Shown piece after piece: positions 1 through 64,000 of a DNA stretch of 64,000 nt. The stretch spans positions 1 through 64,000 of the forward strand of contig NZ_BOMQ01000084.1 in assembly GCF_016862275.1 (NCBI RefSeq). The letters are read 5' to 3'. The DNA comes from Actinoplanes nipponensis. Its GTDB lineage: Bacteria > Actinomycetota > Actinomycetes > Mycobacteriales > Micromonosporaceae. Position 1 is the stretch's first letter. Each line of letters begins with the position of its first letter. The notes beneath the pieces were generated by a model. The model did no database searches, was not told the DNA's origin, and saw only the letters and a list, made by a program, of their open reading frames with translations. The translations under genes and the position numbers were made by a program.

Positions 1-4
1 GGAC

Positions 5-306
5 GCCACAAGATCCGCACACGACCGACAGCACGGCTCAATCTTGTGGAGCGGTCGCGCCTCCAGCGGAGTGATCGCCACAAGATCCGCCCTCAGGGAG
101 ACAGCCCCTACCCCGATCTTGTGACGAGGCGACCCCTCAAGCAGGGCAGCCGCTCCAAGATCCAAGCTCAAGGAGACAGCACTGCCAGATCGTGTGAAAC
201 GGTGGCGCGTTGAGCGGGATGGTCGCCACAAGATCCGCACCGGCAGAAGACGAGCGACGCAACGTTGGTGAAGCGAAGACGTACAGAAGGCGCCACAAGA
301 TCCACG
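5..306. repeat. Array of alternating direct/inverted short repeats
   Basis: GCCACAAGATCC-type direct copies start at 5, 77, 153 (degenerate, GCTCCAAGATCC), 225 and 292, a period of 67-76 bp. Between them lie inverted copies ATCTTGTG at 41, 116 and 188 (degenerate, ATCGTGTG). Copies therefore alternate in orientation every 33-39 bp and could fold into successive hairpins. Units 2 and 3 also share AGGGAGACAGC-like spacer text (near 95 and 170), so this looks like a decayed tandem array of about 72-bp units. It may continue left of the window. Confidence 0.8.
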
Positions 307-567
307 AACCCAGCGAGCAACCAGCCCGCTCCCCCCGCACAGCGCGCGAGGAGCCGCAGTAGGAGAAATCGCCGAGAACCGCAGAGTGGCACCCGACGGC
401 GGCAGGCCCCCGGCCGGACCACCACAGGGCTGGCCGCATAGTCCAGGCTTGACCGCCCACGGTGAGTGACCCAACCCACCAAGCCGGACAGGACCAAGCA
501 CGCAGCCGGCAATCGGCGGGAGCGACGGTCAGTTATCTGCAACCAGGCACGACATAGCCGTGCCGAT
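307..567. other. Intergenic, no gene recognised
   Basis: Between the repeat array and the stop codon of the NO synthase gene I see no coding region with credible protein features and no clear terminator. Open frames on both strands here give arginine/serine-rich translations without domains. Confidence 0.5.
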
Positions 568-1749
568 TCACCCGGTCACCGGGCAGCGCGTCCCGTGCTG
601 GGACAACGCCTGCGCCTCCGGGTCGAGGTAGAAGTTGGGCCGCAGGTCCAACTCGTCGTAGTAGCGGTGGAAGACCGGCGTGATGCCGCCGGACATCGGC
701 GGCACGATCCAGGTCCAGTCGGCCGGCACGCGCCGGCCCGCCTTCTCCTCGTTGCGCAAATGGGTCAGGAAGCGCGCCGACTCGGTGTGGTGGTCGGTGA
801 TCTTCATGCCGGCCCGCTCGAACGAGTGGAGGACGGCCCGGTTCAGCTCGATCAGGGCGCGGTCGCGCCACAGCGTCGATTCGCGGCTGGTGTCCAGGCC
901 CATGCGGGCGGCGACGATCGGCACCATGTTGTAGCGGTCGGTGTCCGCGAGGTTGCGCGCGCCGATCTCGGTGCCCATGTACCAGCCGTTGAACGGCGCC
1001 AGCGGGTATTGCACGCCGCCGATGGTGAGCCGCATGTTCGCGATCGCGGGCACCGCGTGCCAGCGCAGGCCGAGCTCCGCGAACCAGCCGAACTCGGGGT
1101 GGGTGAGCGGCACCTCGAGGATGGCGCGTTCCGGCAGCTCGTAGAGGCGTACGCCCTCGGCCGGGGTTTCGATCACCAGCGGCAGCACGTCGAACGCCTC
1201 GCCCTTGCCCTGCCAGCCGAAGCCGCGCATGGCGGCGGTGAACTGTTCGTTGCGCGGGTCGCCGACCGAGCTGCCGTCCTCGGTGCGGTAGCCGGCGTAG
1301 CGGATCAGCTGCTCGTTCCAGACCCGCGCGTACGGCTGGCCGGGCAGCGCCGGGGCGAAGATGCTGATCACCGGCCGGATCGCGCCGGGCTTGCCGGCGC
1401 CGCCGCCGGCGGTCTGCAGGTGGTGGACCAGCAGCGAGAAGATCTCGTCAGCGGTACGGGCGCGGCGCCGGTCCAGCACCACCAGGCTGCGCCAGTAGAG
1501 CCGGCCGATGCAGCGGCCGGCGTTGCGCCAGGCCATCTTCGCGCCGTAGCCGAGCTCCTCGGTGGTGTGCACGTAGCCGCCGGTCGCCGCGATCTGGGCC
1601 CGGACGATCGCCAGCCGCGGCTCGACCGGCCCGAGCCGGGGGTTCTCGACGTAGCACTGCCGCAGGAAGTCCTCGGCCTCGCCCGGGTCGACCGGTGCGA
1701 CCGGGTCCCACCGCTCGGTCGGATGGTCCCGGTACCCAGGCACGATCAT
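568..1749 (-). CDS. nos: Nitric oxide synthase oxygenase (bacterial type)
   Basis: Oxidises L-arginine to citrulline and NO on a cysteine-ligated haem. The 393-residue protein is a stand-alone oxygenase domain without a flavin reductase domain, so electrons must come from a separate cellular reductase. The proximal haem cysteine is Cys80 in AWRNAGRCIGR; the substrate-site region FNGWYMGTEIG and a C-terminal RPNFYLDPEA stretch are also typical of the family. The ATG start is preceded by GGGGAGG about 9 bases upstream. It lies 134 bp downstream of rho on the same strand but beyond a strong terminator (1833-1866), so it is probably transcribed separately. The physiological role (stress protection or nitration chemistry) is not shown by the sequence. 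Confidence 0.95.
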   Translation of the reverse strand: MIVPGYRDHPTERWDPVAPVDPGEAEDFLRQCYVENPRLGPVEPRLAIVRAQIAATGGYVHTTEELGYGAKMAWRNAGRCIGRLYWRSLVVLDRRRARTADEIFSLLVHHLQTAGGGAGKPGAIRPVISIFAPALPGQPYARVWNEQLIRYAGYRTEDGSSVGDPRNEQFTAAMRGFGWQGKGEAFDVLPLVIETPAEGVRLYELPERAILEVPLTHPEFGWFAELGLRWHAVPAIANMRLTIGGVQYPLAPFNGWYMGTEIGARNLADTDRYNMVPIVAARMGLDTSRESTLWRDRALIELNRAVLHSFERAGMKITDHHTESARFLTHLRNEEKAGRRVPADWTWIVPPMSGGITPVFHRYYDELDLRPNFYLDPEAQALSQHGTRCPVTG

Positions 1750-1832
1750 CGGGCAGTCCTCCCCACACTTGAGCTGGCGCTACGGGAGGTTCGCACGACC
1801 CCGTCCGGGGGCAAACGCACTGCAAGTGCGAC

Positions 1833-1866
1833 AAAGGGGCAGCCACCTCGCGGTGACTGCCCCTTT
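1833..1866 (-). terminator. Intrinsic terminator after rho
   Basis: A 15-bp inverted repeat (1833-1847 with 1852-1866, one C-A mismatch) with a 4-base loop; on the minus strand it ends in CCCCTTTGT. It sits just past the rho stop codon and separates rho from nos. It could also work on the plus strand. Confidence 0.85.
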
Positions 1867-1883
1867 ATGCCGTTTTCGGGCGT

Positions 1884-4070
1884 TTATTCGCCAGGAGTGG
1901 ACTTGGCGATCTGCATCAGGAACTCGATGTTCGTCCGGGACTGCTTGAGCCGGTCGAGCAGGAGATCCAGCGCCGCCGAGGACTCCAGCGAGCTCAGCAC
2001 CTTGCGCAGCTTGTGGACGATCGCCAGCTCCTCCTTGCCGAGCAGGATCTCCTCCTTGCGGGTGCCGGACGGGTGGATGTCGATGGCCGGGAACGTACGC
2101 CGGTCCGCGATCTTCCGGTCGAGCTTGAGCTCGGCGTTGCCCGTGCCCTTGAACTCCTCGAAGATGACCGTGTCCATCATCGAGCCGGTCTCCACCAGCG
2201 CCGTCGCGAGAATGGTGAGCGAGCCACCGTTCTCGATGTTGCGCGCCGCGCCGAGGAACCGCTTCGGCGGGTACAGCGCGGTCGAGTCGATACCACCGGA
2301 CATGATGCGGCCGGAGGCCGGCGCGGCCAGGTTGTACGACCGGCCGAGCCGGGTCACCGAGTCGAGCAGCACGACGACGTCGTGACCCAGCTCGACCAGG
2401 CGCTTGGCCCGCTCGATGGCCAGCTCGGCGACCGTGGTGTGGTCCTGCGGCGGCCGGTCGAACGTGGCCGCGATGACCTCGCCCTTCACCGAGCGCTGCA
2501 TGTCGGTGACCTCTTCGGGCCGCTCGTCGACCAGCACGACCATCAGGTGGCACTCGGGGTTGTTGTGGGTGATCGCGTTGGCGATCGCCTGCAGCACCAT
2601 CGTCTTGCCGGCCTTCGGCGGCGAGACGATCAGGGCGCGCTGGCCCTTGCCGAGCGGCATGACCAGGTCGATGACCCGGGTGGTGAGGATGTGCGCCTCG
2701 GTCTCGAGACGCAGCCTCTCCTGCGGGTACAGCGGGGTCAGCTTGTAGAACTCGGGACGCCGGCGGGCCTCCTCGGGCTCCATGCCGTTGATGGTGTCCA
2801 GCCGCACCAGCGGGTTGTACTTGTCCCGCCGCTGGTCGCCGGTGCCGCTGTCGCGGGGCGCGGCCCGTACGGCGCCGGTGACGGCGTCGCCGCGGCGCAG
2901 CCCGTGCTTCTTGACCTGCGACATGGAGACGTAGACGTCGTTCGGGCCGGAGAGGTACCCCGTGGTGCGGACGAACGCGTAGTTGTCCAGCACGTCGAGG
3001 ATGCCGGCCACAGGCACCAGGACGTCGTCCTCGTTGACGTGCGGCTCGCGGCCGCTGTCCCGGCCACCCTCGCGGCCACCGTCACGACCGCCGTCGCGGC
3101 CACCACCGCCACCGCCTTCGCCGTCACGGTCGCGGCCACGGCGACGGTCGCGGAACCGGCTGCGGCGGCTGCGCCGGCCACCCTCGCCGTTCTCGCCGTC
3201 CTCGTCCTCCGGGCCGTCGTTGCGCGGACCGCGGTCGTTGCGGTCGTTGCCCCGGTCGGCGCGGTCGTTGTTGCGGTCGCCGTTCTCGGCCCGCTGCGGG
3301 TTGCGCTGACGGTCGCGGTTGCGGGGCTCGCCACGCTCCGGCCGGTCCCCCCGGTCGGTGCGCTCGGCTTCGCCCTGACCCTGGACCTCGGCCGGTTCGC
3401 GCCGGCTCTCGCCCTGGTCACGGCCGCCCTGGTCACGGCCGCCCTGGTCGCGACCGTTCTGGTCACGGCCGTTCTGGTCGCGGTTGCCGTCGCGGCCGCC
3501 GCCCTGCTCGCGGCCGGCGTCGCGGCCGCCCTGGTCGCGGGAGCTCCGATCGCCGCGGCTGCGCCGGCTCGGCTCGGCCTCGGTCGCGGGCTGCTCGGTC
3601 GCCGGGGCCGCGGACTGCGCGGCAGCGGGGGCCGGAACCGCCTCGGACACCGGAGCCGGGGCCTGAGCCGCCGGAACCTGGGCCGTGGCCCGGGCGACCG
3701 GAGCCTGGGCCACCGGGGCCTGCGCCACGGGAGCCTCGGCTGCGGGGGCCTGGGCTACGGGCAGGGTCGCGGGCTCGGCCGCCGCGGCGCCGGAGCCGTT
3801 CGTGGAACGCGGGCGCGGGGTGCCGGACGCCTTGGCCGGGGCGGCGGGCGCACCGCCGTTCTGGCGCTCCGAGATGGCGGTGATGAGCTCGCCCTTACGC
3901 ATCCGGGCGGTGCCGGAGATGCCGAGGGAGGCGGCGAGACTCTGCAACTCGGGCAGCAGCATCGCCGACAGCCCCGTGCCGCCACGGCGACGCTTGGTGA
4001 CAGCAGCGGTGGTGGCGCCGTCGTCAGCGACGTCAGAAACACCCGACGTCACGTCGGTGGTGTCGCTCAA
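1884..4070 (-). CDS. rho: Transcription termination factor Rho
   Basis: Hexameric RNA-dependent ATPase/helicase that ends transcription. Domains in order: N-terminal Rho-N helical region (LPELQSLAASLGI), a very long low-complexity insertion rich in Ala/Pro and then Arg/Asp/Gly/Asn, the RNA-binding S1-like domain (GILDVLDNYAFVRT), and the ATPase core with Walker A PPKAGKTMVL and Walker B region DVVVLLDSVTRLGRSYN. The insertion is typical of actinobacterial Rho and makes the protein long (728 residues). I chose the TTG at 4068-4070, giving SDTTDVTSG as the N-terminus, because AAGGAA lies just upstream and other actinobacterial Rho proteins begin with a similar SDTTD sequence; the frame itself stays open to 4175. 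Follows thrB on the same strand, as in the conserved thrB-rho order. Confidence 0.96.
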   Translation of the reverse strand: MSDTTDVTSGVSDVADDGATTAAVTKRRRGGTGLSAMLLPELQSLAASLGISGTARMRKGELITAISERQNGGAPAAPAKASGTPRPRSTNGSGAAAAEPATLPVAQAPAAEAPVAQAPVAQAPVARATAQVPAAQAPAPVSEAVPAPAAAQSAAPATEQPATEAEPSRRSRGDRSSRDQGGRDAGREQGGGRDGNRDQNGRDQNGRDQGGRDQGGRDQGESRREPAEVQGQGEAERTDRGDRPERGEPRNRDRQRNPQRAENGDRNNDRADRGNDRNDRGPRNDGPEDEDGENGEGGRRSRRSRFRDRRRGRDRDGEGGGGGGRDGGRDGGREGGRDSGREPHVNEDDVLVPVAGILDVLDNYAFVRTTGYLSGPNDVYVSMSQVKKHGLRRGDAVTGAVRAAPRDSGTGDQRRDKYNPLVRLDTINGMEPEEARRRPEFYKLTPLYPQERLRLETEAHILTTRVIDLVMPLGKGQRALIVSPPKAGKTMVLQAIANAITHNNPECHLMVVLVDERPEEVTDMQRSVKGEVIAATFDRPPQDHTTVAELAIERAKRLVELGHDVVVLLDSVTRLGRSYNLAAPASGRIMSGGIDSTALYPPKRFLGAARNIENGGSLTILATALVETGSMMDTVIFEEFKGTGNAELKLDRKIADRRTFPAIDIHPSGTRKEEILLGKEELAIVHKLRKVLSSLESSAALDLLLDRLKQSRTNIEFLMQIAKSTPGE

Positions 4071-4363
4071 TGGATTCCTTCCGTCGAAAAAGCCAAGTCC
4101 ACCCGGGTCTGCAGCCTGGTGGCCGGGTGCCCTCGGAGCCCGCTTCGCACCTGCGGCGCGGGAGTTTTGCAGCACGGCAGCTCGACGGTTTCCCGACCCG
4201 TCGGACAGTGACGGATAGGTCTCGGCGAGTGCAGCGATCTGAGGCTCCGCTGCTCGGCGACGTGCCTTGATGGGAATTGAGACCGGCAGAAACCGTGAGT
4301 CTCGGGTGCGCGCCGAACCGCAGAGATCGCTTGCTTCGCGGCTGTGCTAGGTCTTGAGCGTAG
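4071..4363 (-). other. Leader region between thrB and rho
   Basis: A 293-bp stretch with no convincing gene, forming the untranslated leader of rho. The only clear signal is the ribosome site next to the TTG start. A TTGACT hexamer at the thrB end (4362-4367, minus strand) resembles a -35 box but has no well-spaced -10. Rho genes are often autoregulated through a long leader; whether that applies here is inference. Confidence 0.5.
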
Positions 4364-5299
4364 TCAACTCTGACGACCTGCGGCAACAGGGCCCCGCTCG
4401 GCGTGTTCCACCATACTCCCTCTGACAAGGGCGCCGCCGCCATCCACGCCCAACGAGTGGGCGCGCCATTCGGTTCCGGGGTGAAAATCCGCAGGTACCG
4501 GGCTCAGGGCCAGCACGGTCGGGCCGGCCCCGCTGACAACTGCCGCAACCCCGACAGAACGCAGGCCCGCCACCAGCGACGCCGTGCCGGGCATCGCCAC
4601 GGCCCGGTAACTCTGGTGCAGCCGGTCCGCGGTGGCCTCGAACAGCAGCTCCGGGTCGCTGGTCAGGGCATGCACGAGCAGGGCGGAGCGGCCGGCGTTG
4701 AACGCGGCGTCCGCGTGCGGCACGGCACCGGGCAGCGCGGCCCGCGCCGTCGCGGTCAGGCCCCGTTCCTGCGGAACGAAGAGCGTCGGCCGTACGCCGG
4801 CAGCGACGTCCAGCCGTACGGCCCGGGAGCCGGCGGCCTCGGTCCAGGCGATGGTGAAGCCGCCGAGCAGGCAGGGGGCGACGTTGTCGGGATGCCCCTC
4901 GAGCCGCGCGGCGATCCGCAGCGCCGCGGCGTCGTCCATCGGTTCCCGCATCAGCGCGCGGGCCAGCTGCACGCCCCCGACGATGGCCGCCGACGACGAG
5001 CCGAGCCCCCGGGCCTGCGGGATGCGGTTGACGCACTCCACGGCCACCCCGGGCGGCCGGGCCCCGAACTCGTCGAAGGTGGCGAGCATGGCCCGGACGA
5101 CCAGGTGACTCTCGTCGGTGGGCAGCTCGCCGGCACCCTCACCGGTCACCGAGACGGTCCAGGAGGCGCCGGTGACCCGGGCGCTCAGATCGTCGTAGAG
5201 GGTGAGCGCCAGGCCCAGCGAGTCGAAGCCCGGACCGAGGTTGGCGCTGGTGGCCGGCGTACGCACCTGCACCGGCTCGGAGACGAAGGTCAGGCCCAT
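4364..5299 (-). CDS. thrB: Homoserine kinase
   Basis: Phosphorylates L-homoserine with ATP, the step before threonine synthase. A 311-residue GHMP-family kinase: the N-terminal motif PATSANLGPGFDSLGLAL and the nucleotide-binding loop PQARGLGSSSAAIVGG are intact, and GAGPTVLAL near the C-terminus matches the third GHMP motif. Length is normal for the family. Its usual actinobacterial neighbours hom-thrC are not adjacent here but 6.8 kb away at 12068-14501, with exporter genes in between; rho follows directly downstream, as expected. Confidence 0.95.
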   Translation of the reverse strand: MGLTFVSEPVQVRTPATSANLGPGFDSLGLALTLYDDLSARVTGASWTVSVTGEGAGELPTDESHLVVRAMLATFDEFGARPPGVAVECVNRIPQARGLGSSSAAIVGGVQLARALMREPMDDAAALRIAARLEGHPDNVAPCLLGGFTIAWTEAAGSRAVRLDVAAGVRPTLFVPQERGLTATARAALPGAVPHADAAFNAGRSALLVHALTSDPELLFEATADRLHQSYRAVAMPGTASLVAGLRSVGVAAVVSGAGPTVLALSPVPADFHPGTEWRAHSLGVDGGGALVRGSMVEHAERGPVAAGRQS

Positions 5300-5382
5300 C
5301 GCCTCATGCTAGGCGTAGATCATCACCCACGCGTCACCGCGGCGACCGGAGGTTGTCGCACCCGGGGACTAGGGTCGCCGGC

Positions 5383-6087
5383 ATGAGCTTGGGATACCTC
5401 TTCTCCGGCGTGGTGGGCCACCTGCCGCTGCTGGCGGTGCTGATCACCGGCCTGATCCTGCTGGCCGGCCGCCGCGAGCGCATCGGGCCGCGCAGGCTGC
5501 TCTTCGCCCGGCTGGGATTGAGCGTTCTCATCCTCGGCAGCCTGCTCCAGTTCGCGTGGACGCTGCTGGTCCCGACCCTGTATTCGAGGCTGGACTATTC
5601 GGCGTCGCAGTACGGGATGCTGTTCTCCGCGGTCAGCCTGCTCACGGCGGTGATCTTTGCGGCCGGGGTGGGATTGCTGGTCGCCGCGTTGGTCAGCCGG
5701 GATTCCGGGGCCGGGGCGGCGTTCGCGGGCCAGCCCTTCGCGGGTCCTCCTGGGCAAGGGCAGTCCTTCTACGGCCAGCCCGGCCATGGGCCGTCCTTCG
5801 CCGGCCAGCCTGGCCACGGACAGCCCTACGCCGCGCAGCCCGGCCACGGCCCACCGTTCGCCGGCCAGCCCGGCCACGGACAACCCTTCGCCGCCCAACC
5901 CGGGCAGGGTCAAACCTTCTCCGCGCAGCCCGGCCACGGCCCATCCTTTGCCGGTGAGCCGGGCCAGGGACCGCCGTTGGCCGGACCGCCCGGTGCCGAG
6001 GGGAGGGATCTCCCCGGGCCGCGCGGCGACGATGGCGTGGCCTCCGGGGCCGGTGACCGGCCGGGCGGGCCGCCGTCCACGGGTTAG
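5383..6087 (+). CDS. Membrane protein with Gly/Pro/Gln/His decapeptide-repeat tail
   Basis: Unknown function. The first about 110 residues hold three hydrophobic segments (around 10-30, 42-65 and 80-105); the rest is a low-complexity tail with eight decapeptide copies of the type GQPGHGPSFA (residues 121-200), followed by a Gly/Pro-rich end. The repeats are encoded by 30-bp tandem units. The ATG at 5383 was chosen because a TAGGGT -10-like box ends 7 bases upstream, the pattern of a leaderless transcript seen elsewhere in this window; a TTG ten codons earlier is less likely. Divergent from thrB. The tail may be exposed outside the membrane or on the cytoplasmic side; topology is not clear. 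Confidence 0.75.
   Translation: MSLGYLFSGVVGHLPLLAVLITGLILLAGRRERIGPRRLLFARLGLSVLILGSLLQFAWTLLVPTLYSRLDYSASQYGMLFSAVSLLTAVIFAAGVGLLVAALVSRDSGAGAAFAGQPFAGPPGQGQSFYGQPGHGPSFAGQPGHGQPYAAQPGHGPPFAGQPGHGQPFAAQPGQGQTFSAQPGHGPSFAGEPGQGPPLAGPPGAEGRDLPGPRGDDGVASGAGDRPGGPPSTG
5743..5982 (+). repeat. Eight 30-bp tandem repeats within the coding region
   Basis: In-frame 30-bp units encode the decapeptides of the 5383-6087 protein, with alternation between GQPGHG and AQPGHG/AQPGQG versions. Copy number is likely to vary between strains by slippage or recombination (inference). Confidence 0.85.
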
Positions 6088-6575
6088 CCGCCCGCGACCT
6101 GCCCCACCATCACGGCGGACTGCCTCCCCCGCCCGGTCCACCGCCCGAAAGCTGGGCGGCGCCCACCGCCGGCAACACCCTGCCGACGCCGGGCCGATGC
6201 AGCCAAGCCAGCGACGGCCGCTGCCGGCCGCACCCCACGGACGCCGGGCCGGCGCAGTCAGTCCCCGGCGCCGGTCACATCCGTCGGCTCCGGGCCGGGG
6301 AAGGGGTGGGGCGGCGGACCGGGCCGGTGCGCCCGCGAAGGAAGTGGCACATTCCGGCCATATGGCGTCGGCTCCGGGCCGGGGAAGGGGTGGGCGGCGA
6401 ACCGCGCCGGCGTGCCCGCGAAGGACTTGGCAGGTTCCGGCCACCGCGGCGACCTACCGATCACCGCAGTCGCCGGCGAACTGCTGCGGTTCGATTGACC
6501 GTGGCTGGTCCCTGCACCTCCGGCTGGGGACCCGGGCCGCCGAGCCTGCGACTCGGCTCCATCGTCGAAGGCGGC
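6088..6575. other. 488-bp intergenic region with duplications, no gene
   Basis: Between the repeat-tailed membrane protein and the end of the MFS gene (convergent). It contains the long tandem duplication described separately and a shorter near-repeat ACGCCGGGCCG around 6187 and 6241. No credible coding region or strong terminator was seen. Confidence 0.6.
6282..6443. repeat. Two-copy ~79-bp tandem duplication
   Basis: Copy 1 is 6282-6360 and copy 2 is 6366-6443. Both begin CGTCGGCTCCGGGCCGGGGA, share AAGGGGTGGG, a GCCCGCGAAGGA core and end in TTCCGGCCA, with a few substitutions and one small indel. The offset is 84 bp. Confidence 0.85.
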
Positions 6576-7886
6576 TCAGCCCTTTCCCTCGAGCCCGGCT
6601 CGGCCGTCGCCCGCGGTCGGGACGCCTTCGGCAGCCGGGACAGCGCCGGTCGGCGGGATTCCGTCCGGGTCCGGCCCGTCGGCCAGGGAGAGGTTGCGGG
6701 TCGCGATGCGCCAGCCGATCGCGTACACCAGGGTGATCAGGCCGCAGCCGATCAGGATGACGCGTTCGTCGACCTGGTCGACCACCGCCGCGGCGCCGAG
6801 CTGGCTCACCGAGATGGCCAGTGTCGCCAGCATCATGTCGGTGGCGAAGACCCTTCCGCGCAACCGGTCCGGCACCTCGCCCTGCAGCGCGTAGTTGGAC
6901 AGCACCCAGTTCGTGCCGCCCGCGAAGTGGGCCACGAAGACCAGCGCCAGCACCACCGGGAACCACGGCGCGAAGGCCACCCCCAGGTAGCCCAGCCCGT
7001 ACAGGCCCATCGACAGCGCGAGGCCGGGCAGCAGCCAGGTGCGGTGGTTCAGGACCGGCCGCATGACCAGCGGGCCGACCAGGGCGCCCGCGCCTCGTAC
7101 CGCGAACAGCAGGCCCGCGCCGAGAGCGCCGACGCCGTAGCGGCCGGCCAGCAGGGGGAACACGGTCAGCACGCCGTTGCCGAGGCCGACCGCGGACTTC
7201 ACGGTGACCAGCGCGCGCAGCCGGGGGCGGGCCCCGATGTAGCGCAGCGCCTCGATCAGGGCGTGCCAGGCCCGGGGCGGCACGTGGTCCGGCTCGCGTG
7301 GGGCCTGCAGGGGGCGGCGGATCAGGGCCGTCAGCACCGCGGCCGCGAGCAGGCTCACCGCGGCGACGGCGAAGCTCACGTACGGGCCGAAGGCGCTGCT
7401 GACGATGCCGCCGAGGGAGGCGCCGACGATGGTCATGGTGCCCCAGGCCGAGCCGGCGACGGAGTTGGCCGCGGCCAGGTCCTCGGGGTCGACCACGTTG
7501 GGCAGCGCCGCCGAGGCCGCCGGGGAGTAGAAGGCCTTGGCGACCGCAACCGCGCCGATGGCCACCAGCGCGAGCGGCGCGGTCGCCGCCGAGCGGACGG
7601 CGAAGAGCAGCAGGACCGCGACGAGCGCGGCCAGGTTCGCGGCGATGAGGATGAGGCGCCGGTCCAGCCGGTCGGCGATCGTGCCCGTGTACGGCAGCAG
7701 CAGCGCGTTGATCCCGGTGTCGGCGGCCAGCACCAGCGCGCCCCACACCCCGCTGCCGGTCAGCTCGGGCAGCAGCACCAGCAGCGGCACCATGACGAAC
7801 CAGTCGGAGCCGAACACCACCAGCTCGGCCCCGAACAGCCGCCGGAAGTCACGGTTACGGGTAAGGACCGAGAAGGGAGTTGCCAC
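6576..7886 (-). CDS. MFS transporter (drug/siderophore exporter type)
   Basis: Proton-coupled efflux protein of the inner membrane, substrate unknown. The 436-residue protein has about a dozen hydrophobic segments, the MFS loop signature TGTIADRLDRRLIL between the second and third segments and the repeat-half loop PDRLRGRVFATDMM. The general layout fits the EntS/DHA3 group of exporters. The C-terminal 40 residues are a Gly/Pro/Ala-rich cytoplasmic tail. It lies 90 bp downstream of the RND gene on the same strand and may be cotranscribed with it, forming an efflux cluster under the divergent MarR regulator. Substrate cannot be inferred. Confidence 0.88.
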   Translation of the reverse strand: MATPFSVLTRNRDFRRLFGAELVVFGSDWFVMVPLLVLLPELTGSGVWGALVLAADTGINALLLPYTGTIADRLDRRLILIAANLAALVAVLLLFAVRSAATAPLALVAIGAVAVAKAFYSPAASAALPNVVDPEDLAAANSVAGSAWGTMTIVGASLGGIVSSAFGPYVSFAVAAVSLLAAAVLTALIRRPLQAPREPDHVPPRAWHALIEALRYIGARPRLRALVTVKSAVGLGNGVLTVFPLLAGRYGVGALGAGLLFAVRGAGALVGPLVMRPVLNHRTWLLPGLALSMGLYGLGYLGVAFAPWFPVVLALVFVAHFAGGTNWVLSNYALQGEVPDRLRGRVFATDMMLATLAISVSQLGAAAVVDQVDERVILIGCGLITLVYAIGWRIATRNLSLADGPDPDGIPPTGAVPAAEGVPTAGDGRAGLEGKG

Positions 7887-7976
7887 GTACCGGAATCTAC
7901 CGGCCGGGACGGGACGCGGCGCGGCGGCCGACCCCTGGGGGCCGGCCGCCGCGATCCGTTCCTACCGTGCGCCGGG

Positions 7977-10900
7977 TCAGGCCGGCGGCGGGGTGGCCGG
8001 GCGGCGCGGCATCTTCAGGACCTCGAACTGGTCCGTGTAGCCCCGCAACGCCCCGCTCTGCGGCTCGGCGGACGCCCGCGCCGGCTGCCCGGCCGGGGCG
8101 CCCTCCGGCGCCTCGTGCGCGCCGCCGCTCGAGTCGGGCGCCGCGTCGTCCGGCCCGACCAGCCCGTCCGGCTCGTCCGCCGCGTGCTTCGGCGTCTCGG
8201 CCGTCACCGGCGTGCCGCCGCGCTCCGCCGCCTTGCGCGCCCGGCGCTCCTGGCGCCGGTTGCGGCCCTTCAGCTTGGTGTTCTCCACCATCGTGTAGAG
8301 CGTCGGCACCAGCACCAGGGTCAGCAGCGTCGAACTCACCAGGCCGCCGATGACCACGATGGCCAGCGGCTGCGAGATGAAGCCGCCCTTCCCGGTCAGC
8401 CCGAGGGCCATCGGCAGCAGCGCGAAGATGGTCGCGATGGCCGTCATCAGGATGGGCCGCAGCCGGTGCCGGCCGCCCTCGACGACCGCCTCCTGCACGC
8501 CCATCCCGCCCTGGCGGTAGTGGTTGATCAGGTCCATCAGCACGATCGCGTTGGTGACCACGATGCCGACCAGCATCAGCACACCGATCAGGGCCGGTAC
8601 GCCCAGCGGGGTGCCCGTCGCGAGCAGCAGCGCGATCGCGCCGGTCGCGGCGAACGGGATGGAGATGAGCAGCAGCAGCGGCTGCAGCAGGCTGCGGAAC
8701 GTCGCCACCATGATCACGAAGACGATCGCGATCGCCGCCAGCACCGCCATCCCGAGGTCGGCGAACGCGTCCGCCTGGTCCTGGCTGACGCCACCGATCT
8801 CGTAGCTGGCCCCCGCCGGCAACTGCAGCGCGTCGAGCTTCTTCTTCAGCTCGGTGGTGGTCTGGCCGACGTTCGAGCCGGTCGCCGTGCCCTTGACCGT
8901 GACGCTGCGGTTGCCGTCGATCCGGGTGACCTCCTCCGGGCCGCCGACCTCGGCCACGTCGGCGACCGCGTCGAGCGCGACGGCCTGGCCGTTCGGCGTG
9001 GGCAGCGGCAGCTTGCGCAGCGCGTCGGCGTTGGCCGGCGGCGCGCCCAGCGCGACGACGACGTCCTGGCCGACCCCGTCGATGCTGATCTGCCCGGCCG
9101 GCGCGGAGCGGAACGCCCCGGCGACGGCCTGGCCGATCGTGGCCTCGGTGAGACCGCGCGCCGCGGCGGCGGCCCGGTCGACCTTGACGTCCAGCCGCGG
9201 GACGCTCGCCGCGAGCGTGCTGCTCACGTCGGTGACCTCGGGCGTCGCGGCCATCGCGTCCTGCACCTGCTTGGTCGCGGCGGTCAGCGCCTGCTGGTCG
9301 CTGGCCTGCACGACGACGGCCAGCGCGCTGCCGTCGAAGCCGGTGCCGCTGTCGGCGCCGACGGTGACCTCGCCGATGTCGGTCATGCCCTTGAACTGCT
9401 CACGCAGCTCGTCGGAGACGACGGCGGCGTCGGCGCCGTCGTTGAGGGCCACGTTGAAGCTGGCGCCGCTGGCCCCGCCGGAGCCGACGAACGGGTTGAA
9501 GTCGCCGTTGCCGACGGTCACCTGGTAGTGCTCGACGTCGTCGCGAGCGGCCAGCACGGCCTCGACCTTCTTGGCCGCCGCGTCCGTCGTCGCGAGGTTG
9601 GTGCCGACCGGCAGGTCCTGGGTGAGGTTGATCTGGTCCTGGCCGGACTCATCCAGGAAGTTGGTCTCGAGCCGGGTGGCCAGCCCGAGCGTGCCGATCA
9701 GGATCACCACGCCGATCGCCACCGTGCTCCAGCGGGTGATCCGGCTGCGGGTCACCCAGCGGATGATCGGCAGGTAGGCCCGCTGCAGCGGGCTGCGCAG
9801 CTCCTTCGCCTCGGCGGCCCGGCGGACCTCCTCGGACTCGGAGCCGCCGGCGGCGGGCCGGAGGAACCAGTACGCGAGCACCGGTACGACCGTGAGCGCC
9901 ACGAACAGCGAGGCGATCAGCGCGACCGTGACGGTGATGGCGAACGGGGCGAAGAGCTGCCCGACGAAGCCGCCGACGAGCGCGATCGGGGCGAACACGG
10001 CCACCGTGGTCAGCGTCGAGGCGGTGACCGCGCCGGCCACCTCCTTCACGCCGGACGTGATCGCGTGGACCTTCGTCTCGCCGTACCCCAGATGCCGTTT
10101 GATGTTCTCGAGCACGACGATGCTGTCGTCGACCACCCGGCCGACCGCGATGGTGAGCGCGCCCAGGGTGAGCAGGTTGAGCGAGTAGTCGCCGAGCTTG
10201 AGCGCGATCAGCGCGATGACCACCGACAGCGGGATGGAGACCGCGGTGACCAGCGTCGAGCGCACCGACAGCAGGAACACCAGGATGACGATCACGGCCA
10301 TGATCAGGCCGAGCAGGCCCTCAGTGGTCAGGCTCTCGATCGACTTCTCGACGAACGGGGCCTGGTCGGTGATGACGGTCAGGGTGGCGTTCGAGGACCG
10401 CTCCAGCTCGGCGATCTTGTCGCGCACCTCGTGCGAGATGTTGACCGGGTTGCCGTCGGGCGACGCGGTGACCGCGATGCCCAGGCTCTCGACGCCGTCC
10501 GTGCGGGTGAACGACGTGGCCGCGGCCAGCTGCGGGGTGACCGAGGCGATGGACTCCAGCTTGACCGGGCCCTTGCTGCCGGTCAGGTAGAGGCCCTTCA
10601 GCTCGTCGACCGAGGTGATCGGCGAGCCGACCTGCACGCTCAGCGAGCGGGTGCCGTCGGAGACCGCGCCGGCCGGGATGGAGATGCCGTTGGCCTGCAG
10701 CACGGTGGTGATCGACCGCGGGTCGACGCCCGCGGCGCCGAGCTTGGCGGGATCGGGGGTGATCACGATCTGCTGGTCGCGGGTGCCGGTGACGGCCACC
10801 TCGCGGACGCCCTCGATCGCGTTGAGCTCGGGCACGACGACCTGCTGGAGCCGGTTGGCCAGCGCGGCCTGGTCCTTGCCGCCGTCGGAGGCGGCCAGGA

Positions 10901-11318
10901 TGATCGCCGGGATGTCGTCGGTGCTGCCGGCGAAGATGGTCGGCTCGACGTCGTCGGGCAGCGTCGGCTGGATCCGGTTGACCGAGGTGGTCAGCTGGTT
11001 GACCGCGTTGTCGAGGTCGGTGCCGAACTCGAAGAGGACCTGGATGGTGGCCGAGCCCTCACGGGTGGTGGAGGTGATCGTGTCCAGGCCGTCGGCGCCC
11101 TTCACGGCGTCCTCGATCGGCTTGGTGACCTGCTGTTCCATGATCTCCGGGCTGGCGCCCGGCAGGACCACGCCGATGAACGCGCCCGGGAACTCGAGCG
11201 ACGGCAAGAGCTGCTGCTTGAGGGTCGGCACCGTGTAGATGCCGAAACCGGTGATCACCACCGCGATGAGGGCGACGAGCCCCCGGTTGGCGAGACTGAG
11301 CCTGGTCAGAAACGACAT
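7977..11318 (-). CDS. RND-family efflux transporter (HAE1/AcrB type)
   Basis: Proton-driven export pump of 1113 residues. Features in order: TM1 at about 13-31, a long periplasmic-type porter domain (VLPGASPEIMEQQVTKPIED), a block of six TM segments with the proton-relay motif GRVVDDSIVVLENI, a second porter domain, and a second TM block (GIVVTNAIVLMDLINH). The extended C-terminal tail of about 90 residues is Lys/Arg-rich and then Ala/Pro/Gly-rich. No membrane-fusion or TolC partner is adjacent, as expected for an organism without a classic outer membrane. A MarR gene is divergent, with a palindrome between them, so repression by that MarR is likely. Confidence 0.93.
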   Translation of the reverse strand: MSFLTRLSLANRGLVALIAVVITGFGIYTVPTLKQQLLPSLEFPGAFIGVVLPGASPEIMEQQVTKPIEDAVKGADGLDTITSTTREGSATIQVLFEFGTDLDNAVNQLTTSVNRIQPTLPDDVEPTIFAGSTDDIPAIILAASDGGKDQAALANRLQQVVVPELNAIEGVREVAVTGTRDQQIVITPDPAKLGAAGVDPRSITTVLQANGISIPAGAVSDGTRSLSVQVGSPITSVDELKGLYLTGSKGPVKLESIASVTPQLAAATSFTRTDGVESLGIAVTASPDGNPVNISHEVRDKIAELERSSNATLTVITDQAPFVEKSIESLTTEGLLGLIMAVIVILVFLLSVRSTLVTAVSIPLSVVIALIALKLGDYSLNLLTLGALTIAVGRVVDDSIVVLENIKRHLGYGETKVHAITSGVKEVAGAVTASTLTTVAVFAPIALVGGFVGQLFAPFAITVTVALIASLFVALTVVPVLAYWFLRPAAGGSESEEVRRAAEAKELRSPLQRAYLPIIRWVTRSRITRWSTVAIGVVILIGTLGLATRLETNFLDESGQDQINLTQDLPVGTNLATTDAAAKKVEAVLAARDDVEHYQVTVGNGDFNPFVGSGGASGASFNVALNDGADAAVVSDELREQFKGMTDIGEVTVGADSGTGFDGSALAVVVQASDQQALTAATKQVQDAMAATPEVTDVSSTLAASVPRLDVKVDRAAAAARGLTEATIGQAVAGAFRSAPAGQISIDGVGQDVVVALGAPPANADALRKLPLPTPNGQAVALDAVADVAEVGGPEEVTRIDGNRSVTVKGTATGSNVGQTTTELKKKLDALQLPAGASYEIGGVSQDQADAFADLGMAVLAAIAIVFVIMVATFRSLLQPLLLLISIPFAATGAIALLLATGTPLGVPALIGVLMLVGIVVTNAIVLMDLINHYRQGGMGVQEAVVEGGRHRLRPILMTAIATIFALLPMALGLTGKGGFISQPLAIVVIGGLVSSTLLTLVLVPTLYTMVENTKLKGRNRRQERRARKAAERGGTPVTAETPKHAADEPDGLVGPDDAAPDSSGGAHEAPEGAPAGQPARASAEPQSGALRGYTDQFEVLKMPRRPATPPPA

Positions 11319-11343
11319 CTGCTCCCCCGTGAAAGTTCGGCTT

Positions 11344-11372
11344 AGGCATATAGTTTGCCCGACGCGAACAAA
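11344..11372. promoter_or_regulatory. Candidate MarR operator in RND/MarR divergent promoter
   Basis: TTTG-CCCGACGCGAA-CAAA at 11354-11372 is a palindrome (outer TTTG/CAAA plus inner CG/CG). For the RND gene a -10-like TATATG lies at 11349-11344 on the minus strand, so the palindrome would sit over the -35/-10 spacer. A regulator binding here could control both directions. Confidence 0.5.
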
Positions 11373-11454
11373 TGGTTATCGCCGGGGTCCGCTGATAGCG
11401 TCCCGTCACGTAACGGACGCGCTCCGGCCACCGGCGCGCAACACTGGAGGTGCG

Positions 11455-11985
11455 GTGGCCGGGAACGAACGACTCATCGCTGACATCATGGCCGCCCAGC
11501 AGCGGCTCCAGCACCTGTTCGCCTATGACCGCTCGGACCCGCTCTTCGCGTCGCAGCTGACCATGCCGCAGCTCAAGATCCTGCTGCTGCTGTACCGGCT
11601 GGGTGACACGTCCGGGCGCGAGCTGGCCGGGCTGATGGGCGTCAGCCTGGCCACGATGAGCGGCATGGTCGACCGCCTGGTGGCGCACGACCTGGTCACC
11701 CGGGCCGAGGACCGGCACGACCGGCGGGTCCGCCGGATCGCGCTGAGCCGCACCGGCAAGGAGATGATCGGCAACATCATCACGGCCGGGACGGAGAAGC
11801 AGGCCCGGCTGCTGGGCCGGCTGACCGACGCGGAGCTGCGCACGGTCGCGGAGGCGATGCGGGCGCTGGTCCGGGTCGCGGGCGAGGACGCCGAGCTGAG
11901 CGGGGACGAACCGTGCGCCGCGGCGGCCCGGGCGCAGGACGCAGCCCCCGGGGCGGCCCCGGTAGAGGACCCGGCCTCGGCCTGA
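11455..11985 (+). CDS. MarR-family transcriptional regulator
   Basis: Winged-helix DNA-binding repressor, 176 residues. The core runs from about residue 25 to 125: LTMPQLKILLLLYRLGDTSGRELAGLMGVSLATMSGMVDRLVAHDLVTR is the helix-turn-helix (recognition helix around SLATMSGMVDRL), followed by the wing DRHDRRVRRIALSRTG. The last about 40 residues are Ala/Pro-rich and probably disordered. The GTG start was chosen because GGAGG lies 4 bases upstream and the preceding in-frame sequence has no HTH-family similarity. Divergent from the RND pump, so its likely job is sensing a pump substrate and derepressing export. Confidence 0.9.
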   Translation: MAGNERLIADIMAAQQRLQHLFAYDRSDPLFASQLTMPQLKILLLLYRLGDTSGRELAGLMGVSLATMSGMVDRLVAHDLVTRAEDRHDRRVRRIALSRTGKEMIGNIITAGTEKQARLLGRLTDAELRTVAEAMRALVRVAGEDAELSGDEPCAAAARAQDAAPGAAPVEDPASA

Positions 11986-12040
11986 TCACCACCGCCCGGC
12001 GGGGCCGGCCTCGGCCTGACCACCACCACCGCCGGCGGGC
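11971..12040. repeat. Two-copy ~35-bp tandem repeat at marR 3' end
   Basis: CCGGCCTCGGCCTGA-YCACCACC occurs at 11971 and again at 12005. The first copy encodes the MarR C-terminus and stop codon; the second lies in the convergent gap before thrC. It is probably a local duplication. Confidence 0.7.
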
Positions 12041-12067
12041 CGGCCGGGCCGGGCCGTCAGGGCCGGG

Positions 12068-13117
12068 TCAGGCCAGGTCGAGGGCCTGGGCGGCGGCCAT
12101 GACGTCGTTCATGATCGTGGTCGGCGACGGGGCGGTGCTGATCGCCCACTCCGGGTCCTTGAGCCCGTGCCCGGTCACCGTGCACACCACCGTGCTGCCG
12201 GCCGGGATCATCCCCGCCTCCGCCTGCTGAAGCAGCCCGGCCACGCTGGCCGCGCTGCCCAGCTCGACGAACACGCCGACCTCGCGGGCCAGCAGCCGGT
12301 ACGCCGTCAGGATCTCCCGGTCGGTCACCGCCGAGATGAGCCCGCCCGAGCTGTCCCGCGCGTCGAGCGCCTTGGTCCAGCTCGCCGGGTTGCCGATGCG
12401 GATCGCGGTGGCGATGGTCGACGGCTCCGGCACCACCTGGCCGTTGACGATCGGGGCGGCGCCGGAGGCCTGGAAGCCGTACATCTTGGGCACGATCTTG
12501 CTGTTGCCCGCCGCCTGGTCCTCCTGGTAGCCCATCCAGTACGCGGAGATGTTGCCCGCGTTGCCGACCGGCAGGCAGTGGATGTCGGGCGCGCTGCCCA
12601 GCGCCTCGACGATCTCGAAGGCGGCCGTCTTCTGCCCGTGCAGGCGGAAGATGTTGACCGAGTTGACCAGCGACACCGGGAAGTCCTGGGACAGCTTGGA
12701 GGCGAGCGCCAGGCAGTCGTCGAAGTTGCCGTTGACCTGGAGCAGCTTGGCCCCGTGGACCAGCGCCTGGGCCAGCTTGCCGAGCGCGATCTTGCCCTGT
12801 GGGACGAGCACCGCGCAGGTCAGCCCGGCCCGGGCGGCATACGCGGCCGCGGACGCGCTGGTGTTGCCGGTCGAGGCGCAGATGATCGCCTTCGACCCCT
12901 CCTCGACCGCCTTGGACACGGCCATGGTCATGCCGCGGTCCTTGAAGGAGCCGGTCGGGTTGGCCCCCTCGACCTTGAGGTACACGTCGGCGCCCGTACG
13001 CCGGGAGAGCACCGGCGCCGGCACGAGCGGCGTGTTCCCCTCGTGCAAAGTGATCACGGGCGTGGCTTCGGAGACCGGCAGCCTGTCCCGGTACGCCTCG
13101 ATCAAACCCCGCCACAT
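12068..13117 (-). CDS. thrC: Threonine synthase
   Basis: PLP enzyme converting O-phosphohomoserine to L-threonine. The 349-residue protein is the short form typical of actinobacteria. The PLP lysine is Lys59 in [11 protein letters not shown]; the serine/threonine-rich substrate loop [18 protein letters not shown] and the phosphate-binding region [13 protein letters not shown] are intact. It lies 79 bp downstream of hom on the same strand, consistent with an argS-lysA-hom-thrC operon. thrB, which normally follows, is displaced to 4364-5299. Confidence 0.97.
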
Positions 13118-13196
13118 GGCCCTGCCCCTTCGTCGTCAACTGTGCCAGCATGCCGTACGTACCCGAATAGCGGGACCGACCGTCCACGACTCGGGA

Positions 13197-14501
13197 TCAG
13201 GCGCCGCCCTCGACGCGCAGCACGCTGGCGATCGAGCGGACGATGTCGAGCGCCCGCAGATCCTCCACCGTGGCCGCCAGGTTCGCATCCGGCGCGCCGT
13301 GGGTCACGATCACCAGGGTGGCGTCGTCCTCCCGGCCGGACTGGCGGACCGTCGCGATCGACACCTCGTGCTGGGCGAAGACGCCCGCCACGGTGGCCAG
13401 CACGCCCTGACGGTCGGCCACGTCGAGGCTGATGTGGTAGCGGGTGACCGACTCGCCGATCGGCCGGATCGGCAGGTGGGCGTACGAGCTCTCGCTGGGC
13501 GCGCGGGTGCCGGAGAGGCGGTTGCGGGCCGCCGCCACGATGTCGCCGAGCACGGCGCTGGCGGTGGGCGTACCCCCGGCTCCCCGGCCGTAGAACATCA
13601 GCTGCCCCGCGGCCTCGGCCTCGACGAAGACCGCGTTGAAGGCGTCGCCGACGCCGGCCAGCGGGTGGCTGCGCGGGATCATCGCCGGGTGCACCCGGAC
13701 GCTGACCGAGTCGGTGCCGGCCGAGTCCGGGCCGCGCTGGGCGATGCACAGCAGCTTGATCGTGCAGCCCATCTCCTTGGCGCTGGCCATGTCCGCGGCC
13801 GTCACGCCGGTCATGCCCTCGCGGAACACGTCCGCGGCGGTGACCCGGGTGTGGAACGCGAGCGAGGCCAGGATGGCGGCCTTGGCCGCGGCGTCGAAGC
13901 CCTCGACGTCGGCGGTCGGGTCGGCCTCGGCGTACCCCAGCTCGGTGGCCTCGTCCAGCGCCTCGCCGAAGCCGGCCCCGGTGGCGTCCATCGACGACAG
14001 GATGAAGTTGGTCGTGCCGTTCACGATGCCGGTGACCCGGGTCACCCTGTCGCCGTGCAGCGACTCGCGCAGCGGGCGCAGCAGCGGGATCGCGCCGGCC
14101 ACGGCGGCCTCGTAGTACAGGTCGGCGCCGCCCTCGGCGGCGGCGTCGTGCAGGGTGGCGCCGTCCTCGGCCAGCAGCGCCTTGTTCGCCGTGACCACGC
14201 TCTTGCCGGCCCGCAGCGCCTCGGTGAGCCAGGAGCGGGCGGGCTCGATGCCGCCCACCACCTCGATGACCACGTCGACGTCGTCGCGTTTGACCAGGCC
14301 GAGCGCGTCGGTGGTGAACAGCGCCGGATCGATGTCGCTGCCGCGCTGCCGGCCCGGGCGGCGCACCGCGATGCCGACGAGCTCCAGCGGGGCGCCGATC
14401 CGGGCCGTCAGGTCGGCCGACTGCTCGTGCAGCAGGCGTACGACCTCGGTGCCGACCGTGCCGCAGCCGAGCAGCGCCAACCGAACCTTGTCAGAACTCA
14501 T
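13197..14501 (-). CDS. hom: Homoserine dehydrogenase
   Basis: Reduces aspartate semialdehyde to homoserine with NAD(P)H, the branch point to threonine and methionine. The 434-residue protein has an N-terminal Rossmann fold (LALLGCGTVGTEV, residues 8-20), the catalytic domain (GIVNGTTNFILSSM; a PTADVEGFDAAAKAAILA stretch) and a C-terminal ACT domain (YHISLDVADRQGVLATVAGVF, from about 355) expected to mediate feedback inhibition by threonine. Its start overlaps the lysA stop by 4 bases (ATGA), so translation is probably coupled. Confidence 0.97.
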   Translation of the reverse strand: MSSDKVRLALLGCGTVGTEVVRLLHEQSADLTARIGAPLELVGIAVRRPGRQRGSDIDPALFTTDALGLVKRDDVDVVIEVVGGIEPARSWLTEALRAGKSVVTANKALLAEDGATLHDAAAEGGADLYYEAAVAGAIPLLRPLRESLHGDRVTRVTGIVNGTTNFILSSMDATGAGFGEALDEATELGYAEADPTADVEGFDAAAKAAILASLAFHTRVTAADVFREGMTGVTAADMASAKEMGCTIKLLCIAQRGPDSAGTDSVSVRVHPAMIPRSHPLAGVGDAFNAVFVEAEAAGQLMFYGRGAGGTPTASAVLGDIVAAARNRLSGTRAPSESSYAHLPIRPIGESVTRYHISLDVADRQGVLATVAGVFAQHEVSIATVRQSGREDDATLVIVTHGAPDANLAATVEDLRALDIVRSIASVLRVEGGA

Positions 14502-15883
14502 CCCACATCCAATGCGAGCAGATCATCTTCGGTCTCCCGGCGGACGATCACGCGAGACGCGCCGTCGCGCACGGCGACCACCGGCGGCCGGGGCACGTGG
14601 TTGTAATTGCTGGCCATGCTCCGGCAGTACGCGCCCGTACCCGGCACCGCGAGAAGATCTCCGGGCTGCACGTCGGCGGGCAGGAATTCATCCTTCACGA
14701 CAATGTCCCCGGATTCACAATGCTTTCCCACGACGCGGGCGAGCAGCGGGGGCGCGTCGGACTTGCGACCGGCCAGCGTGGCCGAGTACGAGGCGTCGTA
14801 GAGGGCGGTGCGGATGTTGTCGCTCATCCCGCCGTCCACGCTCACGTACGTCCGGATGCCGTCGACGTCCTTGACCGTGCCCACCTCGTACAGGGTGAAC
14901 ACGGCCGGTCCGACGATGGCCCGGCCGGGCTCGATCGACAGCTTGGGCCGGCGGAGATTCTCGGCCGCGCACTCGGCGTCGACGATCTTGTTGATCCGCT
15001 TGGCCAGGTCGCCGGCCGGCGACGGGTCGTCCTGGGTCGTGTAGGCGATGCCGAACCCGCCGCCCAGGTCGAGCTCCGCCAGCTCCACCCCGCGCGCGTC
15101 GCGGATCTGCGCCTGCAGCTCCAGCACCCGGCGGGTGGCCACCTCGAAGCCGGAGGTGTCGAAGATCTGCGAGCCGATGTGCGAGTGCAGCCCGTGCAGG
15201 TCGAGCACGCCCTCGTCGAGCACCCGGATCGCCGCCTCGAACGCGGCCCCGCCGGCCAGCGAGAAACCGAACTTCTGGTCCTCGTGCGCGGTCGCGATGA
15301 ACTCGTGGGTGTGCGCCTCGACGCCGACGGTGACCCGGATCAGCACCTTGGGCCGCTTGCCGCTCTCCCGGGCCAGCGCGGTCAGCCGGTCGATCTCCTG
15401 GAACGAGTCCAGGATGATCCGGCCGACGCCCGCGTCCAGCGCCCGGGTCAGCTCGGAGACCGACTTGTTGTTGCCGTGGAAGCCCATCCGCTCGGCCGGG
15501 AAGCCCGCCGCCAGCGCGACGGCCAGCTCACCGCCGGAACAGACGTCCAGGAAGAGGCCCTCCTCGTCGATGACCTTGACGACCGCCTTGCAGAGGAACG
15601 ACTTGCCCGCGTAGTAGACGTCCGCCCCGGCGAAGGCGGCCGCGAAATCGCGGCAGCGCGAGCGCAGGTCGTCCTCGTCCAACAGGTACGCCGGAGTGCC
15701 GTGCTCCGCGGCCAGGTCGAGCACGCTCGCCCCGCCGATCTCCAGCGCCCCGGCCTCGGCGCGGCGCACGGTCCGCGGCCACAGCTGCGGGACCAGCGCG
15801 TTCACATCCTGCGGGGGCCGCAGCCACGCCGGTCCCCGGTTGCCGATGTCGCCGTGCAGCGCCCCGGCCTCATGTGCCCGCAT
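14498..15883 (-). CDS. lysA: Diaminopimelate decarboxylase
   Basis: PLP enzyme making L-lysine from meso-diaminopimelate, the last lysine step. 461 residues with an alanine-racemase-type fold III barrel: PLP lysine Lys94 in VYYAGKSFLCKA, His-Ser substrate motif LHGLHSHIGSQIF, glycine-rich phosphate loop LDLGGGFGI, IEPGRAIVG, and the catalytic cysteine region CESGDI followed by PGTGAYCRSM. Two bases downstream of argS and overlapping hom, so it sits inside a tight operon. Confidence 0.97.
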   Translation of the reverse strand: MRAHEAGALHGDIGNRGPAWLRPPQDVNALVPQLWPRTVRRAEAGALEIGGASVLDLAAEHGTPAYLLDEDDLRSRCRDFAAAFAGADVYYAGKSFLCKAVVKVIDEEGLFLDVCSGGELAVALAAGFPAERMGFHGNNKSVSELTRALDAGVGRIILDSFQEIDRLTALARESGKRPKVLIRVTVGVEAHTHEFIATAHEDQKFGFSLAGGAAFEAAIRVLDEGVLDLHGLHSHIGSQIFDTSGFEVATRRVLELQAQIRDARGVELAELDLGGGFGIAYTTQDDPSPAGDLAKRINKIVDAECAAENLRRPKLSIEPGRAIVGPAVFTLYEVGTVKDVDGIRTYVSVDGGMSDNIRTALYDASYSATLAGRKSDAPPLLARVVGKHCESGDIVVKDEFLPADVQPGDLLAVPGTGAYCRSMASNYNHVPRPPVVAVRDGASRVIVRRETEDDLLALDVG

Positions 15884-15885
15884 GA

Positions 15886-17556
15886 CTACATCCTCTCGGG
15901 GGCGGAGACGCCCAGCAGTGCCAAACCGTTCGCGATCACCGTTCGGGTGGCGTCATTCAGCCACAGGCGGGCCCGGTTGGCCGGGCCGATCGGCTCGTCG
16001 CCCTTCGGCAGGATCCGGCAGGCCGGCTCGTCGTAGAACCGGTGGTAGGCCCCCGCGACCTCCTCCAGGTAGCGGGCGACGCGGTGCGGCTCCCGCAGCT
16101 CGGCCGCGCTCGCGACCACGGCCGGATACTCGCCGAGGGCCTTGAGCAGGTCGTTCTCCTTCTCGTGGGCCAGCAGCTCCGGGTGGAAGTCGGCGGCGTC
16201 ACCGCGGGTCAGCCCGACCGCCTCGGCCTGCCGCGCGGCGCTCGCCGTGCGGGCCGCGACGTACTGGACGTAGTACACCGGGTTGTCCCTGGACGCCCGG
16301 GTCCACAGGGCGATGTCGATGTCGATGGGCGAGTCCGAGGAGTAGCGCGCGAGGGCGTACCGGGTGGCGTCGACGCCGAGGGCGTCCACGAAGTCCTCCA
16401 GGGTGATCACCGTGCCGGCGCGCTTGCTCATCCGCAGCGGCTCGCCGTCGCGGACCAGGTTGACCAGCTGGCCGATGAGGATCTCCAGGTTGGTCTCCGG
16501 GTCGTCGCCGAAGCACGCGGCCATCGCCTTCATCCGGCCGATGTAGCCGTGGTGGTCGGCGCCCAGCATGATCACGACCCGGTCGAAGCCGCGCTTGCGC
16601 TTGTCCAGGTAGTAGGCGCAGTCCGCGGCGAAGTAGGTCCAGTCGCCGTCCGACTTGCGCAGCACCCGGTCCTTGTCGTCGCCGAAGTCGGTGGTCCGCA
16701 GCCAGGTGGCGCCGTCCCGCTCGTCGATGTGCCCCTGCTCGCGCAGCCGGTCCAGGGCCTCCTGCAGCTCACCCCGGTCGTGCAGGTCCTTCTCGTTGAA
16801 GTACGTGTCGAAGTGCACGCCGAACTCGTCCAGCGACTGCCGGATCTCGGCGAACATCAGCTTGACGCCCTCGACCCGGAACACCTCGAGCGCCTCGTCC
16901 CGGCCCAGCTTGAGCGCGTCCGGGGCCGCGGCCAGCACCGCGGTGGCGATCTCCGCGATGTACGCGCCGCCGTAGCCGTCCTCCGGCGCCGGCTCGCCCT
17001 GGGCCGCGGCGTACAGCGAGCGGGCGAACCGGTCGATCTGCGAGCCGGCGTCGTTGAAGTAGTACTCCGTGCCGACGTCGGCGCCCGCGGCCCGCAGCAG
17101 CCGGGACAGGGCGTCACCGACAGCCGCCCAGCGCACCCCGCCGATGTGCACGGGGCCGGTGGGGTTGGCCGAGACGAACTCCAGGTTGATCCGCTGGCCG
17201 GCCAGGCGGTCGGTGCGGCCGTACTCCTGACCCGCCAGCACCACGTCGCGCGCCAGCACCCCGGCGGCGGCCGCGTCCAGCCGGATGTTGAGGAAGCCCG
17301 GCCCGGCGATCTCCACCGACTTGATGCCGGGACGGCTGCTGAGCTCGTCGGCGAGCGCCGCGGCCAGCTCACGCGGCGCGACACCGGCCTTCCTGGCGAG
17401 CTGCATGGCCATGGTCGACGCGTAGTCGCCGTGCTCGGGATTACGGGGTCGCTCCACCGTCGTGGTCTCCGGCAGCAGGGAGACATCCAGGCCGCGGGTG
17501 ACGAATACGGCACGCGCAGCTGTGAGAACGGTGGAAGCGAGGTCAGCGGGAGTCAC
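15886..17556 (-). CDS. argS: Arginyl-tRNA synthetase
   Basis: Class I aminoacyl-tRNA synthetase charging tRNA-Arg. 556 residues: N-terminal Add-1 domain, HIGH-type signature [11 protein letters not shown] around 130-140, KMSKS-type loop [15 protein letters not shown], and a C-terminal anticodon-binding helical domain ([15 protein letters not shown]). First gene of the minus-strand argS-lysA-hom-thrC operon, and divergent from the DUF3105 gene. A tRNA-Arg gene lies 1.6 kb away, probably by coincidence of local order. Confidence 0.97.
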
Positions 17557-17652
17557 TGAGCCATGCTATCCGGGTAGACTTTGCCGCCCGGCGGCGTACC
17601 GGGGCCTGCTCGCGGGCCCGGCCCGACCTTTCCATCGGATTGACGAGGAACG

Positions 17653-18450
17653 ATGAGCATGAGCACCCCGGGACCCGAGCGGGTCCCGTCCACCGTGAAG
17701 GTCGACAAGACGTCGGGCCAGGGCAAGCCGCCCGCCGCGAAGGCCGCCGGCGCCAAGTCGGCCGGCCGGCCGGGCGCCCGGCCGCAGGGCAAGGGCGGCG
17801 GCAAGGGCCGCAAGCCCACCGCGCCGGTCAAGGTCAGCGGTGGCCGCAACTGGGGTCCGATCGCGGTGGCCGGCGTGGTCGTGCTGATCGCGCTCGGCAT
17901 CATCGGGTACGGCGTGTTCGCCTCGATCAAGGGCACCGAGTCCTGGCAGGACCGGGCGGCCGGGATCGACGGCGTCGTCAACTACCGGGCGCAGAACAAC
18001 CCCGCGATCAACTCGCAGGAGCACAAGGAAGGCCCGCTCACCTACGTGACGAACCCGCCGGTGGGCGGCGCGCACAACTCGGTGTGGCAGAACTGCATGG
18101 GCGACGTCTACCCGCAGCCGATCGCCAACGAGCACGCGGTGCACAGCCTCGAGCACGGCGCCGTCTGGGTGACGTACAAGCAGGGCCTCGCCGCCGACCA
18201 GGTCGCCAAGCTCCAGGAGAAGGTCCAGGGCCGCGACTACATGCTGATGAGCCCGATCGCGAACCTCGACAAGAACATCTCCCTGCAGGCGTGGGGCTAC
18301 CAGCTCAAGGTCGACAACGCCGACGACAAGCGGATCGACGAGTTCATCAAGGCCCTGCGCCTGAACGCGTCCCTCGAGCCGAACGCCGCCTGCTCCAGCG
18401 GCAACACGAAGACCGGCCCGGTCGAAGCCGCCGCCCCCGCGGGCAACTGA
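17653..18450 (+). CDS. DUF3105 membrane-anchored protein
   Basis: Function unknown. 265 residues: a basic Lys/Gly/Ala/Pro-rich cytoplasmic head (1-65), one TM segment (about 70-92, GPIAVAGVVVLIALGII), then an extracytoplasmic domain with the DUF3105 hallmarks NPPVGGAHNSVWQNCMG and ANEHAVHSLEHGAVWVTY. The conserved His and Cys residues could bind a metal (inference). Start ATG follows GAGGAACG. Its stop overlaps the start of the DUF305 gene by one base; the pair next to argS recurs in actinobacteria, suggesting a shared envelope role, possibly copper or other metal handling. Confidence 0.9.
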   Translation: MSMSTPGPERVPSTVKVDKTSGQGKPPAAKAAGAKSAGRPGARPQGKGGGKGRKPTAPVKVSGGRNWGPIAVAGVVVLIALGIIGYGVFASIKGTESWQDRAAGIDGVVNYRAQNNPAINSQEHKEGPLTYVTNPPVGGAHNSVWQNCMGDVYPQPIANEHAVHSLEHGAVWVTYKQGLAADQVAKLQEKVQGRDYMLMSPIANLDKNISLQAWGYQLKVDNADDKRIDEFIKALRLNASLEPNAACSSGNTKTGPVEAAAPAGN

Positions 18451-19115
18451 TGTCCGTCTCGACCGCGTCGAGCGCGCCCGCCGGGACGCCGAGCGACGAC
18501 GCCGCCCCGGCCGGCCGCCGCCGGTTCGGGGCGGCGTGGCTCGCCGCGGCCCTCGCGTTCGGCCTGCTCGTCGGCCTGGCGATCGGCCTGCTGGGCCCCC
18601 GCCTGAGCACCCCGGGCGACGACTCCGTCGAGGCCGGCTTCCTGCGCGACATGAGCACCCACCACGCCCAGGCGGTGGAGATGTCGATGATCGCGCACGC
18701 GAACTCGACGAACCCGAAGGTCGTCACGCTGAGCGCGGACATCGCCCTGACCCAGCACGGCCAGATCGGCTACATGCAGGCCTGGCTGCGCGACTGGCAC
18801 CTGAGCCCGACCAGCTCGCAACCCCCGATGGCCTGGATGAAGGACTCGGCGGGCGCGGTGCAGAACGGCCTCATGCCGGGCATGGCCACCCCGGAGCAGC
18901 TCGCCCAGCTCCGTACGGCCACCGGCACGGCGCTGGACCGGCAGTTCCTGACCCTGATGCGCCAGCACCACCTGGGCGGCATCCACATGGCCCAGGAGAT
19001 CCTCGACGAATCGGACGACGCCGACGTCACGTGGCTGGCGGAGTCCCAGGTCCGCGGCCAGCAGAGCGAGATCAACCTGATCGACTCGATGCTCAAGCAG
19101 CTCCCCACGAGCTGA
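18450..19115 (+). CDS. DUF305 family membrane-anchored protein
   Basis: 221 residues: short head, one TM segment (about 30-50, WLAAALAFGLLVGLAIGLL) and a ferritin-like helical DUF305 domain outside the membrane. Metal-ligand-like motifs are DMSTHHAQAVEMSMIA and the internal repeat LMRQHHLGGIHMAQEIL, which mirror each other as in other family members. The ATG lies in TGATG, overlapping the DUF3105 stop, so translational coupling is likely. Some family members are linked to copper resistance; that role here is inference. Confidence 0.92.
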   Translation: MSVSTASSAPAGTPSDDAAPAGRRRFGAAWLAAALAFGLLVGLAIGLLGPRLSTPGDDSVEAGFLRDMSTHHAQAVEMSMIAHANSTNPKVVTLSADIALTQHGQIGYMQAWLRDWHLSPTSSQPPMAWMKDSAGAVQNGLMPGMATPEQLAQLRTATGTALDRQFLTLMRQHHLGGIHMAQEILDESDDADVTWLAESQVRGQQSEINLIDSMLKQLPTS

Positions 19116-19181
19116 CCGGCGGCGCGCCGCGGAACCGATTGGCGATGGCTCCGCGGCGCCTGCTAGGCTCATCACCGCTGA

Positions 19182-19253
19182 GCCCCCGTAGCTCAGGGGA
19201 TAGAGCGTCGCCCTCCGGAGGCGAAAGCGCAGGTTCGAATCCTGCCGGGGGCA
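19182..19253 (+). tRNA. tRNA-Arg (anticodon CCG)
   Basis: Full cloverleaf: acceptor stem GCCCCCG/CGGGGGC with discriminator A, D-arm GCTC..GAGC, anticodon stem TCGCC/GGCGA around loop CTCCGGA (anticodon CCG at 19215-19217), T-arm GCAGG-TTCGAAT-CCTGC. CCA is not encoded. A strong hairpin terminator follows 22 bp downstream. Confidence 0.97.
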
Positions 19254-19275
19254 CCCAGGCTTAGCAGGGCAGACG

Positions 19276-19310
19276 AGGCCATTGACCAGGCGAGAGCCGG
19301 TCAGTGGCCT
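19276..19310 (+). terminator. Terminator after tRNA-Arg
   Basis: Twelve-bp stem AGGCCATTGACC (19276-19287) with GGTCAGTGGCCT (19299-19310), one T-G wobble, extended by an inner GGC-GAGA-GCC stem-loop and followed by TTTCTTGT. Confidence 0.9.
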
Positions 19311-19947
19311 TTCTTGTCATGTCTGTAACCAGCCAACTGATGTGCGACGTGGATCCGCCCGGTGATGTGCGACAGGTTCCATCCATGGCGGGCAAACGTC
19401 CGGATCCGCCGAAGAGGGGATGTGCGCCGCGACGCGTGAGGGTTGCTCATGCTTCCGCTGCTGGGCGCAACCACGGCGGAACAACGCCGCATTGGCTTGC
19501 CGCCGCGAGATCGTCAAGCATGCTCACCAGTTGAAGATCCGAGAAGTCCTGCGCGGCGCCGACGTAGATCTCATCTTCGGGTGACCAGATCACGCTGACA
19601 TCAGCGATAGGCCCGTAGAACAGGTGGACCAAGGCTTCGAGGTATTCCCCGCGCATCTCGAGGCTCCAAGTGGGATCCATGCCGGGTGCTTCCAAGGGGC
19701 CGTCCAGCTTTACGGCGAGAGCGCTGGATTGCGCAGCAGCCCAAGACCGAAGGGCAACTCCGAGTTCGAGATCCCGGCTCTCGTACGGCTCGTCAGCTGG
19801 CTGGATCCGCAGTTGCATGCCAGAAAACTACGCTTTGGCCTATGCCGACATGAAGGTGCCCTGCCGCGATCCGCGCTCGCCTGTCGCAGATCATTGGGCG
19901 GACGACTGGCGCACATCACCCTGCGGAGCACACTTTCTTGTCATGTC
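19309..19947. repeat. 15-bp perfect direct repeat flanking a small gene
   Basis: CTTTCTTGTCATGTC occurs at 19309-19323, overlapping the T-run of the tRNA-Arg terminator, and again at 19933-19947. The 609 bp between the copies hold only the 123-residue orphan gene. The arrangement resembles a duplicated target or attachment site at a tRNA locus, but no integrase is present. Confidence 0.6.
19447..19818 (-). CDS. Hypothetical protein, 123 residues
   Basis: Not recognised. The acidic, soluble protein has no signal peptide or TM segment; visible features are an N-terminal beta-like half with PADEPYESRDLELG, a central tryptophan-containing LEMRGEYLEALVHLFYG and an acidic end. Composition is less GC-rich than the flanking core genes. 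It sits alone between two copies of a 15-bp repeat beside tRNA-Arg, downstream of the CHAT gene on the same strand. No clear ribosome site precedes the ATG. Small acidic orphans of this type are sometimes immunity proteins, but nothing here proves that. Confidence 0.65.
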   Translation of the reverse strand: MQLRIQPADEPYESRDLELGVALRSWAAAQSSALAVKLDGPLEAPGMDPTWSLEMRGEYLEALVHLFYGPIADVSVIWSPEDEIYVGAAQDFSDLQLVSMLDDLAAASQCGVVPPWLRPAAEA

Positions 19948-19972
19948 CGGTTGTGTACTCCCCACCTCGGGA

Positions 19973-22900
19973 CTAGACGGGTCCCAGCCGCGCCCGACTC
20001 AGCGCTTGAGCCGCCGCCGCCCTGCACGCCTCGGCTCGGCTCAGTCGTTCGCGGTACGCCTGCGGGCGGTCACGGCTGAGCCGTCGCAGGATGCGCACCG
20101 CTTCGTCAGCCGCCGCTGATGCTTGGTCCTGCCTGACGTCCAACGCCAGCAGCAGCGCAGCCTGGTGTCCCAGATACTCGGCAAGCTCGGCGGTCGACTC
20201 CTCGGCGCCGTCGGCGGCCATTGCGCGGACGGTCGCTACGCTCGCGGCCACGGCCGAGAGTGCCTCTCCTGTCCTCTGACCGCTGGCGTGCAGGAGGCCG
20301 AGCCCGTGCAACGCGTGAGCTAGTTCGCGGTCGTATTCACCCGGGCGGGCTTCGGACAGCTCCCGAAATACCTGCACTGCCTCGCGCATGGGGCCCGCGG
20401 CGTCGTCGCGCTGGTCTGTCCCGCTCAGCGCCATGGCTTGCTCATACAAGGACTCGGCAAGCTTCGGCGCGAACTCCGGTGCGTCGGCCGCGAGGGACCG
20501 GTACGTGTTGACCGCGTCTGCCGCAACGTCCCGGGCCTGCTCGAAGTGGTCCGACTCCAGCAGGTGCTGACAGAGCAAGTGAAGTGCGTCGGCCAGGGCA
20601 GGAGTCCGAGACGGGTCGGTGACTGCGAGCCGGCGATAGACCTCCGCCGCCTCCGCCAGTGACGTCAACGCGTCTTCGTTGCGCTCCTGTCGGGCCAGGA
20701 CCACCGCAGTGTTGTGCAACGCCTGGGCGAGTGAGAGCTCGGAGTCCGCAGCGCCGGTGTCCGCCAACCGACGGTAGATCTCCACGGCGTCGGTGAGGCT
20801 CATCTCGGCCTCGTCGAATCTCCTCTCTCCCGCCAGGCGAACGCCGCGACGACTCAGGTCATCGGCAAGAGCTCGTTCTGGTGTCGGCCGAGGCAGGTCG
20901 CCGTCGGACACGAGCGGGGCAGATGCGGCCAGGGGTTGCGGCGCCGCAGCGGCTGCATTCTTGATCTGGTCGAGTGCGGCTCCCATCGCAGGACTGAACT
21001 CCACCAGTTCGGGGGGTTCCGAGGAACGACCGGACAACGGTGGGAGCCCCGCACCGGCCCATCTGATCGACATGAAGTCCGCGAACTCCGGGGTCAACTG
21101 CTCCAGATAGGTGGCGAAGTTCACTTCCACCGTCTGCAGATTGTGCTCGTGCCCGGATTCGGCGAAACAGACAGCCGCATGGATCAGATATTCGCCGGCC
21201 TGCTCCATCCTGTCGTGTCTGTAGTAGGCGCGCCCGAGTGCGTTGTAGGCCGCGCCGGCGCCGAGGCGGTCCCCCGTCGCCTCGAAGCGGGTCGCCGCTT
21301 CGGTGAACGCGGACACCGCCGCGGCGAGATTCCCGGCCGCCAACTCGACGGTCCCCAGAACTGCCTGCGCATTCGCGTATGTCCGATCGTCCGTGGACAG
21401 CTTGGCCAGGGATACCGCTCGTCGAGCGGCCTCACCCGCCTTCGACATCTCCCCCTGTGTCTGGCTCGCGCGTGCACGTACCTGGTACAGGTAGCTGAGC
21501 AGATCGGGGCTGTCCTCCGCTGATTCATCGATGGCGATGGTTGCGACGAGCTCGACCACCAGCTGAGGGTCCGCGGCGAGCTGGCTCACGTAATGGGCGA
21601 TCTGAACGGCGAGCGCGCTGTCGCTGATCTCGGCGATCAACCGCGAAGCGGCCATCATGGAGTCCCTGAAGCCGCTCCAGTCGCTGGTGGCTTCGGCCAG
21701 CCTGCCCTGGTAGAACAACAACCTTGCCCGTAGGTCGGCCGGCACCGCACCCGTCGTTGACCGAATCCGTGCCTGCGCTGTCTCGGTCCATCGGTGGGCC
21801 TGGTCGAACTGGCGGCGCGACAGCGCCAGTTCCGCCAGCTGAAGCGCCGTGGCCACCTCGACGTCCGGAGGCTGCGAGCCGAGCGCGGATCGTGTCACGC
21901 ACAGCGCCAGTACCCGCCGGCCACGGTCGGCCTCGCCCACCCGCAGCAGTTGCAAGCCGAACTGGCGTGCGTAGCCAAGTTGCCCATGTTCGATGGCAAG
22001 GTCGGCCGCATGGTCGAGCAGCTCCACCGCTAGCCCTGGTTCCCTGCCTTCCTGCAGGCAGACGCGTACCGCGGACAGGAATGCCAACGCCTGCTCATGA
22101 TCGACCGGGGCGACAGCGGATTGCGCCCGCATCACCGAGGGCAGCATCGGATGGAGCGCTCCCTGCTTGTCCGCCAGACCTGCCGCCTGCAACAACGACA
22201 TCACCTGAGCCCCATCGTTCTCCGCTCCGGCGCCGTGCATCTCCCGCAAGGCTTCGCCCAACACCGGCGGATTGACCGCCGGACCATGCAGCAGGATCTG
22301 CGGGATGGCTCGCGCCAGCACCGGCTCCCGTAAGCAGTGCAATACCGGTCCTAGCCGCTCACCGTCCTTGTCGATGACGGCCGGGATCCCGGCTTTCTCC
22401 CGCAGCGCGTGCAGCAGGTCGCCAGCCGACGTACGGTCCAGCCGGAGTGCGGCAACGTGCCGGGTCAGGGCCGGATGACCATTCAGAACCGTTACCAAGT
22501 TCGAGAAGTGCCCCTCCGGGGCCACACGGGTTCCGCCCACATCATCGGGACGGCTGCGTCCACGCTCGGCTCGCACCAACGCCCACCGGTCGTCCTCCCC
22601 CAAGCCGGGCACGAGCAGGGTGGATGAGCGGCACCCGGCTTGCAGCCAGGAACTGTCCCGGCGCCCGGCCGCCAGGACCACCGAGGTGCCGGCCCGTACC
22701 CGCCCTACCAGCCTCGCCAGACGATCTCGATCGGTGTCGGTGTAGGTGTAGGTGCCGGGCAATGCGAGACCGTCGACTGGCCGATCCGCGACGTGGGTAT
22801 GGTCCCAGATCACTATCCGAGGGTGGTCGTTGAGAGCGTCGACGACAAATGTCTCGAGATGGTCGTCCGCTGGACGCACCGCGGGTGTGTTCGGTAACGA

Positions 22901-24397
22901 CTGAGCCATCGTCCACAACACATCGGAGGCGTCAGACCGCTCCTCGAAGTCGATCCGAAGGGCCGGGCGATGATCGCCAGTTCGATCCCGCCACCACAGA
23001 AACTCCGACAGCAGCGCCGTCTTGCCCTGACCGATGATTCCGTGCAGATACACCAGCTGGAAGCCAGTGTCGACCGCACGATCCAGCGCCTGTATCAGCT
23101 CGTCGCGCCCGACGAACAGCTCGTTCCCGGCCGGCGCGGACAACGGCACGGCGGCGTCAGGCGTGAACGCCGGCGGCCACATCGCGACCGCGCCCCGCAC
23201 GTCGGGGTGAAGATCCTCGTCGGCCCGACTGTAGACGACCGGAATGAGCCAGTCCTCCACAGCTATTGCTCCGCCGACGCACGTCCGCTCCGGTCGCTGC
23301 TTCATCAGCCGCCGACCGCTCAGCGCGGCGTCCGCGGAGCACGACCCCTCAGCCAGGCAGTGGTAGAAGGCCTCAACGAACGGGGCGACGGCATCACGAT
23401 GCAGGTTGTACCCCATCGCCGTGACTTCCTCGACCCGGGAGTGCTGCAGCAGACCGGTGGCCAGGGAGACGTACGGCAGCACCGCCGCACCCTCGGCTTT
23501 CCCGGACCGGCACGCGTTTATCACGATTGTGCGGGGACATCGCTCGCCGAGCGCCTGCACCAGTTGCCGCGACGAATACGGGCGAAGGTTGCCGTCAATG
23601 TCGGGTAGAAGTAGATGAGCCTGCTCAAGGCCGTCGCTGGTCGCGCCCCACCAGCCGTGACAGTCGAAATGCAGCACATCCCAGTGGCGCCCATGCGCAC
23701 CGGTCGCCTGGACGAGCGCATCCAGCGTGGCGGGCCGGAGCAAGGTCAATCGGACGTCGGCCGACGCGGCCAGGTCGCGCCCGATGATCCGGTACGGGAT
23801 GTCATTGGCGACCGACCTCGCCGTGACCAGAAGAACTTCGAGACCGGCTGCCCGAACGGCGCCCTCTGGTCGATCCCGGGTCGCCACTTCGCCGGTGTAG
23901 CACCGCTCCAGCACCGCGGAGAGGCCAATCGGTTCGGACATCTCCCCGAACAGCGCCTCCCACGGCCAGGCCAATACGGTGGGATCGTCCGAAAGAACCG
24001 CTATCCGATGACCTTGAAACAGCGCCCCGCTCACCGCCTCGGTCAGCGCCGCCCGCGCGGATCGGGTCGAGAACAAGTGGTGGAATACGTATCGTCCCCA
24101 GTCGCGCAGGGCCTCCAGGACGTACCGGGAGCGGTGATCGCCAGGTCTGGTGGGATGGTGTACGTAGTCCTCCAGATACCAGGACAACGCCTCGGCCAAG
24201 GTGGTGTCCCGATCCACCGGCACGGGCCAGACTCGTGGTGGCGGCGCATGAGCGGGCGGCGCCAATGACTCCCGTAGCGCGGTCAGCGCAAACGACGAGT
24301 CATCCCCCGACGCCGGCACCAGAGCCGATCGTCGCCACCGCACCTCGAACAGCGGTTCGTCTCCTCGTCCGACCTGTGCGATTTCGAGCACCGCCAC
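19973..24397 (-). CDS. CHAT protease - STAND-like NTPase - TPR protein
   Basis: Predicted signalling or defence protease of 1474 residues. Domains in order: N-terminal region (1-180) of unknown fold; CHAT caspase-like protease (about 185-390) with catalytic pair His247 (LHFDCHGWWG) and Cys296 (VINACRSGK); linker FVGRDELIQAL; P-loop NTPase with Walker A GIIGQGKT (453-460) and Walker B-like RIVIWDH (527-533); then helical repeats in two blocks (about 770-1110 and 1190-1450), the second a clear TPR array (DLSRRGVRLAGERRFDEAEM; ALHNTAVVLARQERNEDALT). This is the layout of STAND proteins, in which repeats sense a ligand and release the effector. Less GC-rich than its neighbours, near tRNA-Arg, with a small gene 36 bp upstream in the same direction. 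What it senses and cuts is unknown. Confidence 0.88.
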   Translation of the reverse strand: MAVLEIAQVGRGDEPLFEVRWRRSALVPASGDDSSFALTALRESLAPPAHAPPPRVWPVPVDRDTTLAEALSWYLEDYVHHPTRPGDHRSRYVLEALRDWGRYVFHHLFSTRSARAALTEAVSGALFQGHRIAVLSDDPTVLAWPWEALFGEMSEPIGLSAVLERCYTGEVATRDRPEGAVRAAGLEVLLVTARSVANDIPYRIIGRDLAASADVRLTLLRPATLDALVQATGAHGRHWDVLHFDCHGWWGATSDGLEQAHLLLPDIDGNLRPYSSRQLVQALGERCPRTIVINACRSGKAEGAAVLPYVSLATGLLQHSRVEEVTAMGYNLHRDAVAPFVEAFYHCLAEGSCSADAALSGRRLMKQRPERTCVGGAIAVEDWLIPVVYSRADEDLHPDVRGAVAMWPPAFTPDAAVPLSAPAGNELFVGRDELIQALDRAVDTGFQLVYLHGIIGQGKTALLSEFLWWRDRTGDHRPALRIDFEERSDASDVLWTMAQSLPNTPAVRPADDHLETFVVDALNDHPRIVIWDHTHVADRPVDGLALPGTYTYTDTDRDRLARLVGRVRAGTSVVLAAGRRDSSWLQAGCRSSTLLVPGLGEDDRWALVRAERGRSRPDDVGGTRVAPEGHFSNLVTVLNGHPALTRHVAALRLDRTSAGDLLHALREKAGIPAVIDKDGERLGPVLHCLREPVLARAIPQILLHGPAVNPPVLGEALREMHGAGAENDGAQVMSLLQAAGLADKQGALHPMLPSVMRAQSAVAPVDHEQALAFLSAVRVCLQEGREPGLAVELLDHAADLAIEHGQLGYARQFGLQLLRVGEADRGRRVLALCVTRSALGSQPPDVEVATALQLAELALSRRQFDQAHRWTETAQARIRSTTGAVPADLRARLLFYQGRLAEATSDWSGFRDSMMAASRLIAEISDSALAVQIAHYVSQLAADPQLVVELVATIAIDESAEDSPDLLSYLYQVRARASQTQGEMSKAGEAARRAVSLAKLSTDDRTYANAQAVLGTVELAAGNLAAAVSAFTEAATRFEATGDRLGAGAAYNALGRAYYRHDRMEQAGEYLIHAAVCFAESGHEHNLQTVEVNFATYLEQLTPEFADFMSIRWAGAGLPPLSGRSSEPPELVEFSPAMGAALDQIKNAAAAAPQPLAASAPLVSDGDLPRPTPERALADDLSRRGVRLAGERRFDEAEMSLTDAVEIYRRLADTGAADSELSLAQALHNTAVVLARQERNEDALTSLAEAAEVYRRLAVTDPSRTPALADALHLLCQHLLESDHFEQARDVAADAVNTYRSLAADAPEFAPKLAESLYEQAMALSGTDQRDDAAGPMREAVQVFRELSEARPGEYDRELAHALHGLGLLHASGQRTGEALSAVAASVATVRAMAADGAEESTAELAEYLGHQAALLLALDVRQDQASAAADEAVRILRRLSRDRPQAYRERLSRAEACRAAAAQALSRARLGPV

Positions 24398-24433
24398 ACC
24401 GTCACCCGCCTTCCCGCTGCGGCCTCGGTCCGG

Positions 24434-24949
24434 TTACCTGCTCTGCACCAGTTCGAGGAGAGCGCGCATCAGCTTGAGCAGCTCCGCCTGAATGGCTTTG
24501 CTGGCCGGGTTGAGCCGGAACTCGAAGATCCACTGTCCGTTCTTGTCCCGCTCCAGCTTGACGTACATGTTGAGCACCACCAGAGCGAGCGTGGCCGCGC
24601 TGACAAACGAGATCGGATCGACAGCGAAGTCGCGATCATGGCTTCGCACGCCGCCGCCCGATCCGCTCCGCACCGCGTTCACCGCGCGCCGGTAGGCCGG
24701 GTCGGCAGCCAACACGCTCAGGGCCTGACCGGCGATGTCGACTGTCTCGGTGCTGGCGGCCGCCGCGTCCGCGTCCGGCACCTGCAGGCCGTGCCGGAGG
24801 CCCTCAACGAGGGGATCGCGGGCGGCGTCGGAAGCGAGCTGCGATGCTTCGCTGACGTCTTGTCGCGACTCGTAGAGGACCTTGCGCAGGATGGCCTCGG
24901 CACCACCGGTCTCACTGGAAGGAATGACGGAGCGAGGTTCGTGGCTCAT
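24434..24949 (-). CDS. Small partner gene of the CHAT protein, hypothetical
   Basis: 171 residues, not recognised. An N-terminal helical half (EAILRKVLYESRQDVSEASQLASDA) is followed by a Gly/Ser linker, a hydrophobic segment ISFVSAATLALVVLNMYV (about residues 113-130), a short beta-like KNGQWIFEFRLN and a C-terminal amphipathic helix AIQAELLKLMRALLELV. The ATG at 24949 has GGAGG 8 bases upstream; the open frame extends further up through an 18-bp repeat but that part lacks protein character. It lies 36 bp upstream of the CHAT-NTPase-TPR gene on the same strand, so the two are probably one operon and this may be its membrane anchor, substrate or regulator (inference). Confidence 0.75.
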   Translation of the reverse strand: MSHEPRSVIPSSETGGAEAILRKVLYESRQDVSEASQLASDAARDPLVEGLRHGLQVPDADAAAASTETVDIAGQALSVLAADPAYRRAVNAVRSGSGGGVRSHDRDFAVDPISFVSAATLALVVLNMYVKLERDKNGQWIFEFRLNPASKAIQAELLKLMRALLELVQSR

Positions 24950-24960
24950 GGTGAAGTTTC

Positions 24961-24996
24961 CTCCGTTATTCCGAACGCCTCCGTTGTTCCGAACGC
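24961..24996 (-). repeat. 18-bp tandem repeat carrying duplicated ribosome site
   Basis: On the minus strand two 18-bp units, GCGTTCGGAACAACGGAG and GCGTTCGGAATAACGGAG, lie head to tail (17 of 18 identical). Each ends in CGGAGG, and the proximal one supplies the Shine-Dalgarno of the 24434-24949 gene. The units could also be an operator. Confidence 0.75.
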
Positions 24997-25144
24997 CACA
25001 GCAGCCGGGCGGAGACGCGAGAATCAGCACTTCTGCAGCTCCGGAGGCTGAACCGACACCAGCCTACTCCCGCCGTATCCCGACGGGCGGACTTACGACA
25101 CCGCTCTCCCCCGTGTCAGATTAATGACGAATTGGCGGTGAGAA

Positions 25145-25176
25145 GTGATCCGCCCTGATCACGAAAGGGCGATCAC
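25145..25176. other. Hairpin in the CHAT cassette/MarR divergent gap
   Basis: GTGATCCGCCCT (25145-25156) pairs with AGGGCGATCAC (25166-25176) with one bulged base. It lies between the CHAT operon and the MarR gene, which point away from each other, so a terminator is unlikely; an operator or insulating structure is possible. Confidence 0.45.
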
Positions 25177-25221
25177 GCAATCGGACCGGCCGGCGGGGAG
25201 TGGGTGGAACACCCGAACCGC

Positions 25222-25246
25222 ACTTCGAATTCAAAGCAAGTAAGAT
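25222..25246 (+). promoter_or_regulatory. marR promoter with degenerate copy of the qor operator
   Basis: ACTTCG-AATT-CAAAGC (25222-25237) matches GCTTCG-N4-CGAAGC with two mismatches and the same spacing as the two operators before the oxidoreductase at 26785. TAAGAT (25241-25246) is a -10 box ending 6 bases before the GTG, implying a leaderless transcript. The operator would overlap the -35/-10 region, fitting autorepression. Confidence 0.6.
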
Positions 25247-25252
25247 CGCCGG

Positions 25253-25759
25253 GTGAGCGACCCGGCCCCCGGCCTGAACTCCGAGCAACTCGGCGCGTAC
25301 TTCGCCCTGATGGAGGTCAGCAGCCTTCTCCAGTACGCCGTCGACGAGCACCTCCGCGCCGACGGCGACCTCAGCTACGTCCAGTTCCAGATCCTGGCCC
25401 GGCTGGTGGACGCCCCCGAGGGCCGCCTGCGGATGACCGACCTGGCCGACGGTGTCGTCTACAGCCGCAGCGGGCTCACCTACCAGGCGGGGCTGCTGGA
25501 CAAGCGTGGCCTGATCACCCGCTCACCCTCGCCGGACGACGAGCGCAGTGTCATGGTGACCGTCACCGACGCCGGCCGGGAGCTGATCGCCCGGGTCCTT
25601 CCCGGGCATGTCGACCGCGTCCGGCAGTTGCTGTTCGAACCGATGACCGGCAAGGACCTCGCCGCCCTCAGCACCGTGCTCGGCCGCGTCCGGGACCACA
25701 TGCGCGCCACCCCGCCGCGGTCGGCCAAGCCCCGCGCCGGCCGTAACCGAGCCGGCTGA
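25253..25759 (+). CDS. MarR-family transcriptional regulator
   Basis: 168 residues, winged helix. LSYVQFQILARLVDAPEGRLRMTDLADGVVYSRSGLTYQAGLLDKRGLI carries the HTH (recognition helix around SRSGLTYQAGLL) and SPSPDDERSVMVTVTDAG is the wing. A basic tail (PPRSAKPRAGRNRAG) ends the protein. The GTG start has no ribosome site but a TAAGAT box 6 bases upstream, so it is probably read from a leaderless mRNA. The related palindromes before this gene and before the quinone oxidoreductase at 26785 suggest it represses both; the inducer would be a quinone or electrophile (inference). Confidence 0.9.
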   Translation: MSDPAPGLNSEQLGAYFALMEVSSLLQYAVDEHLRADGDLSYVQFQILARLVDAPEGRLRMTDLADGVVYSRSGLTYQAGLLDKRGLITRSPSPDDERSVMVTVTDAGRELIARVLPGHVDRVRQLLFEPMTGKDLAALSTVLGRVRDHMRATPPRSAKPRAGRNRAG

Positions 25760-25774
25760 GGGGCGGCGGGCGGG

Positions 25775-26602
25775 ATGGATCGGGCACTGCTGGCGGATTT
25801 TCTCCGGGCTCGACGGGAGAGGCTGCAGCCGGAGGATGTCGGGCTTCCCCGGGGCTCGCGGCGCCGTACGGGCGGACTGCGGCGCGAGGAGGTCGCGGTG
25901 CTGGCCGGCATGTCGGCCGACTACTACAGCCGGCTCGAGCAGCAGCGCGGTCCGATGCCGTCCGAGCAGATGCTGACCGCCCTGGCCGGGGCGTTGCGGC
26001 TCAGCCCGGTCGAGCGGGAGCACCTGTTCGCCCTGGGCGGGCATTCGGCTCCGCGCCGGGTCCTGCGGGACGAGCAGGTCAGTCCGGCCATGCGGCGCAT
26101 CGTCGAGCGGCTGCCGGACACGCCCGCGATGGTGTTCTCCCGGTTCGGCGAGACGTTGCTGCAGACCCGCGCGGCGGTTGCCCTGTTCGGCGACTACACC
26201 CGGTTCGACGGCATGTCCCGCTTCCTGGTCTACCGGTGGTTCACCGACCCGGCGCAACGTGCCCTGTATCCCCCGGAGGACCACGCCGTCCGGGGCCGGG
26301 TGTTCACTGTGGACATCCGGGCGGCCTACACGGCCGATCCGGCGGGTCCGGCCGGCGAGATCGTCGCGGCGCTGCTGGCCGTCAGCCCCGAGTTCGCCGA
26401 GGTCTGGCGGCTGCACGAGGTCGATGTCACCCATCATCTCGAGCTCAAGCGCTACCGGCATCCGGAGCTGGGCGAGCTGGAGCTGCACAGCCGGCGCCTG
26501 ACGGACCCCGACGAGGGTCAGGACCTGCTGGTCTTCCTGGCCGAGCCCGGCTCGCCGAGCGACGGGAAGCTGCGGCGCCTGATCTCGTCATCCACGGACT
26601 GA
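25775..26602 (+). CDS. HTH regulator with MmyB-like ligand domain
   Basis: 275 residues. The N-terminal XRE-type helix-turn-helix (about 1-75) begins LLADFLRARRERLQPEDVGL and has the family-typical TGGLRREEVAVLAGMSADYYSRLEQ; the rest (about 105-270) is the MmyB-like ligand-binding domain with RYRHPELGELELHSRRL near the end. Such proteins regulate neighbouring oxidoreductase genes in actinobacteria. It begins 15 bp after the MarR gene, so it is probably cotranscribed, and precedes the quinone oxidoreductase. A second protein of the same type is at 40549-41352. Confidence 0.88.
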   Translation: MDRALLADFLRARRERLQPEDVGLPRGSRRRTGGLRREEVAVLAGMSADYYSRLEQQRGPMPSEQMLTALAGALRLSPVEREHLFALGGHSAPRRVLRDEQVSPAMRRIVERLPDTPAMVFSRFGETLLQTRAAVALFGDYTRFDGMSRFLVYRWFTDPAQRALYPPEDHAVRGRVFTVDIRAAYTADPAGPAGEIVAALLAVSPEFAEVWRLHEVDVTHHLELKRYRHPELGELELHSRRLTDPDEGQDLLVFLAEPGSPSDGKLRRLISSSTD

Positions 26603-26703
26603 TGGTCAGTGGATAACGGCGCCATTCCTCCGGTTCCCGGCCCGCGCCAGGCTTGAGCAGTCCGCCTGCCGGCGGCTGTCGGCCGGCTCACACCGGACAC
26701 CAC

Positions 26704-26756
26704 TTGCTTCGAACTCGAAGCGCGCTATGGTCATGAAGTGCTTCGAAAACGAAGCA
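26704..26756 (+). promoter_or_regulatory. qor promoter with two palindromic operators
   Basis: Operator 1 is GCTTCGAACTCGAAGC (26706-26721); operator 2 is TGCTTCGAAAACGAAGCA (26739-26756). Both are GCTTCG-N4-CGAAGC and their centres are 34 bp apart. TTGCTT (26704-26709) and TATGGT (26726-26731), 16 bp apart, form a plausible -35/-10, so operator 1 lies inside the promoter and operator 2 over the transcript start. Confidence 0.7.
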
Positions 26757-26784
26757 CAAGCAGGAGAAGAGACGAGGGCTTGCG

Positions 26785-27729
26785 ATGAAGGCAGTGCGTT
26801 TCCACGAGTACGGCGACCCGAGCGTCCTGCGCTACGAGGACGTCGAGCCGCCCGTCCCCAGCGCCGGGCAGGTGCTGATCCGGGTCGCCGGTACCTCCTT
26901 CAACGGGGTCGACGGCAACATCCGCGCCGGTTTCATGCAGGGGCCGATCCCGGTGACGCTGCCGCACACGCCGGGCATCGACGTGTCCGGCACGGTCGCG
27001 GCGCTGGGCACCGGCGTGGACGGCTTCGCGGTCGGCGACCGGATCATCGGGTTCCTGCCCATGGGGGCCGACGGCGCGGCCGCGGAGTACGTCGTCGCTC
27101 CGGCCGAGATCCTCGCGCCGGCGCCCGCCACCGTCCCCCTGGCCGACGCCGCCGCGCTGCCGGCCGTCGGTCTCACCGCGTGGCAGGCGCTGCACGACCA
27201 CGCCAGGCTGGCGGCCGGCCAGCGCGTGCTGATCAACGGCGCGGGCGGGGCCGTCGGGGGCTACGCCACCCAGCTGGCCCGGAGCGCCGGCGCGTACGTG
27301 ATCGCCACGGCCGGCCCCCGCCGCGCCGAGCAGGTCAAGGCCGCGGGCGCCGACGAGATCGTCGACCACACCACCGCCGAGGTGACCGCGGCGGTCGGCG
27401 AGCCGGTCGACGTCGTGCTCAACCTGGCCCCGATCGACCCGGAACGGCTGGCCGCGCTGCTCACCCTCATCCGTCCCGGCGGGGTGCTGGTGAACACCAC
27501 GGTGTGGATGCCCGCGCCCAGCGACGAGCAGCGCGGCGTACGCGGCATCGACCTGTTCGTCCGCAGCGACGCCGGCCAGCTGTCCCGGCTGGTCTCGCTG
27601 GTCGACTCCGGCGAGCTGCGCGTCGACGTCGCCCAGCGGGTCCCGCTGGCCGACCTGCCGGCCGTGCACGCCCGGGCCGCGGCGGGCGACCTGCCCGGCA
27701 AGACCGTCATCGTCGCGCCCACGGCCTGA
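26785..27729 (+). CDS. NADP-dependent quinone oxidoreductase (zinc-free MDR family)
   Basis: Reduces quinones or enones with NADPH. 314 residues, medium-chain dehydrogenase/reductase fold: GroES-like N-terminal domain (MKAVRFHEYGDPSVLRYEDVE; HTPGIDVSGTVAALGTGV) and a Rossmann domain with RVLINGAGGAVGGYATQLAR around 153-172. The zinc ligands of alcohol dehydrogenases are absent, as in quinone oxidoreductases. It is preceded by two strong palindromes shared in degenerate form with the MarR gene upstream, so redox- or quinone-inducible expression is likely. Confidence 0.9.
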   Translation: MKAVRFHEYGDPSVLRYEDVEPPVPSAGQVLIRVAGTSFNGVDGNIRAGFMQGPIPVTLPHTPGIDVSGTVAALGTGVDGFAVGDRIIGFLPMGADGAAAEYVVAPAEILAPAPATVPLADAAALPAVGLTAWQALHDHARLAAGQRVLINGAGGAVGGYATQLARSAGAYVIATAGPRRAEQVKAAGADEIVDHTTAEVTAAVGEPVDVVLNLAPIDPERLAALLTLIRPGGVLVNTTVWMPAPSDEQRGVRGIDLFVRSDAGQLSRLVSLVDSGELRVDVAQRVPLADLPAVHARAAAGDLPGKTVIVAPTA

Positions 27730-27799
27730 CCGTCGACTCCCGGCCCGCGATCACGACGACGTGGTCGCGGTGTCGGCGCGACCGGCCGATCCGGCGTCG

Positions 27800-30790
27800 T
27801 CACCTCGGCGGATCGTGCCGGAGGCGCTGCAGCACGGCGTTCAGCAGCGCCTCGGCGAGCCGGTCGCGGTCCCGCCGGGTGGCCTCGGTCGGCGGCCCGC
27901 CGGAACTGCTCATCGTGATGCTGACGGAGACCAGGTTGTGGCCGGCGAGTGCGTACTCGGCCAGCCACATCGTCACCACGGGCAGGGTACGGACCGAGGC
28001 GGTGAGCGTGAAGTCGCTGCGGAACCCGGGATAGGGCGAGCGTGGCGGCGGCCCCTCGGTGTACGAGCCCTCCGCGGTGCCGGTGTCGGACGCCCGGCTG
28101 GGTATCGTGAGGCGCCCGCACTGGGCCGTCGCCTCCCGGTAGAGGGTGAAGTCGGGCACCGGCGTCCGGTACGAGACGATGCCGACCTCGACGGTGACCT
28201 CGGGGTGGGGGCCCAGGGCGATCGTGTACCGCCGGGCGGTGTCCGCGGTGCGGGGCCGGGCCCGTTGGGCGTCGGTGCTGCGGTCGAGCGCCTGCCGGCA
28301 GGCCTCCGGCTGGAGCTTCAAGGGCTTCGCGGCGTCCGTGTCGTCCGGGAGCCGGCGGTACCCGGCGGGCAGCAGCCGATGGATGCCGGTCAGCGCCGCG
28401 CCGACCGCGGCGTCGTCGAGCGGCCGGCCCGGGTCGGCGCCCGGGGGCGGGTCGTCCGGGGGCGTCGACGGCGTGGGCGCAACGGCGGGAGCGGCGCGCT
28501 TCGCGTGAGGGGCGGCCAGGTAGTCCGACCAGTCGTGCGGGCCGACGGCCAGCGGCGGAATCGCCCCGGCGACCAGTGCCGCGCTGAACGCCGTGATGAC
28601 GACGCCAGTGCCCGGGCCGGCGGCCCACCCGCGGGCGCGCCGGCTGAGGCGATCCGCCCGGGCGGCGACGGCGGCCAGCCCGGGCAGGGTCAGCACGACC
28701 GCGACGAGGAGCTGCCACATCGGCCACCGGACCGCGTCCACCAGGACGTCCACTTCGCGTCCCCGGCCGCCCGCGGCCGCGATGCCGAAGAGCACCACAC
28801 CGGCGAGAGCCGCGGTGGCGAACCCGGCAGCCAGCGCCGAGGGAACCCGCGGCAGCACCCGGGCCGGACTCGAGCTCGCGGGGTCGGCCGGGCGCGCGAA
28901 CAGCAGCACCGCCAGGGCCGCCCAGCCGGCGAAGGCGCAGATCATCGACCGGTGGCTCACCAGCACGAACACGGCGTCCTCGGAGTCGGCGGCCCCGATC
29001 CGCAGCTGCCACGTGAGCCCGGCGGCGACGCCGCCCGCGAGGACCGCGACACCGATCACCGCCAGCCCGGGCCATCGGCTCCGGACCACCGGGGCGTCCG
29101 GGCCGCGCCGGTGGGCCCACGCGACGAGCGTGCAGCCGGCCAGGACGAGCAGCGGCGCCCACCGCCACTCCCACAGCCCCGCGCCCATCAGCGACGTCCG
29201 GACCCGGCTCAGGCTCGCGCCGGGGAGATAGCCGACCAGCATCCAGATCGCCGTCGGGAAGGCCGTGGCCCACGCCGTGGCCACAGCGACCACCGCAGCC
29301 GCCACCGCCCACGCCCGCTCGGGCCGGCCGGCGGCCGGCACTGCGGCGGCGAGTCCGGCCGTGAGCACCGCCGTCCCGGCCGTGACCACCGCCAGGACGC
29401 CGACGCCCGGCATCAGGCGGCCGGCGAACAGGACGGGCACCAGCCCGCGGGCCGACGCGGCACCGCCACCGGGCGCCTGGGTGAGGAAGCCCGCGACCGT
29501 ACCCAGCACGGCGCCGGCGATCGGGCCGGACCAGCTCGGCGTGGAGCCCGCGGCGGCGGCGATCCGGGCGCGGCGGCGCCACGCCGGGACGACGACGCAC
29601 GCCCACAGCAGGCCGCCCAACGCCGCCGCGACGTCCAGCGACAGCCGGCCGGACCGCCAGGCCCAGTCCGTCGCCGAGAGGACGGTGTAGGCGCTCTGCA
29701 TCGTGGACATGGCCAGCACGCCGGCCACGGCGGTGACAGCGAACCCGCCCTCCCACCGTTGCGGCGCGACCGGATCGGCGTCGGCCCGTACCGCGGCCGG
29801 CGGATGCACCGCGATTCCCCGCCTGGTCGAGGCGACGACCCGGCGGGCCAGACCGGCGACGCCGGCCCGGGCGACCCGGCCCCGCCCGGCGGCGCCGCTC
29901 GCCGGCCGGCCGAGCAGGGCCCGGAGGGCGTCGGCGGAGCCGAGGACGTCGAGGGCGTAACGGTCCGCCGCGATCTCCCGCCGGCGCAGCAGCGCCGCGC
30001 GCAACCCCAGCACCACGGCCGACAGCACAACCGCCAGGGCCAGAACGGGAAGGTACACGGCGAAGATCCCCGACCGCTGATGCGGCCACCGCACCAACGG
30101 GCTCAGCGCGAGCAGCAGGACCGGTACGTTGAGCCACCCGGTCCACCACACCGCCGATGCCCAGGACACGTCGCGGGCCCGTACGTGCGCGAGTTCGTGC
30201 AGCACCACCACGTCGAACTGGGCCGGCTCGAGGTAGGCGTGACTTAGCGGGACCACGACCACCGGCGCCCGGAAAGGCAGTCCGGTGGTGAACGCCTGCC
30301 GGCCGTACCGGGACGGTGGAGTGATCACCAGCCGGGGCCGGCGCCGGCCGGTCAGCCCCAGCCGGTCGCACCAGTGCTCGAAGCGGTCCCGGGCCCGCCC
30401 GGACGCCGCGCCGGCGGCCGGTGACACGGCACTCCCCGCCAGCCGCCACCGGACCGCCAGGCCGCCGCCGATCATCGACAGCAGGGCGGCCGCGGGCAGC
30501 AGCACGGCCCCCAGCAGCATCCACCAGCTCAGGTCCCGCGCGTTGCCGGCGATGCAGGCCCACACCTGATCCCGGCCGGCCGCGGTTTGCAGCCACACGG
30601 AGTCGACCCCCTGCAGGGCCGCGCTGTCGATGCCCCGCTCGGCGAGACACCGGATGGCCGCAGCCGGGTGCCGGGCGCTGGACGCGTCGCGCAGAGCCGT
30701 CGCGGCGCCGCCGCCCAGCAGCGCCAGCGCCACCACAACCAGCAGATACAGCGAGGACAGGCGGCGCGGGGAGACGGCCGCGCTAGTCAT
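27800..30790 (-). CDS. Membrane zinc metallopeptidase (M48/M56-like)
   Basis: 996 residues, integral membrane protease. TM segments flank a cytoplasmic-side catalytic region with HELAH at 198-202 (VVLHELAHVRARDV) and a downstream glutamate motif RRREIAADRYALDVLG that would give the third zinc ligand. After the protease part come roughly ten further hydrophobic segments (about 340-690) and a C-terminal soluble domain of about 280 residues (from APHAKRAAPAV). This length and the extra membrane block are unusual for M48 proteins. The start overlaps the upstream 30783-31331 gene by 8 bases, so the two are an operon. Substrate unknown. Confidence 0.85.
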   Translation of the reverse strand: MTSAAVSPRRLSSLYLLVVVALALLGGGAATALRDASSARHPAAAIRCLAERGIDSAALQGVDSVWLQTAAGRDQVWACIAGNARDLSWWMLLGAVLLPAAALLSMIGGGLAVRWRLAGSAVSPAAGAASGRARDRFEHWCDRLGLTGRRRPRLVITPPSRYGRQAFTTGLPFRAPVVVVPLSHAYLEPAQFDVVVLHELAHVRARDVSWASAVWWTGWLNVPVLLLALSPLVRWPHQRSGIFAVYLPVLALAVVLSAVVLGLRAALLRRREIAADRYALDVLGSADALRALLGRPASGAAGRGRVARAGVAGLARRVVASTRRGIAVHPPAAVRADADPVAPQRWEGGFAVTAVAGVLAMSTMQSAYTVLSATDWAWRSGRLSLDVAAALGGLLWACVVVPAWRRRARIAAAAGSTPSWSGPIAGAVLGTVAGFLTQAPGGGAASARGLVPVLFAGRLMPGVGVLAVVTAGTAVLTAGLAAAVPAAGRPERAWAVAAAVVAVATAWATAFPTAIWMLVGYLPGASLSRVRTSLMGAGLWEWRWAPLLVLAGCTLVAWAHRRGPDAPVVRSRWPGLAVIGVAVLAGGVAAGLTWQLRIGAADSEDAVFVLVSHRSMICAFAGWAALAVLLFARPADPASSSPARVLPRVPSALAAGFATAALAGVVLFGIAAAGGRGREVDVLVDAVRWPMWQLLVAVVLTLPGLAAVAARADRLSRRARGWAAGPGTGVVITAFSAALVAGAIPPLAVGPHDWSDYLAAPHAKRAAPAVAPTPSTPPDDPPPGADPGRPLDDAAVGAALTGIHRLLPAGYRRLPDDTDAAKPLKLQPEACRQALDRSTDAQRARPRTADTARRYTIALGPHPEVTVEVGIVSYRTPVPDFTLYREATAQCGRLTIPSRASDTGTAEGSYTEGPPPRSPYPGFRSDFTLTASVRTLPVVTMWLAEYALAGHNLVSVSITMSSSGGPPTEATRRDRDRLAEALLNAVLQRLRHDPPR

Positions 30791-31331
30791 CGTCGCGGCG
30801 AGGCTCCGTCATCGCCCGGCACAGGGCGCCGTACACGGCGTCGGCGAGCACCGTCGCCTCCTCGGGGGACAGTCCGAGGGCTGCTCCGTGGCGTACACAA
30901 GCCGACCGCAACGCCTCCGCCTGGCTCGCGTCGAGTGTCACGGGCGCCGCCGGCAACGCGACCGGCTCGTCCCGGCCGGAGCGCGCTCGCCGGCGCCACC
31001 GCCGGACCGGCCGGGGACGGCTGTGCCAGGCGGCGACCACGGCGTCCCCCAGCACCTCCGCCGACGCGCCGAGCAACACCGGCAGGATGACCTCACCGAG
31101 CAGCAGGGGTTCGATCCCGGATCCGACCGACCCTCCGGTCCAGCCACGACGCGGCCCGTCGGGACCGGCGCCGGCCTCCCACCGGGTCGCCACCTCCGTC
31201 AGCAGGTCGAGCTGCTCCGGGACGGTGGCCACCACGACGCTGCGCGCGACCCCCACCAGGTCGACCGTCGCGATTCCGTCGGCGGCCGGCGTGTGCCCGC
31301 CGTCCGCATCCTGTGCAGCCCGGTCAACCAC
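30783..31331 (-). CDS. Hypothetical protein, partner of the metallopeptidase
   Basis: 182 residues, not recognised. An N-terminal amphipathic/helical part (TVDLVGVARSVVVATVPEQLDLLTEVATRW) is followed by a hydrophobic stretch (GIEPLLLGEVILPVLLGASAEVL), an Arg-rich segment [16 protein letters not shown] and a C-terminal helical domain (SPEEATVLADAVYGALCRAM). GTG start with GAGGAGG 6 bases upstream. It overlaps the metallopeptidase start by 8 bases, so the products are probably made together; it may be an accessory or regulatory subunit (inference). Confidence 0.75.
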   Translation of the reverse strand: MVDRAAQDADGGHTPAADGIATVDLVGVARSVVVATVPEQLDLLTEVATRWEAGAGPDGPRRGWTGGSVGSGIEPLLLGEVILPVLLGASAEVLGDAVVAAWHSRPRPVRRWRRRARSGRDEPVALPAAPVTLDASQAEALRSACVRHGAALGLSPEEATVLADAVYGALCRAMTEPRRDDD

Positions 31332-31455
31332 ACGGCCTCCTCATGACGGCTCCCTCGGCCCAGGCACTCCACCGTGGACACGTCACGATAACCAGTCGGG
31401 AGCACAAGGAGTAATAGATCAATGTCGCTCCGCAGCCCCGGAAGGCTCACAGGAC

Positions 31456-31469
31456 GGGACCTTGGACCC
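31456..31469 (+). promoter_or_regulatory. DevR/DosR-like box upstream of enolase
   Basis: GGGACCTTGGACCC is a near-palindrome (one mismatch) resembling the DosR/DevR dormancy box (core GGGAC...GNCCC), 63-76 bases before the enolase ATG. No sensor kinase is in the window, so this rests on motif resemblance only. Confidence 0.4.
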
Positions 31470-31531
31470 GCGACACGCGCCGGCCGTGGGGGTCAGGGTC
31501 GAGGTATCGGTCTTCGACAAGGAGCTGTGAC

Positions 31532-32791
31532 ATGACGTTGACCATCACCGGCGTGCGCGCCGTGGAAGTGCTCGACTCCCGCGGTCGGCCGACGCTGGCC
31601 GTCACGCTGAGCCTGCCGGACGGCAGCAGCGTGCACGCCGGGGTGCCGTCCGGCGCCTCCACCGGCAGCCGCGAGGCGGTCGAGCTGCGCGACGGCGACC
31701 CGGCGCGCTACGCCGGCAAGGGGGTGCTGCGCGCGGCGGGCAACGTCAACGGCGAACTCGCCGACCTGCTGTGCGGGCGCGAGTTCCCCGACCTGGCGGC
31801 CGTCGACCGGGCGATGATCGAGGCCGACGGTACGGACACCAAGGCCCGGCTGGGCGCCAACGCGATCGTGGGCGTGTCGATGGCCGCCGCCCGCGCGTTC
31901 GCCGCCGCGGCCGGGGTGCCGCTGTGGCGCTATCTCACCCCGGAGGGGGTGACGCCGCGGTTGCCCGTACCGCATTTCAACGTGGTCAACGGCGGTGCGC
32001 ACGCCCCCAACCGGCTCGACTTCCAGGAGTTCATGATCGCCCCGGTGGGCGCGCCGAGCCTGGCCGAGGCGGTCCGGGCCGGCGCGGAGGTGTACGCCGC
32101 GCTGCGTCGCCGCCTCGCCGACAAGGGCTTCGCCACCGGCCTGGGTGACGAGGGCGGGTTCGCGCCCGAGATCGACGCCCCCGAGGACGTGCTGACCGCC
32201 CTGGTCGACGCGATCACCGACGCCGGCTACACCCCCGGCCGGGACGGCGTGGCCATCGCCCTGGACCCGGCGGCCAGCGAGTTCTACCGCGACGGCGGGT
32301 ACCACGTCGCCGGCGAACGGCTGAGCAGCGACGACATGATCGCCCGGTACGAGGCGATCATCGAGCGCTATCCGGTGTGGAGCATCGAGGACGGCCTGGC
32401 CGAGGGCGACTGGGACGGCTGGATCCGGCTGACCGAACGCCTCGGCCAACGGCTCCAGATCGTCGGCGACGACCTGCTGGTCACCAACCCGGCCATCGTC
32501 ACCGAGGCGATCGCCCGCCGGGCCGGGAACGCCGCCCTGATCAAGGTCAACCAGATCGGCACCATCACCGAGACCCTCGAGACGATGCGGCTGTGCCGCG
32601 ACGCCGGCTGGGCGCAGATGGTGTCCCACCGGTCCGGGGAGACCGAGGACACGTTCATCGCCGACCTGGCCACCGGCACCGGCTGCGGCCAGCTCAAGAC
32701 CGGCGCCCCGGCCCGCGGCGAGCGGGTCGCGAAGTACAACCGGCTCATCGAGATCGAGGCCGGCGACCGGATGGCGTACGGGCTGCGCTGA
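31532..32791 (+). CDS. eno: Enolase (probably a second paralogue)
   Basis: Converts 2-phosphoglycerate to phosphoenolpyruvate. 419 residues with all enolase hallmarks: VLDSRGRPTL, the mobile loop GVPSGASTGSREA, FQEFMIAPVGA, GDEGGFAPE, the metal motifs SIEDGLAEGDWDGW and GDDLLVTNP, catalytic lysine in LIKVNQIG, and MVSHRSGETEDTFIADLA. The ATG follows AAGGAGCTG. It lacks the usual eno neighbours (mazG, ftsB/divIC), and a DevR-like box lies upstream, so it is more likely a stress-regulated second enolase than the housekeeping one; that is inference and would need the rest of the genome. Confidence 0.95.
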   Translation: MTLTITGVRAVEVLDSRGRPTLAVTLSLPDGSSVHAGVPSGASTGSREAVELRDGDPARYAGKGVLRAAGNVNGELADLLCGREFPDLAAVDRAMIEADGTDTKARLGANAIVGVSMAAARAFAAAAGVPLWRYLTPEGVTPRLPVPHFNVVNGGAHAPNRLDFQEFMIAPVGAPSLAEAVRAGAEVYAALRRRLADKGFATGLGDEGGFAPEIDAPEDVLTALVDAITDAGYTPGRDGVAIALDPAASEFYRDGGYHVAGERLSSDDMIARYEAIIERYPVWSIEDGLAEGDWDGWIRLTERLGQRLQIVGDDLLVTNPAIVTEAIARRAGNAALIKVNQIGTITETLETMRLCRDAGWAQMVSHRSGETEDTFIADLATGTGCGQLKTGAPARGERVAKYNRLIEIEAGDRMAYGLR

Positions 32792-32805
32792 GCGTCGGCC
32801 GTCCC

Positions 32806-32833
32806 GACCCGCACGGCCGCGGCCGTGCGGGTC
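32806..32833. terminator. Bidirectional terminator, enolase/MBL convergent gap
   Basis: Perfect 12-bp stem GACCCGCACGGC with GCCGTGCGGGTC and CGCG loop, between the enolase stop and the MBL hydrolase stop. Confidence 0.85.
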
Positions 32834-32835
32834 GC

Positions 32836-33843
32836 TCAGCCGGCCCCCTCCGCCGACCGGGACCGAGCCGCGCTGATCAGGAGTTCCTCGCCGACGCGCA
32901 GCGTCCGGTATCGATCCCCCAGGCGCCGGCCGAACTCGTTCATGGTCCACGGCGTGCTGTCGTGGCCCGACAGCGCCACAACGCGCGGGCCCCGGGCGGT
33001 GATCTCGTCGAGCACGTGCGCCACGTCGGCCTCGCCGATCGGCTGCCACGGCGGGTGGGGACTGCCGAGGATCGCCTGCGGCAGCAGCGGCGTGCCGACC
33101 GGGTGCACCGGCAGGTGCAGGCCGCCGACCACCGCACGGATCGGCACGTCCAGGACCAGCTCGGCGACGCCCAGCATCCGCTCGATCGGCGGGTGCCCGC
33201 AGCCCGAGATCAGCACCAGCCCGAACCCGCGCACGTTGACCAGCAAGGCCTGCTCGGCGACGGCGCCCAGCCAGAACAGCATCCGGGGCAGGGGTGGCAG
33301 CACGGCGACGCCCGGCGCCACCACGCGGGGCCCGGTGGTGGGCACCACTCGGGCGCGGTCGTGGTGCATGTCGGTGGGGACGTAGGCCGGCACCCCGGCG
33401 GGTTCCAGCGGCTCGCCGGCGAAGGCGAACGTGTGCCGGCGCATCGCGCCCACCCCGCCGACGTGGTCGGCGTGCCGATGCGAGATCACCACCGCGTCCA
33501 GGTCGCGCAGATCGACGTCGAGGTGGCCGGCGTTGCGGACCAGCGCCGACCGGTCCCGGCCGCCGGACAGGCCGACGTCGAACAACAGCCGGGTGCCGCC
33601 GGCCCGCACCAGGTACGACAGGCCGGGCTCGCCGACCAGCTCACCGCCGTCCCGGGTGAGCCGCTCCACCACGGGAAGAATCGACACCTCGTCGACCTCG
33701 CCCAGGTTCCGCAGGCGGGATTCCACCTGCACCGGCCAGGACCGGTCGGCGCGGGCCGTGCCGGCGGCGTACCGCAGGGCCAGAGCCGCCAGGCCCGCTC
33801 CGGTCACGGCGCCACCCACGGCGACACTTCTCCACGGCATCAC
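32836..33843 (-). CDS. MBL-fold metallohydrolase, membrane-anchored or exported
   Basis: 335 residues. N-terminal hydrophobic segment (about 6-28, VAVGGAVTGAGLAALALRYAAG) followed by a metallo-beta-lactamase domain with the zinc motif SHRHADHVGG (around 119-128), and further ligand regions ISGCGHPPIERML and VVGGLHLPVHPVG. The pattern fits the group that includes 7,8-dihydropterin-6-methyl-4-(beta-D-ribofuranosyl)-aminobenzene-5-phosphate synthase-like hydrolases rather than true beta-lactamases. Convergent with the enolase gene. Substrate unknown. Confidence 0.87.
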   Translation of the reverse strand: MMPWRSVAVGGAVTGAGLAALALRYAAGTARADRSWPVQVESRLRNLGEVDEVSILPVVERLTRDGGELVGEPGLSYLVRAGGTRLLFDVGLSGGRDRSALVRNAGHLDVDLRDLDAVVISHRHADHVGGVGAMRRHTFAFAGEPLEPAGVPAYVPTDMHHDRARVVPTTGPRVVAPGVAVLPPLPRMLFWLGAVAEQALLVNVRGFGLVLISGCGHPPIERMLGVAELVLDVPIRAVVGGLHLPVHPVGTPLLPQAILGSPHPPWQPIGEADVAHVLDEITARGPRVVALSGHDSTPWTMNEFGRRLGDRYRTLRVGEELLISAARSRSAEGAG

Positions 33844-33985
33844 ACACCCCCGGCGCTACGCGGGCAGTCCACCGGGCAGCCGATGTCCGGTGACGGCCTG
33901 ACGCTAGTCGCCGGCGCCGCCGGGAGGCAGGGCCCAACGGCCCTGGAAGTGACCGGCCCTGGCGATCGGCCCGCAGAATGGGGCC

Positions 33986-34999
33986 ATGTCCGCCGACGAG
34001 TCGCCGCCGCCCGGATCGGCGGTGCCGCCCTGGCAACGGACGCTGGTGCGCCGGCTCGGCCCGGCCGTGTGCGGCGTCGCGCTCAACCAGATCGCCGACG
34101 TGGTGCCGTATCCGGCGGTCGCGGTGGCTGCGGCCGTGCTGGCAATCCTGTACGGCCTCAGCCGGCTCGACCGGACGGCACCGCTGGTGCGCGGGCTGCC
34201 CCGGGTGCTGCTGCGCGTCATCGCGGCCGGGGTGGTGGCGGCGATGCTGCTGCCGGCGTCCTGGACCGGCCCGGTGATCGCGGGCCTGACCGGGCTCATC
34301 GTCCTCGCCCTGCTGCTGACCCGGCGGCGCGGCGACGCCCTGGCCGCGCTGATCGGCATCAGCGTCTTCTCCTACGGCGTCGCCCTGGTGTTCAGCGCCA
34401 CCCAGCTCAGATCGTCCATCGTGGTCACCGGCTTCCTGGCCGGCTGCGGCGTCCTGCTCGCGCTGGTGGGTCTCGGCGTGCTCAGCCACCCCGAACAGGT
34501 GATCCGTTCGAACGGCCTGAGCCTGGCGACGCTCGGCGGGCTCCGGCGGTGGGTCACCGACGGCGCCGGCTTCGGCGTGCTCGCCGCGCTCGGCGGCCTG
34601 ACCCTGCTGGCGGGCCTCGGCGTGCTGACCACGGACGGCCGGGTGGCGGTCCGGGTGGCTGCGGCCGTCCTGCTCGTGGTGGCCGGCCTGGCGGTGATCG
34701 GCGCGGAGGTCGTCCTGTGGTTGCCGGAGCGGCACGGTCCGTTCTTCGGGGTGCTGCTGGCCCTCGCCGGCCTCGCGCTGACCGCGCTGGGCGGGCTGAT
34801 CGGGTTCGCGGGGGCGGGACCGGATCTGGTCGCGGTGCCGATCCTGGGCACGTTCGGGCTGGCGCTGGCCGGCGGCGGGCTGTCCCTGCTCGACGACGCC
34901 GGGTCCCTGCGCCGGTGGCAGCGCCGGCTGAGGTGCCTGGTGCGGCCGGATCCGGACGCACGTGCGGCCGGCGGGCGGTCAATCAGCCCCGGTGAGTGA
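33986..34999 (+). CDS. Integral membrane protein, unknown
   Basis: 337 residues with about ten hydrophobic segments from residue 45 to 310, e.g. AVAVAAAVLAILYGL, VLLRVIAAGVVAAMLLP, GLTGLIVLALLL, and a basic cytoplasmic C-terminal tail (LRRWQRRLRCLVRPDPDARA). No transporter signature was recognised. ATG preceded by CAGAAT 6 bases upstream, possibly a leaderless start. Divergent from the MBL hydrolase and convergent with the secreted repeat protein. Confidence 0.75.
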   Translation: MSADESPPPGSAVPPWQRTLVRRLGPAVCGVALNQIADVVPYPAVAVAAAVLAILYGLSRLDRTAPLVRGLPRVLLRVIAAGVVAAMLLPASWTGPVIAGLTGLIVLALLLTRRRGDALAALIGISVFSYGVALVFSATQLRSSIVVTGFLAGCGVLLALVGLGVLSHPEQVIRSNGLSLATLGGLRRWVTDGAGFGVLAALGGLTLLAGLGVLTTDGRVAVRVAAAVLLVVAGLAVIGAEVVLWLPERHGPFFGVLLALAGLALTALGGLIGFAGAGPDLVAVPILGTFGLALAGGGLSLLDDAGSLRRWQRRLRCLVRPDPDARAAGGRSISPGE

Positions 35000-35024
35000 G
35001 GGGGACGGCCGGATGCCGCCCGAG

Positions 35025-35065
35025 CCGTCGCCGGCACGAGAAGCGGTTCCTCGTCCCGGCGACGG
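35025..35065. terminator. Bidirectional terminator, convergent gap
   Basis: CCGTCGCCGGCACGAG (35025-35040) pairs with CTCGTCCCGGCGACGG (35050-35065) with one mismatch around a 9-base loop, between the membrane protein and repeat-protein stop codons. Confidence 0.8.
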
Positions 35066-35080
35066 TGATGGGGTACGGGG

Positions 35081-37114
35081 TCAGGCGTCGGGGAAGGTGG
35101 CGATGAAGCCGGCCGGCACGTCGGTGTAGGCCTGGCTGGGCAGGGCCGCGTACTCGGCCGGGGTGAGGTGGTGCTTCCGGCCGGCGGTGATGGAGTAGAT
35201 CGCCGTGCTCACCGGGTCCCGCAGCAGCGTGCCGTCCGTGGGCCGGGCGCCCAGCCGGGCCAGCAGGCCCGCGGGCACGTTCAGGCTGACCGGGCTGCCG
35301 AGGGCGGCGTACTCGGCGACGCCGAGGTGGTACTTCGCGCCGTTGACCACCTGGTAGATCGCCGTCGACACCGGGTCGCGGAGCACCAGCGAGCCGGCCG
35401 GCACGCTGGCGGTCACCGCGGTGACGAAGCCGTGCGGGACGTTGACCGCGGCCGGGCTGCCCAGCGCCGCGTACTCGGCCGGCGACAGGTGGTACTTGGC
35501 CCCGCCCACGATCTGGTAGATCGCCGTGTCGGTGATGTCGCGCAGGAACGAGTTGTCGGCCGGTACGACACCCAGGCGGTCGATGAAGCCGACCGGGACG
35601 TTGACCGCGGCCGGGCTGCCCAGCGCCGCGTACTCGGCCGGCGACAGGTGGTACTTGGCCCCGTTGACGGCCTGGTAGATGGCGCCGGTGGTGGCGTTGC
35701 GCAGGTAGCCGGCCGACGGCAGGGTCCGGGTGATCGACAGGATCAGGCCGTGCGGCACGTTCGTCGACGGCGCGCTGTCCAGGGCGCTGTACTCCGACGG
35801 GGACAGGTGGTACTTGGCCCCGCCGACGATCTGGTAGATGGCGCCGTCGGTGATGTCCCGGATGAAGCTGCCGTCGCGGGGCACGGTCGCGGTCCGGGCG
35901 ATGAAGCCGGCCGGCACGTTGATCGCGGTCGGGCTGCCCATGGCGGCGTACTCGGCCGGGCTCAGGTGGTACCGGGCGCCGCCCACGATCTGGTAGATCG
36001 CGGTCGTGCCGGGGTCGCGCAGGAAGACGGAATCGGCCGGCACCGAGCCGGTCACCGTGTCGATGAAGCCGGCCGGCACGTTGGTCGCCGCGGGGCTGCC
36101 CAGGCCGGCGTACTCGGCCGGCCCGAGGTGGTACTTCGCGCCGGCGACGACCTGGTAGATCGCGGTGCTGGCGGGGTCGCGCAGGAAGGTGTTGTCGGCC
36201 GGGACGGCGCCGAGTCCGGCGACGAGCCGGTTGGGCACGTTGCGGGCCGGCGGCCCGCCCAGCGCCGCGTACTCGGCCGGGCTCAGGTGGTACTTCGCGC
36301 TGCCGGCGATCTCGTAGATCGCGCCGTCGTCGGCGGTCCGCACGAACGTGCCGTTGGCGATCACGCCGGGCATGGCGGCGAAGGTGCCGGCCGCCACCGC
36401 GGTGGCGGGCGGCGAGCCGAGCGCGGCGTACTCGGCCGGGGTCAGGTGGAACGGCGCGCCGCCGACCACCAGGCTGATCGCGCCGTTCGGCTCGCGCAGC
36501 ACCGAGCTGTCCGGGCTGGCCGGCGGCGGCCCGTCGTCCGCGATGTTGTTGTACCGGATCGGCAGGTAGGTGGTGAGCTCGCTCCAGCCGTCCCGGCCGA
36601 TCCGGCCGAAGTTGTCGGGGGCGTACGGGTTCTGCACCGTCTCGCCGGGGTTGTTGAACGAGTACACGAAGGCGCCGTCCTCGTGCCGGCCCTCGTTGAC
36701 CCACTTGACGAACAGCTCGATGTGCCCGTCGCGCAGCACCGCGTCGCCCGCCCGCAGGTCGTGCAGGCTGGGCAGCTGGTGCTTGCCGCTCCAGCTCAGG
36801 AACGTCCTGGTGCTGCGCGAGTCGGGCAGGTGCCAGGCCATCGACACCAGGCCGGAGCAGTCGCGGCGATAGGTCCGGCCCTGCGGGTCGGGCGCCCAGG
36901 GGCCGGTCTGGGTGTAGGTGACGCCGCGGTCCACCCAGTACTGCGACCGCTGCAGCGTCTCCGAGCGGGTGACCGGGCCGCCGACGCTGGACGCGGCGAC
37001 GGCGGCCTGCGCGCCGAAGACGGCCGCCACCGTCCCGCCGGCGGCGCCCACCATCAGGGCGGCGGAGAGTGCGGTGCTGGTCGTGAACGCACGGCGTAGC
37101 CTGCCGATTGACAT
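35081..37114 (-). CDS. Secreted NlpC/P60-like protein with nine ~53-residue repeats
   Basis: 677 residues. Signal peptide at 1-41 (RRAFTTSTALSAALMVGAAGG...AVAA). Residues 45-190 form a cysteine-peptidase-like domain with Cys86 (RRDCSGLVSMAW) and His131 (DGHIELFVKW), as in NlpC/P60 or amidase folds acting on peptidoglycan peptides. From about 205 to the end there are nine tandem repeats with consensus FLRD-x4-AIYQIVGGAKYHLSPAEY-AALGSPAAVNVPAGFI, probably a beta-rich wall- or glycan-binding array (inference). Divergent from an XRE regulator gene with palindromes between. An in-frame extension upstream was not used because MSIGRLRRAF begins a normal signal peptide. Confidence 0.85.
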   Translation of the reverse strand: MSIGRLRRAFTTSTALSAALMVGAAGGTVAAVFGAQAAVAASSVGGPVTRSETLQRSQYWVDRGVTYTQTGPWAPDPQGRTYRRDCSGLVSMAWHLPDSRSTRTFLSWSGKHQLPSLHDLRAGDAVLRDGHIELFVKWVNEGRHEDGAFVYSFNNPGETVQNPYAPDNFGRIGRDGWSELTTYLPIRYNNIADDGPPPASPDSSVLREPNGAISLVVGGAPFHLTPAEYAALGSPPATAVAAGTFAAMPGVIANGTFVRTADDGAIYEIAGSAKYHLSPAEYAALGGPPARNVPNRLVAGLGAVPADNTFLRDPASTAIYQVVAGAKYHLGPAEYAGLGSPAATNVPAGFIDTVTGSVPADSVFLRDPGTTAIYQIVGGARYHLSPAEYAAMGSPTAINVPAGFIARTATVPRDGSFIRDITDGAIYQIVGGAKYHLSPSEYSALDSAPSTNVPHGLILSITRTLPSAGYLRNATTGAIYQAVNGAKYHLSPAEYAALGSPAAVNVPVGFIDRLGVVPADNSFLRDITDTAIYQIVGGAKYHLSPAEYAALGSPAAVNVPHGFVTAVTASVPAGSLVLRDPVSTAIYQVVNGAKYHLGVAEYAALGSPVSLNVPAGLLARLGARPTDGTLLRDPVSTAIYSITAGRKHHLTPAEYAALPSQAYTDVPAGFIATFPDA

Positions 37115-37178
37115 GGTTTCCTCTCATCGGTGCTCGAGGTCTGGCCGGTTCCGGCGAGGCGCCTCGTAAACGCCTGGC

Positions 37179-37296
37179 TCCAAAAATGGAATCCTTGAAA
37201 ACTTACGGCTCCATAGTGGCCAGACGATCGAGGGCTGTCAACGATTGATTCCAACAATCCGCGACGTGTAATCTGCGGTTGACGAAGGTAGGAGGG
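37179..37296. promoter_or_regulatory. Divergent promoter region with palindromes
   Basis: For the XRE gene, TTGATT (37245-37250) and TGTAAT (37267-37272) are 16 bp apart, and AGGAGGG (37290-37296) is the ribosome site. GATTG-N7-CAATC (37243-37259) overlaps the -35, and TCCA-AAAA-TGGA (37179-37190) lies nearer the NlpC-like gene. The TGGAATC/GATTCCA words in the two are inverted copies. These fit operators for the XRE protein. Confidence 0.5.
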
Positions 37297-37305
37297 CCAC
37301 TGACG

Positions 37306-37770
37306 GTGACTGGCGATTCGCACGCGCGCCGCACCTTCGCCGACCGCCTGGACGAGCTGTTCCGGACGGTCGTCACCAGCGAGGGACGCCTGTACAGCAC
37401 GCGGGCCGCGGCCGCCGCGCTCGCGGAGCTGGGGTGTCCGGTGTCCCACACGCATGTCGGCAAGTTGCGCCGCGGCGAGGCGGACCCGCGGCGATCCGAG
37501 ATGCAGGCGTTCGCCACGCTCTTCGGCGTCAGCCTGGCGTACTTCACCCAGGACGACGACGACAGCGAGGTCGACCGCCGGCTCGCCCGCGCCCTGGGCG
37601 ACCCGGCGATCCAGGCGGTGGCGATGCGGATGGGCGAGGCCGAGATGTCCGCCGCCGGCAAGGCCGCGGTCGCCGCCATGGTGGAGCAGGTGGTGCTCCT
37701 GGAGCAGGCGGCGCGACAGCGGAACGCGCCCCCCGGCGGCTCCGGCAACCCGCCCGGGACGGGCGACTGA
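37306..37770 (+). CDS. XRE-type (EspR-like) transcriptional regulator
   Basis: 154 residues. The N-terminal helix-turn-helix region runs RTFADRLDELFRTVV...STRAAAAALAELGCPVSHTHVGKLRRGEADPRRSEMQAFATLFGVSLAYFT, a layout found in actinobacterial regulators paired with ImmA/IrrE peptidases. A C-terminal helix (EMSAAGKAAVAAMVEQVVLLEQA) may dimerise. GTG start with AGGAGGG 9 bases upstream. First gene of a plus-strand triad with an M78 peptidase and a multi-TM protein; by analogy with ImmR/ImmA the peptidase may cleave this regulator (inference). Divergent from the secreted repeat protein it may control. Confidence 0.82.
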   Translation: MTGDSHARRTFADRLDELFRTVVTSEGRLYSTRAAAAALAELGCPVSHTHVGKLRRGEADPRRSEMQAFATLFGVSLAYFTQDDDDSEVDRRLARALGDPAIQAVAMRMGEAEMSAAGKAAVAAMVEQVVLLEQAARQRNAPPGGSGNPPGTGD

Positions 37771-37854
37771 CCGGCGGAACCACGCCAGCCGCACCACTCG
37801 CCCGGCATCCACACAGGACGATGTCGGTTAGGGTGGCGCGGTGAGGCCAGGCAG

Positions 37855-38424
37855 GTGATGCGGGTGCCGAGGTGGACCCCGCGGTCAGCGACCCGTCGCC
37901 GGCCGGACGGCTTCTCCGAGCTGGTCCGGCAGGCCCGGCAGGGTCTGACCGGGCTGGGCCTGCGCGGCCGGTTCACCGAGGACCGGCTGCACGAGAAGAT
38001 GCAGGCGTACCGGGGACGGCCCGTGCACGTGATCGCCCAGCCCCTGCCGCCCGGTGGCCCGCACGGGCTGTGGGTCGCCGGACGCGACGCGGACTACGTC
38101 TTCTTCCCGGCGGCCGCGTCGCCGGTACGGCGGCATGTGATCGTCGGGCACGAGTACGGCCACATGCTGTTCGACGACCCCGCTCCCCCGCTCCCCGCCC
38201 CGGCCGACCCGACGGCCATGGACCCGGCCGAGCTGTCGGCCGCGGCCCGGCAGGCCCGCAGCTCGTACGAGGAACTCCCCGAGCGGCGGGCCGAGATCTT
38301 CGGAACCCTGGTCGCCCAGCGCATCACCGACTGGTCAAGGCCGCCCGCGCGCGGCACGGAGAGCGACGAGGCGGCCCTGCGGCGGCTGACCGGCCTGCTG
38401 GAAAGCACCGACGAGAATGGATGA
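37855..38424 (+). CDS. ImmA/IrrE-family metallopeptidase (M78)
   Basis: 189 residues. Zinc motif HEYGH at 99-103 (RRHVIVGHEYGHMLFDD) and a downstream ERRAEIFGTLVAQR that supplies the third ligand glutamate, as in IrrE/ImmA. The protein has no signal or TM segment, so it acts in the cytoplasm. The start is uncertain between GTG 37855 and ATG 37858. It follows the XRE gene by 84 bp and overlaps the next membrane gene by 8 bases. Family members cleave a cognate HTH repressor; the XRE product is the obvious candidate target. Confidence 0.88.
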   Translation: MMRVPRWTPRSATRRRPDGFSELVRQARQGLTGLGLRGRFTEDRLHEKMQAYRGRPVHVIAQPLPPGGPHGLWVAGRDADYVFFPAAASPVRRHVIVGHEYGHMLFDDPAPPLPAPADPTAMDPAELSAAARQARSSYEELPERRAEIFGTLVAQRITDWSRPPARGTESDEAALRRLTGLLESTDENG

Positions 38425-39652
38425 CGTCCTGCTCGCCGCGGGCGCCGCGACGGCCCTGATCTGCTTCGGCCTGACCGTCGGCCGGTTGTGGGATCTCGCC
38501 CGGCACCGCCACGACGGTCTGCGCCGGCTGCTCTGGTTGACGATCGCCATGGGCACCGTCGCCGTCTCGATGCAGCCGCTGAGCGCACGCGTGGACCAAC
38601 TGCTGGGCCTGCTCGACGTCTGCCGCCTGGCCGGCAACCTGCTGGCCGTGGCCGTCGTCGCCACCGGCCAGGCGTTCCTGCTGCACACCCTCGACCCGGG
38701 CCCGGCGACGCGCCGCCGGGTCCGGGCCCAGTACGTGATCACCGCCGGGTGCTGGGCGACGATGATCGGGTCGTACGCCATGACGCCGGCGCCGTACCGC
38801 ACGGCCGATCCCTTCGTCCGCAGCGGGGAGTACTACGCCTCGCTGCATCCGCCACCGGCCGCCTACCTGGCCGCCTACCTCTGCTTCATGCTCTGGTCGC
38901 TGCCCCGGGTGGGCCGGCTGTGCGCCCGCTACGCCACGGTGGCTCGGCGGCGCCCGGTGCAGATCGCCCTGCGGATGATCGCGGCCGGCTGTTTCCTCCA
39001 CTTCGCCAACGTCGGCCTCAAGGTCGTCAACCTGGCGGTTCGCCATCAGCCGGCGGTCTCCTCGCTGCTCTACCGGCTCACCTTCCTCACCTACGCCGTC
39101 GCCGTGCTGGTGATGGTGGTCGGCGTGATGATCCTTTCCTGGGGGCGCCGGCTGCGACTGGACCAGGTGGCCGAACAGGTGGAGGCGTGGCGGGCCTGCC
39201 GGCGGCTGCAACCGCTGTGGCTGCTGGTGTCCGAAGTGGCCCCGCAGATCACCCTCGGGGACTGGCCGGTCCTGCGGGACCGCCTCGGAACCCTGGCCCG
39301 CGCCCGCATGCGGCTGATCAGAATGACCACGGAGATTCTCGACGGGTACGCGGTGGTGTGCCCGTGGACGAACCCGCGGGTGGCCGCCGAGGCGCGGGCC
39401 GCGTCGATCCGGCTCGGCCTGACCGGGGACCGGCTCGAGGCCGCCGTGGAAGCCCGCGTGGTGGCCGAGGCGGTGGCGGCGGTCCGGTCGGCCGCACCCG
39501 GCGGCGCCACGGTCGCCCTGCCGTCGGCCCGGGCGGCGCACGCCGGCGACGCCGGCACCGAGGTGGCCTGGCTGATCATGGTCGCCGCCCAGCTGCCCCG
39601 CCGGTCCGGCGGCGGTCACCGGGTCGCGCGGCGGGTCTGGCGGACCGCCTGA
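38417..39652 (+). CDS. MAB_1171c-type multi-TM protein
   Basis: 411 residues with about seven TM segments in the first 250 residues (LLAAGAATALICFGLTV; LAVAVVATGQAFLL; AYLAAYLCFMLWSLP; LTFLTYAVAVLVMVVGVMIL) and a cytoplasmic helical C-terminal domain containing WGRRLRLDQVAEQVEAWRACRRLQPLWLLV. This matches actinobacterial proteins named MAB_1171c family putative transporters, which commonly lie beside an XRE regulator and an ImmA/IrrE peptidase, exactly as here. No transport signature is visible; a 7-TM sensor feeding the peptidase/repressor pair is an alternative reading. Start ATG overlaps the peptidase stop region by 8 bases. Confidence 0.82.
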   Translation: MDDVLLAAGAATALICFGLTVGRLWDLARHRHDGLRRLLWLTIAMGTVAVSMQPLSARVDQLLGLLDVCRLAGNLLAVAVVATGQAFLLHTLDPGPATRRRVRAQYVITAGCWATMIGSYAMTPAPYRTADPFVRSGEYYASLHPPPAAYLAAYLCFMLWSLPRVGRLCARYATVARRRPVQIALRMIAAGCFLHFANVGLKVVNLAVRHQPAVSSLLYRLTFLTYAVAVLVMVVGVMILSWGRRLRLDQVAEQVEAWRACRRLQPLWLLVSEVAPQITLGDWPVLRDRLGTLARARMRLIRMTTEILDGYAVVCPWTNPRVAAEARAASIRLGLTGDRLEAAVEARVVAEAVAAVRSAAPGGATVALPSARAAHAGDAGTEVAWLIMVAAQLPRRSGGGHRVARRVWRTA

Positions 39653-39667
39653 CCCGGCGGGCGGTCC
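39642..39667. terminator. Hairpin at the end of the triad
   Basis: GGACCGCC (39642-39649) pairs with GGCGGTCC (39660-39667). The stem includes the last codons of the membrane protein and ends just before the SDR stop codon, so it may terminate in both directions. Confidence 0.65.
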
Positions 39668-39678
39668 GGAACCACGGA

Positions 39679-40485
39679 TCAGGCCGTCTCGGCCACCGCG
39701 CGCCACTGCTCCCAGGTGGCCAGCCGCTCCCGGTAGACCCGCTCGGCGACCGCGTACGGGAACGCGCCCAGGAACAACCGCAGCGGCGGCTCGGGCGCAT
39801 CCACCAGCGCCAGGATGGCCCCGGCCGTGGCGGCGGGATCGTTGGGCGCCCGGCCCGCCGCCCCGGCCCGGCGCGCCTCCCGGATCGGCTCGTACGCGGC
39901 GATCGGCTCGGTGTGCACCGCCGACGCCCCGGACCAGTCGGTGCCGTACGGGCCCGGCTCGACGATCGTGACCTTGAGGCCCAGCGGCGCCACCTCCTGG
40001 GCCAGCGACTCGCTCAGCCCCTCCAGGGCCCACTTCGACGCGTGGTAGAGGCCCAGCGTCGGGAAGGCCGCGACGCCGCCGATGCTGGACACCTGCAGGA
40101 TGTGGCCGGCGCCCCGGGCCCGCATGAGCGGCAGCACCGCCTGGGTCACCCACAGCGCCCCGAACAGGTTGGTCTCGAGCTGCGCGCGGGCCTGCTCCTC
40201 GGTGGCCTCCTCGACCATCCCGAACAGGCCGTAGCCGGCGTTGTTGACCGCGACGTCGAGGCCGCCGAGGTGCCCGGCCGCCCGCTGGACCGCCGCGAAC
40301 ACCGCCCGCCGGTCGGTGACGTCGAGGGCGAGCGGCAGGACGCTGTCGCCGTACGCGTCGATCAGGGGTTGAAGGTCTTCGGGGCGCCGGGCCGTGGCGG
40401 CCACGCGGTCCCCGCGGCCGAGGGCCGCCCGCGCCCAGACGTTGCCAAGACCGCGGGCCGCACCGGTGATGAACCATGTCGTCAT
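39679..40485 (-). CDS. Short-chain dehydrogenase/reductase
   Basis: 268 residues, NAD(P)-dependent Rossmann oxidoreductase of unknown substrate. Cofactor motif TGAARGLG (residues 8-15), NNAGYG, catalytic serine in LQVSSIGG and YHASK (Tyr-x3-Lys). The SDR body and C-terminal tail (ERLATWEQWRAVAETA) match the group annotated as oxidoreductases next to MmyB-type regulators. The ATG at 40485 has GGAGG upstream; the frame stays open further but codes nothing recognisable. Divergent from the HTH/MmyB regulator at 40549, which probably controls it. Confidence 0.92.
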   Translation of the reverse strand: MTTWFITGAARGLGNVWARAALGRGDRVAATARRPEDLQPLIDAYGDSVLPLALDVTDRRAVFAAVQRAAGHLGGLDVAVNNAGYGLFGMVEEATEEQARAQLETNLFGALWVTQAVLPLMRARGAGHILQVSSIGGVAAFPTLGLYHASKWALEGLSESLAQEVAPLGLKVTIVEPGPYGTDWSGASAVHTEPIAAYEPIREARRAGAAGRAPNDPAATAGAILALVDAPEPPLRLFLGAFPYAVAERVYRERLATWEQWRAVAETA

Positions 40486-40513
40486 GGCCTCCACGCTGAC
40501 GCCGGCGCGCGGC

Positions 40514-40542
40514 GGTAGCCAGTACCGCGCCAGGGCTACCCT
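40514..40542. promoter_or_regulatory. Palindrome in SDR/MmyB-regulator divergent promoter
   Basis: GGTAGCC (40514-40520) and GGCTACC (40534-40540) form a perfect 7-bp inverted repeat with 13-bp spacer. TACCCT (40537-40542) is a -10-like box 6 bases before the regulator ATG, so the transcript would be leaderless and its promoter would overlap the palindrome. Confidence 0.55.
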
Positions 40543-40548
40543 GCAGCG

Positions 40549-41352
40549 ATGGCGGACGCCAACCTCCTCGGGGAGTTCCTGAAAGCGCGCCGGGCGCTGC
40601 TGCTGCCGGGAGACGTCGGGCTGGTCCCGTACGGGCGCAGACGCGTCGCCGGGCTGCGGCGCGACGAGCTCGCGCGGCTCGCCGGCGTGAGCACCCACTA
40701 CCTGACGCGGCTGGAACAGGGCCGGGACCGGCGCCCGTCCCCGCAGGTCCTGGACGCGCTGGCCCGGGCGCTGCGGCTGGACGCGGACACCACCGCCCAC
40801 CTGCACGCCCTGGCCCGGCCGGCCGGACCGGCGGCGCGGCGCCCGCTCGACCCGGCCGTCCAGCGGCTGCTCGACGACTGGGCGGGCACCCCCGCCTACG
40901 TCCGGGGACCCCGCCTCGACGTGCTGGCGAGCAACCGGCTGGCGACGGCGCTGTCCCCGATGTACGCCCCCGGGCACAACCTGGCGCACGACATGTTCCA
41001 CGAGCCCGCCGTGCGCAAGCTCTTCCCGGACTGGGCGGACGTCGCGGCCCGGACCGTGGCGGCGTTGCGGGCCGGCGCCGACGCCGGCGACCCGGAGCTG
41101 ATCTCGCTGGTCGGCGACCTGAGCGCCGACCCGGACTTCCGGCGCTGGTGGGCGCGGCACGACGCGCGGCCGTCCCGGGACGAGACCAAACACTTCCACC
41201 ATCCGGTCGTCGGCCCGCTCACCCTGCGCCGCCAGGCCCTGGCCGTGGCGGGCGCCGAGGAACAAGTGATCATCGCGTATCAGGCGGAACCCGGCAGCCT
41301 GTCCGCGGCCGCGCTCGCCCGGCTGGCCGCCCTGGCCGGACATCGCATTTAG
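40549..41352 (+). CDS. HTH regulator with MmyB-like ligand domain
   Basis: 267 residues. XRE-type HTH (1-75) with LGEFLKARRALLLPGDVGL and AGLRRDELARLAGVSTHYLTRLEQG, then an MmyB-like ligand-binding domain (about 95-265) ending HFHHPVVGPLTLRRQALAVAGAEEQVIIAY. Same architecture as the 25775-26602 protein. It is divergent from an SDR gene with a shared palindromic promoter, the usual arrangement for this family, so it probably senses an SDR substrate or product. Leaderless start likely. Confidence 0.9.
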   Translation: MADANLLGEFLKARRALLLPGDVGLVPYGRRRVAGLRRDELARLAGVSTHYLTRLEQGRDRRPSPQVLDALARALRLDADTTAHLHALARPAGPAARRPLDPAVQRLLDDWAGTPAYVRGPRLDVLASNRLATALSPMYAPGHNLAHDMFHEPAVRKLFPDWADVAARTVAALRAGADAGDPELISLVGDLSADPDFRRWWARHDARPSRDETKHFHHPVVGPLTLRRQALAVAGAEEQVIIAYQAEPGSLSAAALARLAALAGHRI

Positions 41353-41361
41353 CGGCCGGGC

Positions 41362-42855
41362 TCACAACGGCAGCACGGCCACCGTGGGGTCGCCGTCGAC
41401 GCAGGTCACCGTCATCCGGATGCGGCTCTTGGCCTTCTTGAAGACGATCTCCGCCGCCGGTGCCGGCCCCTCGTCGACCTTCTGCACCTCGTACCGGTCC
41501 GCCGCGGTCCAGGAGATCAGCTCCGCCTGGCCGGCGGTGTCGCAGCGCGCCTCGACGCTGCCGCCGCGGGAGGTGAACGTCCGCGCGGTGGCGGTCGGCT
41601 CCGCGCTGGTCGGTTCGGCCGTCGGCGTCGGCTCCGGCCCGGGCGCGGAGGCACGCGGGGACTCGGCGGCCGGGGCGGAGGCCGTCCCCACCGCCGATGG
41701 GGCCGCGGACGGCGCCGCCCGGGTCGGTTCGGGGGCCCCGGCCGCCGGCCGGGTCGCCGTCGCCGCAGGGCCGGGGGGAGCCGCACCGGTTCCGACCCGC
41801 CCGGAGACCGACGGCGTCGGCGGCGCCGCGGCCTCCGATTCTCTCCCGGCCCCGCCGGGCAGCAACGTCCACAGCAGGGCCACCGAGGCGACAGCCGCCG
41901 CGACACAGCCGAGAATCAGCCGCCCGCCGGGCCGCCGCGGGACGGCGACACCGGGCGGCGGCTCGGCCCCCGCCCCGGTCCCGGCCGCCTGCCGCAGCAC
42001 GCCGGCCGCCTGCGCGGCACTCGGCCGCTCGGCCGGGTCCTTCCGCAGGCATCGGTTGACCAGGTCGGTGACCGGCGGCGGCACGGACTCCAGCGGGGGC
42101 AGCGGCGCCGGCTCCACGTACACGTGCGCGCTGAGCATCTGGGTCGTGGTGTCCACGGCGAACGGGGACTCGCCGGCCAGGAGCCGGTACATCAGCACGC
42201 CCAGGGCGTACACGTCGGAGGCGGGCTCCACCGGGCCGCCGGTCAGCCGCTCCGGCGCCAGGTAGGCGGGGGTGCCGAACACCTCGTCGTCGGGGTCGGC
42301 CGGACCGGCGGCCGCGGCCAGGCCGAAGTCGACCACCTTCGCGCCGTCCCCGGTGACCATGACGTTGCCCGGCTTGATGTCGCGGTGCACCAGCCCGTCG
42401 GCATGGGCCGCGGCGAGGGCGGCCGCCACCTGGGCGCCGACCCGGAAGATCTCGGCGGGCGGGATCGGCCCGTCCTTCATCCGCTGCTGCAGCGTGACCC
42501 CGTGGACCAGCTCCATGACCACGTACGGCACGCGCCGGCCGTCCTCCTCGGACTCGCCGAAGTCGTAGACCTGGGCGATGGCCGGGTGCGACAGGGTCGC
42601 GGCGGCGCGGGCCTCGTCCCGGATCCGGGCCCGCGACTGCGGGTTCCCGGCGTACCGCCCGGCGAGCACCTTGACCGCGACGGCGCGGCCGAGCACCTCG
42701 TCCCGGCCCCGCCAGACGACCGCCATGCCACCCCGGCCGAGCTCGTCCACCAGCGTGTACCGGCCGCCGAGCATCTGCTGCTGCACCTCCACCCGAGGCA
42801 GTCTGCCGGTAACGAGCCGGTTCCGCACCGTACGCCACCGGGGAATGCGGCTCAT
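41362..42855 (-). CDS. Transmembrane serine/threonine protein kinase (PknB-like)
   Basis: 497 residues from the ATG used. Kinase domain 32-290: glycine loop ELGRGGMAVVW, catalytic Lys62 (VAVKVLAG), HRDIKPGN with Asp159, DFG in VVDFGLA, APE in PAYLAPERL. A TM helix at about 325-345 (LILGCVAAAVASVALLWTLL), then a Pro/Ala/Thr-rich linker and a small extracytoplasmic beta-type domain (ARTFTSRGGSVEARCDT...DGDPTVAVLPL). No PASTA repeats. The start is uncertain: the frame is open to a GTG at 42945 that overlaps the stop of the upstream SnoaL-like gene (GTGA), and an internal ATG before LGGRYTLVDEL has GGAGG 12 bases upstream. Ligand and substrates unknown. Confidence 0.92.
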   Translation of the reverse strand: MSRIPRWRTVRNRLVTGRLPRVEVQQQMLGGRYTLVDELGRGGMAVVWRGRDEVLGRAVAVKVLAGRYAGNPQSRARIRDEARAAATLSHPAIAQVYDFGESEEDGRRVPYVVMELVHGVTLQQRMKDGPIPPAEIFRVGAQVAAALAAAHADGLVHRDIKPGNVMVTGDGAKVVDFGLAAAAGPADPDDEVFGTPAYLAPERLTGGPVEPASDVYALGVLMYRLLAGESPFAVDTTTQMLSAHVYVEPAPLPPLESVPPPVTDLVNRCLRKDPAERPSAAQAAGVLRQAAGTGAGAEPPPGVAVPRRPGGRLILGCVAAAVASVALLWTLLPGGAGRESEAAAPPTPSVSGRVGTGAAPPGPAATATRPAAGAPEPTRAAPSAAPSAVGTASAPAAESPRASAPGPEPTPTAEPTSAEPTATARTFTSRGGSVEARCDTAGQAELISWTAADRYEVQKVDEGPAPAAEIVFKKAKSRIRMTVTCVDGDPTVAVLPL

Positions 42856-42941
42856 CTTCGCGCGTGGCGGCGACAGAGCGCTCAAATCGGAAAGTGAGCG
42901 GCCCGTCACGGGGAGATCTTGCAGATGGGGAGAAAAGGCCG

Positions 42942-43316
42942 TCACTCCGCCGTGGGCGCCGGGTGCTGCATCCACCACTCCGTGAACTGCCGGGCCTGAC
43001 CGAGATTGTCCAGCCGCAGCACCCACATGTTGCTGAACGTGCGGGCCGGTGCGCGGTAGACCGTCGTGGCCTCGATGACCGCCAGATCCTCGGTGACGAT
43101 CAGCGGATGCCACTCGAAGGTGGTGCCGCCCGGCTCGTCCCGCCGGCGCAGCCACTGGGCCACGATCTCGTCCCGGCCGAGCCAGGGCTTGGCGTACGGC
43201 TCCGTGAAGTACGCCGCGTCGTCGGCGAACAGCCCGCCGATGTGCTCGGGATCGTTGGACTCCCAGGCGCGCCGGTAGTTGTGCACCCAGGCGGTGACAG
43301 CGTCGAGGCTGCTCAT
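42942..43316 (-). CDS. SnoaL/NTF2-like protein
   Basis: 124 residues, cone-shaped alpha+beta barrel family. LDAVTAWVHNYRRAWESNDPEHIGGLFADDAAYFTEPYA is the typical start, followed by GRDEIVAQWLRR and beta strands ending WVLRLDNLGQARQFTEWW. Such proteins bind or isomerise small hydrophobic ligands; the ligand is unknown. ATG at 43316 has GGAAGGGGAGA upstream. Immediately upstream of the Ser/Thr kinase and downstream of a VOC gene. Confidence 0.85.
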   Translation of the reverse strand: MSSLDAVTAWVHNYRRAWESNDPEHIGGLFADDAAYFTEPYAKPWLGRDEIVAQWLRRRDEPGGTTFEWHPLIVTEDLAVIEATTVYRAPARTFSNMWVLRLDNLGQARQFTEWWMQHPAPTAE

Positions 43317-43367
43317 CGTCTCCCCTTCCGCGCGGACCGCGCCCGTCAGCGTACCCACGGGGTGTCG

Positions 43368-43760
43368 TCAGTAGGTGGCGATCTCGACCAGGTTGGCGTC
43401 GGGGTCGCGGACGTAGACGCTGCGGATCCGCCCTTGCGCCCCGGTGCGGGTGACCGGCCCCTCGATGATCGGCACCCGGTGCTCGGCCAGCGCGGCCACC
43501 ACCTCGTCGAGCGGGGTGCGGGTGATCAGGCAGACGTCCACGCTGCCCGGGGTCGGGCTCGCCGCCCGGGGCTCGAACTCGTGCCCGGCCTCGTGCAGGT
43601 TGAACTTCTGCGTGCCGAAGTGCAGCGCCCAGCGCACCGGATCGGCGCCGAAGGGCTCGGCCCGCAGACCGAGCACGCCGGCGTAGAAGGCAACCGTCCG
43701 CTCGATCGACGCCACGGTCAGGACCAGGTGGTCGAGGCCGGTGATCTCCACCGGGCTCAT
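43368..43760 (-). CDS. VOC/glyoxalase-family protein
   Basis: 130 residues. Vicinal oxygen chelate fold: GLDHLVLTVASIERTVAFYAGVLGL at the start (metal His in DHLVL), LHFGTQKFNLHEAG in the middle and SVYVRDPDANLVEIATY at the end, where the glutamate is the last metal ligand. Resembles virulence-associated or glyoxalase-like dioxygenase-fold proteins. Its ATG overlaps the stop of the serine hydrolase gene (ATGA), so they are translationally coupled. Confidence 0.9.
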   Translation of the reverse strand: MSPVEITGLDHLVLTVASIERTVAFYAGVLGLRAEPFGADPVRWALHFGTQKFNLHEAGHEFEPRAASPTPGSVDVCLITRTPLDEVVAALAEHRVPIIEGPVTRTGAQGRIRSVYVRDPDANLVEIATY

Positions 43761-44923
43761 GCGTAGACCGCCTGCCGGAAGTCGGTGAGCGCGCCGCTCC
43801 ACAGGAAGTCGCTGACCTGGGTCATCGCGATGGCGGTGAGGTCCTGGTGCGGGTCGTTGAACCAGGTCGTGCCGGAACCGCCGGACCAGCCGTACTGCCC
43901 GGCGTGGGTGACCGGGGGCGACGGCGTCAGGGTCACGCCCATGCCGAAGCCCCAGCCGCTGCCGTCGAGCAGCACCCCGCCGGTGGCGATCTGTTCCGGG
44001 GTCAGCCGGTTGGTGGTCATCAGCTCGACGGACTGCTCCGACAGCAGGCGGGTGCCGCCGTGCACGCCGCGGCGCAGCAGCATGCGCACGAACGTGTGGA
44101 ACTCGTCGACCGTGGACACCAGCCCGCCCGCGCCGGACGGGAACACCGGCGGCCGGCTCCACACCTCGGGCGGCGAGGCCGTCTGCTCGGTCAGCTCACC
44201 CGACGCGGGATCGGTCTGGTAGCACGCCGGCAGTTGGGCGGCGCGCTCGGCCGGCAGCCGGAAACCCGTCTCGGCCATGCCCAGCGGGGCGAACAGCCGC
44301 TCGCGCATCAGCTCGCCCAGCGGCTGCCGGGCCGCCCGGGCGAGCAGCACGCCCAGGATCAGCGAGCCGACGTTGTACTGCCAGCGCTCGCCGGGCTGAT
44401 ACATCAGCGGCAGCGTGGCGAAATGGCGGATCCACTCGTCGGGGTCGTGCGGCGTGCGCGGGTCGGGCGCGCCCAGCACGAGCCGGAGCCGCGCCGCCGC
44501 CTCGACGACCGGGAACGGCGGGTCGAACGTCGGCTCGATGAGCGTGCCGAAACCGTTGCGGAAGGTCAGCAGATCCTCCACCGTGACCGGCCGGCGCGCC
44601 GGGACGGTCTCGTCCAGCGGGCCGTCGACGCGGGCCAGCACCCGCTGGCCGGCCAGCTCGGGCAGCAGCCGGTGGACCGGCTCCTCGAGGTCGATGATGT
44701 CGTCCTCGACCAGGATCATCGTGACCGCCGCGAGCACCGGCTTGGTCAGCGAGGCGATCCGGAAGATGGTGTCGCGGCGCATCGGCACACCGCCGCGGAA
44801 CGCGGTGTCGCCGATCGCCTCGACCCGGACGTCGTCACCGCGCGCGACGAGCGTGACGATGCCGGGGAACTCGCCCCGCCCGACGCGCGCCGCCATCGCC
44901 TCTCGCACCTTGGAGGTCTGCAT
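43757..44923 (-). CDS. Beta-lactamase-family serine hydrolase (class C-like esterase)
   Basis: 388 residues from the ATG used. Active-site SxxK is Ser58-Leu-Thr-Lys61 in FRIASLTKPV; the Tyr motif is WQYNVGS; the third motif is THAGQYGWSGGSGTTW, where HAG replaces KTG as in many esterase-type members. No signal peptide is visible, so the enzyme is probably cytoplasmic and acts as an esterase or peptidase rather than a resistance beta-lactamase. A TTG ten codons upstream is an alternative start. Coupled to the VOC gene downstream. Confidence 0.9.
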   Translation of the reverse strand: MQTSKVREAMAARVGRGEFPGIVTLVARGDDVRVEAIGDTAFRGGVPMRRDTIFRIASLTKPVLAAVTMILVEDDIIDLEEPVHRLLPELAGQRVLARVDGPLDETVPARRPVTVEDLLTFRNGFGTLIEPTFDPPFPVVEAAARLRLVLGAPDPRTPHDPDEWIRHFATLPLMYQPGERWQYNVGSLILGVLLARAARQPLGELMRERLFAPLGMAETGFRLPAERAAQLPACYQTDPASGELTEQTASPPEVWSRPPVFPSGAGGLVSTVDEFHTFVRMLLRRGVHGGTRLLSEQSVELMTTNRLTPEQIATGGVLLDGSGWGFGMGVTLTPSPPVTHAGQYGWSGGSGTTWFNDPHQDLTAIAMTQVSDFLWSGALTDFRQAVYA

Positions 44924-44956
44924 GACCACCACCCTGCCACCCGGGACCGACAAAAA

Positions 44957-45952
44957 TCAGAACCCGGCGAGCACCGTCTTGCCGATCGCCGAGCCGCGCT
45001 CGACGATGCCGTGGGCCCGGCGCAGGTTCTCGGCGTTGATGCCGTCGATCCGCTCGGTCAGCGTGGTGTGCAGCACACCCTTGTCGACCAGCGCGGCGGC
45101 CTCACGCAGGATGTCGTGCTGCGCGGCGCTGGCCGGGTCGTACAGCGCGCGGGTGAACATCAGCTCCCAGTGCCACGCGATGCTCTTCGCCTTCAGCGGC
45201 CGCAGGTCCAGGCCGTCCGGCTCGTCGATCGCCACCACCGCGCCGTACGGGCGCAGCAGCCGGGCGAACGTGTCGACCATTCCCGCCGAGTGCGGGGAGA
45301 AGACGTAGTCGACGCCGTCCGGCAGGGCCGCGGTCAGGTCGCCGTGGTGGTCGACCACCCGGTGCGCGCCGCGGTCGAGGACGTACTGCTGCGACTCGGG
45401 GCGCGACGCGGTGCCGACGACCTCCAGCCCGGTGAGCCGGCGGGCCAGCTGGACCAGGATGGAGCCGACGCCGCCGGCCGCGCCGAGCACGAGCAGGGTG
45501 CCGGTGCTGGCGGCGGTGAGCCGGAGCCGGTCGAAGAGGGCCTCCCAGGCGGTGAGCGTGGTCAGCGGCAGGGCGGCGGCCTGCGCGAAGTCCAGCGTCG
45601 CCGGCTTGGGACCGGTGATCCGCTCGTCGACCAGGTGGAACTGGGCGTCGGTGCCGGAACGCGCGATCGAGCCCGCGTACCAGACCTCGTCGCCGGGCCG
45701 GAAGAGCGTGACGGCGTCGCCCACCGCGACCACGACGCCGGCCGCGTCGTACCCGAGGATCTTGGGCGTGCCGCCCGGGTCGGTGCCCGCCCGGACCTTG
45801 GTGTCGACCGGATTGACCGAGACGGCCTCGACCCGGACCAGCAGGTCGTGGGGGCCCGGGACGGGCACCGGCAGCTCGAGGTCGAGCAGGCTCGACGGGT
45901 CGGAGATCGGAAGATTGCGGCGGTAGCCCACCGCATGCATGAGTTCAGCCAT
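44957..45952 (-). CDS. Zinc-binding-family alcohol dehydrogenase/quinone reductase
   Basis: 331 residues, medium-chain dehydrogenase/reductase. GroES-like half (VRVEAVSVNPVDTKVRAG; LGYDAAGVVVAVGDAVT) and Rossmann half (LLVLGAAGGVGSILVQLARR). It lacks the catalytic and structural zinc cysteines and belongs with the ZDH/YhfP-type reductases of enones and quinones. A TAGCGT box 7 bases before the ATG suggests a leaderless mRNA. Divergent from an HxlR-type regulator with a shared inverted repeat, which points to induction by a reactive carbonyl or quinone. Confidence 0.9.
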   Translation of the reverse strand: MAELMHAVGYRRNLPISDPSSLLDLELPVPVPGPHDLLVRVEAVSVNPVDTKVRAGTDPGGTPKILGYDAAGVVVAVGDAVTLFRPGDEVWYAGSIARSGTDAQFHLVDERITGPKPATLDFAQAAALPLTTLTAWEALFDRLRLTAASTGTLLVLGAAGGVGSILVQLARRLTGLEVVGTASRPESQQYVLDRGAHRVVDHHGDLTAALPDGVDYVFSPHSAGMVDTFARLLRPYGAVVAIDEPDGLDLRPLKAKSIAWHWELMFTRALYDPASAAQHDILREAAALVDKGVLHTTLTERIDGINAENLRRAHGIVERGSAIGKTVLAGF

Positions 45953-45959
45953 GTCAGTG

Positions 45960-46020
45960 ACGCTATGCCAGAGACCCTAGTTACCGTCAACGGACACTGG
46001 TATCCGATGGGAACTATGAT
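45960..46020. promoter_or_regulatory. HxlR/ADH divergent promoter with inverted repeat
   Basis: TAGTTACC (45978-45985) and GGGAACTA (46009-46016) form an inverted repeat matching at 7 of 8 positions. The -10 boxes TAGCGT (45965-45960, minus) and TATGAT (46015-46020, plus) lie 7 and 6 bases before the two ATG codons, so both genes appear leaderless and under one operator. Confidence 0.55.
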
Positions 46021-46026
46021 GGGCCG

Positions 46027-46416
46027 ATGGTGACCACCTCCTGCGGCAAGCCGCACGACGTCTACGCGGCCGCGTGCCCGTGCCGCGACATGCTGGACCT
46101 GCTGGCCAACAAGTGGAGCGCGCTGGCCCTGGGCGCGCTCGAGGACGGCCCACGCCGCTTCGGGGCCATCCGCACGCGGCTGGAGGGGGTGAGCCCGAAG
46201 GTGCTCACCGCCACCCTGCGCCGGCTGGAGGAGCACGGTCTGGTCGACCGCACGGTCTACCCGGCGGTGCCGCTGCACGTCGAATACTCGCTGACCGAGC
46301 TGGGCCGGGACGCCTGCGAGCCGCTGGCGCTGCTGCGCCACTGGGTGGTCGACAACATCGACCGGTTCCCCGGCCCGGCGGTTCTGTCGGACCCGGCCGC
46401 TAGCGTCCGGGCGTGA
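46027..46416 (+). CDS. HxlR-family transcriptional regulator
   Basis: 129 residues. HxlR winged helix with the family start PCRDMLDLLANKWSALALGALEDGPRRFGAIRTRLEGVSPKVLTATLRRLEEHGLVDR and wing PAVPLHVEYSLTELGRDA. A cysteine-rich N-terminus (SCGKPHDVYAAACPC) could make it a thiol redox sensor, as in HypR/QorR relatives (inference). Divergent from the dehydrogenase at 44957 with a shared inverted repeat, like the QorR-Qor pair. Overlaps the next gene by 4 bases. Confidence 0.92.
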   Translation: MVTTSCGKPHDVYAAACPCRDMLDLLANKWSALALGALEDGPRRFGAIRTRLEGVSPKVLTATLRRLEEHGLVDRTVYPAVPLHVEYSLTELGRDACEPLALLRHWVVDNIDRFPGPAVLSDPAASVRA

Positions 46417-46880
46417 CCAACCAATGGCGGCACCTGCCCGCTCCCGCCCGGCCGATCGCCGCGGCCACCGACGCCGCGGTCACGGCCGCGCGTGAGCACG
46501 ACGCCGAGGCGCTGACCTCGGCGGTGGACGAGCTGGCCGGTCAGGATCAGGCCCAGGCGGGCCTGATCCTGGGCACGACGGTACGGCTGCTGCTCGAGCT
46601 GACCCATCCCGACGGCCTCGACGGCGACGACATCCGCGGGGTGCTGGAGCAGAGCGTCCGGGCGGCGGCCGCGTGGCAGCCGGAGGTGGATCCGCACGTG
46701 GTGCTGGTGCTGCTCGCGGGCGCGCTCGGCGTGCACGACGACGAGGAGCCGGCGGTGCGCCCGGACGCCCTGGCCCGGCACTCGGCGCTGCTGATCGCGC
46801 ACCTGCTGGGCCCGCGGGAGCTGCCGGAGCTGCTGGCGCTGGCGCTCGGCGAGATCGAGCGGGCCCAGCTGAACGACTGA
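46413..46880 (+). CDS. Hypothetical helical protein
   Basis: 155 residues, not recognised. Soluble, all-helical, acidic; hydrophobic repeats such as AGLILGTTVRLLLELTH and VDPHVVLVLLAGALGV suggest a bundle. The GTG start overlaps the HxlR stop by 4 bases (GTGA), and a TAGCGT box ends 6 bases before it, so it may be both read through and transcribed on its own as a leaderless mRNA. Confidence 0.75.
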   Translation: MTNQWRHLPAPARPIAAATDAAVTAAREHDAEALTSAVDELAGQDQAQAGLILGTTVRLLLELTHPDGLDGDDIRGVLEQSVRAAAAWQPEVDPHVVLVLLAGALGVHDDEEPAVRPDALARHSALLIAHLLGPRELPELLALALGEIERAQLND

Positions 46881-47104
46881 CCGGCGGCGGCCGGCGCGGC
46901 CCGGTCACCGGGATCTTCCCCCTGGCGCGGGCGGCGGTCGTCGTGCCGATGATCGTGCGGCCCGACGCCACGACGGACGGCCCGGCTGCGCCGCGGTCGC
47001 GGCCCGGACCGGCGTGGAGATGTATCGATGAGCGCCACGGGTCGTTGAACCTTCCGGCGGCGGTACCTCGCCGACGCCGGAAGTCCGCTCGACAGGAGCC
47101 CGCC

Positions 47105-48169
47105 ATGGCCAAGCAACGACCGGTCCCGCCCGGAGGCAGGAAGCCGGCGAACGCCCGGGAACGACAGGCCACCCCGGTACGTCCCCAGACCGCGCCCGCG
47201 CCGCCGGGCCCCCGTCGGCCGACGGCCGGGGACCCGACGGACCCTCGCCCCATCGCGGCCCCCTTCATGCAGCCCGGGGCGGCCGGCTACGAGGCGGCTC
47301 CCCCGCCCCACGCGCCGGTCACTGCGGCTCACGGGATGGCGACGGTTCCCGGCCGACAGCCGGAACCGGCCCATGACAACCCGGGCGCGCAGCCCGCCCG
47401 GGCCGCGCAGCCCTCCGTAGCCGCGCAGCCCTCCGTAGCCGCGCAGCCCTCCGTCGCCGCGCAGCCCTCCGTCGCCGCGCAACGGGACACCGCCGAGCAG
47501 CCCGAGGTTCCCGAGCAGCCCGGTGCCGTCGAGCCCGGTACCGTCGAGATATTCGCTGACGCCGGGCCGGACGCCGTCGAGGTGGACGCCGCGGAGCCCA
47601 CCGCCGAGCTCACCGCGGAGCTGCCCGCCGAGCGGGACATCCCCAGCGCGGTCGGCCCGCCCCACGACCAGCCGTTCGTCCGGACCTCCGGCCGTCCGAT
47701 GCCCGGCCCGCGCCGCCTGCCGTCCCCGGAGGACACGGCCGGCCCCGGCGGCCGCCGGCCGGAGACCGCCGGTGTCGCCAAGGTGCCGGTCCGCCCGCTG
47801 CTGCCCGGGCTGCAACTGCACCCCACCGTGCACGTCGACGACATGGCCGCCGCTGTCGCCTTCTACGAGAAGCTCGGCGGGGAGATCAACCACGGCGACC
47901 GGCACGGCGACTGGGTGCTGATGCAGGTCGGCACCGCCCAGATCGGCCTGGTCACCCGCCCGCCGGACGCCTCGCGCGGGGAGAGCACCGTCGAGCTCAA
48001 CTTCACCGCCACGATGCCCCTGGAACGCCTCGAGCGGATGCTGCGCGAGCGGGGCGTCACCGTGGTCGGGATGGCCGCGGACCGGGACCTCGGGGTGCGG
48101 CTGCACGTAGAGACCCCGGAGGGCATGCCGATCAAGATTCATCAGGTGGAGCCGGAGCTCCTGGTCTGA
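47105..48169 (+). CDS. VOC-domain protein with long disordered N-terminal extension
   Basis: 354 residues. Residues 1-235 are Pro/Ala/Gln/Glu-rich and probably disordered, including four AAQPSV repeats (about residues 101-124). The C-terminal 115 residues are a glyoxalase/bleomycin-resistance-like VOC domain: LQLHPTVHVDDMAAAVAFYEKLGGEIN, WVLMQVGTAQIGLVTRPPD, and a VETPEGMPIKIHQVEPELLV end. The fusion is unusual because VOC proteins are normally compact. ATG with CAGGAG upstream. No signal peptide or TM segment, so cytoplasmic; function unknown. Confidence 0.82.
   Translation: MAKQRPVPPGGRKPANARERQATPVRPQTAPAPPGPRRPTAGDPTDPRPIAAPFMQPGAAGYEAAPPPHAPVTAAHGMATVPGRQPEPAHDNPGAQPARAAQPSVAAQPSVAAQPSVAAQPSVAAQRDTAEQPEVPEQPGAVEPGTVEIFADAGPDAVEVDAAEPTAELTAELPAERDIPSAVGPPHDQPFVRTSGRPMPGPRRLPSPEDTAGPGGRRPETAGVAKVPVRPLLPGLQLHPTVHVDDMAAAVAFYEKLGGEINHGDRHGDWVLMQVGTAQIGLVTRPPDASRGESTVELNFTATMPLERLERMLRERGVTVVGMAADRDLGVRLHVETPEGMPIKIHQVEPELLV
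47403..47474 (+). repeat. Four 18-bp tandem repeats in the VOC-fusion gene
   Basis: Units CCGCGCAGCCCTCCGTAG (twice) and CCGCGCAGCCCTCCGTCG (twice) encode the AAQPSV hexapeptide copies. In-frame, so copy number changes keep the reading frame. Confidence 0.9.
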
Positions 48170-48182
48170 CGCGCGGCCGGGC

Positions 48183-48560
48183 TCAGCGAACCGCCGGAGC
48201 CGGCCCGCCGGACGGGGCTCCGGCGTCCGCCTGGGACAGAGCCCACCCGCAGATCGCCGCCAGCGGCTGCTCCAGCGTGCGGCCCAGCGGCGTGAGGGCG
48301 TACTCCACGTGCTGCGGCGGTTCCTGTTTCAGGACCCGCCGCTGCACCAGGCCGTCCGCCGCCATGGCGCGCAGCGTCTCGGTGAGCACCTTCTGCGTGA
48401 GCCCCGGCAGCCGCCGGCGCAGCTCGGCCGGGCGTTGCGGCCCGGCCAGCAGCGCGTAGATCAACAGGACCCGCCACTTCGCCGCCAGCCGCTCGAGGGC
48501 CTGCCGGGTCGCGCAACTCTCCTGCAGCACGTCCGGGATCACCAGCGTCATCGTCCGCAC
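48183..48560 (-). CDS. HxlR-family transcriptional regulator
   Basis: 125 residues. HTH LERLAAKWRVLLIYALLAGPQRPAELRRRLPGLTQKVLTETLRAMAADGLVQRR and wing PQHVEYALTPLGRTLEQPL are typical; one cysteine (ESCATRQ) lies in the usual sensor position. It is divergent from the alpha/beta hydrolase at 48629, which it probably controls. An internal ATG three codons in is an alternative start. Confidence 0.92.
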   Translation of the reverse strand: MRTMTLVIPDVLQESCATRQALERLAAKWRVLLIYALLAGPQRPAELRRRLPGLTQKVLTETLRAMAADGLVQRRVLKQEPPQHVEYALTPLGRTLEQPLAAICGWALSQADAGAPSGGPAPAVR

Positions 48561-48628
48561 CCCCGAGCCGGATGGGCACCGCGAGGTGCCTTCTGGGCAA
48601 CCACCCGCGCAGAGCCTAGCGTCGGGGC

Positions 48629-49531
48629 GTGGACGACATCCGTACCGAAGAAGTGACCTTCACCGCCGACGGCCTCACGCTGCGCGGCACCCTGCGCGTG
48701 CCGGCCGGCGCGGACGGCAGCGCGGTGGCGCTGACCGGGCCCTTCACCGGCGTCCGGGAGCAGGTCACCGGCCTCTACGCCGACCGGCTGGCCCGCGCGG
48801 GGCTGATCACGCTGGCCTTCGACCACCGCGGTTTCGGCGCCAGCGAGGGCCGGCGCGGCCACGAGGACACCCAGGGGAAGCTGGCCGACCTGCGGTCGGC
48901 GGTGACGCTGCTGCGCGACCGCTCCGAAGTGGATCCGGACCGGGTCGGCCTGGTCGGCATCTGCCTGGGCGGCGGGTACGCGGTCACCGCCGCCGCCACC
49001 GATCCCCGGGTCCGCGCGGTCGCCGGGATCGCCGGCGCCTACAACAGCCCGGCCTTCTTCGCCGGCGACCCGGCCGGCTACCGCGCCGCCCTGCGCGGCT
49101 TCATCGACTCCTACGACGACCACCTGCCGGCCGTGGCGCCGGACGGCGGCGCGGCCGCGATGGCCGGCGACGAGCCCTTCGCCTACTACGGCACCGCCCG
49201 GTCCGCCGCCGCCACCTGGGAGAACAGGGTGACCCGGGGTTCGCTGCACGCGCTGCTGACCTTCGACGCACTCGGCCGGGCCGCCCTGCTCGCCGAGACG
49301 CCGCTGCTGATCGTGCACGGTCGCCGCGACGACTACTGCAGCCCCGAGCTGGCCACCCGGATGTACGACCGGACCCCGGGCGACAAGGAGATCGTCTGGC
49401 TGGACGCCGGCGAGCACATCGACCTGTACGACCAGGAGCCCTACGTCAGCCAGGCGGTGGCGGCGACGGCCGGCTTCCTGCGCCGAACGCTGCGCGGTGC
49501 CGGCGTGACGGCACGGCCAGCCGCAGGATGA
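48629..49531 (+). CDS. Alpha/beta hydrolase with cysteine nucleophile
   Basis: 300 residues, dienelactone-hydrolase-like. The nucleophile elbow is GICLGGG with Cys112 in place of the usual serine; the acid is in VHGRRDDYCSPELA and the catalytic histidine in DAGEHIDLYDQ. A cysteine nucleophile is known in dienelactone hydrolases. GTG start with a TAGCGT box 6 bases upstream and no ribosome site, so it is probably leaderless. Divergent from an HxlR regulator. Its 3' end overlaps the convergent VanZ gene by 86 bp. Confidence 0.9.
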   Translation: MDDIRTEEVTFTADGLTLRGTLRVPAGADGSAVALTGPFTGVREQVTGLYADRLARAGLITLAFDHRGFGASEGRRGHEDTQGKLADLRSAVTLLRDRSEVDPDRVGLVGICLGGGYAVTAAATDPRVRAVAGIAGAYNSPAFFAGDPAGYRAALRGFIDSYDDHLPAVAPDGGAAAMAGDEPFAYYGTARSAAATWENRVTRGSLHALLTFDALGRAALLAETPLLIVHGRRDDYCSPELATRMYDRTPGDKEIVWLDAGEHIDLYDQEPYVSQAVAATAGFLRRTLRGAGVTARPAAG

Positions 49532-49907
49532 GCAGCCCGGCCAGCGCCCCGGCGGTGTTGGCGATCAGGTCGTTGACGTCGACGGTGCGGCGGCTGCCCA
49601 GCGTGATCCCCAGCACGAACTGGGTCGCCTCGATGGCCAGGCTCGCCGTGACGGCCACCCCCGCGAGCCGCCGGTACGCGTCCAGCCCCGGCCGCAGCAG
49701 CGGGAGCAGCACCCCCAGCGGCACGAACATGATCACGTTGAGCACGAAGCTGGGCGCGTCGACCTCGCCCGGGATCCAGCGCAGCACCGTCCACCACGGC
49801 TCGCCGGTCCAGTAGCCCGGCGGCCGTACCCGGATCGGGAAGATCGTGACGGCGACGACGCCGAGGGCGTACAGGACCAGGATCGTGACCGTGAGCCGTC
49901 GCACCAT
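49446..49907 (-). CDS. VanZ-family membrane protein
   Basis: 153 residues. TM1 at about 4-23, then GEPWWTVLRWIPGEVDAPSFVLNVIMFVPLGVLLPLL, a third segment with AIEATQFVLG and the VanZ signature TVDVNDLIANTAGALAGLLIL. The family is linked to low-level teicoplanin resistance but most members are uncharacterised. The 3' end overlaps the hydrolase gene by 86 bp in the opposite direction. Confidence 0.9.
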   Translation of the reverse strand: MVRRLTVTILVLYALGVVAVTIFPIRVRPPGYWTGEPWWTVLRWIPGEVDAPSFVLNVIMFVPLGVLLPLLRPGLDAYRRLAGVAVTASLAIEATQFVLGITLGSRRTVDVNDLIANTAGALAGLLILRLAVPSRRHRAAFGAGSRPSPPPPG

Positions 49908-49937
49908 GATCTGTCAACGGTAGGCGACCGGCGGCGC

Positions 49938-50282
49938 TCAGGCCCCACGCGGCGCGTACATGATCACTGCCACCCCGGCCAGGCACAGCAGCGCGCCGGT
50001 CACGTCCCAGCGGTCCGGCCGGAAACCGTCGACCAGCATTCCCCAGGCGAGTGACCCGGCGACGAAGACGCCGCCGTACGCGGCGAGGATCCGGCCGAAG
50101 TCGGCGTCGGGCTGCAGGGTGGCGACGAAGCCGTACGCGCCCAGAGCGAGCACGCCGGCGCCGGCGAACCACAGGCCGCGGTGCTCGCGCACCCCCTGCC
50201 ACACCAGCCACGCCCCGCCGATCTCCGCGAGCGCGGCGAGCAGGAACAGGGCGACGGAACGCAGCACGGACATGTGCTGCAT
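49938..50282 (-). CDS. YnfA/UPF0060 small membrane protein
   Basis: 114 residues with four TM helices: [65 protein letters not shown], and a last helix ending VIMYAPR. The conserved [10 protein letters not shown] and AYGGVF motifs match YnfA, a small-multidrug-resistance-like family. An internal ATG three codons in is an alternative start. Confidence 0.93.
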
Positions 50283-50300
50283 TCCAGCAGAGCGGCGGGA

Positions 50301-50657
50301 TCAGCTGGGGCGCAGGCCCACCGAGGTGCGCGGCGACGGCGGCTCGGCGCAGCCGAGCAGGCCGACCAGGCCGGAGATCCAGAGCTGCCGGTAGACCGTC
50401 GGGCTCGGGTGGCTCACCACGAGCTTGACGCCGCTGGCGGCGGCGGTGTGGAAGCAGGCCACCAGGATGCCGATGCCGATGCTGTCGATCAGCATCACCC
50501 GTTGGAGGTCGAGATCGATCTTCCCGGGCGTGGAGGTGGTGAGCACGTCGTTGACCGCGTCGCGCATCACGTGCGCGTTGTCGAGGTCGATCTCGCCGCT
50601 GGGCGCGATCTCGACGGTGCCGTCGGCCAACTGGCGAGTGGTGATCGGCAGATACAC
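50301..50657 (-). CDS. STAS-domain anti-sigma factor antagonist
   Basis: 118 residues, SpoIIAA/RsbV-like. Core EIAPSGEIDLDNAHVMRDAVNDVL, then RVMLIDSIGIGILVACFHTA with the phosphorylatable Ser59 in the DSIGIG loop. It would release a sigma factor by binding its anti-sigma kinase when dephosphorylated. No kinase or sigma partner is adjacent, so it may act at a distance. ATG start; no strong ribosome site. Confidence 0.9.
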   Translation of the reverse strand: MYLPITTRQLADGTVEIAPSGEIDLDNAHVMRDAVNDVLTTSTPGKIDLDLQRVMLIDSIGIGILVACFHTAAASGVKLVVSHPSPTVYRQLWISGLVGLLGCAEPPSPRTSVGLRPS

Positions 50658-50977
50658 AGCTGCCCTCTTCCTGGGCGTCGTGCGGGCGACGCCACCTCCG
50701 CGCGGGGGTCTCTGCGCTGACCAGCTGCGCAGCTCGGCGCCTCACCCGGGCGCCGACCGGTTACCGCGTCCAACAACAGTCCGCTGGTCTGCAAGTTACG
50801 CCAGGTAGGCGCGGAACGCCAGAGTAGTTCATCCGGCTGGAATGTGCGGGATCGGTCACGCAACGGCGCGCGCGTCGGCAACCACCTGGCAGCAGTGATC
50901 CAACTCGGACCCGAGGTCATCAGTTGACCACCATCCGGCCGCTCGTGACGCGCGCCGCACCCGATCCGGGCGCGGCC
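50658..50977. other. 320-bp intergenic stretch, no gene
   Basis: Upstream of the STAS gene on the minus strand and downstream of the 50978 gene. Open frames here have no domain similarity and I see no clear promoter or terminator. Confidence 0.5.
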
Positions 50978-51349
50978 CTACTCGCCGGGGTCGTGGCGGG
51001 GGCGGTGGCGCGGCAGCTGCTCTATCCGGGGCGCGCCGGCGCCCTGACCGAGCAGGTCCCCGCGCGGCGGCACCCAGTCCCGCCAGGGCCCGAGACGCGG
51101 CGGCACCGCGGTGGCCGCCCCGTCGCCGGAGCCCTGCAGGGCGCGGAGATACTCCAGCACCCGGGCCGCGGAGATGCTGCCCTCCAGAGCCATGTGCAGC
51201 AGCGTGCGGGTGTCGTCGTCGGACAGGGGCTCCCGGCCGCGCAGCAACGCGACGAGCCCCGCCAGCATCTGGACGACCTCGCTCGCGTCCCGCTCGGCGT
51301 CCGGCAGGCTGCTCACCTCTGAACATCCCAGCGATCGATCATCTGTCAC
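50978..51349 (-). CDS. Hypothetical protein, 123 residues
   Basis: Not recognised. Acidic N-terminal half with helices SLPDAERDASEVVQMLAGLVALLRG and DDDTRTLLHMALEGSISAARVLEYLRAL, then a Gly/Pro/Arg-rich tail. No TM segment. GTG start at 51349 with AGGGGAA just upstream. The same DNA is open in another frame, but only this frame gives a protein-like helical half. Probably real, function unknown. Confidence 0.5.
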   Translation of the reverse strand: MTDDRSLGCSEVSSLPDAERDASEVVQMLAGLVALLRGREPLSDDDTRTLLHMALEGSISAARVLEYLRALQGSGDGAATAVPPRLGPWRDWVPPRGDLLGQGAGAPRIEQLPRHRPRHDPGE

Positions 51350-51621
51350 GTTCCCCTCGCGCCACGTGCCGCGAGTCGCCGCCGGCGGCCCACGCACCGA
51401 GCGGTCCCCGCCGGAACACTCATACACGTGCCAACGCAGAAATGTATTCGGCTCGCTACACACCGTCCATCCGATGCGCGCGGCGGTTGTCCGAATCACG
51501 CTCGCTTGGAGGCGGAAGGGCATGATCGTCCCTTTTATGAGGGCAGGACGGCCCTGGATGAGGCGGCGCGCCCCGGGGTAGGACAGGATCGATGGACGCA
51601 GGTACCCACCATGGAGGAGCC

Positions 51622-51912
51622 ATGACCGACGAGAACCGCCCGCCGCTGGAGGAGAGCCCGGAGGTGGCGGACGCCATCGAGGACGACGTGGCCGTGAGCG
51701 CCTTCGTCACCGGCGGCGGGCCGGACGCCGAGAACCCGGTGTTCCTGTCGCCGGGCGAGCAGCCGAGGCTGCGCACCGGGGCGGAACAGCCGTGGGAGCC
51801 GGTCGATTTGGCCGTGGCCAAGGGCTGGGACCCGACGCCGGAGAACATCGAGCGGGCCCGCCGGGAGCTGGAGCGCGACGGCGCCGCGGCCATCGAGCGC
51901 ACCGTCCCCTGA
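51622..51912 (+). CDS. Hypothetical acidic protein, 96 residues
   Basis: Not recognised. Small acidic protein: N-terminal DENRPPLEESPEVADAIEDD, then FLSPGEQPRLRTGAEQPWEPVDLAVAKGWDPTPENIERARRELERDG, possibly a C-terminal helix. The ATG at 51622 has GGAGGAG directly upstream; an ATG at 51592 is less likely. A loose match to the SigK promoter (CCATCC at 51467, CCGAAT at 51491, spacer 18) lies upstream, but the spacer differs from the two good ones. Confidence 0.7.
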   Translation: MTDENRPPLEESPEVADAIEDDVAVSAFVTGGGPDAENPVFLSPGEQPRLRTGAEQPWEPVDLAVAKGWDPTPENIERARRELERDGAAAIERTVP

Positions 51913-51941
51913 CCCGGCGGCCCGCGCGGCGCGGCGCCGGC

Positions 51942-53435
51942 TCATTCCACCGTCGCGGTGACGGTGTGCCAGCCGGTCGCGCCGTCCGGGAACGGGGTGG
52001 CCCGCTGCTCGACCTGCACGGCGCCGGTGCCGTCGGTCGCCCGCACCGAGAGGGTGTGCAGGCCGGCGGTGGCGGCCCAGTCGTAGCGCCACTGCACCCA
52101 GGTGTCCGTGGACGGGGCCGGCAGCAGCTCGGCCTTGGCCCAGGCCCGGTCGTCCACGCGTACCTCGACCGAGGTGATGCCGCGGCCCTGCGCCCAGGCG
52201 ACCCCGGCCACGGTGAGCCGGCCCGCCGCCAGCTTGGCGAACGGCGCCGGGCGGTCGATGCGCGACGCCGTCTTGACCGGGCCGCGGGCGCCCCAGCCCC
52301 GGCGCACCCAGTACGCGTCGAAGTCGGCGAAGGTGGTCAGCTCGATCTCCGTCAGCCACTTGCAGGCGCCGGCGTAGCCGTACAGGCCGGGGGTCAGCAT
52401 CCGGACCGGGAAGCCGTGCACCAGCGGCAACGGCTCGCCGTTCATCCCGACGCAGAGCATCGCGTCGCGGCCGTCGAGCACCGTCGCCACCGGCGTCCCG
52501 ATGGTCATGCCCTCGACCGAGCGGGCCACCAGCTGGTCGGCGCCGGGGTCGACGCCGAGCTCCCGCAGCAGCGGGGCGAGCGGCACCCCGAGCCAGCGGG
52601 CCGTGCCGATGTACGGCCCACCCACCTCGTTGGACACGCAGTTGAGGGTGACGTCCCGCTCGATCAGCGGCCGGCGCAGCAGGTCGTCGAAGGAGAGTTC
52701 GACCTCCCGCCCGACCATGCCGTGGATCCGCAGCCGCCAGGCGCCGAGGTCGACGCTCGGCACGGTCAGCGCGGTGTCCACGCGGTAGAAATCGGCGTTG
52801 GGGGTCACGAAGCCGGGCGCGGTGCCGGCGGGCAGCGGCTTGGCCGGGTCGGCGGCCGCGGGCAGCGCGACCGCGTCGCGTGATCTGGTCGCCGCGCCGC
52901 CGCGCACCCGCTTGACCGCCTCGGCGGCGCCACCGGCGACGACGGCGCCCCCGGCCACCAGGGCCGCGGTGCGCAGGAAGGCGCGCCGGTCGAAGGCTGT
53001 GGCGGTGGGCCGGTAGGAGCGGCGGAGCAGGAACAACAGGGTGCCGCCGGCGATCGCGGCGCCCACGATGGACGGTACGACGTCGTAGGCGACGGCGGCC
53101 GGCCGCAGGGCCGCGGCGGCCGCACCGGCCAGGCCGAAGAGGGCGGCGCCGGCGACGGCGACCCAGCGACGCCGGACGCTGAGGATGCCGACGACGGCGG
53201 TGAACACGACCAGCGCCAGGCCGATCGTGGCGAGCAGGACGGGCTTGTCGTTCGTGCCCAGGGTCCGTACCGCGAACTCCTTGAGCGGGGCCGGCGCCGC
53301 GTCGATCACCGCGCCCCCGACGGCGATCAGGGGCCCGGCCTGGGGCCGGGTCGCGGCCGCGAGCACCTCCGCGAGGGCGACCCCGAAGGCGGCCGAGAGC
53401 ACACCGATGAGGGCGGGCGGGACGATTCGACGCAT
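51942..53435 (-). CDS. Membrane molybdopterin-dependent oxidoreductase
   Basis: 497 residues, sulfite-oxidase-fold. N-terminal half has four TM segments (about 8-28, 65-85, 95-112, 118-137) and a basic RRSYRPTATAFDRRAFLRT stretch followed by a hydrophobic segment at 158-172, resembling an internal Tat-type signal. The Moco-binding domain spans about 205-400; the Mo-ligand cysteine is Cys266 in TLNCVSNEVGG, and PVRMLTPGLYGYAGACKWLTEI is typical. A C-terminal dimerisation beta domain follows. ATG at 53435 has GGAGAAGGAGA upstream. Downstream of the fasciclin gene on the same strand, beyond a hairpin; in mycobacteria SigK regulons often include envelope redox genes. Confidence 0.93.
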   Translation of the reverse strand: MRRIVPPALIGVLSAAFGVALAEVLAAATRPQAGPLIAVGGAVIDAAPAPLKEFAVRTLGTNDKPVLLATIGLALVVFTAVVGILSVRRRWVAVAGAALFGLAGAAAAALRPAAVAYDVVPSIVGAAIAGGTLLFLLRRSYRPTATAFDRRAFLRTAALVAGGAVVAGGAAEAVKRVRGGAATRSRDAVALPAAADPAKPLPAGTAPGFVTPNADFYRVDTALTVPSVDLGAWRLRIHGMVGREVELSFDDLLRRPLIERDVTLNCVSNEVGGPYIGTARWLGVPLAPLLRELGVDPGADQLVARSVEGMTIGTPVATVLDGRDAMLCVGMNGEPLPLVHGFPVRMLTPGLYGYAGACKWLTEIELTTFADFDAYWVRRGWGARGPVKTASRIDRPAPFAKLAAGRLTVAGVAWAQGRGITSVEVRVDDRAWAKAELLPAPSTDTWVQWRYDWAATAGLHTLSVRATDGTGAVQVEQRATPFPDGATGWHTVTATVE

Positions 53436-53460
53436 GACGGCTCTCCTTCTCCCTGCCCGG

Positions 53461-53492
53461 GCGCCGGCCGTGGGCATCGCCACGGCCGGCGC
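53461..53492 (-). terminator. Hairpin between fasciclin and molybdoenzyme genes
   Basis: Perfect 13-bp stem GCGCCGGCCGTGG (53461-53473) with CCACGGCCGGCGC (53480-53492), 6-base loop, no T-run. It lies after the fasciclin stop codon and may be a terminator or an attenuator/processing site that lowers molybdoenzyme expression. Confidence 0.75.
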
Positions 53493-53506
53493 ATTCCCGC
53501 TGGTGA

Positions 53507-54139
53507 TCAGCTCTTCGGCATGAGCACCGAGTCGATGATGTACACCGTGGCGTTGGCGGTCTGGACGTTGCCGCAGATGACCGAGGCCTCGTTGACCTTG
53601 AAGTCGCTGCCGCTGCCCTCGACCGTGACCTCGTCACCCTGGATGGTCTTGTGGGTGCCGGCCAGCTCCGCCGGGGTGAGCTTCCCCTCGACCACGTGGT
53701 AGGTCAGGATGCTGGTCAGGGTCTTCTTGTCGGCCAGCACGGCCTTGAGGTCGGCCGCCGGGATCTTGGCGAACGCGTCGTTGGTCGGCGCGAACACGGT
53801 CAGCGCGGGCGCGGTGTTCAGCGTGTCGACCAGGCCGGCCTGCTTGACCGCGGTGACCAGCGTGGACAGCAGCGGGTTGCCGGAGGCGGCGGTCGCGACG
53901 GGCTGCTTGCTCATGGCGTCGAAGCTGCCCGGGTCGGCCGAGTCGGTCGGCACGGCGGCACAGCCGGCGCCGAAGTTGGCCATCGCGTCGGTGGCGGCCA
54001 TGGATGGCGCGGCCGAGGTCGTGGTGGCGGCCGGGGCGGCGGTGCCGGCGTCGGAGTCGGTGTCGTCGCCGCCGCACGCCGCCAGGGAGGCGGAGAAGAT
54101 GAGAGCGGCGGCGACTGCGGTGAGCTTGGTGGCGCGCAT
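53507..54139 (-). CDS. Fasciclin-domain lipoprotein (MPT70/83-like)
   Basis: 210 residues. Lipoprotein signal with lipobox LAAC (IFSASLAACGG, Cys near residue 22), an Asp/Thr/Ala/Ser-rich linker, then one FAS1 domain from about 80: NPLLSTLVTAVKQAGLVDTL, ALTVFAPTNDAFAKIP, LTSILTYHVVEGKLTP and NATVYIIDSVLMPKS. FAS1 domains mediate surface adhesion. ATG at 54139 with GAAGGGG upstream. A SigK-type promoter lies 156 bases upstream (54295-54321), matching the link between SigK and MPT70/MPT83 in mycobacteria. Confidence 0.95.
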   Translation of the reverse strand: MRATKLTAVAAALIFSASLAACGGDDTDSDAGTAAPAATTTSAAPSMAATDAMANFGAGCAAVPTDSADPGSFDAMSKQPVATAASGNPLLSTLVTAVKQAGLVDTLNTAPALTVFAPTNDAFAKIPAADLKAVLADKKTLTSILTYHVVEGKLTPAELAGTHKTIQGDEVTVEGSGSDFKVNEASVICGNVQTANATVYIIDSVLMPKS

Positions 54140-54294
54140 GGTGAAAACCCCTTCGGATGTGGATGTCACTGCGAATTCAGAACGAACTGCTCGAATGGAT
54201 GCGCGCGATGGCGCTTGTCACTGGGCCGGGCCGGATCGGCGGCGGCCGACAGCGCTGGAGCGGCTTACGCCCCTTTTTTTTATCTCTGCATGGG

Positions 54295-54321
54295 ATTCGG
54301 AGCGGTATGCCCCACGGATGG
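54295..54321 (-). promoter_or_regulatory. SigK promoter of the fasciclin gene
   Basis: On the minus strand CCATCC (54321-54316), 15 bp, then CCGAAT (54300-54295). Same two hexamers and same spacing as upstream of sigK. It starts just past the rskA stop codon; the predicted transcript has a leader of about 150 bases before the fasciclin ATG. Confidence 0.85.
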
Positions 54322-54323
54322 GT

Positions 54324-55082
54324 CTAGATGAGCGGAACCTTCGCCACGATCTGATCGGGCGTGGGCTGGGCCGAGCCGGCGGCGGGCTCCACCGACACGG
54401 CGAAGACGTCGTTGCCGGGCACGCCGTTGACGATCTGCGCCGCCGAGGCCTCCCCGGCCGGCAGCAGACCGGCGCTGACCGGAGCGGCGCCGTCGCGGAT
54501 CGTCCACAGCTGGAAGGCCCGGTCGGCGGCGGGCGCCCGCTCGGCGCGCAGCGACACCACGCTGGCCGCCTGCAGGGCGGACGACGCCACGGTGACCCGG
54601 CCCCCGCCGGTCATCGGCGCGGTCCGGACCACCAGGTCGGGAGCGGCCAGGATGGCCTGGGTACGGGCCTCGCGCAGCTGGGCGGCGGCGACAGCGGTGT
54701 TCTTCTCGCGTACCCGCTGCTCCTGCACCGCCCACGTGGCCGCACCCGCCCCGGCGGCCAGGACGCCCGCCGCGGCCGCGCCCGCCGTGAACCGGCGCCA
54801 GCGCGACACCGCCGCCCGGGCATCCGGCCCCGGCCGGGCCGACTCGGCCGGCGGCAGCTGCCGGGTCCGGCCGATCGCGGCCAGCACGTCCGTGCGCAGC
54901 TTCGGCGGCGGCACCGACCAGGTGCTGTCGGCGAGCCGCGACGCGGTCTCGCGCAGCTCGTCGACCTCCACCCGGCACCCCTCGCACGCCACGATGTGAC
55001 GTTCGAAGGCGGCCCGCTCGAGGTCGTCCACCGCGTCCAGCGCGTACGCGCCGACCAGGGCGTGAATATCCGTCGTGGTCAT
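54324..55082 (-). CDS. rskA: Anti-sigma-K factor RskA
   Basis: 252 residues, transmembrane anti-sigma factor that holds SigK. N-terminal zinc-binding anti-sigma domain with His29-x3-Cys33-x2-Cys36 (FERHIVACEGC), a TM helix at about 98-118 ([22 protein letters not shown]), and an extracytoplasmic RskA domain (VSLRAERAPAADRAFQLWTI...VFAVSVEP). Its ATG overlaps the sigK stop (ATGA), so the two are made in step. Regulated proteolysis of such proteins releases SigK; the trigger is unknown here. Confidence 0.96.
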   Translation of the reverse strand: MTTTDIHALVGAYALDAVDDLERAAFERHIVACEGCRVEVDELRETASRLADSTWSVPPPKLRTDVLAAIGRTRQLPPAESARPGPDARAAVSRWRRFTAGAAAAGVLAAGAGAATWAVQEQRVREKNTAVAAAQLREARTQAILAAPDLVVRTAPMTGGGRVTVASSALQAASVVSLRAERAPAADRAFQLWTIRDGAAPVSAGLLPAGEASAAQIVNGVPGNDVFAVSVEPAAGSAQPTPDQIVAKVPLI

Positions 55083-55699
55083 GCCGGCACCTCCACACCC
55101 AGGCAGTCGCGCAGGCGGATCAGGCCGTCGCGCATCCGGGTCTTGACCGTGGGCAGGGGGGTCTTAAGCAGCTCGGCCACCTCGCGGTACGAGTGGCCCT
55201 GGTAGTACGCCAGCGTCACCGCCTGGCGCTGGAGCTCGGTGAGGTCGTCGAGGCAGTGCCGCACCTGCTGACGCTCCAGCCGGCCGGCCACCTCGTCGAC
55301 GACCTCGTCGTACGGGGTCTCCACCGAGGCGATGCCGACCTTCATGGTGCGATCGGCGGCCGCCTGCTCGGCGCGGACCCGGTCCACCGCGCGGCGGTGG
55401 GCGATGGTGAAGATCCAGGAGGTCGCGCTGCCGCGGGCGGCGTCGAAGCGGGCCGCGCTGCGCCACACCTCCACCAGCACCTCCTGGGCCACCTCCTCGG
55501 CCTGGGCCGGGTCGCGCAGCACCCGCCGGATCAGGCCGTAGACGCGGGGCGCGACCAGGTCGTAGAGGCGGGCGAACGCCGGCTCCTCGCCGCGCGCCAC
55601 CGCCCGTACCAGCTCGCCCATGTCGGTGACCGGCCCGGCCACCGGGTCGGGCACGGCCGACAGATGGTCGGGCCGGCGGGCCGCGCCGCGCTCAGTCAT
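55079..55699 (-). CDS. sigK: ECF sigma factor SigK
   Basis: 206 residues from the ATG used. Region 2 runs FARLYDLVAPRVYGLIRRVLRDPAQAEEVAQEVLVEVW and region 4 runs LDDLTELQRQAVTLAYYQGHSYREVAELLKTPLPTVKTRMRDGLIRLRDCL. The ATG at 55699 has GGAGAGG 8 bases upstream; an ATG at 55723 would have almost no leader. Promoter at 55739-55765 has the SigK consensus, so the operon is autoregulated. Partners rskA, the fasciclin gene and probably the molybdoenzyme follow. Confidence 0.95.
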   Translation of the reverse strand: MTERGAARRPDHLSAVPDPVAGPVTDMGELVRAVARGEEPAFARLYDLVAPRVYGLIRRVLRDPAQAEEVAQEVLVEVWRSAARFDAARGSATSWIFTIAHRRAVDRVRAEQAAADRTMKVGIASVETPYDEVVDEVAGRLERQQVRHCLDDLTELQRQAVTLAYYQGHSYREVAELLKTPLPTVKTRMRDGLIRLRDCLGVEVPA

Positions 55700-55738
55700 G
55701 GGGTCAGCCTCTCCATCGCTCATGCCGTGTCAACTCTC

Positions 55739-55765
55739 ATTCGGCACGGACGGCTACGCGGATGG
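55739..55765 (-). promoter_or_regulatory. SigK autoregulatory promoter of sigK-rskA
   Basis: On the minus strand CCATCC (55765-55760), 15 bp, then CCGAAT (55744-55739), 40 bases before the sigK ATG used. Identical architecture to the fasciclin promoter. Confidence 0.88.
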
Positions 55766-55950
55766 GTCACGGCGGCCGGTCAGCGGGGAGCTACCACGCC
55801 TGCGGTAGTTCTCCGGCGGACGACTGCATCCGCCGTAGCGGCATCACGCGCCCGCGGCAGCGCGAAATGCCACGCCGGGACGATGACCGGCCGGGGCGCC
55901 GCGACCAGGCTCGGAGTCGACAGCCGACCCCCGAGGACGAGGAAGATCCC

Positions 55951-56280
55951 ATGCGCATCGACGACCTGTACGCCGCGTCCACCGTCGCCGCGAGCACCGT
56001 GACCGCCGACCGCGTCATCGCGAGCGCCGCCGCCCTGGTGGCCCTGGCCGCGACGATCGCCGGCGGCCGGGCCCTGTCCCGCCCCGCCGGCCGCGGCAGC
56101 CTCGTCGCCCTGGTGGCCGGGGTGACCGGCATCGTCGTGGGCGGCTGGGTGATCGCCACCGCCGACGGCGGCCCGGGCACCGGCAACGGCATCGTCGGCG
56201 GCTACGCGGCGGTGGCCCTCGGGCTCATCGGCGCGGCGCTCGGCGGCCTGGCCCGGACCCGCCGCTTGCCTAGAGCGTGA
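55951..56280 (+). CDS. Small membrane protein (DUF6223-like)
   Basis: 109 residues with three TM segments: VIASAAALVALAATIAGG, SLVALVAGVTGIVVGGWVIA and GIVGGYAAVALGLIGAALGGLA, with a short basic C-terminus. Resembles small actinobacterial DUF6223 proteins, though I cannot confirm the family. ATG with GAGGACGAGGAAG upstream. Overlaps the convergent Gfo/Idh gene by 11 bp. Confidence 0.78.
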   Translation: MRIDDLYAASTVAASTVTADRVIASAAALVALAATIAGGRALSRPAGRGSLVALVAGVTGIVVGGWVIATADGGPGTGNGIVGGYAAVALGLIGAALGGLARTRRLPRA

Positions 56281-57163
56281 CCGTACGGCCGGTGCTGATC
56301 GACTCGCCGGCCGCCGCCAGGATCGCCACGACCTCCGCGCCGAAGGTCAGGTCCAGCGCGGGAGCCGGGCCGCCGTTCGACGCGGTGAGCAGCGCGTCGA
56401 CCGCGCGCCCGAAGGCCTCCACCGGCAGCCACGGCACCGCCGGCACGGTGGCCACCCCGGACTCGCCGAAGAACGCCGCGTCCTCGCGTTCCAACGCCGC
56501 CGGCGCGTCGACCGACAACGTCAGCGTGCTGACCGCGCCGCCGGTGTGCCGCAGCAGCACGTGGGTCATGTCGCGGTCGCCGGCCAGCGCGGTCACCTGC
56601 TCGACCCGGCCCAGCACGGGCAGGATCAACGCGACCGCGTGCGGGCCCACGTCCCACAGGCCGCCGCTCTCCTTGCGCCAGGCCGACGCCCCGAACGGGT
56701 TGCCGGGCTGGAAGATCGAACCCAGGTGGTCGATCCGCGCCTCCAGCCAGCCACCGGCCTCGCGCACCTCGTCGATGAACTGCTGGATCTGCGGCATGAA
56801 GCGGCGGGTGAAGAACACCACACCGGCGACCTCGCGCTCGGCGGCCGCGGCGACGATCCCGGCGGCGGCCTCGGTGGTGAAGGCGATCGGCTTGTCCAGC
56901 AACAGGTGCTTGCCGGCCCGGGCGGCGCGCAGGGCGATGTCCGCCTGCACGTCCGGGGGCAGGGCGACCGCGATGGCGTCCACGTCGGCGATCAGGGCGT
57001 CGATCTCCGCGTACGGCTGCGCGCCGTGCTCGGCGGCCAACGCCGCCGCCTTCGCCGGGTCCCGGCCCCAGACGCCCACCAGCTCCACGTCCGGGTGCGC
57101 CGCCAGGGCCGGGGCGTGCGCCTGGTGCGCCCACGGTCCCGTACCGAAAAGTCCGAACCGCAT
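56270..57163 (-). CDS. Gfo/Idh/MocA-family oxidoreductase
   Basis: 297 residues, NAD(P)-dependent sugar or polyol dehydrogenase family. Rossmann motif MRFGLFGTGPWAHQAHAPAL at the N-terminus, the conserved DKP motif in GKHLLLDKPIAFT (around 95), and a C-terminal domain with WRKESGGLWDVGPHAV carrying the D-x3-H catalytic motif. Substrate unknown. ATG at 57163 with GGAAGG upstream. Convergent with the 55951 gene. Confidence 0.93.
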   Translation of the reverse strand: MRFGLFGTGPWAHQAHAPALAAHPDVELVGVWGRDPAKAAALAAEHGAQPYAEIDALIADVDAIAVALPPDVQADIALRAARAGKHLLLDKPIAFTTEAAAGIVAAAAEREVAGVVFFTRRFMPQIQQFIDEVREAGGWLEARIDHLGSIFQPGNPFGASAWRKESGGLWDVGPHAVALILPVLGRVEQVTALAGDRDMTHVLLRHTGGAVSTLTLSVDAPAALEREDAAFFGESGVATVPAVPWLPVEAFGRAVDALLTASNGGPAPALDLTFGAEVVAILAAAGESISTGRTVTL

Positions 57164-57237
57164 CGCCGTGCCGCCTTCCCTGAAGATCACACCCGGCCGA
57201 AAGCTAACACGCGGAGGCTGATCAGTACGCTGGGCCG

Positions 57238-57606
57238 GTGATGAACGGCCCGCTGTCGACCGCGACGATCGTCGTCGCCCTGCTGCTGGGGATCTGGTAC
57301 CTGATCCGCTGCGCCCTCGACCGCGCCCCCAGCAACGCCGACCTGTGGGCCATGCTCGGCCTCAGCGCGCTGGTCGCGGTGCTGGTGCTGGTGGCGGTGA
57401 TCGGGCTGATCGGCGGCGACCGGCCCGGCGAGTGGACCACCTTCGTCGGCTACCTGATCACCACCATCGCGTTCGCCCCGGTCGGCTTCTACCTGGCCCG
57501 GCTGGAGCCGACCCGCTGGGGCACCCTCATCCTCGGCGTCGCCTGCCTGGTGCTGCCGGTTCTCGTGCTGCGCCTGCAGCAGATCGCGGAGGCCACCGGT
57601 GGCTGA
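57238..57606 (+). CDS. Small membrane protein
   Basis: 122 residues with four hydrophobic segments (TATIVVALLLGIWYLI; LWAMLGLSALVAVLVLVAVIGLIGG; YLITTIAFAPVGFYLARL; LILGVACLVLPVLVL). Unknown function. Start GTG 57238 or ATG 57241; TACGCT lies 6 bases before the GTG, suggesting a leaderless mRNA. Overlaps the next membrane gene by 8 bases. Confidence 0.82.
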   Translation: MMNGPLSTATIVVALLLGIWYLIRCALDRAPSNADLWAMLGLSALVAVLVLVAVIGLIGGDRPGEWTTFVGYLITTIAFAPVGFYLARLEPTRWGTLILGVACLVLPVLVLRLQQIAEATGG

Positions 57607-58027
57607 GCCGACACCCGCACCGACCCGGCCGCGCGACGCGGCCATCGGCACCGGCGCCGGGCGGGTGCTGCTGCTGGTGTACGGCATCTTCGCCGTCTCG
57701 GCCAGCGCCCGGGCCGGCGTGCAGATCGCCACCAAGTTCTCCGAGGCGCCGCTGGCGTTCCTGCTGTCGGCCTTCGCCGCCCTGGTCTACATCGCCGCCA
57801 CCGCGGGCCTGGCCATCGGCGGCGTCCGGGGCCGGCTGATCGCGCTGACCAGCTGCTCGATCGAGCTGGTCGGGGTGCTGGTCGTGGGCACGCTGAGCGT
57901 GTTCGACCAGGAGGCCTTCCCGGACGCCACCGTCTGGTCGGGGTACGGCAGCGGGTACGGCTACGTGCCGCTGGTGCTGCCGGTCATCGGCCTCTGGTGG
58001 TTGTGGCGCAACCGGCCCCGCGCCTGA
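57599..58027 (+). CDS. Small membrane protein
   Basis: 142 residues with four hydrophobic segments (VLLLVYGIFAVSASARAGV; LAFLLSAFAALVYIAATAGLAIGG; LIALTSCSIELVGVLVVGTLSVF; YVPLVLPVIGLWWLW). The N-terminus is Pro/Thr/Arg-rich. Pairs with the upstream 122-residue membrane protein, which it overlaps by 8 bases; this two-gene arrangement of small membrane proteins next to a glutathionylspermidine-synthase-like gene suggests linked roles. Function unknown. Confidence 0.82.
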   Translation: MAEPTPAPTRPRDAAIGTGAGRVLLLVYGIFAVSASARAGVQIATKFSEAPLAFLLSAFAALVYIAATAGLAIGGVRGRLIALTSCSIELVGVLVVGTLSVFDQEAFPDATVWSGYGSGYGYVPLVLPVIGLWWLWRNRPRA

Positions 58028-58030
58028 GCC

Positions 58031-59494
58031 TCAGGAGGCCGCCCCGACGGAGTGCGGAAGGAAGTTGCAGTTGTCGCGGGTGACGAGCCCGTCGACGCCC
58101 AGCCCCTCGCGGATGCCCATGCCGGCCGGCTCGCCGTCGATCAGCCAGGCGCCGATCACCGGGTGCACGGTGCCCTCGAGCCCGTCGAACGACGGCAGCT
58201 CCAGCAGCTCCTGCACCACGTAGCGGCCGTCGGCGCCGTACTCGGACGGGTTCTCCACCAGGGTGACGCCGTCCTTGACCAGCTTGACCGAGCCGCCCTC
58301 GCGGCCCCAGACCGGCTTCTTGGCGTACGAGGTCAGGCCGGCCGCCTTCGACGACTCCGCGAAGTACGCCGGCAGCAGGTACTTGCCGCGCTCCGGGTCG
58401 TCGCCGAACAGCTTCCACAGCACCGGCAGCAGCGCCTTGTTGCCCAGCAGCGCCGCCTTGTAGGGCGGTTCCATCCACACCGTGCCCCGCTTGGCCGGGT
58501 CGGCCATGTTGCGGAAGAACGCTTTGCCGCCCTCCTCGGTCCAGAACCACTCCCAGGGGTACAGCATGAAGATCAGGTCGATCGGCTGCGCCTTGTGCTC
58601 CTGGCCCGGCCCGGGCACGAACAGCACCCGGTCGCCGGCCACGTCCCAGCCGATCTGGCTCATCGCGATGAGCTCGACCGGGTAGCCGGCCTCCTCGGCG
58701 GTGGCCATCAGGTAGGCGACGTTCATCCGGTCCTCGCCGGACGTCTCGCTGGTCTCGTACGCGAAGTAGATCTTCGGTTTCTCCGGCAGCCACGGCCGGG
58801 CCTCGCGCAGCTTGCCGATGTTGCGCCGCCAGGCGCCGGGGTTGGCCGGTTCGCCGTCGGCCGCCTCCCAGCCGACCAGCCGGTCGTGGATGGAGTTCCA
58901 CTGCCGCCAGGGGTGCTGGGTCACGCCGGTCTGGTCCACCCAGTGCCACTGGATGACGGCGGCCTCGACCAGCGACGTCGGGGTCTGCGCGTTGTACTCC
59001 AGCAGGCGGGGGACGCTGCCGGCGCCGTTGTACCAGAGGTCGAAGCGGCCGTAGATGCTCGGCGAGTAGTCCGGGGTCTGCATCGGCAGCCGGCCGTCGG
59101 GGTCCTTGTCCTGGTGCGTCCAGGTCTCGGCGTCCCCGTCGAACCAGGTGCGGATGATCTGCTCGTGGGCGTACTCGGGGATGCCGATCTTGGCCAGGAA
59201 GCAGGTCTCCGGGCTACAGACCGAGGCGAAGTAGCCGTCCCGGCGGCCCTGCGGGGTGTTCCGCGGGCACTGCCGGACCATCCAGTCGCCGGCCTCCAGG
59301 CACATGCTGTTGAGCAGCTCGGTCGCCGTCTCCAGCTCCTCGATCTCGGCCGGGCTGAAGTCGTAGTACGGCCCCTCCTGCCAGTACGACATCATCGTGC
59401 CGTCCGGCAGCTCGGTGTCGTTGTAGGTCAGGCCGAGGCTGTAGTTGGTGAGCCGCCAGCCGTCGCGGACCGGTCCGTAGGGAATGCGCCGCAA
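58031..59494 (-). CDS. Glutathionylspermidine-synthase-like ATP-grasp enzyme (YgiC type)
   Basis: 487 residues. ATP-grasp ligase resembling YgiC/YjfC and the synthetase half of GspS: LLEYNAQTPTSLVEAAV, IYFAYETSETSGEDRMNVAYL, LIFMLYPWEWFW and SYAKKPVWGREGGSVKLV are typical. No amidase domain. Actinobacteria use mycothiol and are not known to make glutathionylspermidine, so the substrate is probably another amine/peptide. Stop codon lies 3 bases from the convergent small membrane gene. It follows a YgiB-like gene by 3 bases, as in ygiB-ygiC pairs. Confidence 0.9.
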   Translation of the reverse strand: MRRIPYGPVRDGWRLTNYSLGLTYNDTELPDGTMMSYWQEGPYYDFSPAEIEELETATELLNSMCLEAGDWMVRQCPRNTPQGRRDGYFASVCSPETCFLAKIGIPEYAHEQIIRTWFDGDAETWTHQDKDPDGRLPMQTPDYSPSIYGRFDLWYNGAGSVPRLLEYNAQTPTSLVEAAVIQWHWVDQTGVTQHPWRQWNSIHDRLVGWEAADGEPANPGAWRRNIGKLREARPWLPEKPKIYFAYETSETSGEDRMNVAYLMATAEEAGYPVELIAMSQIGWDVAGDRVLFVPGPGQEHKAQPIDLIFMLYPWEWFWTEEGGKAFFRNMADPAKRGTVWMEPPYKAALLGNKALLPVLWKLFGDDPERGKYLLPAYFAESSKAAGLTSYAKKPVWGREGGSVKLVKDGVTLVENPSEYGADGRYVVQELLELPSFDGLEGTVHPVIGAWLIDGEPAGMGIREGLGVDGLVTRDNCNFLPHSVGAAS

Positions 59495-59497
59495 GAC

Positions 59498-59905
59498 TCA
59501 GCCGCCCGACCGGCCGGACTTGCCGGACGTGCCGCTGCCGCCCTTGCCGACGACGCTGGTCTTGACCGTGCCGTTGCTGATCCGGCCGGACGAGGGCAGC
59601 CCGAACGAGGAGCGCGCAGCCCGGTCGTTGTAGGCGAACTTGCTGCCGCCCGCGGGCAGCCGGTAGCCCACCGGGTAGCCGGAGCGGTAGCCGGACGAGT
59701 GCCAGATGAAGAAGCCGCCGCCACCGCCACCGCCGTCATCGTCGTCGCAGTAGTCCTCGTCGACCACGACGCCGTTGGCGTCGGCACAGTAGAAGCCCTC
59801 GTCCTGATAGTCGTTGTCGTTGTCGCACGCGGCTGCCCCGCCCGCGGCCAGCAGCAGGAACGTGCTGGTCAGCGACACGCTACGAGAGCTCATCCGTCGA
59901 TTCAC
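59498..59905 (-). CDS. YgiB-like lipoprotein or secreted protein
   Basis: 135 residues from the GTG used. N-terminal hydrophobic segment VSLTSTFLLLAAGGAAACDND with a cysteine in lipobox-like position, then an acidic Cys-containing part (YQDEGFYCADANGVVVDEDYC), a poly-Gly/Asp run, and a Gly/Ser-rich tail with YRSGYPVGYRLPAGGSKFA. Cys/acidic motifs resemble YgiB/DUF1190. GTG at 59905 has GGTGGAGAA upstream; ATG at 59893 is an alternative. It precedes the GspS-like ligase by 3 bases and is likely its partner. Confidence 0.8.
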   Translation of the reverse strand: MNRRMSSRSVSLTSTFLLLAAGGAAACDNDNDYQDEGFYCADANGVVVDEDYCDDDDGGGGGGGFFIWHSSGYRSGYPVGYRLPAGGSKFAYNDRAARSSFGLPSSGRISNGTVKTSVVGKGGSGTSGKSGRSGG

Positions 59906-59978
59906 TGTCGGCTTCTCCACCTTTCGGCCCGTCCGGCCCGCTGCTTCATGTGTAGCGCGCCCCGGCAAGCCGTGACGG

Positions 59979-60737
59979 CTAGTCGCGCGGACCGCCGGCC
60001 ACGTAGATCACCTGGCCGGAGACGAACCCCGCTCCTTCACTGACCAGGAAGGATACGGTGTTCGCCACGTCTTCGGGACGGCCCGCCCGGCCGACCGGGA
60101 TCTGGCTGATCGCCGCCTTCTGGAAGTCCGCGAAGTCGACGCCGACCCGGGCCGCGGTGGCGGCGGTCATATCGGTCACGATGAAGCCCGGGGCCACGGC
60201 GTTCGCGGTGATGCCGAAGCGGCCCAGCTCGATGGCGAGGGTCTTGGTGAAGCCCTGCAGGCCGGCCTTGGCGGCGGCGTAGTTGGCCTGGCCCCGGTTG
60301 CCCAGCGCCGAGGTGCTGGACAGGCTCACGATGCGGCCCCACTGGGCGTCGACCATGTGCTTCTGCACGGCCCGGCTGAACAGGAACGCGCCGCGCAGGT
60401 GGACCGCCATCACGGTCTCCCAGTCGTCGTCGCTCATCTTGAACAGCAGGTTGTCGCGCAGCACGCCGGCGTTGTTGACCAGCACCGTGGGCGCGCCCAA
60501 CTCGGCGGTGACCCGCTCGACGGCCGCCGCGACCTGGACCGCGTCGGAGACGTCGGCGCCGACGGCCAGGGCGGTGCCGCCGGCGTCGTGGATCGCGGTC
60601 ACCGTGTTCGCGCAGGCGCCCTCGTCCAGGTCGACGACCGCCACGGACATCCCGTCGGCGGCGAGCTTGCGCGCGGTCGCCTCGCCGATGCCGCGTGCGG
60701 CCCCGGTCACGATCGCTACCCGACTCGGCTGGGTCAT
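59979..60737 (-). CDS. 3-oxoacyl-ACP reductase-like SDR (FabG family)
   Basis: 252 residues. NADP motif TGAARGIGEA (11-20), NNAGVLRD, catalytic Ser in IVSLSSTSALG, YAAAK (Tyr-x3-Lys) and a C-terminal PEDVANTVSFLVSEGAGFVSGQVIYVAGG. A classical SDR of fatty-acid or polyketide metabolism. ATG with GGGAGG upstream; a GGGTTACCC-type palindrome lies 42-69 bases before the start. Confidence 0.93.
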   Translation of the reverse strand: MTQPSRVAIVTGAARGIGEATARKLAADGMSVAVVDLDEGACANTVTAIHDAGGTALAVGADVSDAVQVAAAVERVTAELGAPTVLVNNAGVLRDNLLFKMSDDDWETVMAVHLRGAFLFSRAVQKHMVDAQWGRIVSLSSTSALGNRGQANYAAAKAGLQGFTKTLAIELGRFGITANAVAPGFIVTDMTAATAARVGVDFADFQKAAISQIPVGRAGRPEDVANTVSFLVSEGAGFVSGQVIYVAGGPRD

Positions 60738-60778
60738 TGCTGGCCTCCCGCTTGATCTGTTACGCAGTCGGCCGACTC

Positions 60779-60806
60779 TAACCCAGGGGTTACCCGTGGG
60801 TTACCC
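60779..60806. promoter_or_regulatory. Candidate operator before the FabG-like gene
   Basis: TAACCC-AG-GGGTTA (60779-60792) is a perfect palindrome, and GGGTTACCC occurs twice, at 60787 and 60798, 11 bp apart. This resembles operators of TetR/GntR-type lipid regulators, but no regulator is adjacent. Confidence 0.5.
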
Positions 60807-60846
60807 GGCGGGGTCATCTTTCTGCATCACGGCTGCAAGTTTCCCG

Positions 60847-62493
60847 TCACGGCTTGCGGCACAGCCGGATCCAGCGGTATCCGTAACCGGCCACCGCCAG
60901 CTTGTCCAGCTTGCCGGGCTCGGCGTACTCCTGGTCGGCGAGCACGTCGTTGGGGAAGTCGGCCTCCGGGAACAGGCTGCTCAGGTCGACCACGCCGTCC
61001 TCCGGGGCCAGGTTGTGCAGGAAGACCATGGTGCCCGTGACGTCGTCCGCGCGGTGCACGAGCAGGCCCGACGGCGCTGGCACGTCCACGTGGGCGCAGC
61101 TGCCGCTGCCCACCTCGGGCGCCTCGCGCAGGGTCCGGATCATCCGCTCGAACCACGACAGCAGCGACCTGGTGTCGTGCCGCTGCAGGGTCGCGTTGAC
61201 CTTCTCGTAGCCGTACTCGCCGCCGGTGATGACCGGGCGCACGAGCTGACCGGCCGGGGCGGTCGAGAAGCCGCCGTTGGGGGCCATGTTCCACTGCATC
61301 GGGGTACGGATCGCGTCGCGGCCGTCCTGGGTGAGGTCGTCACCCATGCCCAGCTCCTCGCCGTACCGCAGCACCGGGGTGCCGCGCAGGCTGAACTGCA
61401 GCGCGTAGGCCAGCTCGATGCGCCGGCGGTCGCCGCCCAGCATCGGGGCCAGCCGGCGGCGGATGCCCCGGCCGTAGAGCTGCATGTTCTCGTCCGGGCC
61501 GAACTGGGCGAACACCTCGTTGCGCTGCTCGGCGGTGAGCCGGGACAGGTCCACCTCGTCGTGGTTGCGCAGGAACGTGGCCCACTGGCCGCCGTCCGGC
61601 AGCTTGGGCGTGTCGCGCAGCGCGTCGATGATCGCTTCCGGGTTGCCGCGGGCCAGCGCGAGCATCAGCCGGCCGTTGAGCATGAAGTCGAACAGCATGT
61701 GGATCCGGTTGGCCGAGCCGCCGGCGTCGCCGAAGAAGTCCTTGAGCTGCTCGGGCTCGACGTTGGCCTCGGCCAGCAGCACGGCGTCGCCCTGCCGCCA
61801 CTGGATGTGCTGGCGCAGCTCGCTGAGGAACTCCATGTCCTTGGGCGAGTTCGGGTTGCCCGGCTCGGTCTCCTCGATGATGAACGGCACCGCGTCCATC
61901 CGGAAGCCGGAGACGCCCAGCTGCAGCCAGAACGCGCAGATCTTCTTGATCTCCTCGCGGACCTCGGGGTTCTTGATGTTGAGGTCCGGCTGGAACTTGT
62001 AGAACCGGTGGTAGTACCAGAGCTTGGCGGTGCGGTCGTAGGTCCACGTCTCGGCCTGCTCGCCGGGGAACACCATGCCCTGGTGCCGGTCCTCCGGCTG
62101 GGCCTGCGACCACACGTACCAGTCGCGGTACGGCGAGTCCGGCGACGAGCGCGCGGACTGGAACCACGGGTGCTGGTCCGAGGTGTGGTTGACGACCAGG
62201 TCGATGATGACCCGGATGCCCCGGTCGCGGGCCTGGTGCACCAGCTCGGTGAAGTCGCCCAGGGAGCCGAGGCGGGGGTCGACGTTGTAGAAGTCGGCCA
62301 CGTCGTAGCCGTCGTCGCGGTTGGGCGTGGGGTGCACCGGGTTCAGCCACAGGCAGGTGATGCCCAGCCGGGCCAGGTAGTCCAGTCGCCCGATCATCCC
62401 CCTGATGTCGCCGACGCCGTCGCCGTTGGAGTCGGCGAACGTGTCGATGTCCGCGCAGTAAATGACGGCCTTCTCATACCACCGGTCGCTCAT
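60847..62493 (-). CDS. GH13 alpha-amylase-family enzyme (trehalose-synthase-like)
   Basis: 548 residues. (beta/alpha)8 glucosidase/transferase with catalytic Asp200 (GFRMDAVPF), Glu242 (LLAEANVEP) and Asp312 (FLRNHDEVD); early motifs DSNGDGVGDIRGMI and NPVHPTPNRDDGYDVADFYN match GH13 trehalose synthase/glucosidase relatives. The C-terminal part is shorter than in TreS, which is usually fused or paired with a maltokinase; no kinase is seen here. Substrate could be an alpha-glucan or maltose-like sugar. Its start overlaps the HTTM gene by 20 bp. Confidence 0.93.
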   Translation of the reverse strand: MSDRWYEKAVIYCADIDTFADSNGDGVGDIRGMIGRLDYLARLGITCLWLNPVHPTPNRDDGYDVADFYNVDPRLGSLGDFTELVHQARDRGIRVIIDLVVNHTSDQHPWFQSARSSPDSPYRDWYVWSQAQPEDRHQGMVFPGEQAETWTYDRTAKLWYYHRFYKFQPDLNIKNPEVREEIKKICAFWLQLGVSGFRMDAVPFIIEETEPGNPNSPKDMEFLSELRQHIQWRQGDAVLLAEANVEPEQLKDFFGDAGGSANRIHMLFDFMLNGRLMLALARGNPEAIIDALRDTPKLPDGGQWATFLRNHDEVDLSRLTAEQRNEVFAQFGPDENMQLYGRGIRRRLAPMLGGDRRRIELAYALQFSLRGTPVLRYGEELGMGDDLTQDGRDAIRTPMQWNMAPNGGFSTAPAGQLVRPVITGGEYGYEKVNATLQRHDTRSLLSWFERMIRTLREAPEVGSGSCAHVDVPAPSGLLVHRADDVTGTMVFLHNLAPEDGVVDLSSLFPEADFPNDVLADQEYAEPGKLDKLAVAGYGYRWIRLCRKP

Positions 62494-63346
62494 GGCCTCT
62501 TACTTGTCCCCGGCCCCGGTTCAGGAAACCCCGGGCCCACACCAGCGGGCGAACCTTCTCCAGCGCGAGGAAGCTGGTGATCGCGGCGAGGTGCGGCGCG
62601 AACGAGATGGTGATGGTCGCGAAGGTGACCAGATGGAACGAGTAGAAGAACGCCACCGCGTAGCCGCGAAGGCGCGGCCGCAGGACGAAGATCGCCGGGC
62701 TGGCCAGCTCGAACGCCATGATCCCGAACTGGGCCAGGATCAGCAGGTACGGCACCCCGGCGATCAGGTCGGCCAGCTCCGTGCCGCGCCGGATGATCGC
62801 CCGGGCCAGCACCGAGCTGGTCACCCAGTCGAGGCCGCCGAAGCGCAGCTTGGCCCAGGCCGCCAGGAAGTACGTGCACACGACCGCGAGCTGGGTGACC
62901 CGCAGCGCCCACCCGCCGGCCTCCGTGGCCCTCGGGTCGCCGTGCCGGGCCCGCCCCACGGTCGGCAGCGCGGCCAGCGCGACCAGCAGGCCGACCCGGT
63001 CGTGGTCGACCTTGCCGTAGCTCATCGCGATGATCATCCACTCGAAGTACAACGCGAAGACCGTCCAGCCGAGCAGCCGGGGCGCCCGCCCGGTGGCCGC
63101 CAGCAGCGTGACGGCCAGCAGCACCCAGAAGATCCCGTGCACCAGCAGCGGGGTCGGGGTGGGCAGGTGCAGCAGCCGGCCGACCAGCAGCGGCCGGTAC
63201 AGGTCGCCGGGGGTGCTGGCGTGGTGGCGGACCCAGGGGGTGAAGATCACCAGGTCGGCCGCGACGAAGAGGTAGATCAGCGTGCGGAACGCGGCGACCC
63301 GGCCGAGCGGCACCGGCTCGGTCAGCCAGCCGGTGACCCGGTTCAC
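62474..63346 (-). CDS. HTTM (vitamin K carboxylase-like) membrane protein
   Basis: 290 residues with about six TM segments. HTTM features: AFRTLIYLFVAADLVIFTPWV, VHHASTPGDLYRP-like region after the first segment, YFEWMIIAMSYGKVDHDRVGLLVALAALP, and FLAAWAKLRFGGLDW. GTG at 63346 overlaps the upstream gene stop (GTGA). The cytoplasmic C-terminal tail is basic. Families with this fold include sporulation-delaying and peptide-modifying proteins, but the substrate here is unknown. Overlaps the GH13 gene start by 20 bp. Confidence 0.87.
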   Translation of the reverse strand: MNRVTGWLTEPVPLGRVAAFRTLIYLFVAADLVIFTPWVRHHASTPGDLYRPLLVGRLLHLPTPTPLLVHGIFWVLLAVTLLAATGRAPRLLGWTVFALYFEWMIIAMSYGKVDHDRVGLLVALAALPTVGRARHGDPRATEAGGWALRVTQLAVVCTYFLAAWAKLRFGGLDWVTSSVLARAIIRRGTELADLIAGVPYLLILAQFGIMAFELASPAIFVLRPRLRGYAVAFFYSFHLVTFATITISFAPHLAAITSFLALEKVRPLVWARGFLNRGRGQVRGHERPVV

Positions 63347-63780
63347 GGCGCGGTCCAGGTGGCGATGATCTCGTCCCGGCTGGCGCCGGTGGGCCGGGAG
63401 TGTTCGATGCCCTCCCAGCGGATGACGATGCGCACGGTCCGCAGCGGCTCGGCGCCGGGGCTCTTCTCCGCGTACGCCGTGGCCAGCTGCCGCAGCCGGG
63501 CCGGGTCGTCGACATAGGTCTGCTGCTGGCCCTCGATCTCGGCGCGGCGCAGGCCGCTGTTGGCCTCGGTCAGCACGACTGTGCGGCCGGTGGAGTCGAC
63601 GCCCTCGACCCGGGTGTCGGGGGCGTCGGCGTCCGGGTCGGGCGCCGTGGCGTACATCCGGAACGGCCCGAACGGGAAGTCGTCGTCCTGCCCCCAGAAG
63701 GTGCCGAGCAGCAGCAGCACCGCTGCCACCACCGTCACGGCGACCCGGATCGCGCGCCCGCGCGTGCTCAACGTTTCCAT
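63343..63780 (-). CDS. Membrane-anchored hypothetical protein, HTTM partner
   Basis: 145 residues. TM or signal anchor at 9-28 (AIRVAVTVVAAVLLLLGTFWG), then a soluble extracytoplasmic domain with DDDFPFGPFRMYATAPDPDADAPDTRVEGVDSTGRTVVLTEANSGLRRAEIEGQQQTYVDD and a C-terminal RTVRIVIRWEGIEHS. Overlaps the HTTM start by 4 bases (GTGA), a pairing typical of HTTM operons. Function unknown. Confidence 0.83.
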   Translation of the reverse strand: METLSTRGRAIRVAVTVVAAVLLLLGTFWGQDDDFPFGPFRMYATAPDPDADAPDTRVEGVDSTGRTVVLTEANSGLRRAEIEGQQQTYVDDPARLRQLATAYAEKSPGAEPLRTVRIVIRWEGIEHSRPTGASRDEIIATWTAP

Positions 63781-63844
63781 CGCGCCGGGACACTACCGCC
63801 GCCGCGCCACCCCGGACCATCCCGGCGCGTCGCGGCGGCGGCGT

Positions 63845-64000
63845 TCACACGGACGGCGACTCCTCCGGGACCCGGCTCACCGTCACCCGGACGGTTTCCC
63901 GCAGGTGCAGCACAGCGGCGGCCAGGGCGAACGCCAGCAGCGGGACCCCGACCATCAGCAGCACGTCGACCACGACGATGCCGGGCGTCACGGACCGGGC
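63845..64000 (-). CDS. Partial membrane protein, C-terminal 51 residues
   Basis: The window cuts this gene; only the end is visible. It reads ARSVTPGIVVVDVLLMVG, a TM segment PLLAFALAAAVLHL and a basic/acidic tail RETVRVTVSRVPEESPSV before TGA. It looks like the last TM helix and cytoplasmic tail of a membrane protein. It may belong to the same operon as the HTTM pair. Identity cannot be inferred. Confidence 0.6.
   Translation of the reverse strand, partial: ARSVTPGIVVVDVLLMVGVPLLAFALAAAVLHLRETVRVTVSRVPEESPSV

Follow-up and report, generated by a model that had tools for sequence, protein, structure and literature searches.

Introduction

A REPIN is a pair of inverted short motifs that replicates as one unit and depends on a RAYT. 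REPs lie mostly between convergent or unidirectional genes, and tagged REPs are reported predominantly from proteobacteria, their GTAG type being tied to a transposase gene (PMC3733652, in the part of the text available). The same part of that account describes CGTC-tagged REPs, which are palindromic extragenic repeats with a CGTC end, stems of 8–9 bp and no dedicated transposase, and a term search of it returned no mention of actinobacteria (PMC3733652). Motif pairs at a fixed spacing have also been reported: of 57 CCTAC(N)19TAGGT pairs, 55 are intergenic and 18 lie between convergent genes, with no mechanism assigned in the available part of the source (PMC5217627).

Here we describe a palindromic repeat found at the beginning of a 64,000-nucleotide stretch of Actinoplanes nipponensis DNA (the window). 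The window corresponds to contig C84, starting at its first base, and the assembly (G000) comprises 8.95 Mb in 122 contigs. The bacterial group concerned is one of antibiotic producers. The element has fixed outer tips, GATCTTG and CAAGATC, a length of 48–49 bp and a lineage-specific interior, and the array in the window is probably one local cluster, decayed in part, of a REP/BIME-like family of mobile repeats of Actinomycetes that are palindromic and non-coding. Among the records listed in a literature search, judged by titles and the openings of abstracts, we found no paper on a GATCTTG/CAAGATC element.

The array and its unit

The initial annotation described eight copies of a 9-mer, alternating in orientation within units of about 72 bp. 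The copies are present: GCCACAAGATCC occurs exactly at 5, 77, 225 and 292, and all eight are recovered with CCACAAGATC as the reference (6+, 40−, 78+, 115−, 153+, 188−, 226+ and 293+), with one mismatch at 40 and 115 and two at 153 and 188. They are also commoner than in shuffled sequence: the 64-kb window has 10 matches with up to one mismatch, whereas 100 shuffles averaged 2.16 and never exceeded 5, and six of the 10 fall within its first 302 bases.

The alternating orientation is real, but its cause is the pairing of two tips within one unit. We scanned spacings in 21 sequences, the first 3 kb of the window plus 20 other stretches from this genome. In 47 cases a minus copy was followed by a later plus copy at 38 bases and in 15 cases at 39; no other value up to 120 occurred more than eight times, and the plus-to-minus spacing was variable. 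The fixed minus-to-plus spacing thus defines an inverted repeat, GATCTTG-N34/35-CAAGATC, of 48–49 bp, which replaces the 9-mer and the 72-bp unit and recurs in the window with a period of 73–75 bp. The tips lie 41–42 bp apart, which by arithmetic is about four helical turns at 10.5 bp per turn. The features are as follows.

6–15, plus strand: right half of a unit (CCACAAGATC), the left part cut by the contig start; motif match
16–39: spacer separating the cut unit from unit 1; from the sequence
40–87: unit 1, 48 bp, AATCTTG ... CAAGATC, one tip mismatch; fold −24.7 kcal/mol, z −4.7
88–114: spacer between units 1 and 2, with GGAGACAGC in common with the spacer at 163–187 (by eye); from the sequence
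115–162: unit 2, 48 bp, GATCTTG ... CAAGATC, exact tips; fold −20.5 kcal/mol, z −3.0
163–187: spacer between units 2 and 3; from the sequence
188–235: unit 3, 48 bp, GATCGTG ... CAAGATC, one tip mismatch; fold −15.0 kcal/mol, z −1.0
293–302, plus strand: lone right half (CCACAAGATC) with no matching left tip 38 bp upstream; motif match
568–1749, minus strand: nitric oxide synthase oxygenase gene, 3′ end toward the array; Pfam PF02898, E 2.2e-148

Given these z values, which were computed against whole-sequence shuffles, the window array may form a folded RNA. A CRISPR array, already excluded by the initial annotation, does not fit, since interiors vary within arrays (0.69 identity) and two of the spacers share text by eye. 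Rfam gave nothing above the gathering score in window 1–3000, a sub-threshold mir-61 match lying outside the array; window 1–700 holds no terminator-like sites (0.5 in shuffles), and blastn of window 1–306 against plasmids and phages returned no match.

Because the window begins at base 1 of contig C84, the array is truncated on its left. Extension in that direction had been proposed, and a closely similar array does end contig C83. The tail of C83 (L018) is the best match to window 1–306 among 60 array or unit stretches (77% over 204 columns, E 2.5e-37), and by blastn the last bases of C83 are 89% identical to the window array over 66 bp. From this likeness the two contigs probably meet within the window array, a putative adjacency by which the array would exceed 1 kb and would sit in a convergent pair, between an RNA-ligase gene reading rightward (L018:3255–3887) and the nitric oxide synthase gene reading leftward. 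L018:2359–3887, which would form the far flank of the array, contains a polynucleotide kinase-phosphatase gene and then the RNA ligase gene. Numerous contigs of this assembly end in or next to unit arrays, C6/C7, C20/C21 and C83/C84 among them (likeness judged by blastn for C83/C84 and by eye for the other two pairs), and at least 15 contig ends lie no more than 700 bases from the motif or a unit.

Recurrence and sequence similarity

A genome-wide search, which had been suggested as a check, confirmed that the motif recurs: CCACAAGATC has 51+38 exact matches and its reversed control none. The genome carries 97 exact units and no match to the reversed pattern; with spacers of 20–50 allowed, there are 103 pairs. 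When all inverted 7-mers at the unit spacing were counted in 277 kb, GATCTTG accounted for 63 of 208 pairs and the runner-up for four, a ratio that is not a genome average, the sample having been picked mostly for unit loci.

Copy number is patchy among relatives. Among 60 genomes of the genus, 21 contain exact units (0 to 133 per genome). In the family Micromonosporaceae they turn up in 100 of 200 genomes sampled, spread over 27 of 44 genera with a maximum of 113, low counts per genome including chance matches. A phylum sample gave matches in 13 of 296 genomes, 11 of the 13 outside the family with one unit each, and a class sample gave 16 of 296, 13 of them outside the family. In the latter 13 the counts were 33 (G591), 9 (G539), 3 (G723), 2 (G617), and 1 or 2 in the other nine; judged by recurrence or palindromy, the units of G591, G539 and G723 look real, and so do those of G617, which resemble the units of G591, a member of the same family. 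The interiors of twenty fetched units of other families are 0.36 identical to those of the window's family, against 0.31–0.32 for shuffled sequence. Carriage by viruses was considered and rejected: 13 viral contigs match the GATCTTGG/CCAAGATC form, but each match is the sole unit of its stretch and pairs at 9–17 of 24 positions, and we take them as chance.

Interior identity (92 units) falls from 0.69 within an array to 0.51 between arrays of one genome and 0.335 between genomes, where the null is 0.31. In 19 of 22 arrays the interiors are more alike than flanks of equal length. Copies found by their interiors showed a mismatch rate of 0.117 in the tips, 0.198 in the interiors and 0.356 in the flanks, values biased by seeds that had exact tips. 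Near-identical units also occur far apart: in G316, with 133 units, five of 12 compared are within four mismatches of one another across 1.73 Mb, and two are identical. One array variant, at L014:4770–5779, has unequal tips, the left mostly GATGTTG and the right mostly CAAGATC.

Position relative to genes and folding

Units are extragenic and favour the 3′ ends of genes. With one tip mismatch allowed, 155 of 156 fall outside the genes called by a codon-usage gene finder of our own making. A coding repeat was therefore rejected; one ORF of the window runs through the array, but 49-bp units shift the reading frame. The 52 gaps with exact units comprise 30 convergent, 20 tandem and two divergent ones, and the 373 gaps without units in the same stretches comprise 50, 202 and 121; convergent gaps are enriched (Fisher, p 1.3e-11) and divergent gaps depleted (p 2.4e-6). 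Where exact units lie past the final predicted gene of a stretch (19 units), all of them face the 3′ end of a gene. In 764 kb not picked for units, where 65 of 456 gaps are convergent, three of four units lie in convergent gaps and one in a tandem gap. No gene family is prominent beside the arrays, the largest cluster having seven members among 328 predicted proteins.

This location invites an explanation in which the units are bidirectional transcription terminators or 3′-end RNA hairpins of convergent genes. In its favour, four near-perfect dispersed units of related genomes have stems of 22 bp closed by a 4-base loop, with folding energies of −40 to −45 kcal/mol. Six genomes (G204, G319, G302, G316, G396 and G398), grouped after their sequences had been seen, have a mean half-to-half pairing of 18–20 of 24 positions; at positions 8–21, pairing is 668 of 854 against 0.70 expected, a level reached by none of 5000 within-genome half shuffles (61 distinct units of about 294, being those listed minus three of G302). 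Group fold z values, for which tips were kept and interiors shuffled, lie between −3.7 and −6.1 in these six genomes, at −3.4 in G314, −2.3 in G485 and −2.3 for other-family units, and mean folding is better than that of shuffled interiors in 11 of 11 groups, weakly so in A. nipponensis. Two of the three window units have z values of −3 or below. A set of 44 units, from loci retrieved chiefly for their dispersed units and with other families included, has 23 in convergent gaps, and seven of these 23 are within 100 bp of both stop codons.

Against it, 15 units of this set lie in tandem gaps and three in divergent ones (three more are at stretch ends), and none of the 44 has five or more T in eight bases within 12 bases on either strand. 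In A. nipponensis, strict-register pairing is only 12.5 of 24 (39 distinct exact 48-mers), similar to the 13 viral chance matches, and for this genome, G314 and G485 together it falls below shuffles (4998 of 5000 reach it), by a measure that overlooks bulged stems. The mean fold z there is −1.25 for 48-mers, with 12 of 39 below −2, and −0.45 for 49-mers, with two of 24 below −2. Constraint chiefly by a conserved RNA structure is thus disfavoured in A. nipponensis, with strict-register pairing at chance and bulged folding leaving a weak excess. Termination, moreover, needs neither fixed tips nor fixed length, and we regard a terminator or 3′-end hairpin function as unlikely. The hairpin ranges from strong in some genomes to greatly reduced in A. 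nipponensis, where tips and length persist. Of the three options that the initial annotation had offered, a decayed hairpin repeat family accounts best for near-perfect 22-bp stems in relatives and a weak tendency in this genome. The terminus-type array it also offered is not suggested by the one pattern mapped on the complete genome of G485, where listed units run from 0.19 to 5.34 of 9.29 Mb, with none between 1.85 and 3.08 Mb among the matches listed.

Orthologous gaps with and without units

At 80 synthase loci from other genomes, scanned for up to 6 kb, no unit was found; the relatives reach 85% identity at best and more distant actinobacteria also matched. We take 26 of these loci (L102–L127) to be Micromonosporaceae, the nearer relatives named in the scan being Actinoplanes/Paractinoplanes and other genera of the family. 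We searched 60 genomes for the ppa/eccD pair and read 30 loci, measuring gaps from protein alignments. The gap spans about 22–320 bp without a unit at 26 loci, and two further loci are cut short with no unit visible. In A. nipponensis (L087) it is 1679 bp with six units and in G310 it is 624 bp with one, compared with 64 bp in G320, whose ppa and eccD are 98% and 90% identical to those of A. nipponensis. By eye, A. nipponensis keeps a separate GC-rich hairpin adjoining ppa, upstream of the island, which again counts against the units as terminators. This island (L087:3770–5245) also contains minisatellites with periods of 9, 16, 23/47 and 28 bp.

Solitary units can be compared in the same way. 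One in G382 lies where transketolase and LtrA genes are 81 bp apart; the counterpart gap in G324, whose proteins are 91–95% identical, is about 9 bp and wholly without a unit, a further point against a terminator. The extra stretch in G382 is about 79 bp, so the boundary of the insertion differs from that of the unit. Comparison of the sister genomes G314 and G316, 80–96% identical in seven blocks of at least 700 bases, gave no exact insertion boundary, the sole G316 unit in 400 kb lying outside the shared stretch. A protein query at L074 hit a paralogous family and was of no use for comparing loci. These comparisons point to gain of units at orthologous gaps, and loss in the relatives could also have produced the pattern.

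Two gaps carry units in two species, ppa/eccD (G000 and G310) and the L015/L078 block, which could reflect site preference, shared ancestry or positional function. In the L015/L078 block the arrays lie in the corresponding gap and the gene on one side is flipped, as if a rearrangement breakpoint fell at the array; the printed sequence of L015:4101–4400, upstream of the array, holds a GGTGGTTCTTGGGC-type minisatellite.

Such shared positions, together with location behind convergent genes and tips and spacing that stay constant, in other families too, while the interior varies, would suit sites for a DNA-organising protein, for example a dimer bridging the two GATCTTG half sites, kept for chromosome structure such as the supercoils between convergent genes. 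A core function of this kind is poorly matched by a copy number of 0 to 133 among congeners and by orthologous gaps that are usually without units, and no binding protein was found; we give this explanation a small chance of being right. Least probable is ordinary minisatellite growth in tolerant gaps, the palindromic unit having no mobility or function of its own, which draws on the other minisatellites of the ppa/eccD island and on spacers common to arrays but leaves unexplained the solitary units, the interiors that resemble each other more than flanks do, and the identical tips and length at unlinked loci and in other families, where interiors are barely above shuffled identity.

Search for an enzyme

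The Y1 profile PF01797, a domain found in RAYT and IS200 transposases, has no match in A. nipponensis, nor in G485, G351, G347, G336 or G302. It is present in four of 10 genomes with units and three of 10 without; we reject a RAYT as a requirement. Neither the PF01797 genome profile nor the gene families beside arrays yielded a mobilising enzyme or binding protein. A Mutator-family transposase gene (PF00872; L080:5802–7106) adjoins an array in G485. Direct repeats in the flanks show no clear excess indicative of the target-site duplication that would mark a MITE for 62, 17 and 13 units of three genomes, array units not being independent insertions. In three genomes, one to three partly conserved bases lie outside the tips, differing between genomes, and none spells GTAG or CGTC.

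Discussion

The reading we prefer, a partly decayed cluster of a mobile palindromic family, has several observations as its grounds: a defined unit recurs outside genes, at their 3′ ends; its copy number is patchy; orthologous gaps contain it in particular lineages; and far-apart loci of one genome carry nearly identical copies. An enzyme that is not of the Y1/RAYT type would copy single palindromes into the gaps that follow genes. Some units would afterwards be amplified along with adjacent DNA, giving islands of about 1 kb, within which the hairpin would decay while tips and spacing persist. Since the islands also hold unrelated minisatellites, repeat growth of a general kind may have carried the unit along there as a passenger. 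The constant distance of about four helical turns between the tips suggests a putative protein able to read the pair simultaneously.

More tentatively, and with the odds somewhat against it, the family could be a class-wide, RAYT-free counterpart of REPs and REPINs, made up of mobile palindromes of nearly exact length, whose putative enzyme would read two GATCTTG half sites about four turns apart and copy the unit behind convergent genes. The CTTG within the tip may resemble motifs that some HUH enzymes (IS91 type, rolling-circle Rep) nick or target. A large family with other tips, near-fixed length and no Y1 match in its own genome would suggest that more than one enzyme lies behind the REP-like way of life, and the GATCTTG/CAAGATC motif offers a defined handle for finding the putative enzyme.

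The earlier statement that this is not a simple REP holds in detail, for tips, length and the missing Y1 match, and fails for location and clustering, which are REP/BIME-like. Like REPs and BIMEs, the units are extragenic and have many copies (155 of 156 outside genes, 97 exact), and 50 of the 52 gaps with units are convergent or unidirectional. REPs and BIMEs measure 20–40 bp with a stem of 5–13 bp, whereas the units measure 48–49 bp and have a 22-bp stem in the four near-perfect examples; the former carry an unpaired GTAG or CGTC end tag, the latter paired GATCTTG/CAAGATC tips. We do not file the units as members of that class because they differ in size and stem, in tag, and in lacking a Y1 enzyme in A. 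nipponensis. GTAG REPs and BIMEs with their RAYT (TnpA_REP) resemble the units in palindromy, in clustering and in combining a constant end motif with a lineage-specific stem, but PF01797 is absent from A. nipponensis and from five of the nine other unit-bearing genomes searched. REPINs differ in that the units are near-fixed in length, have other tips and show no RAYT requirement. As far as the available part of the source describes them, CGTC REPs share palindromic, extragenic character with the units and differ in their CGTC end and shorter stems (PMC3733652). The CCTAC(N)19TAGGT pairs, in the part of their description available, are likewise motif pairs at a fixed spacing, of another sequence, spacing and organism (PMC5217627).
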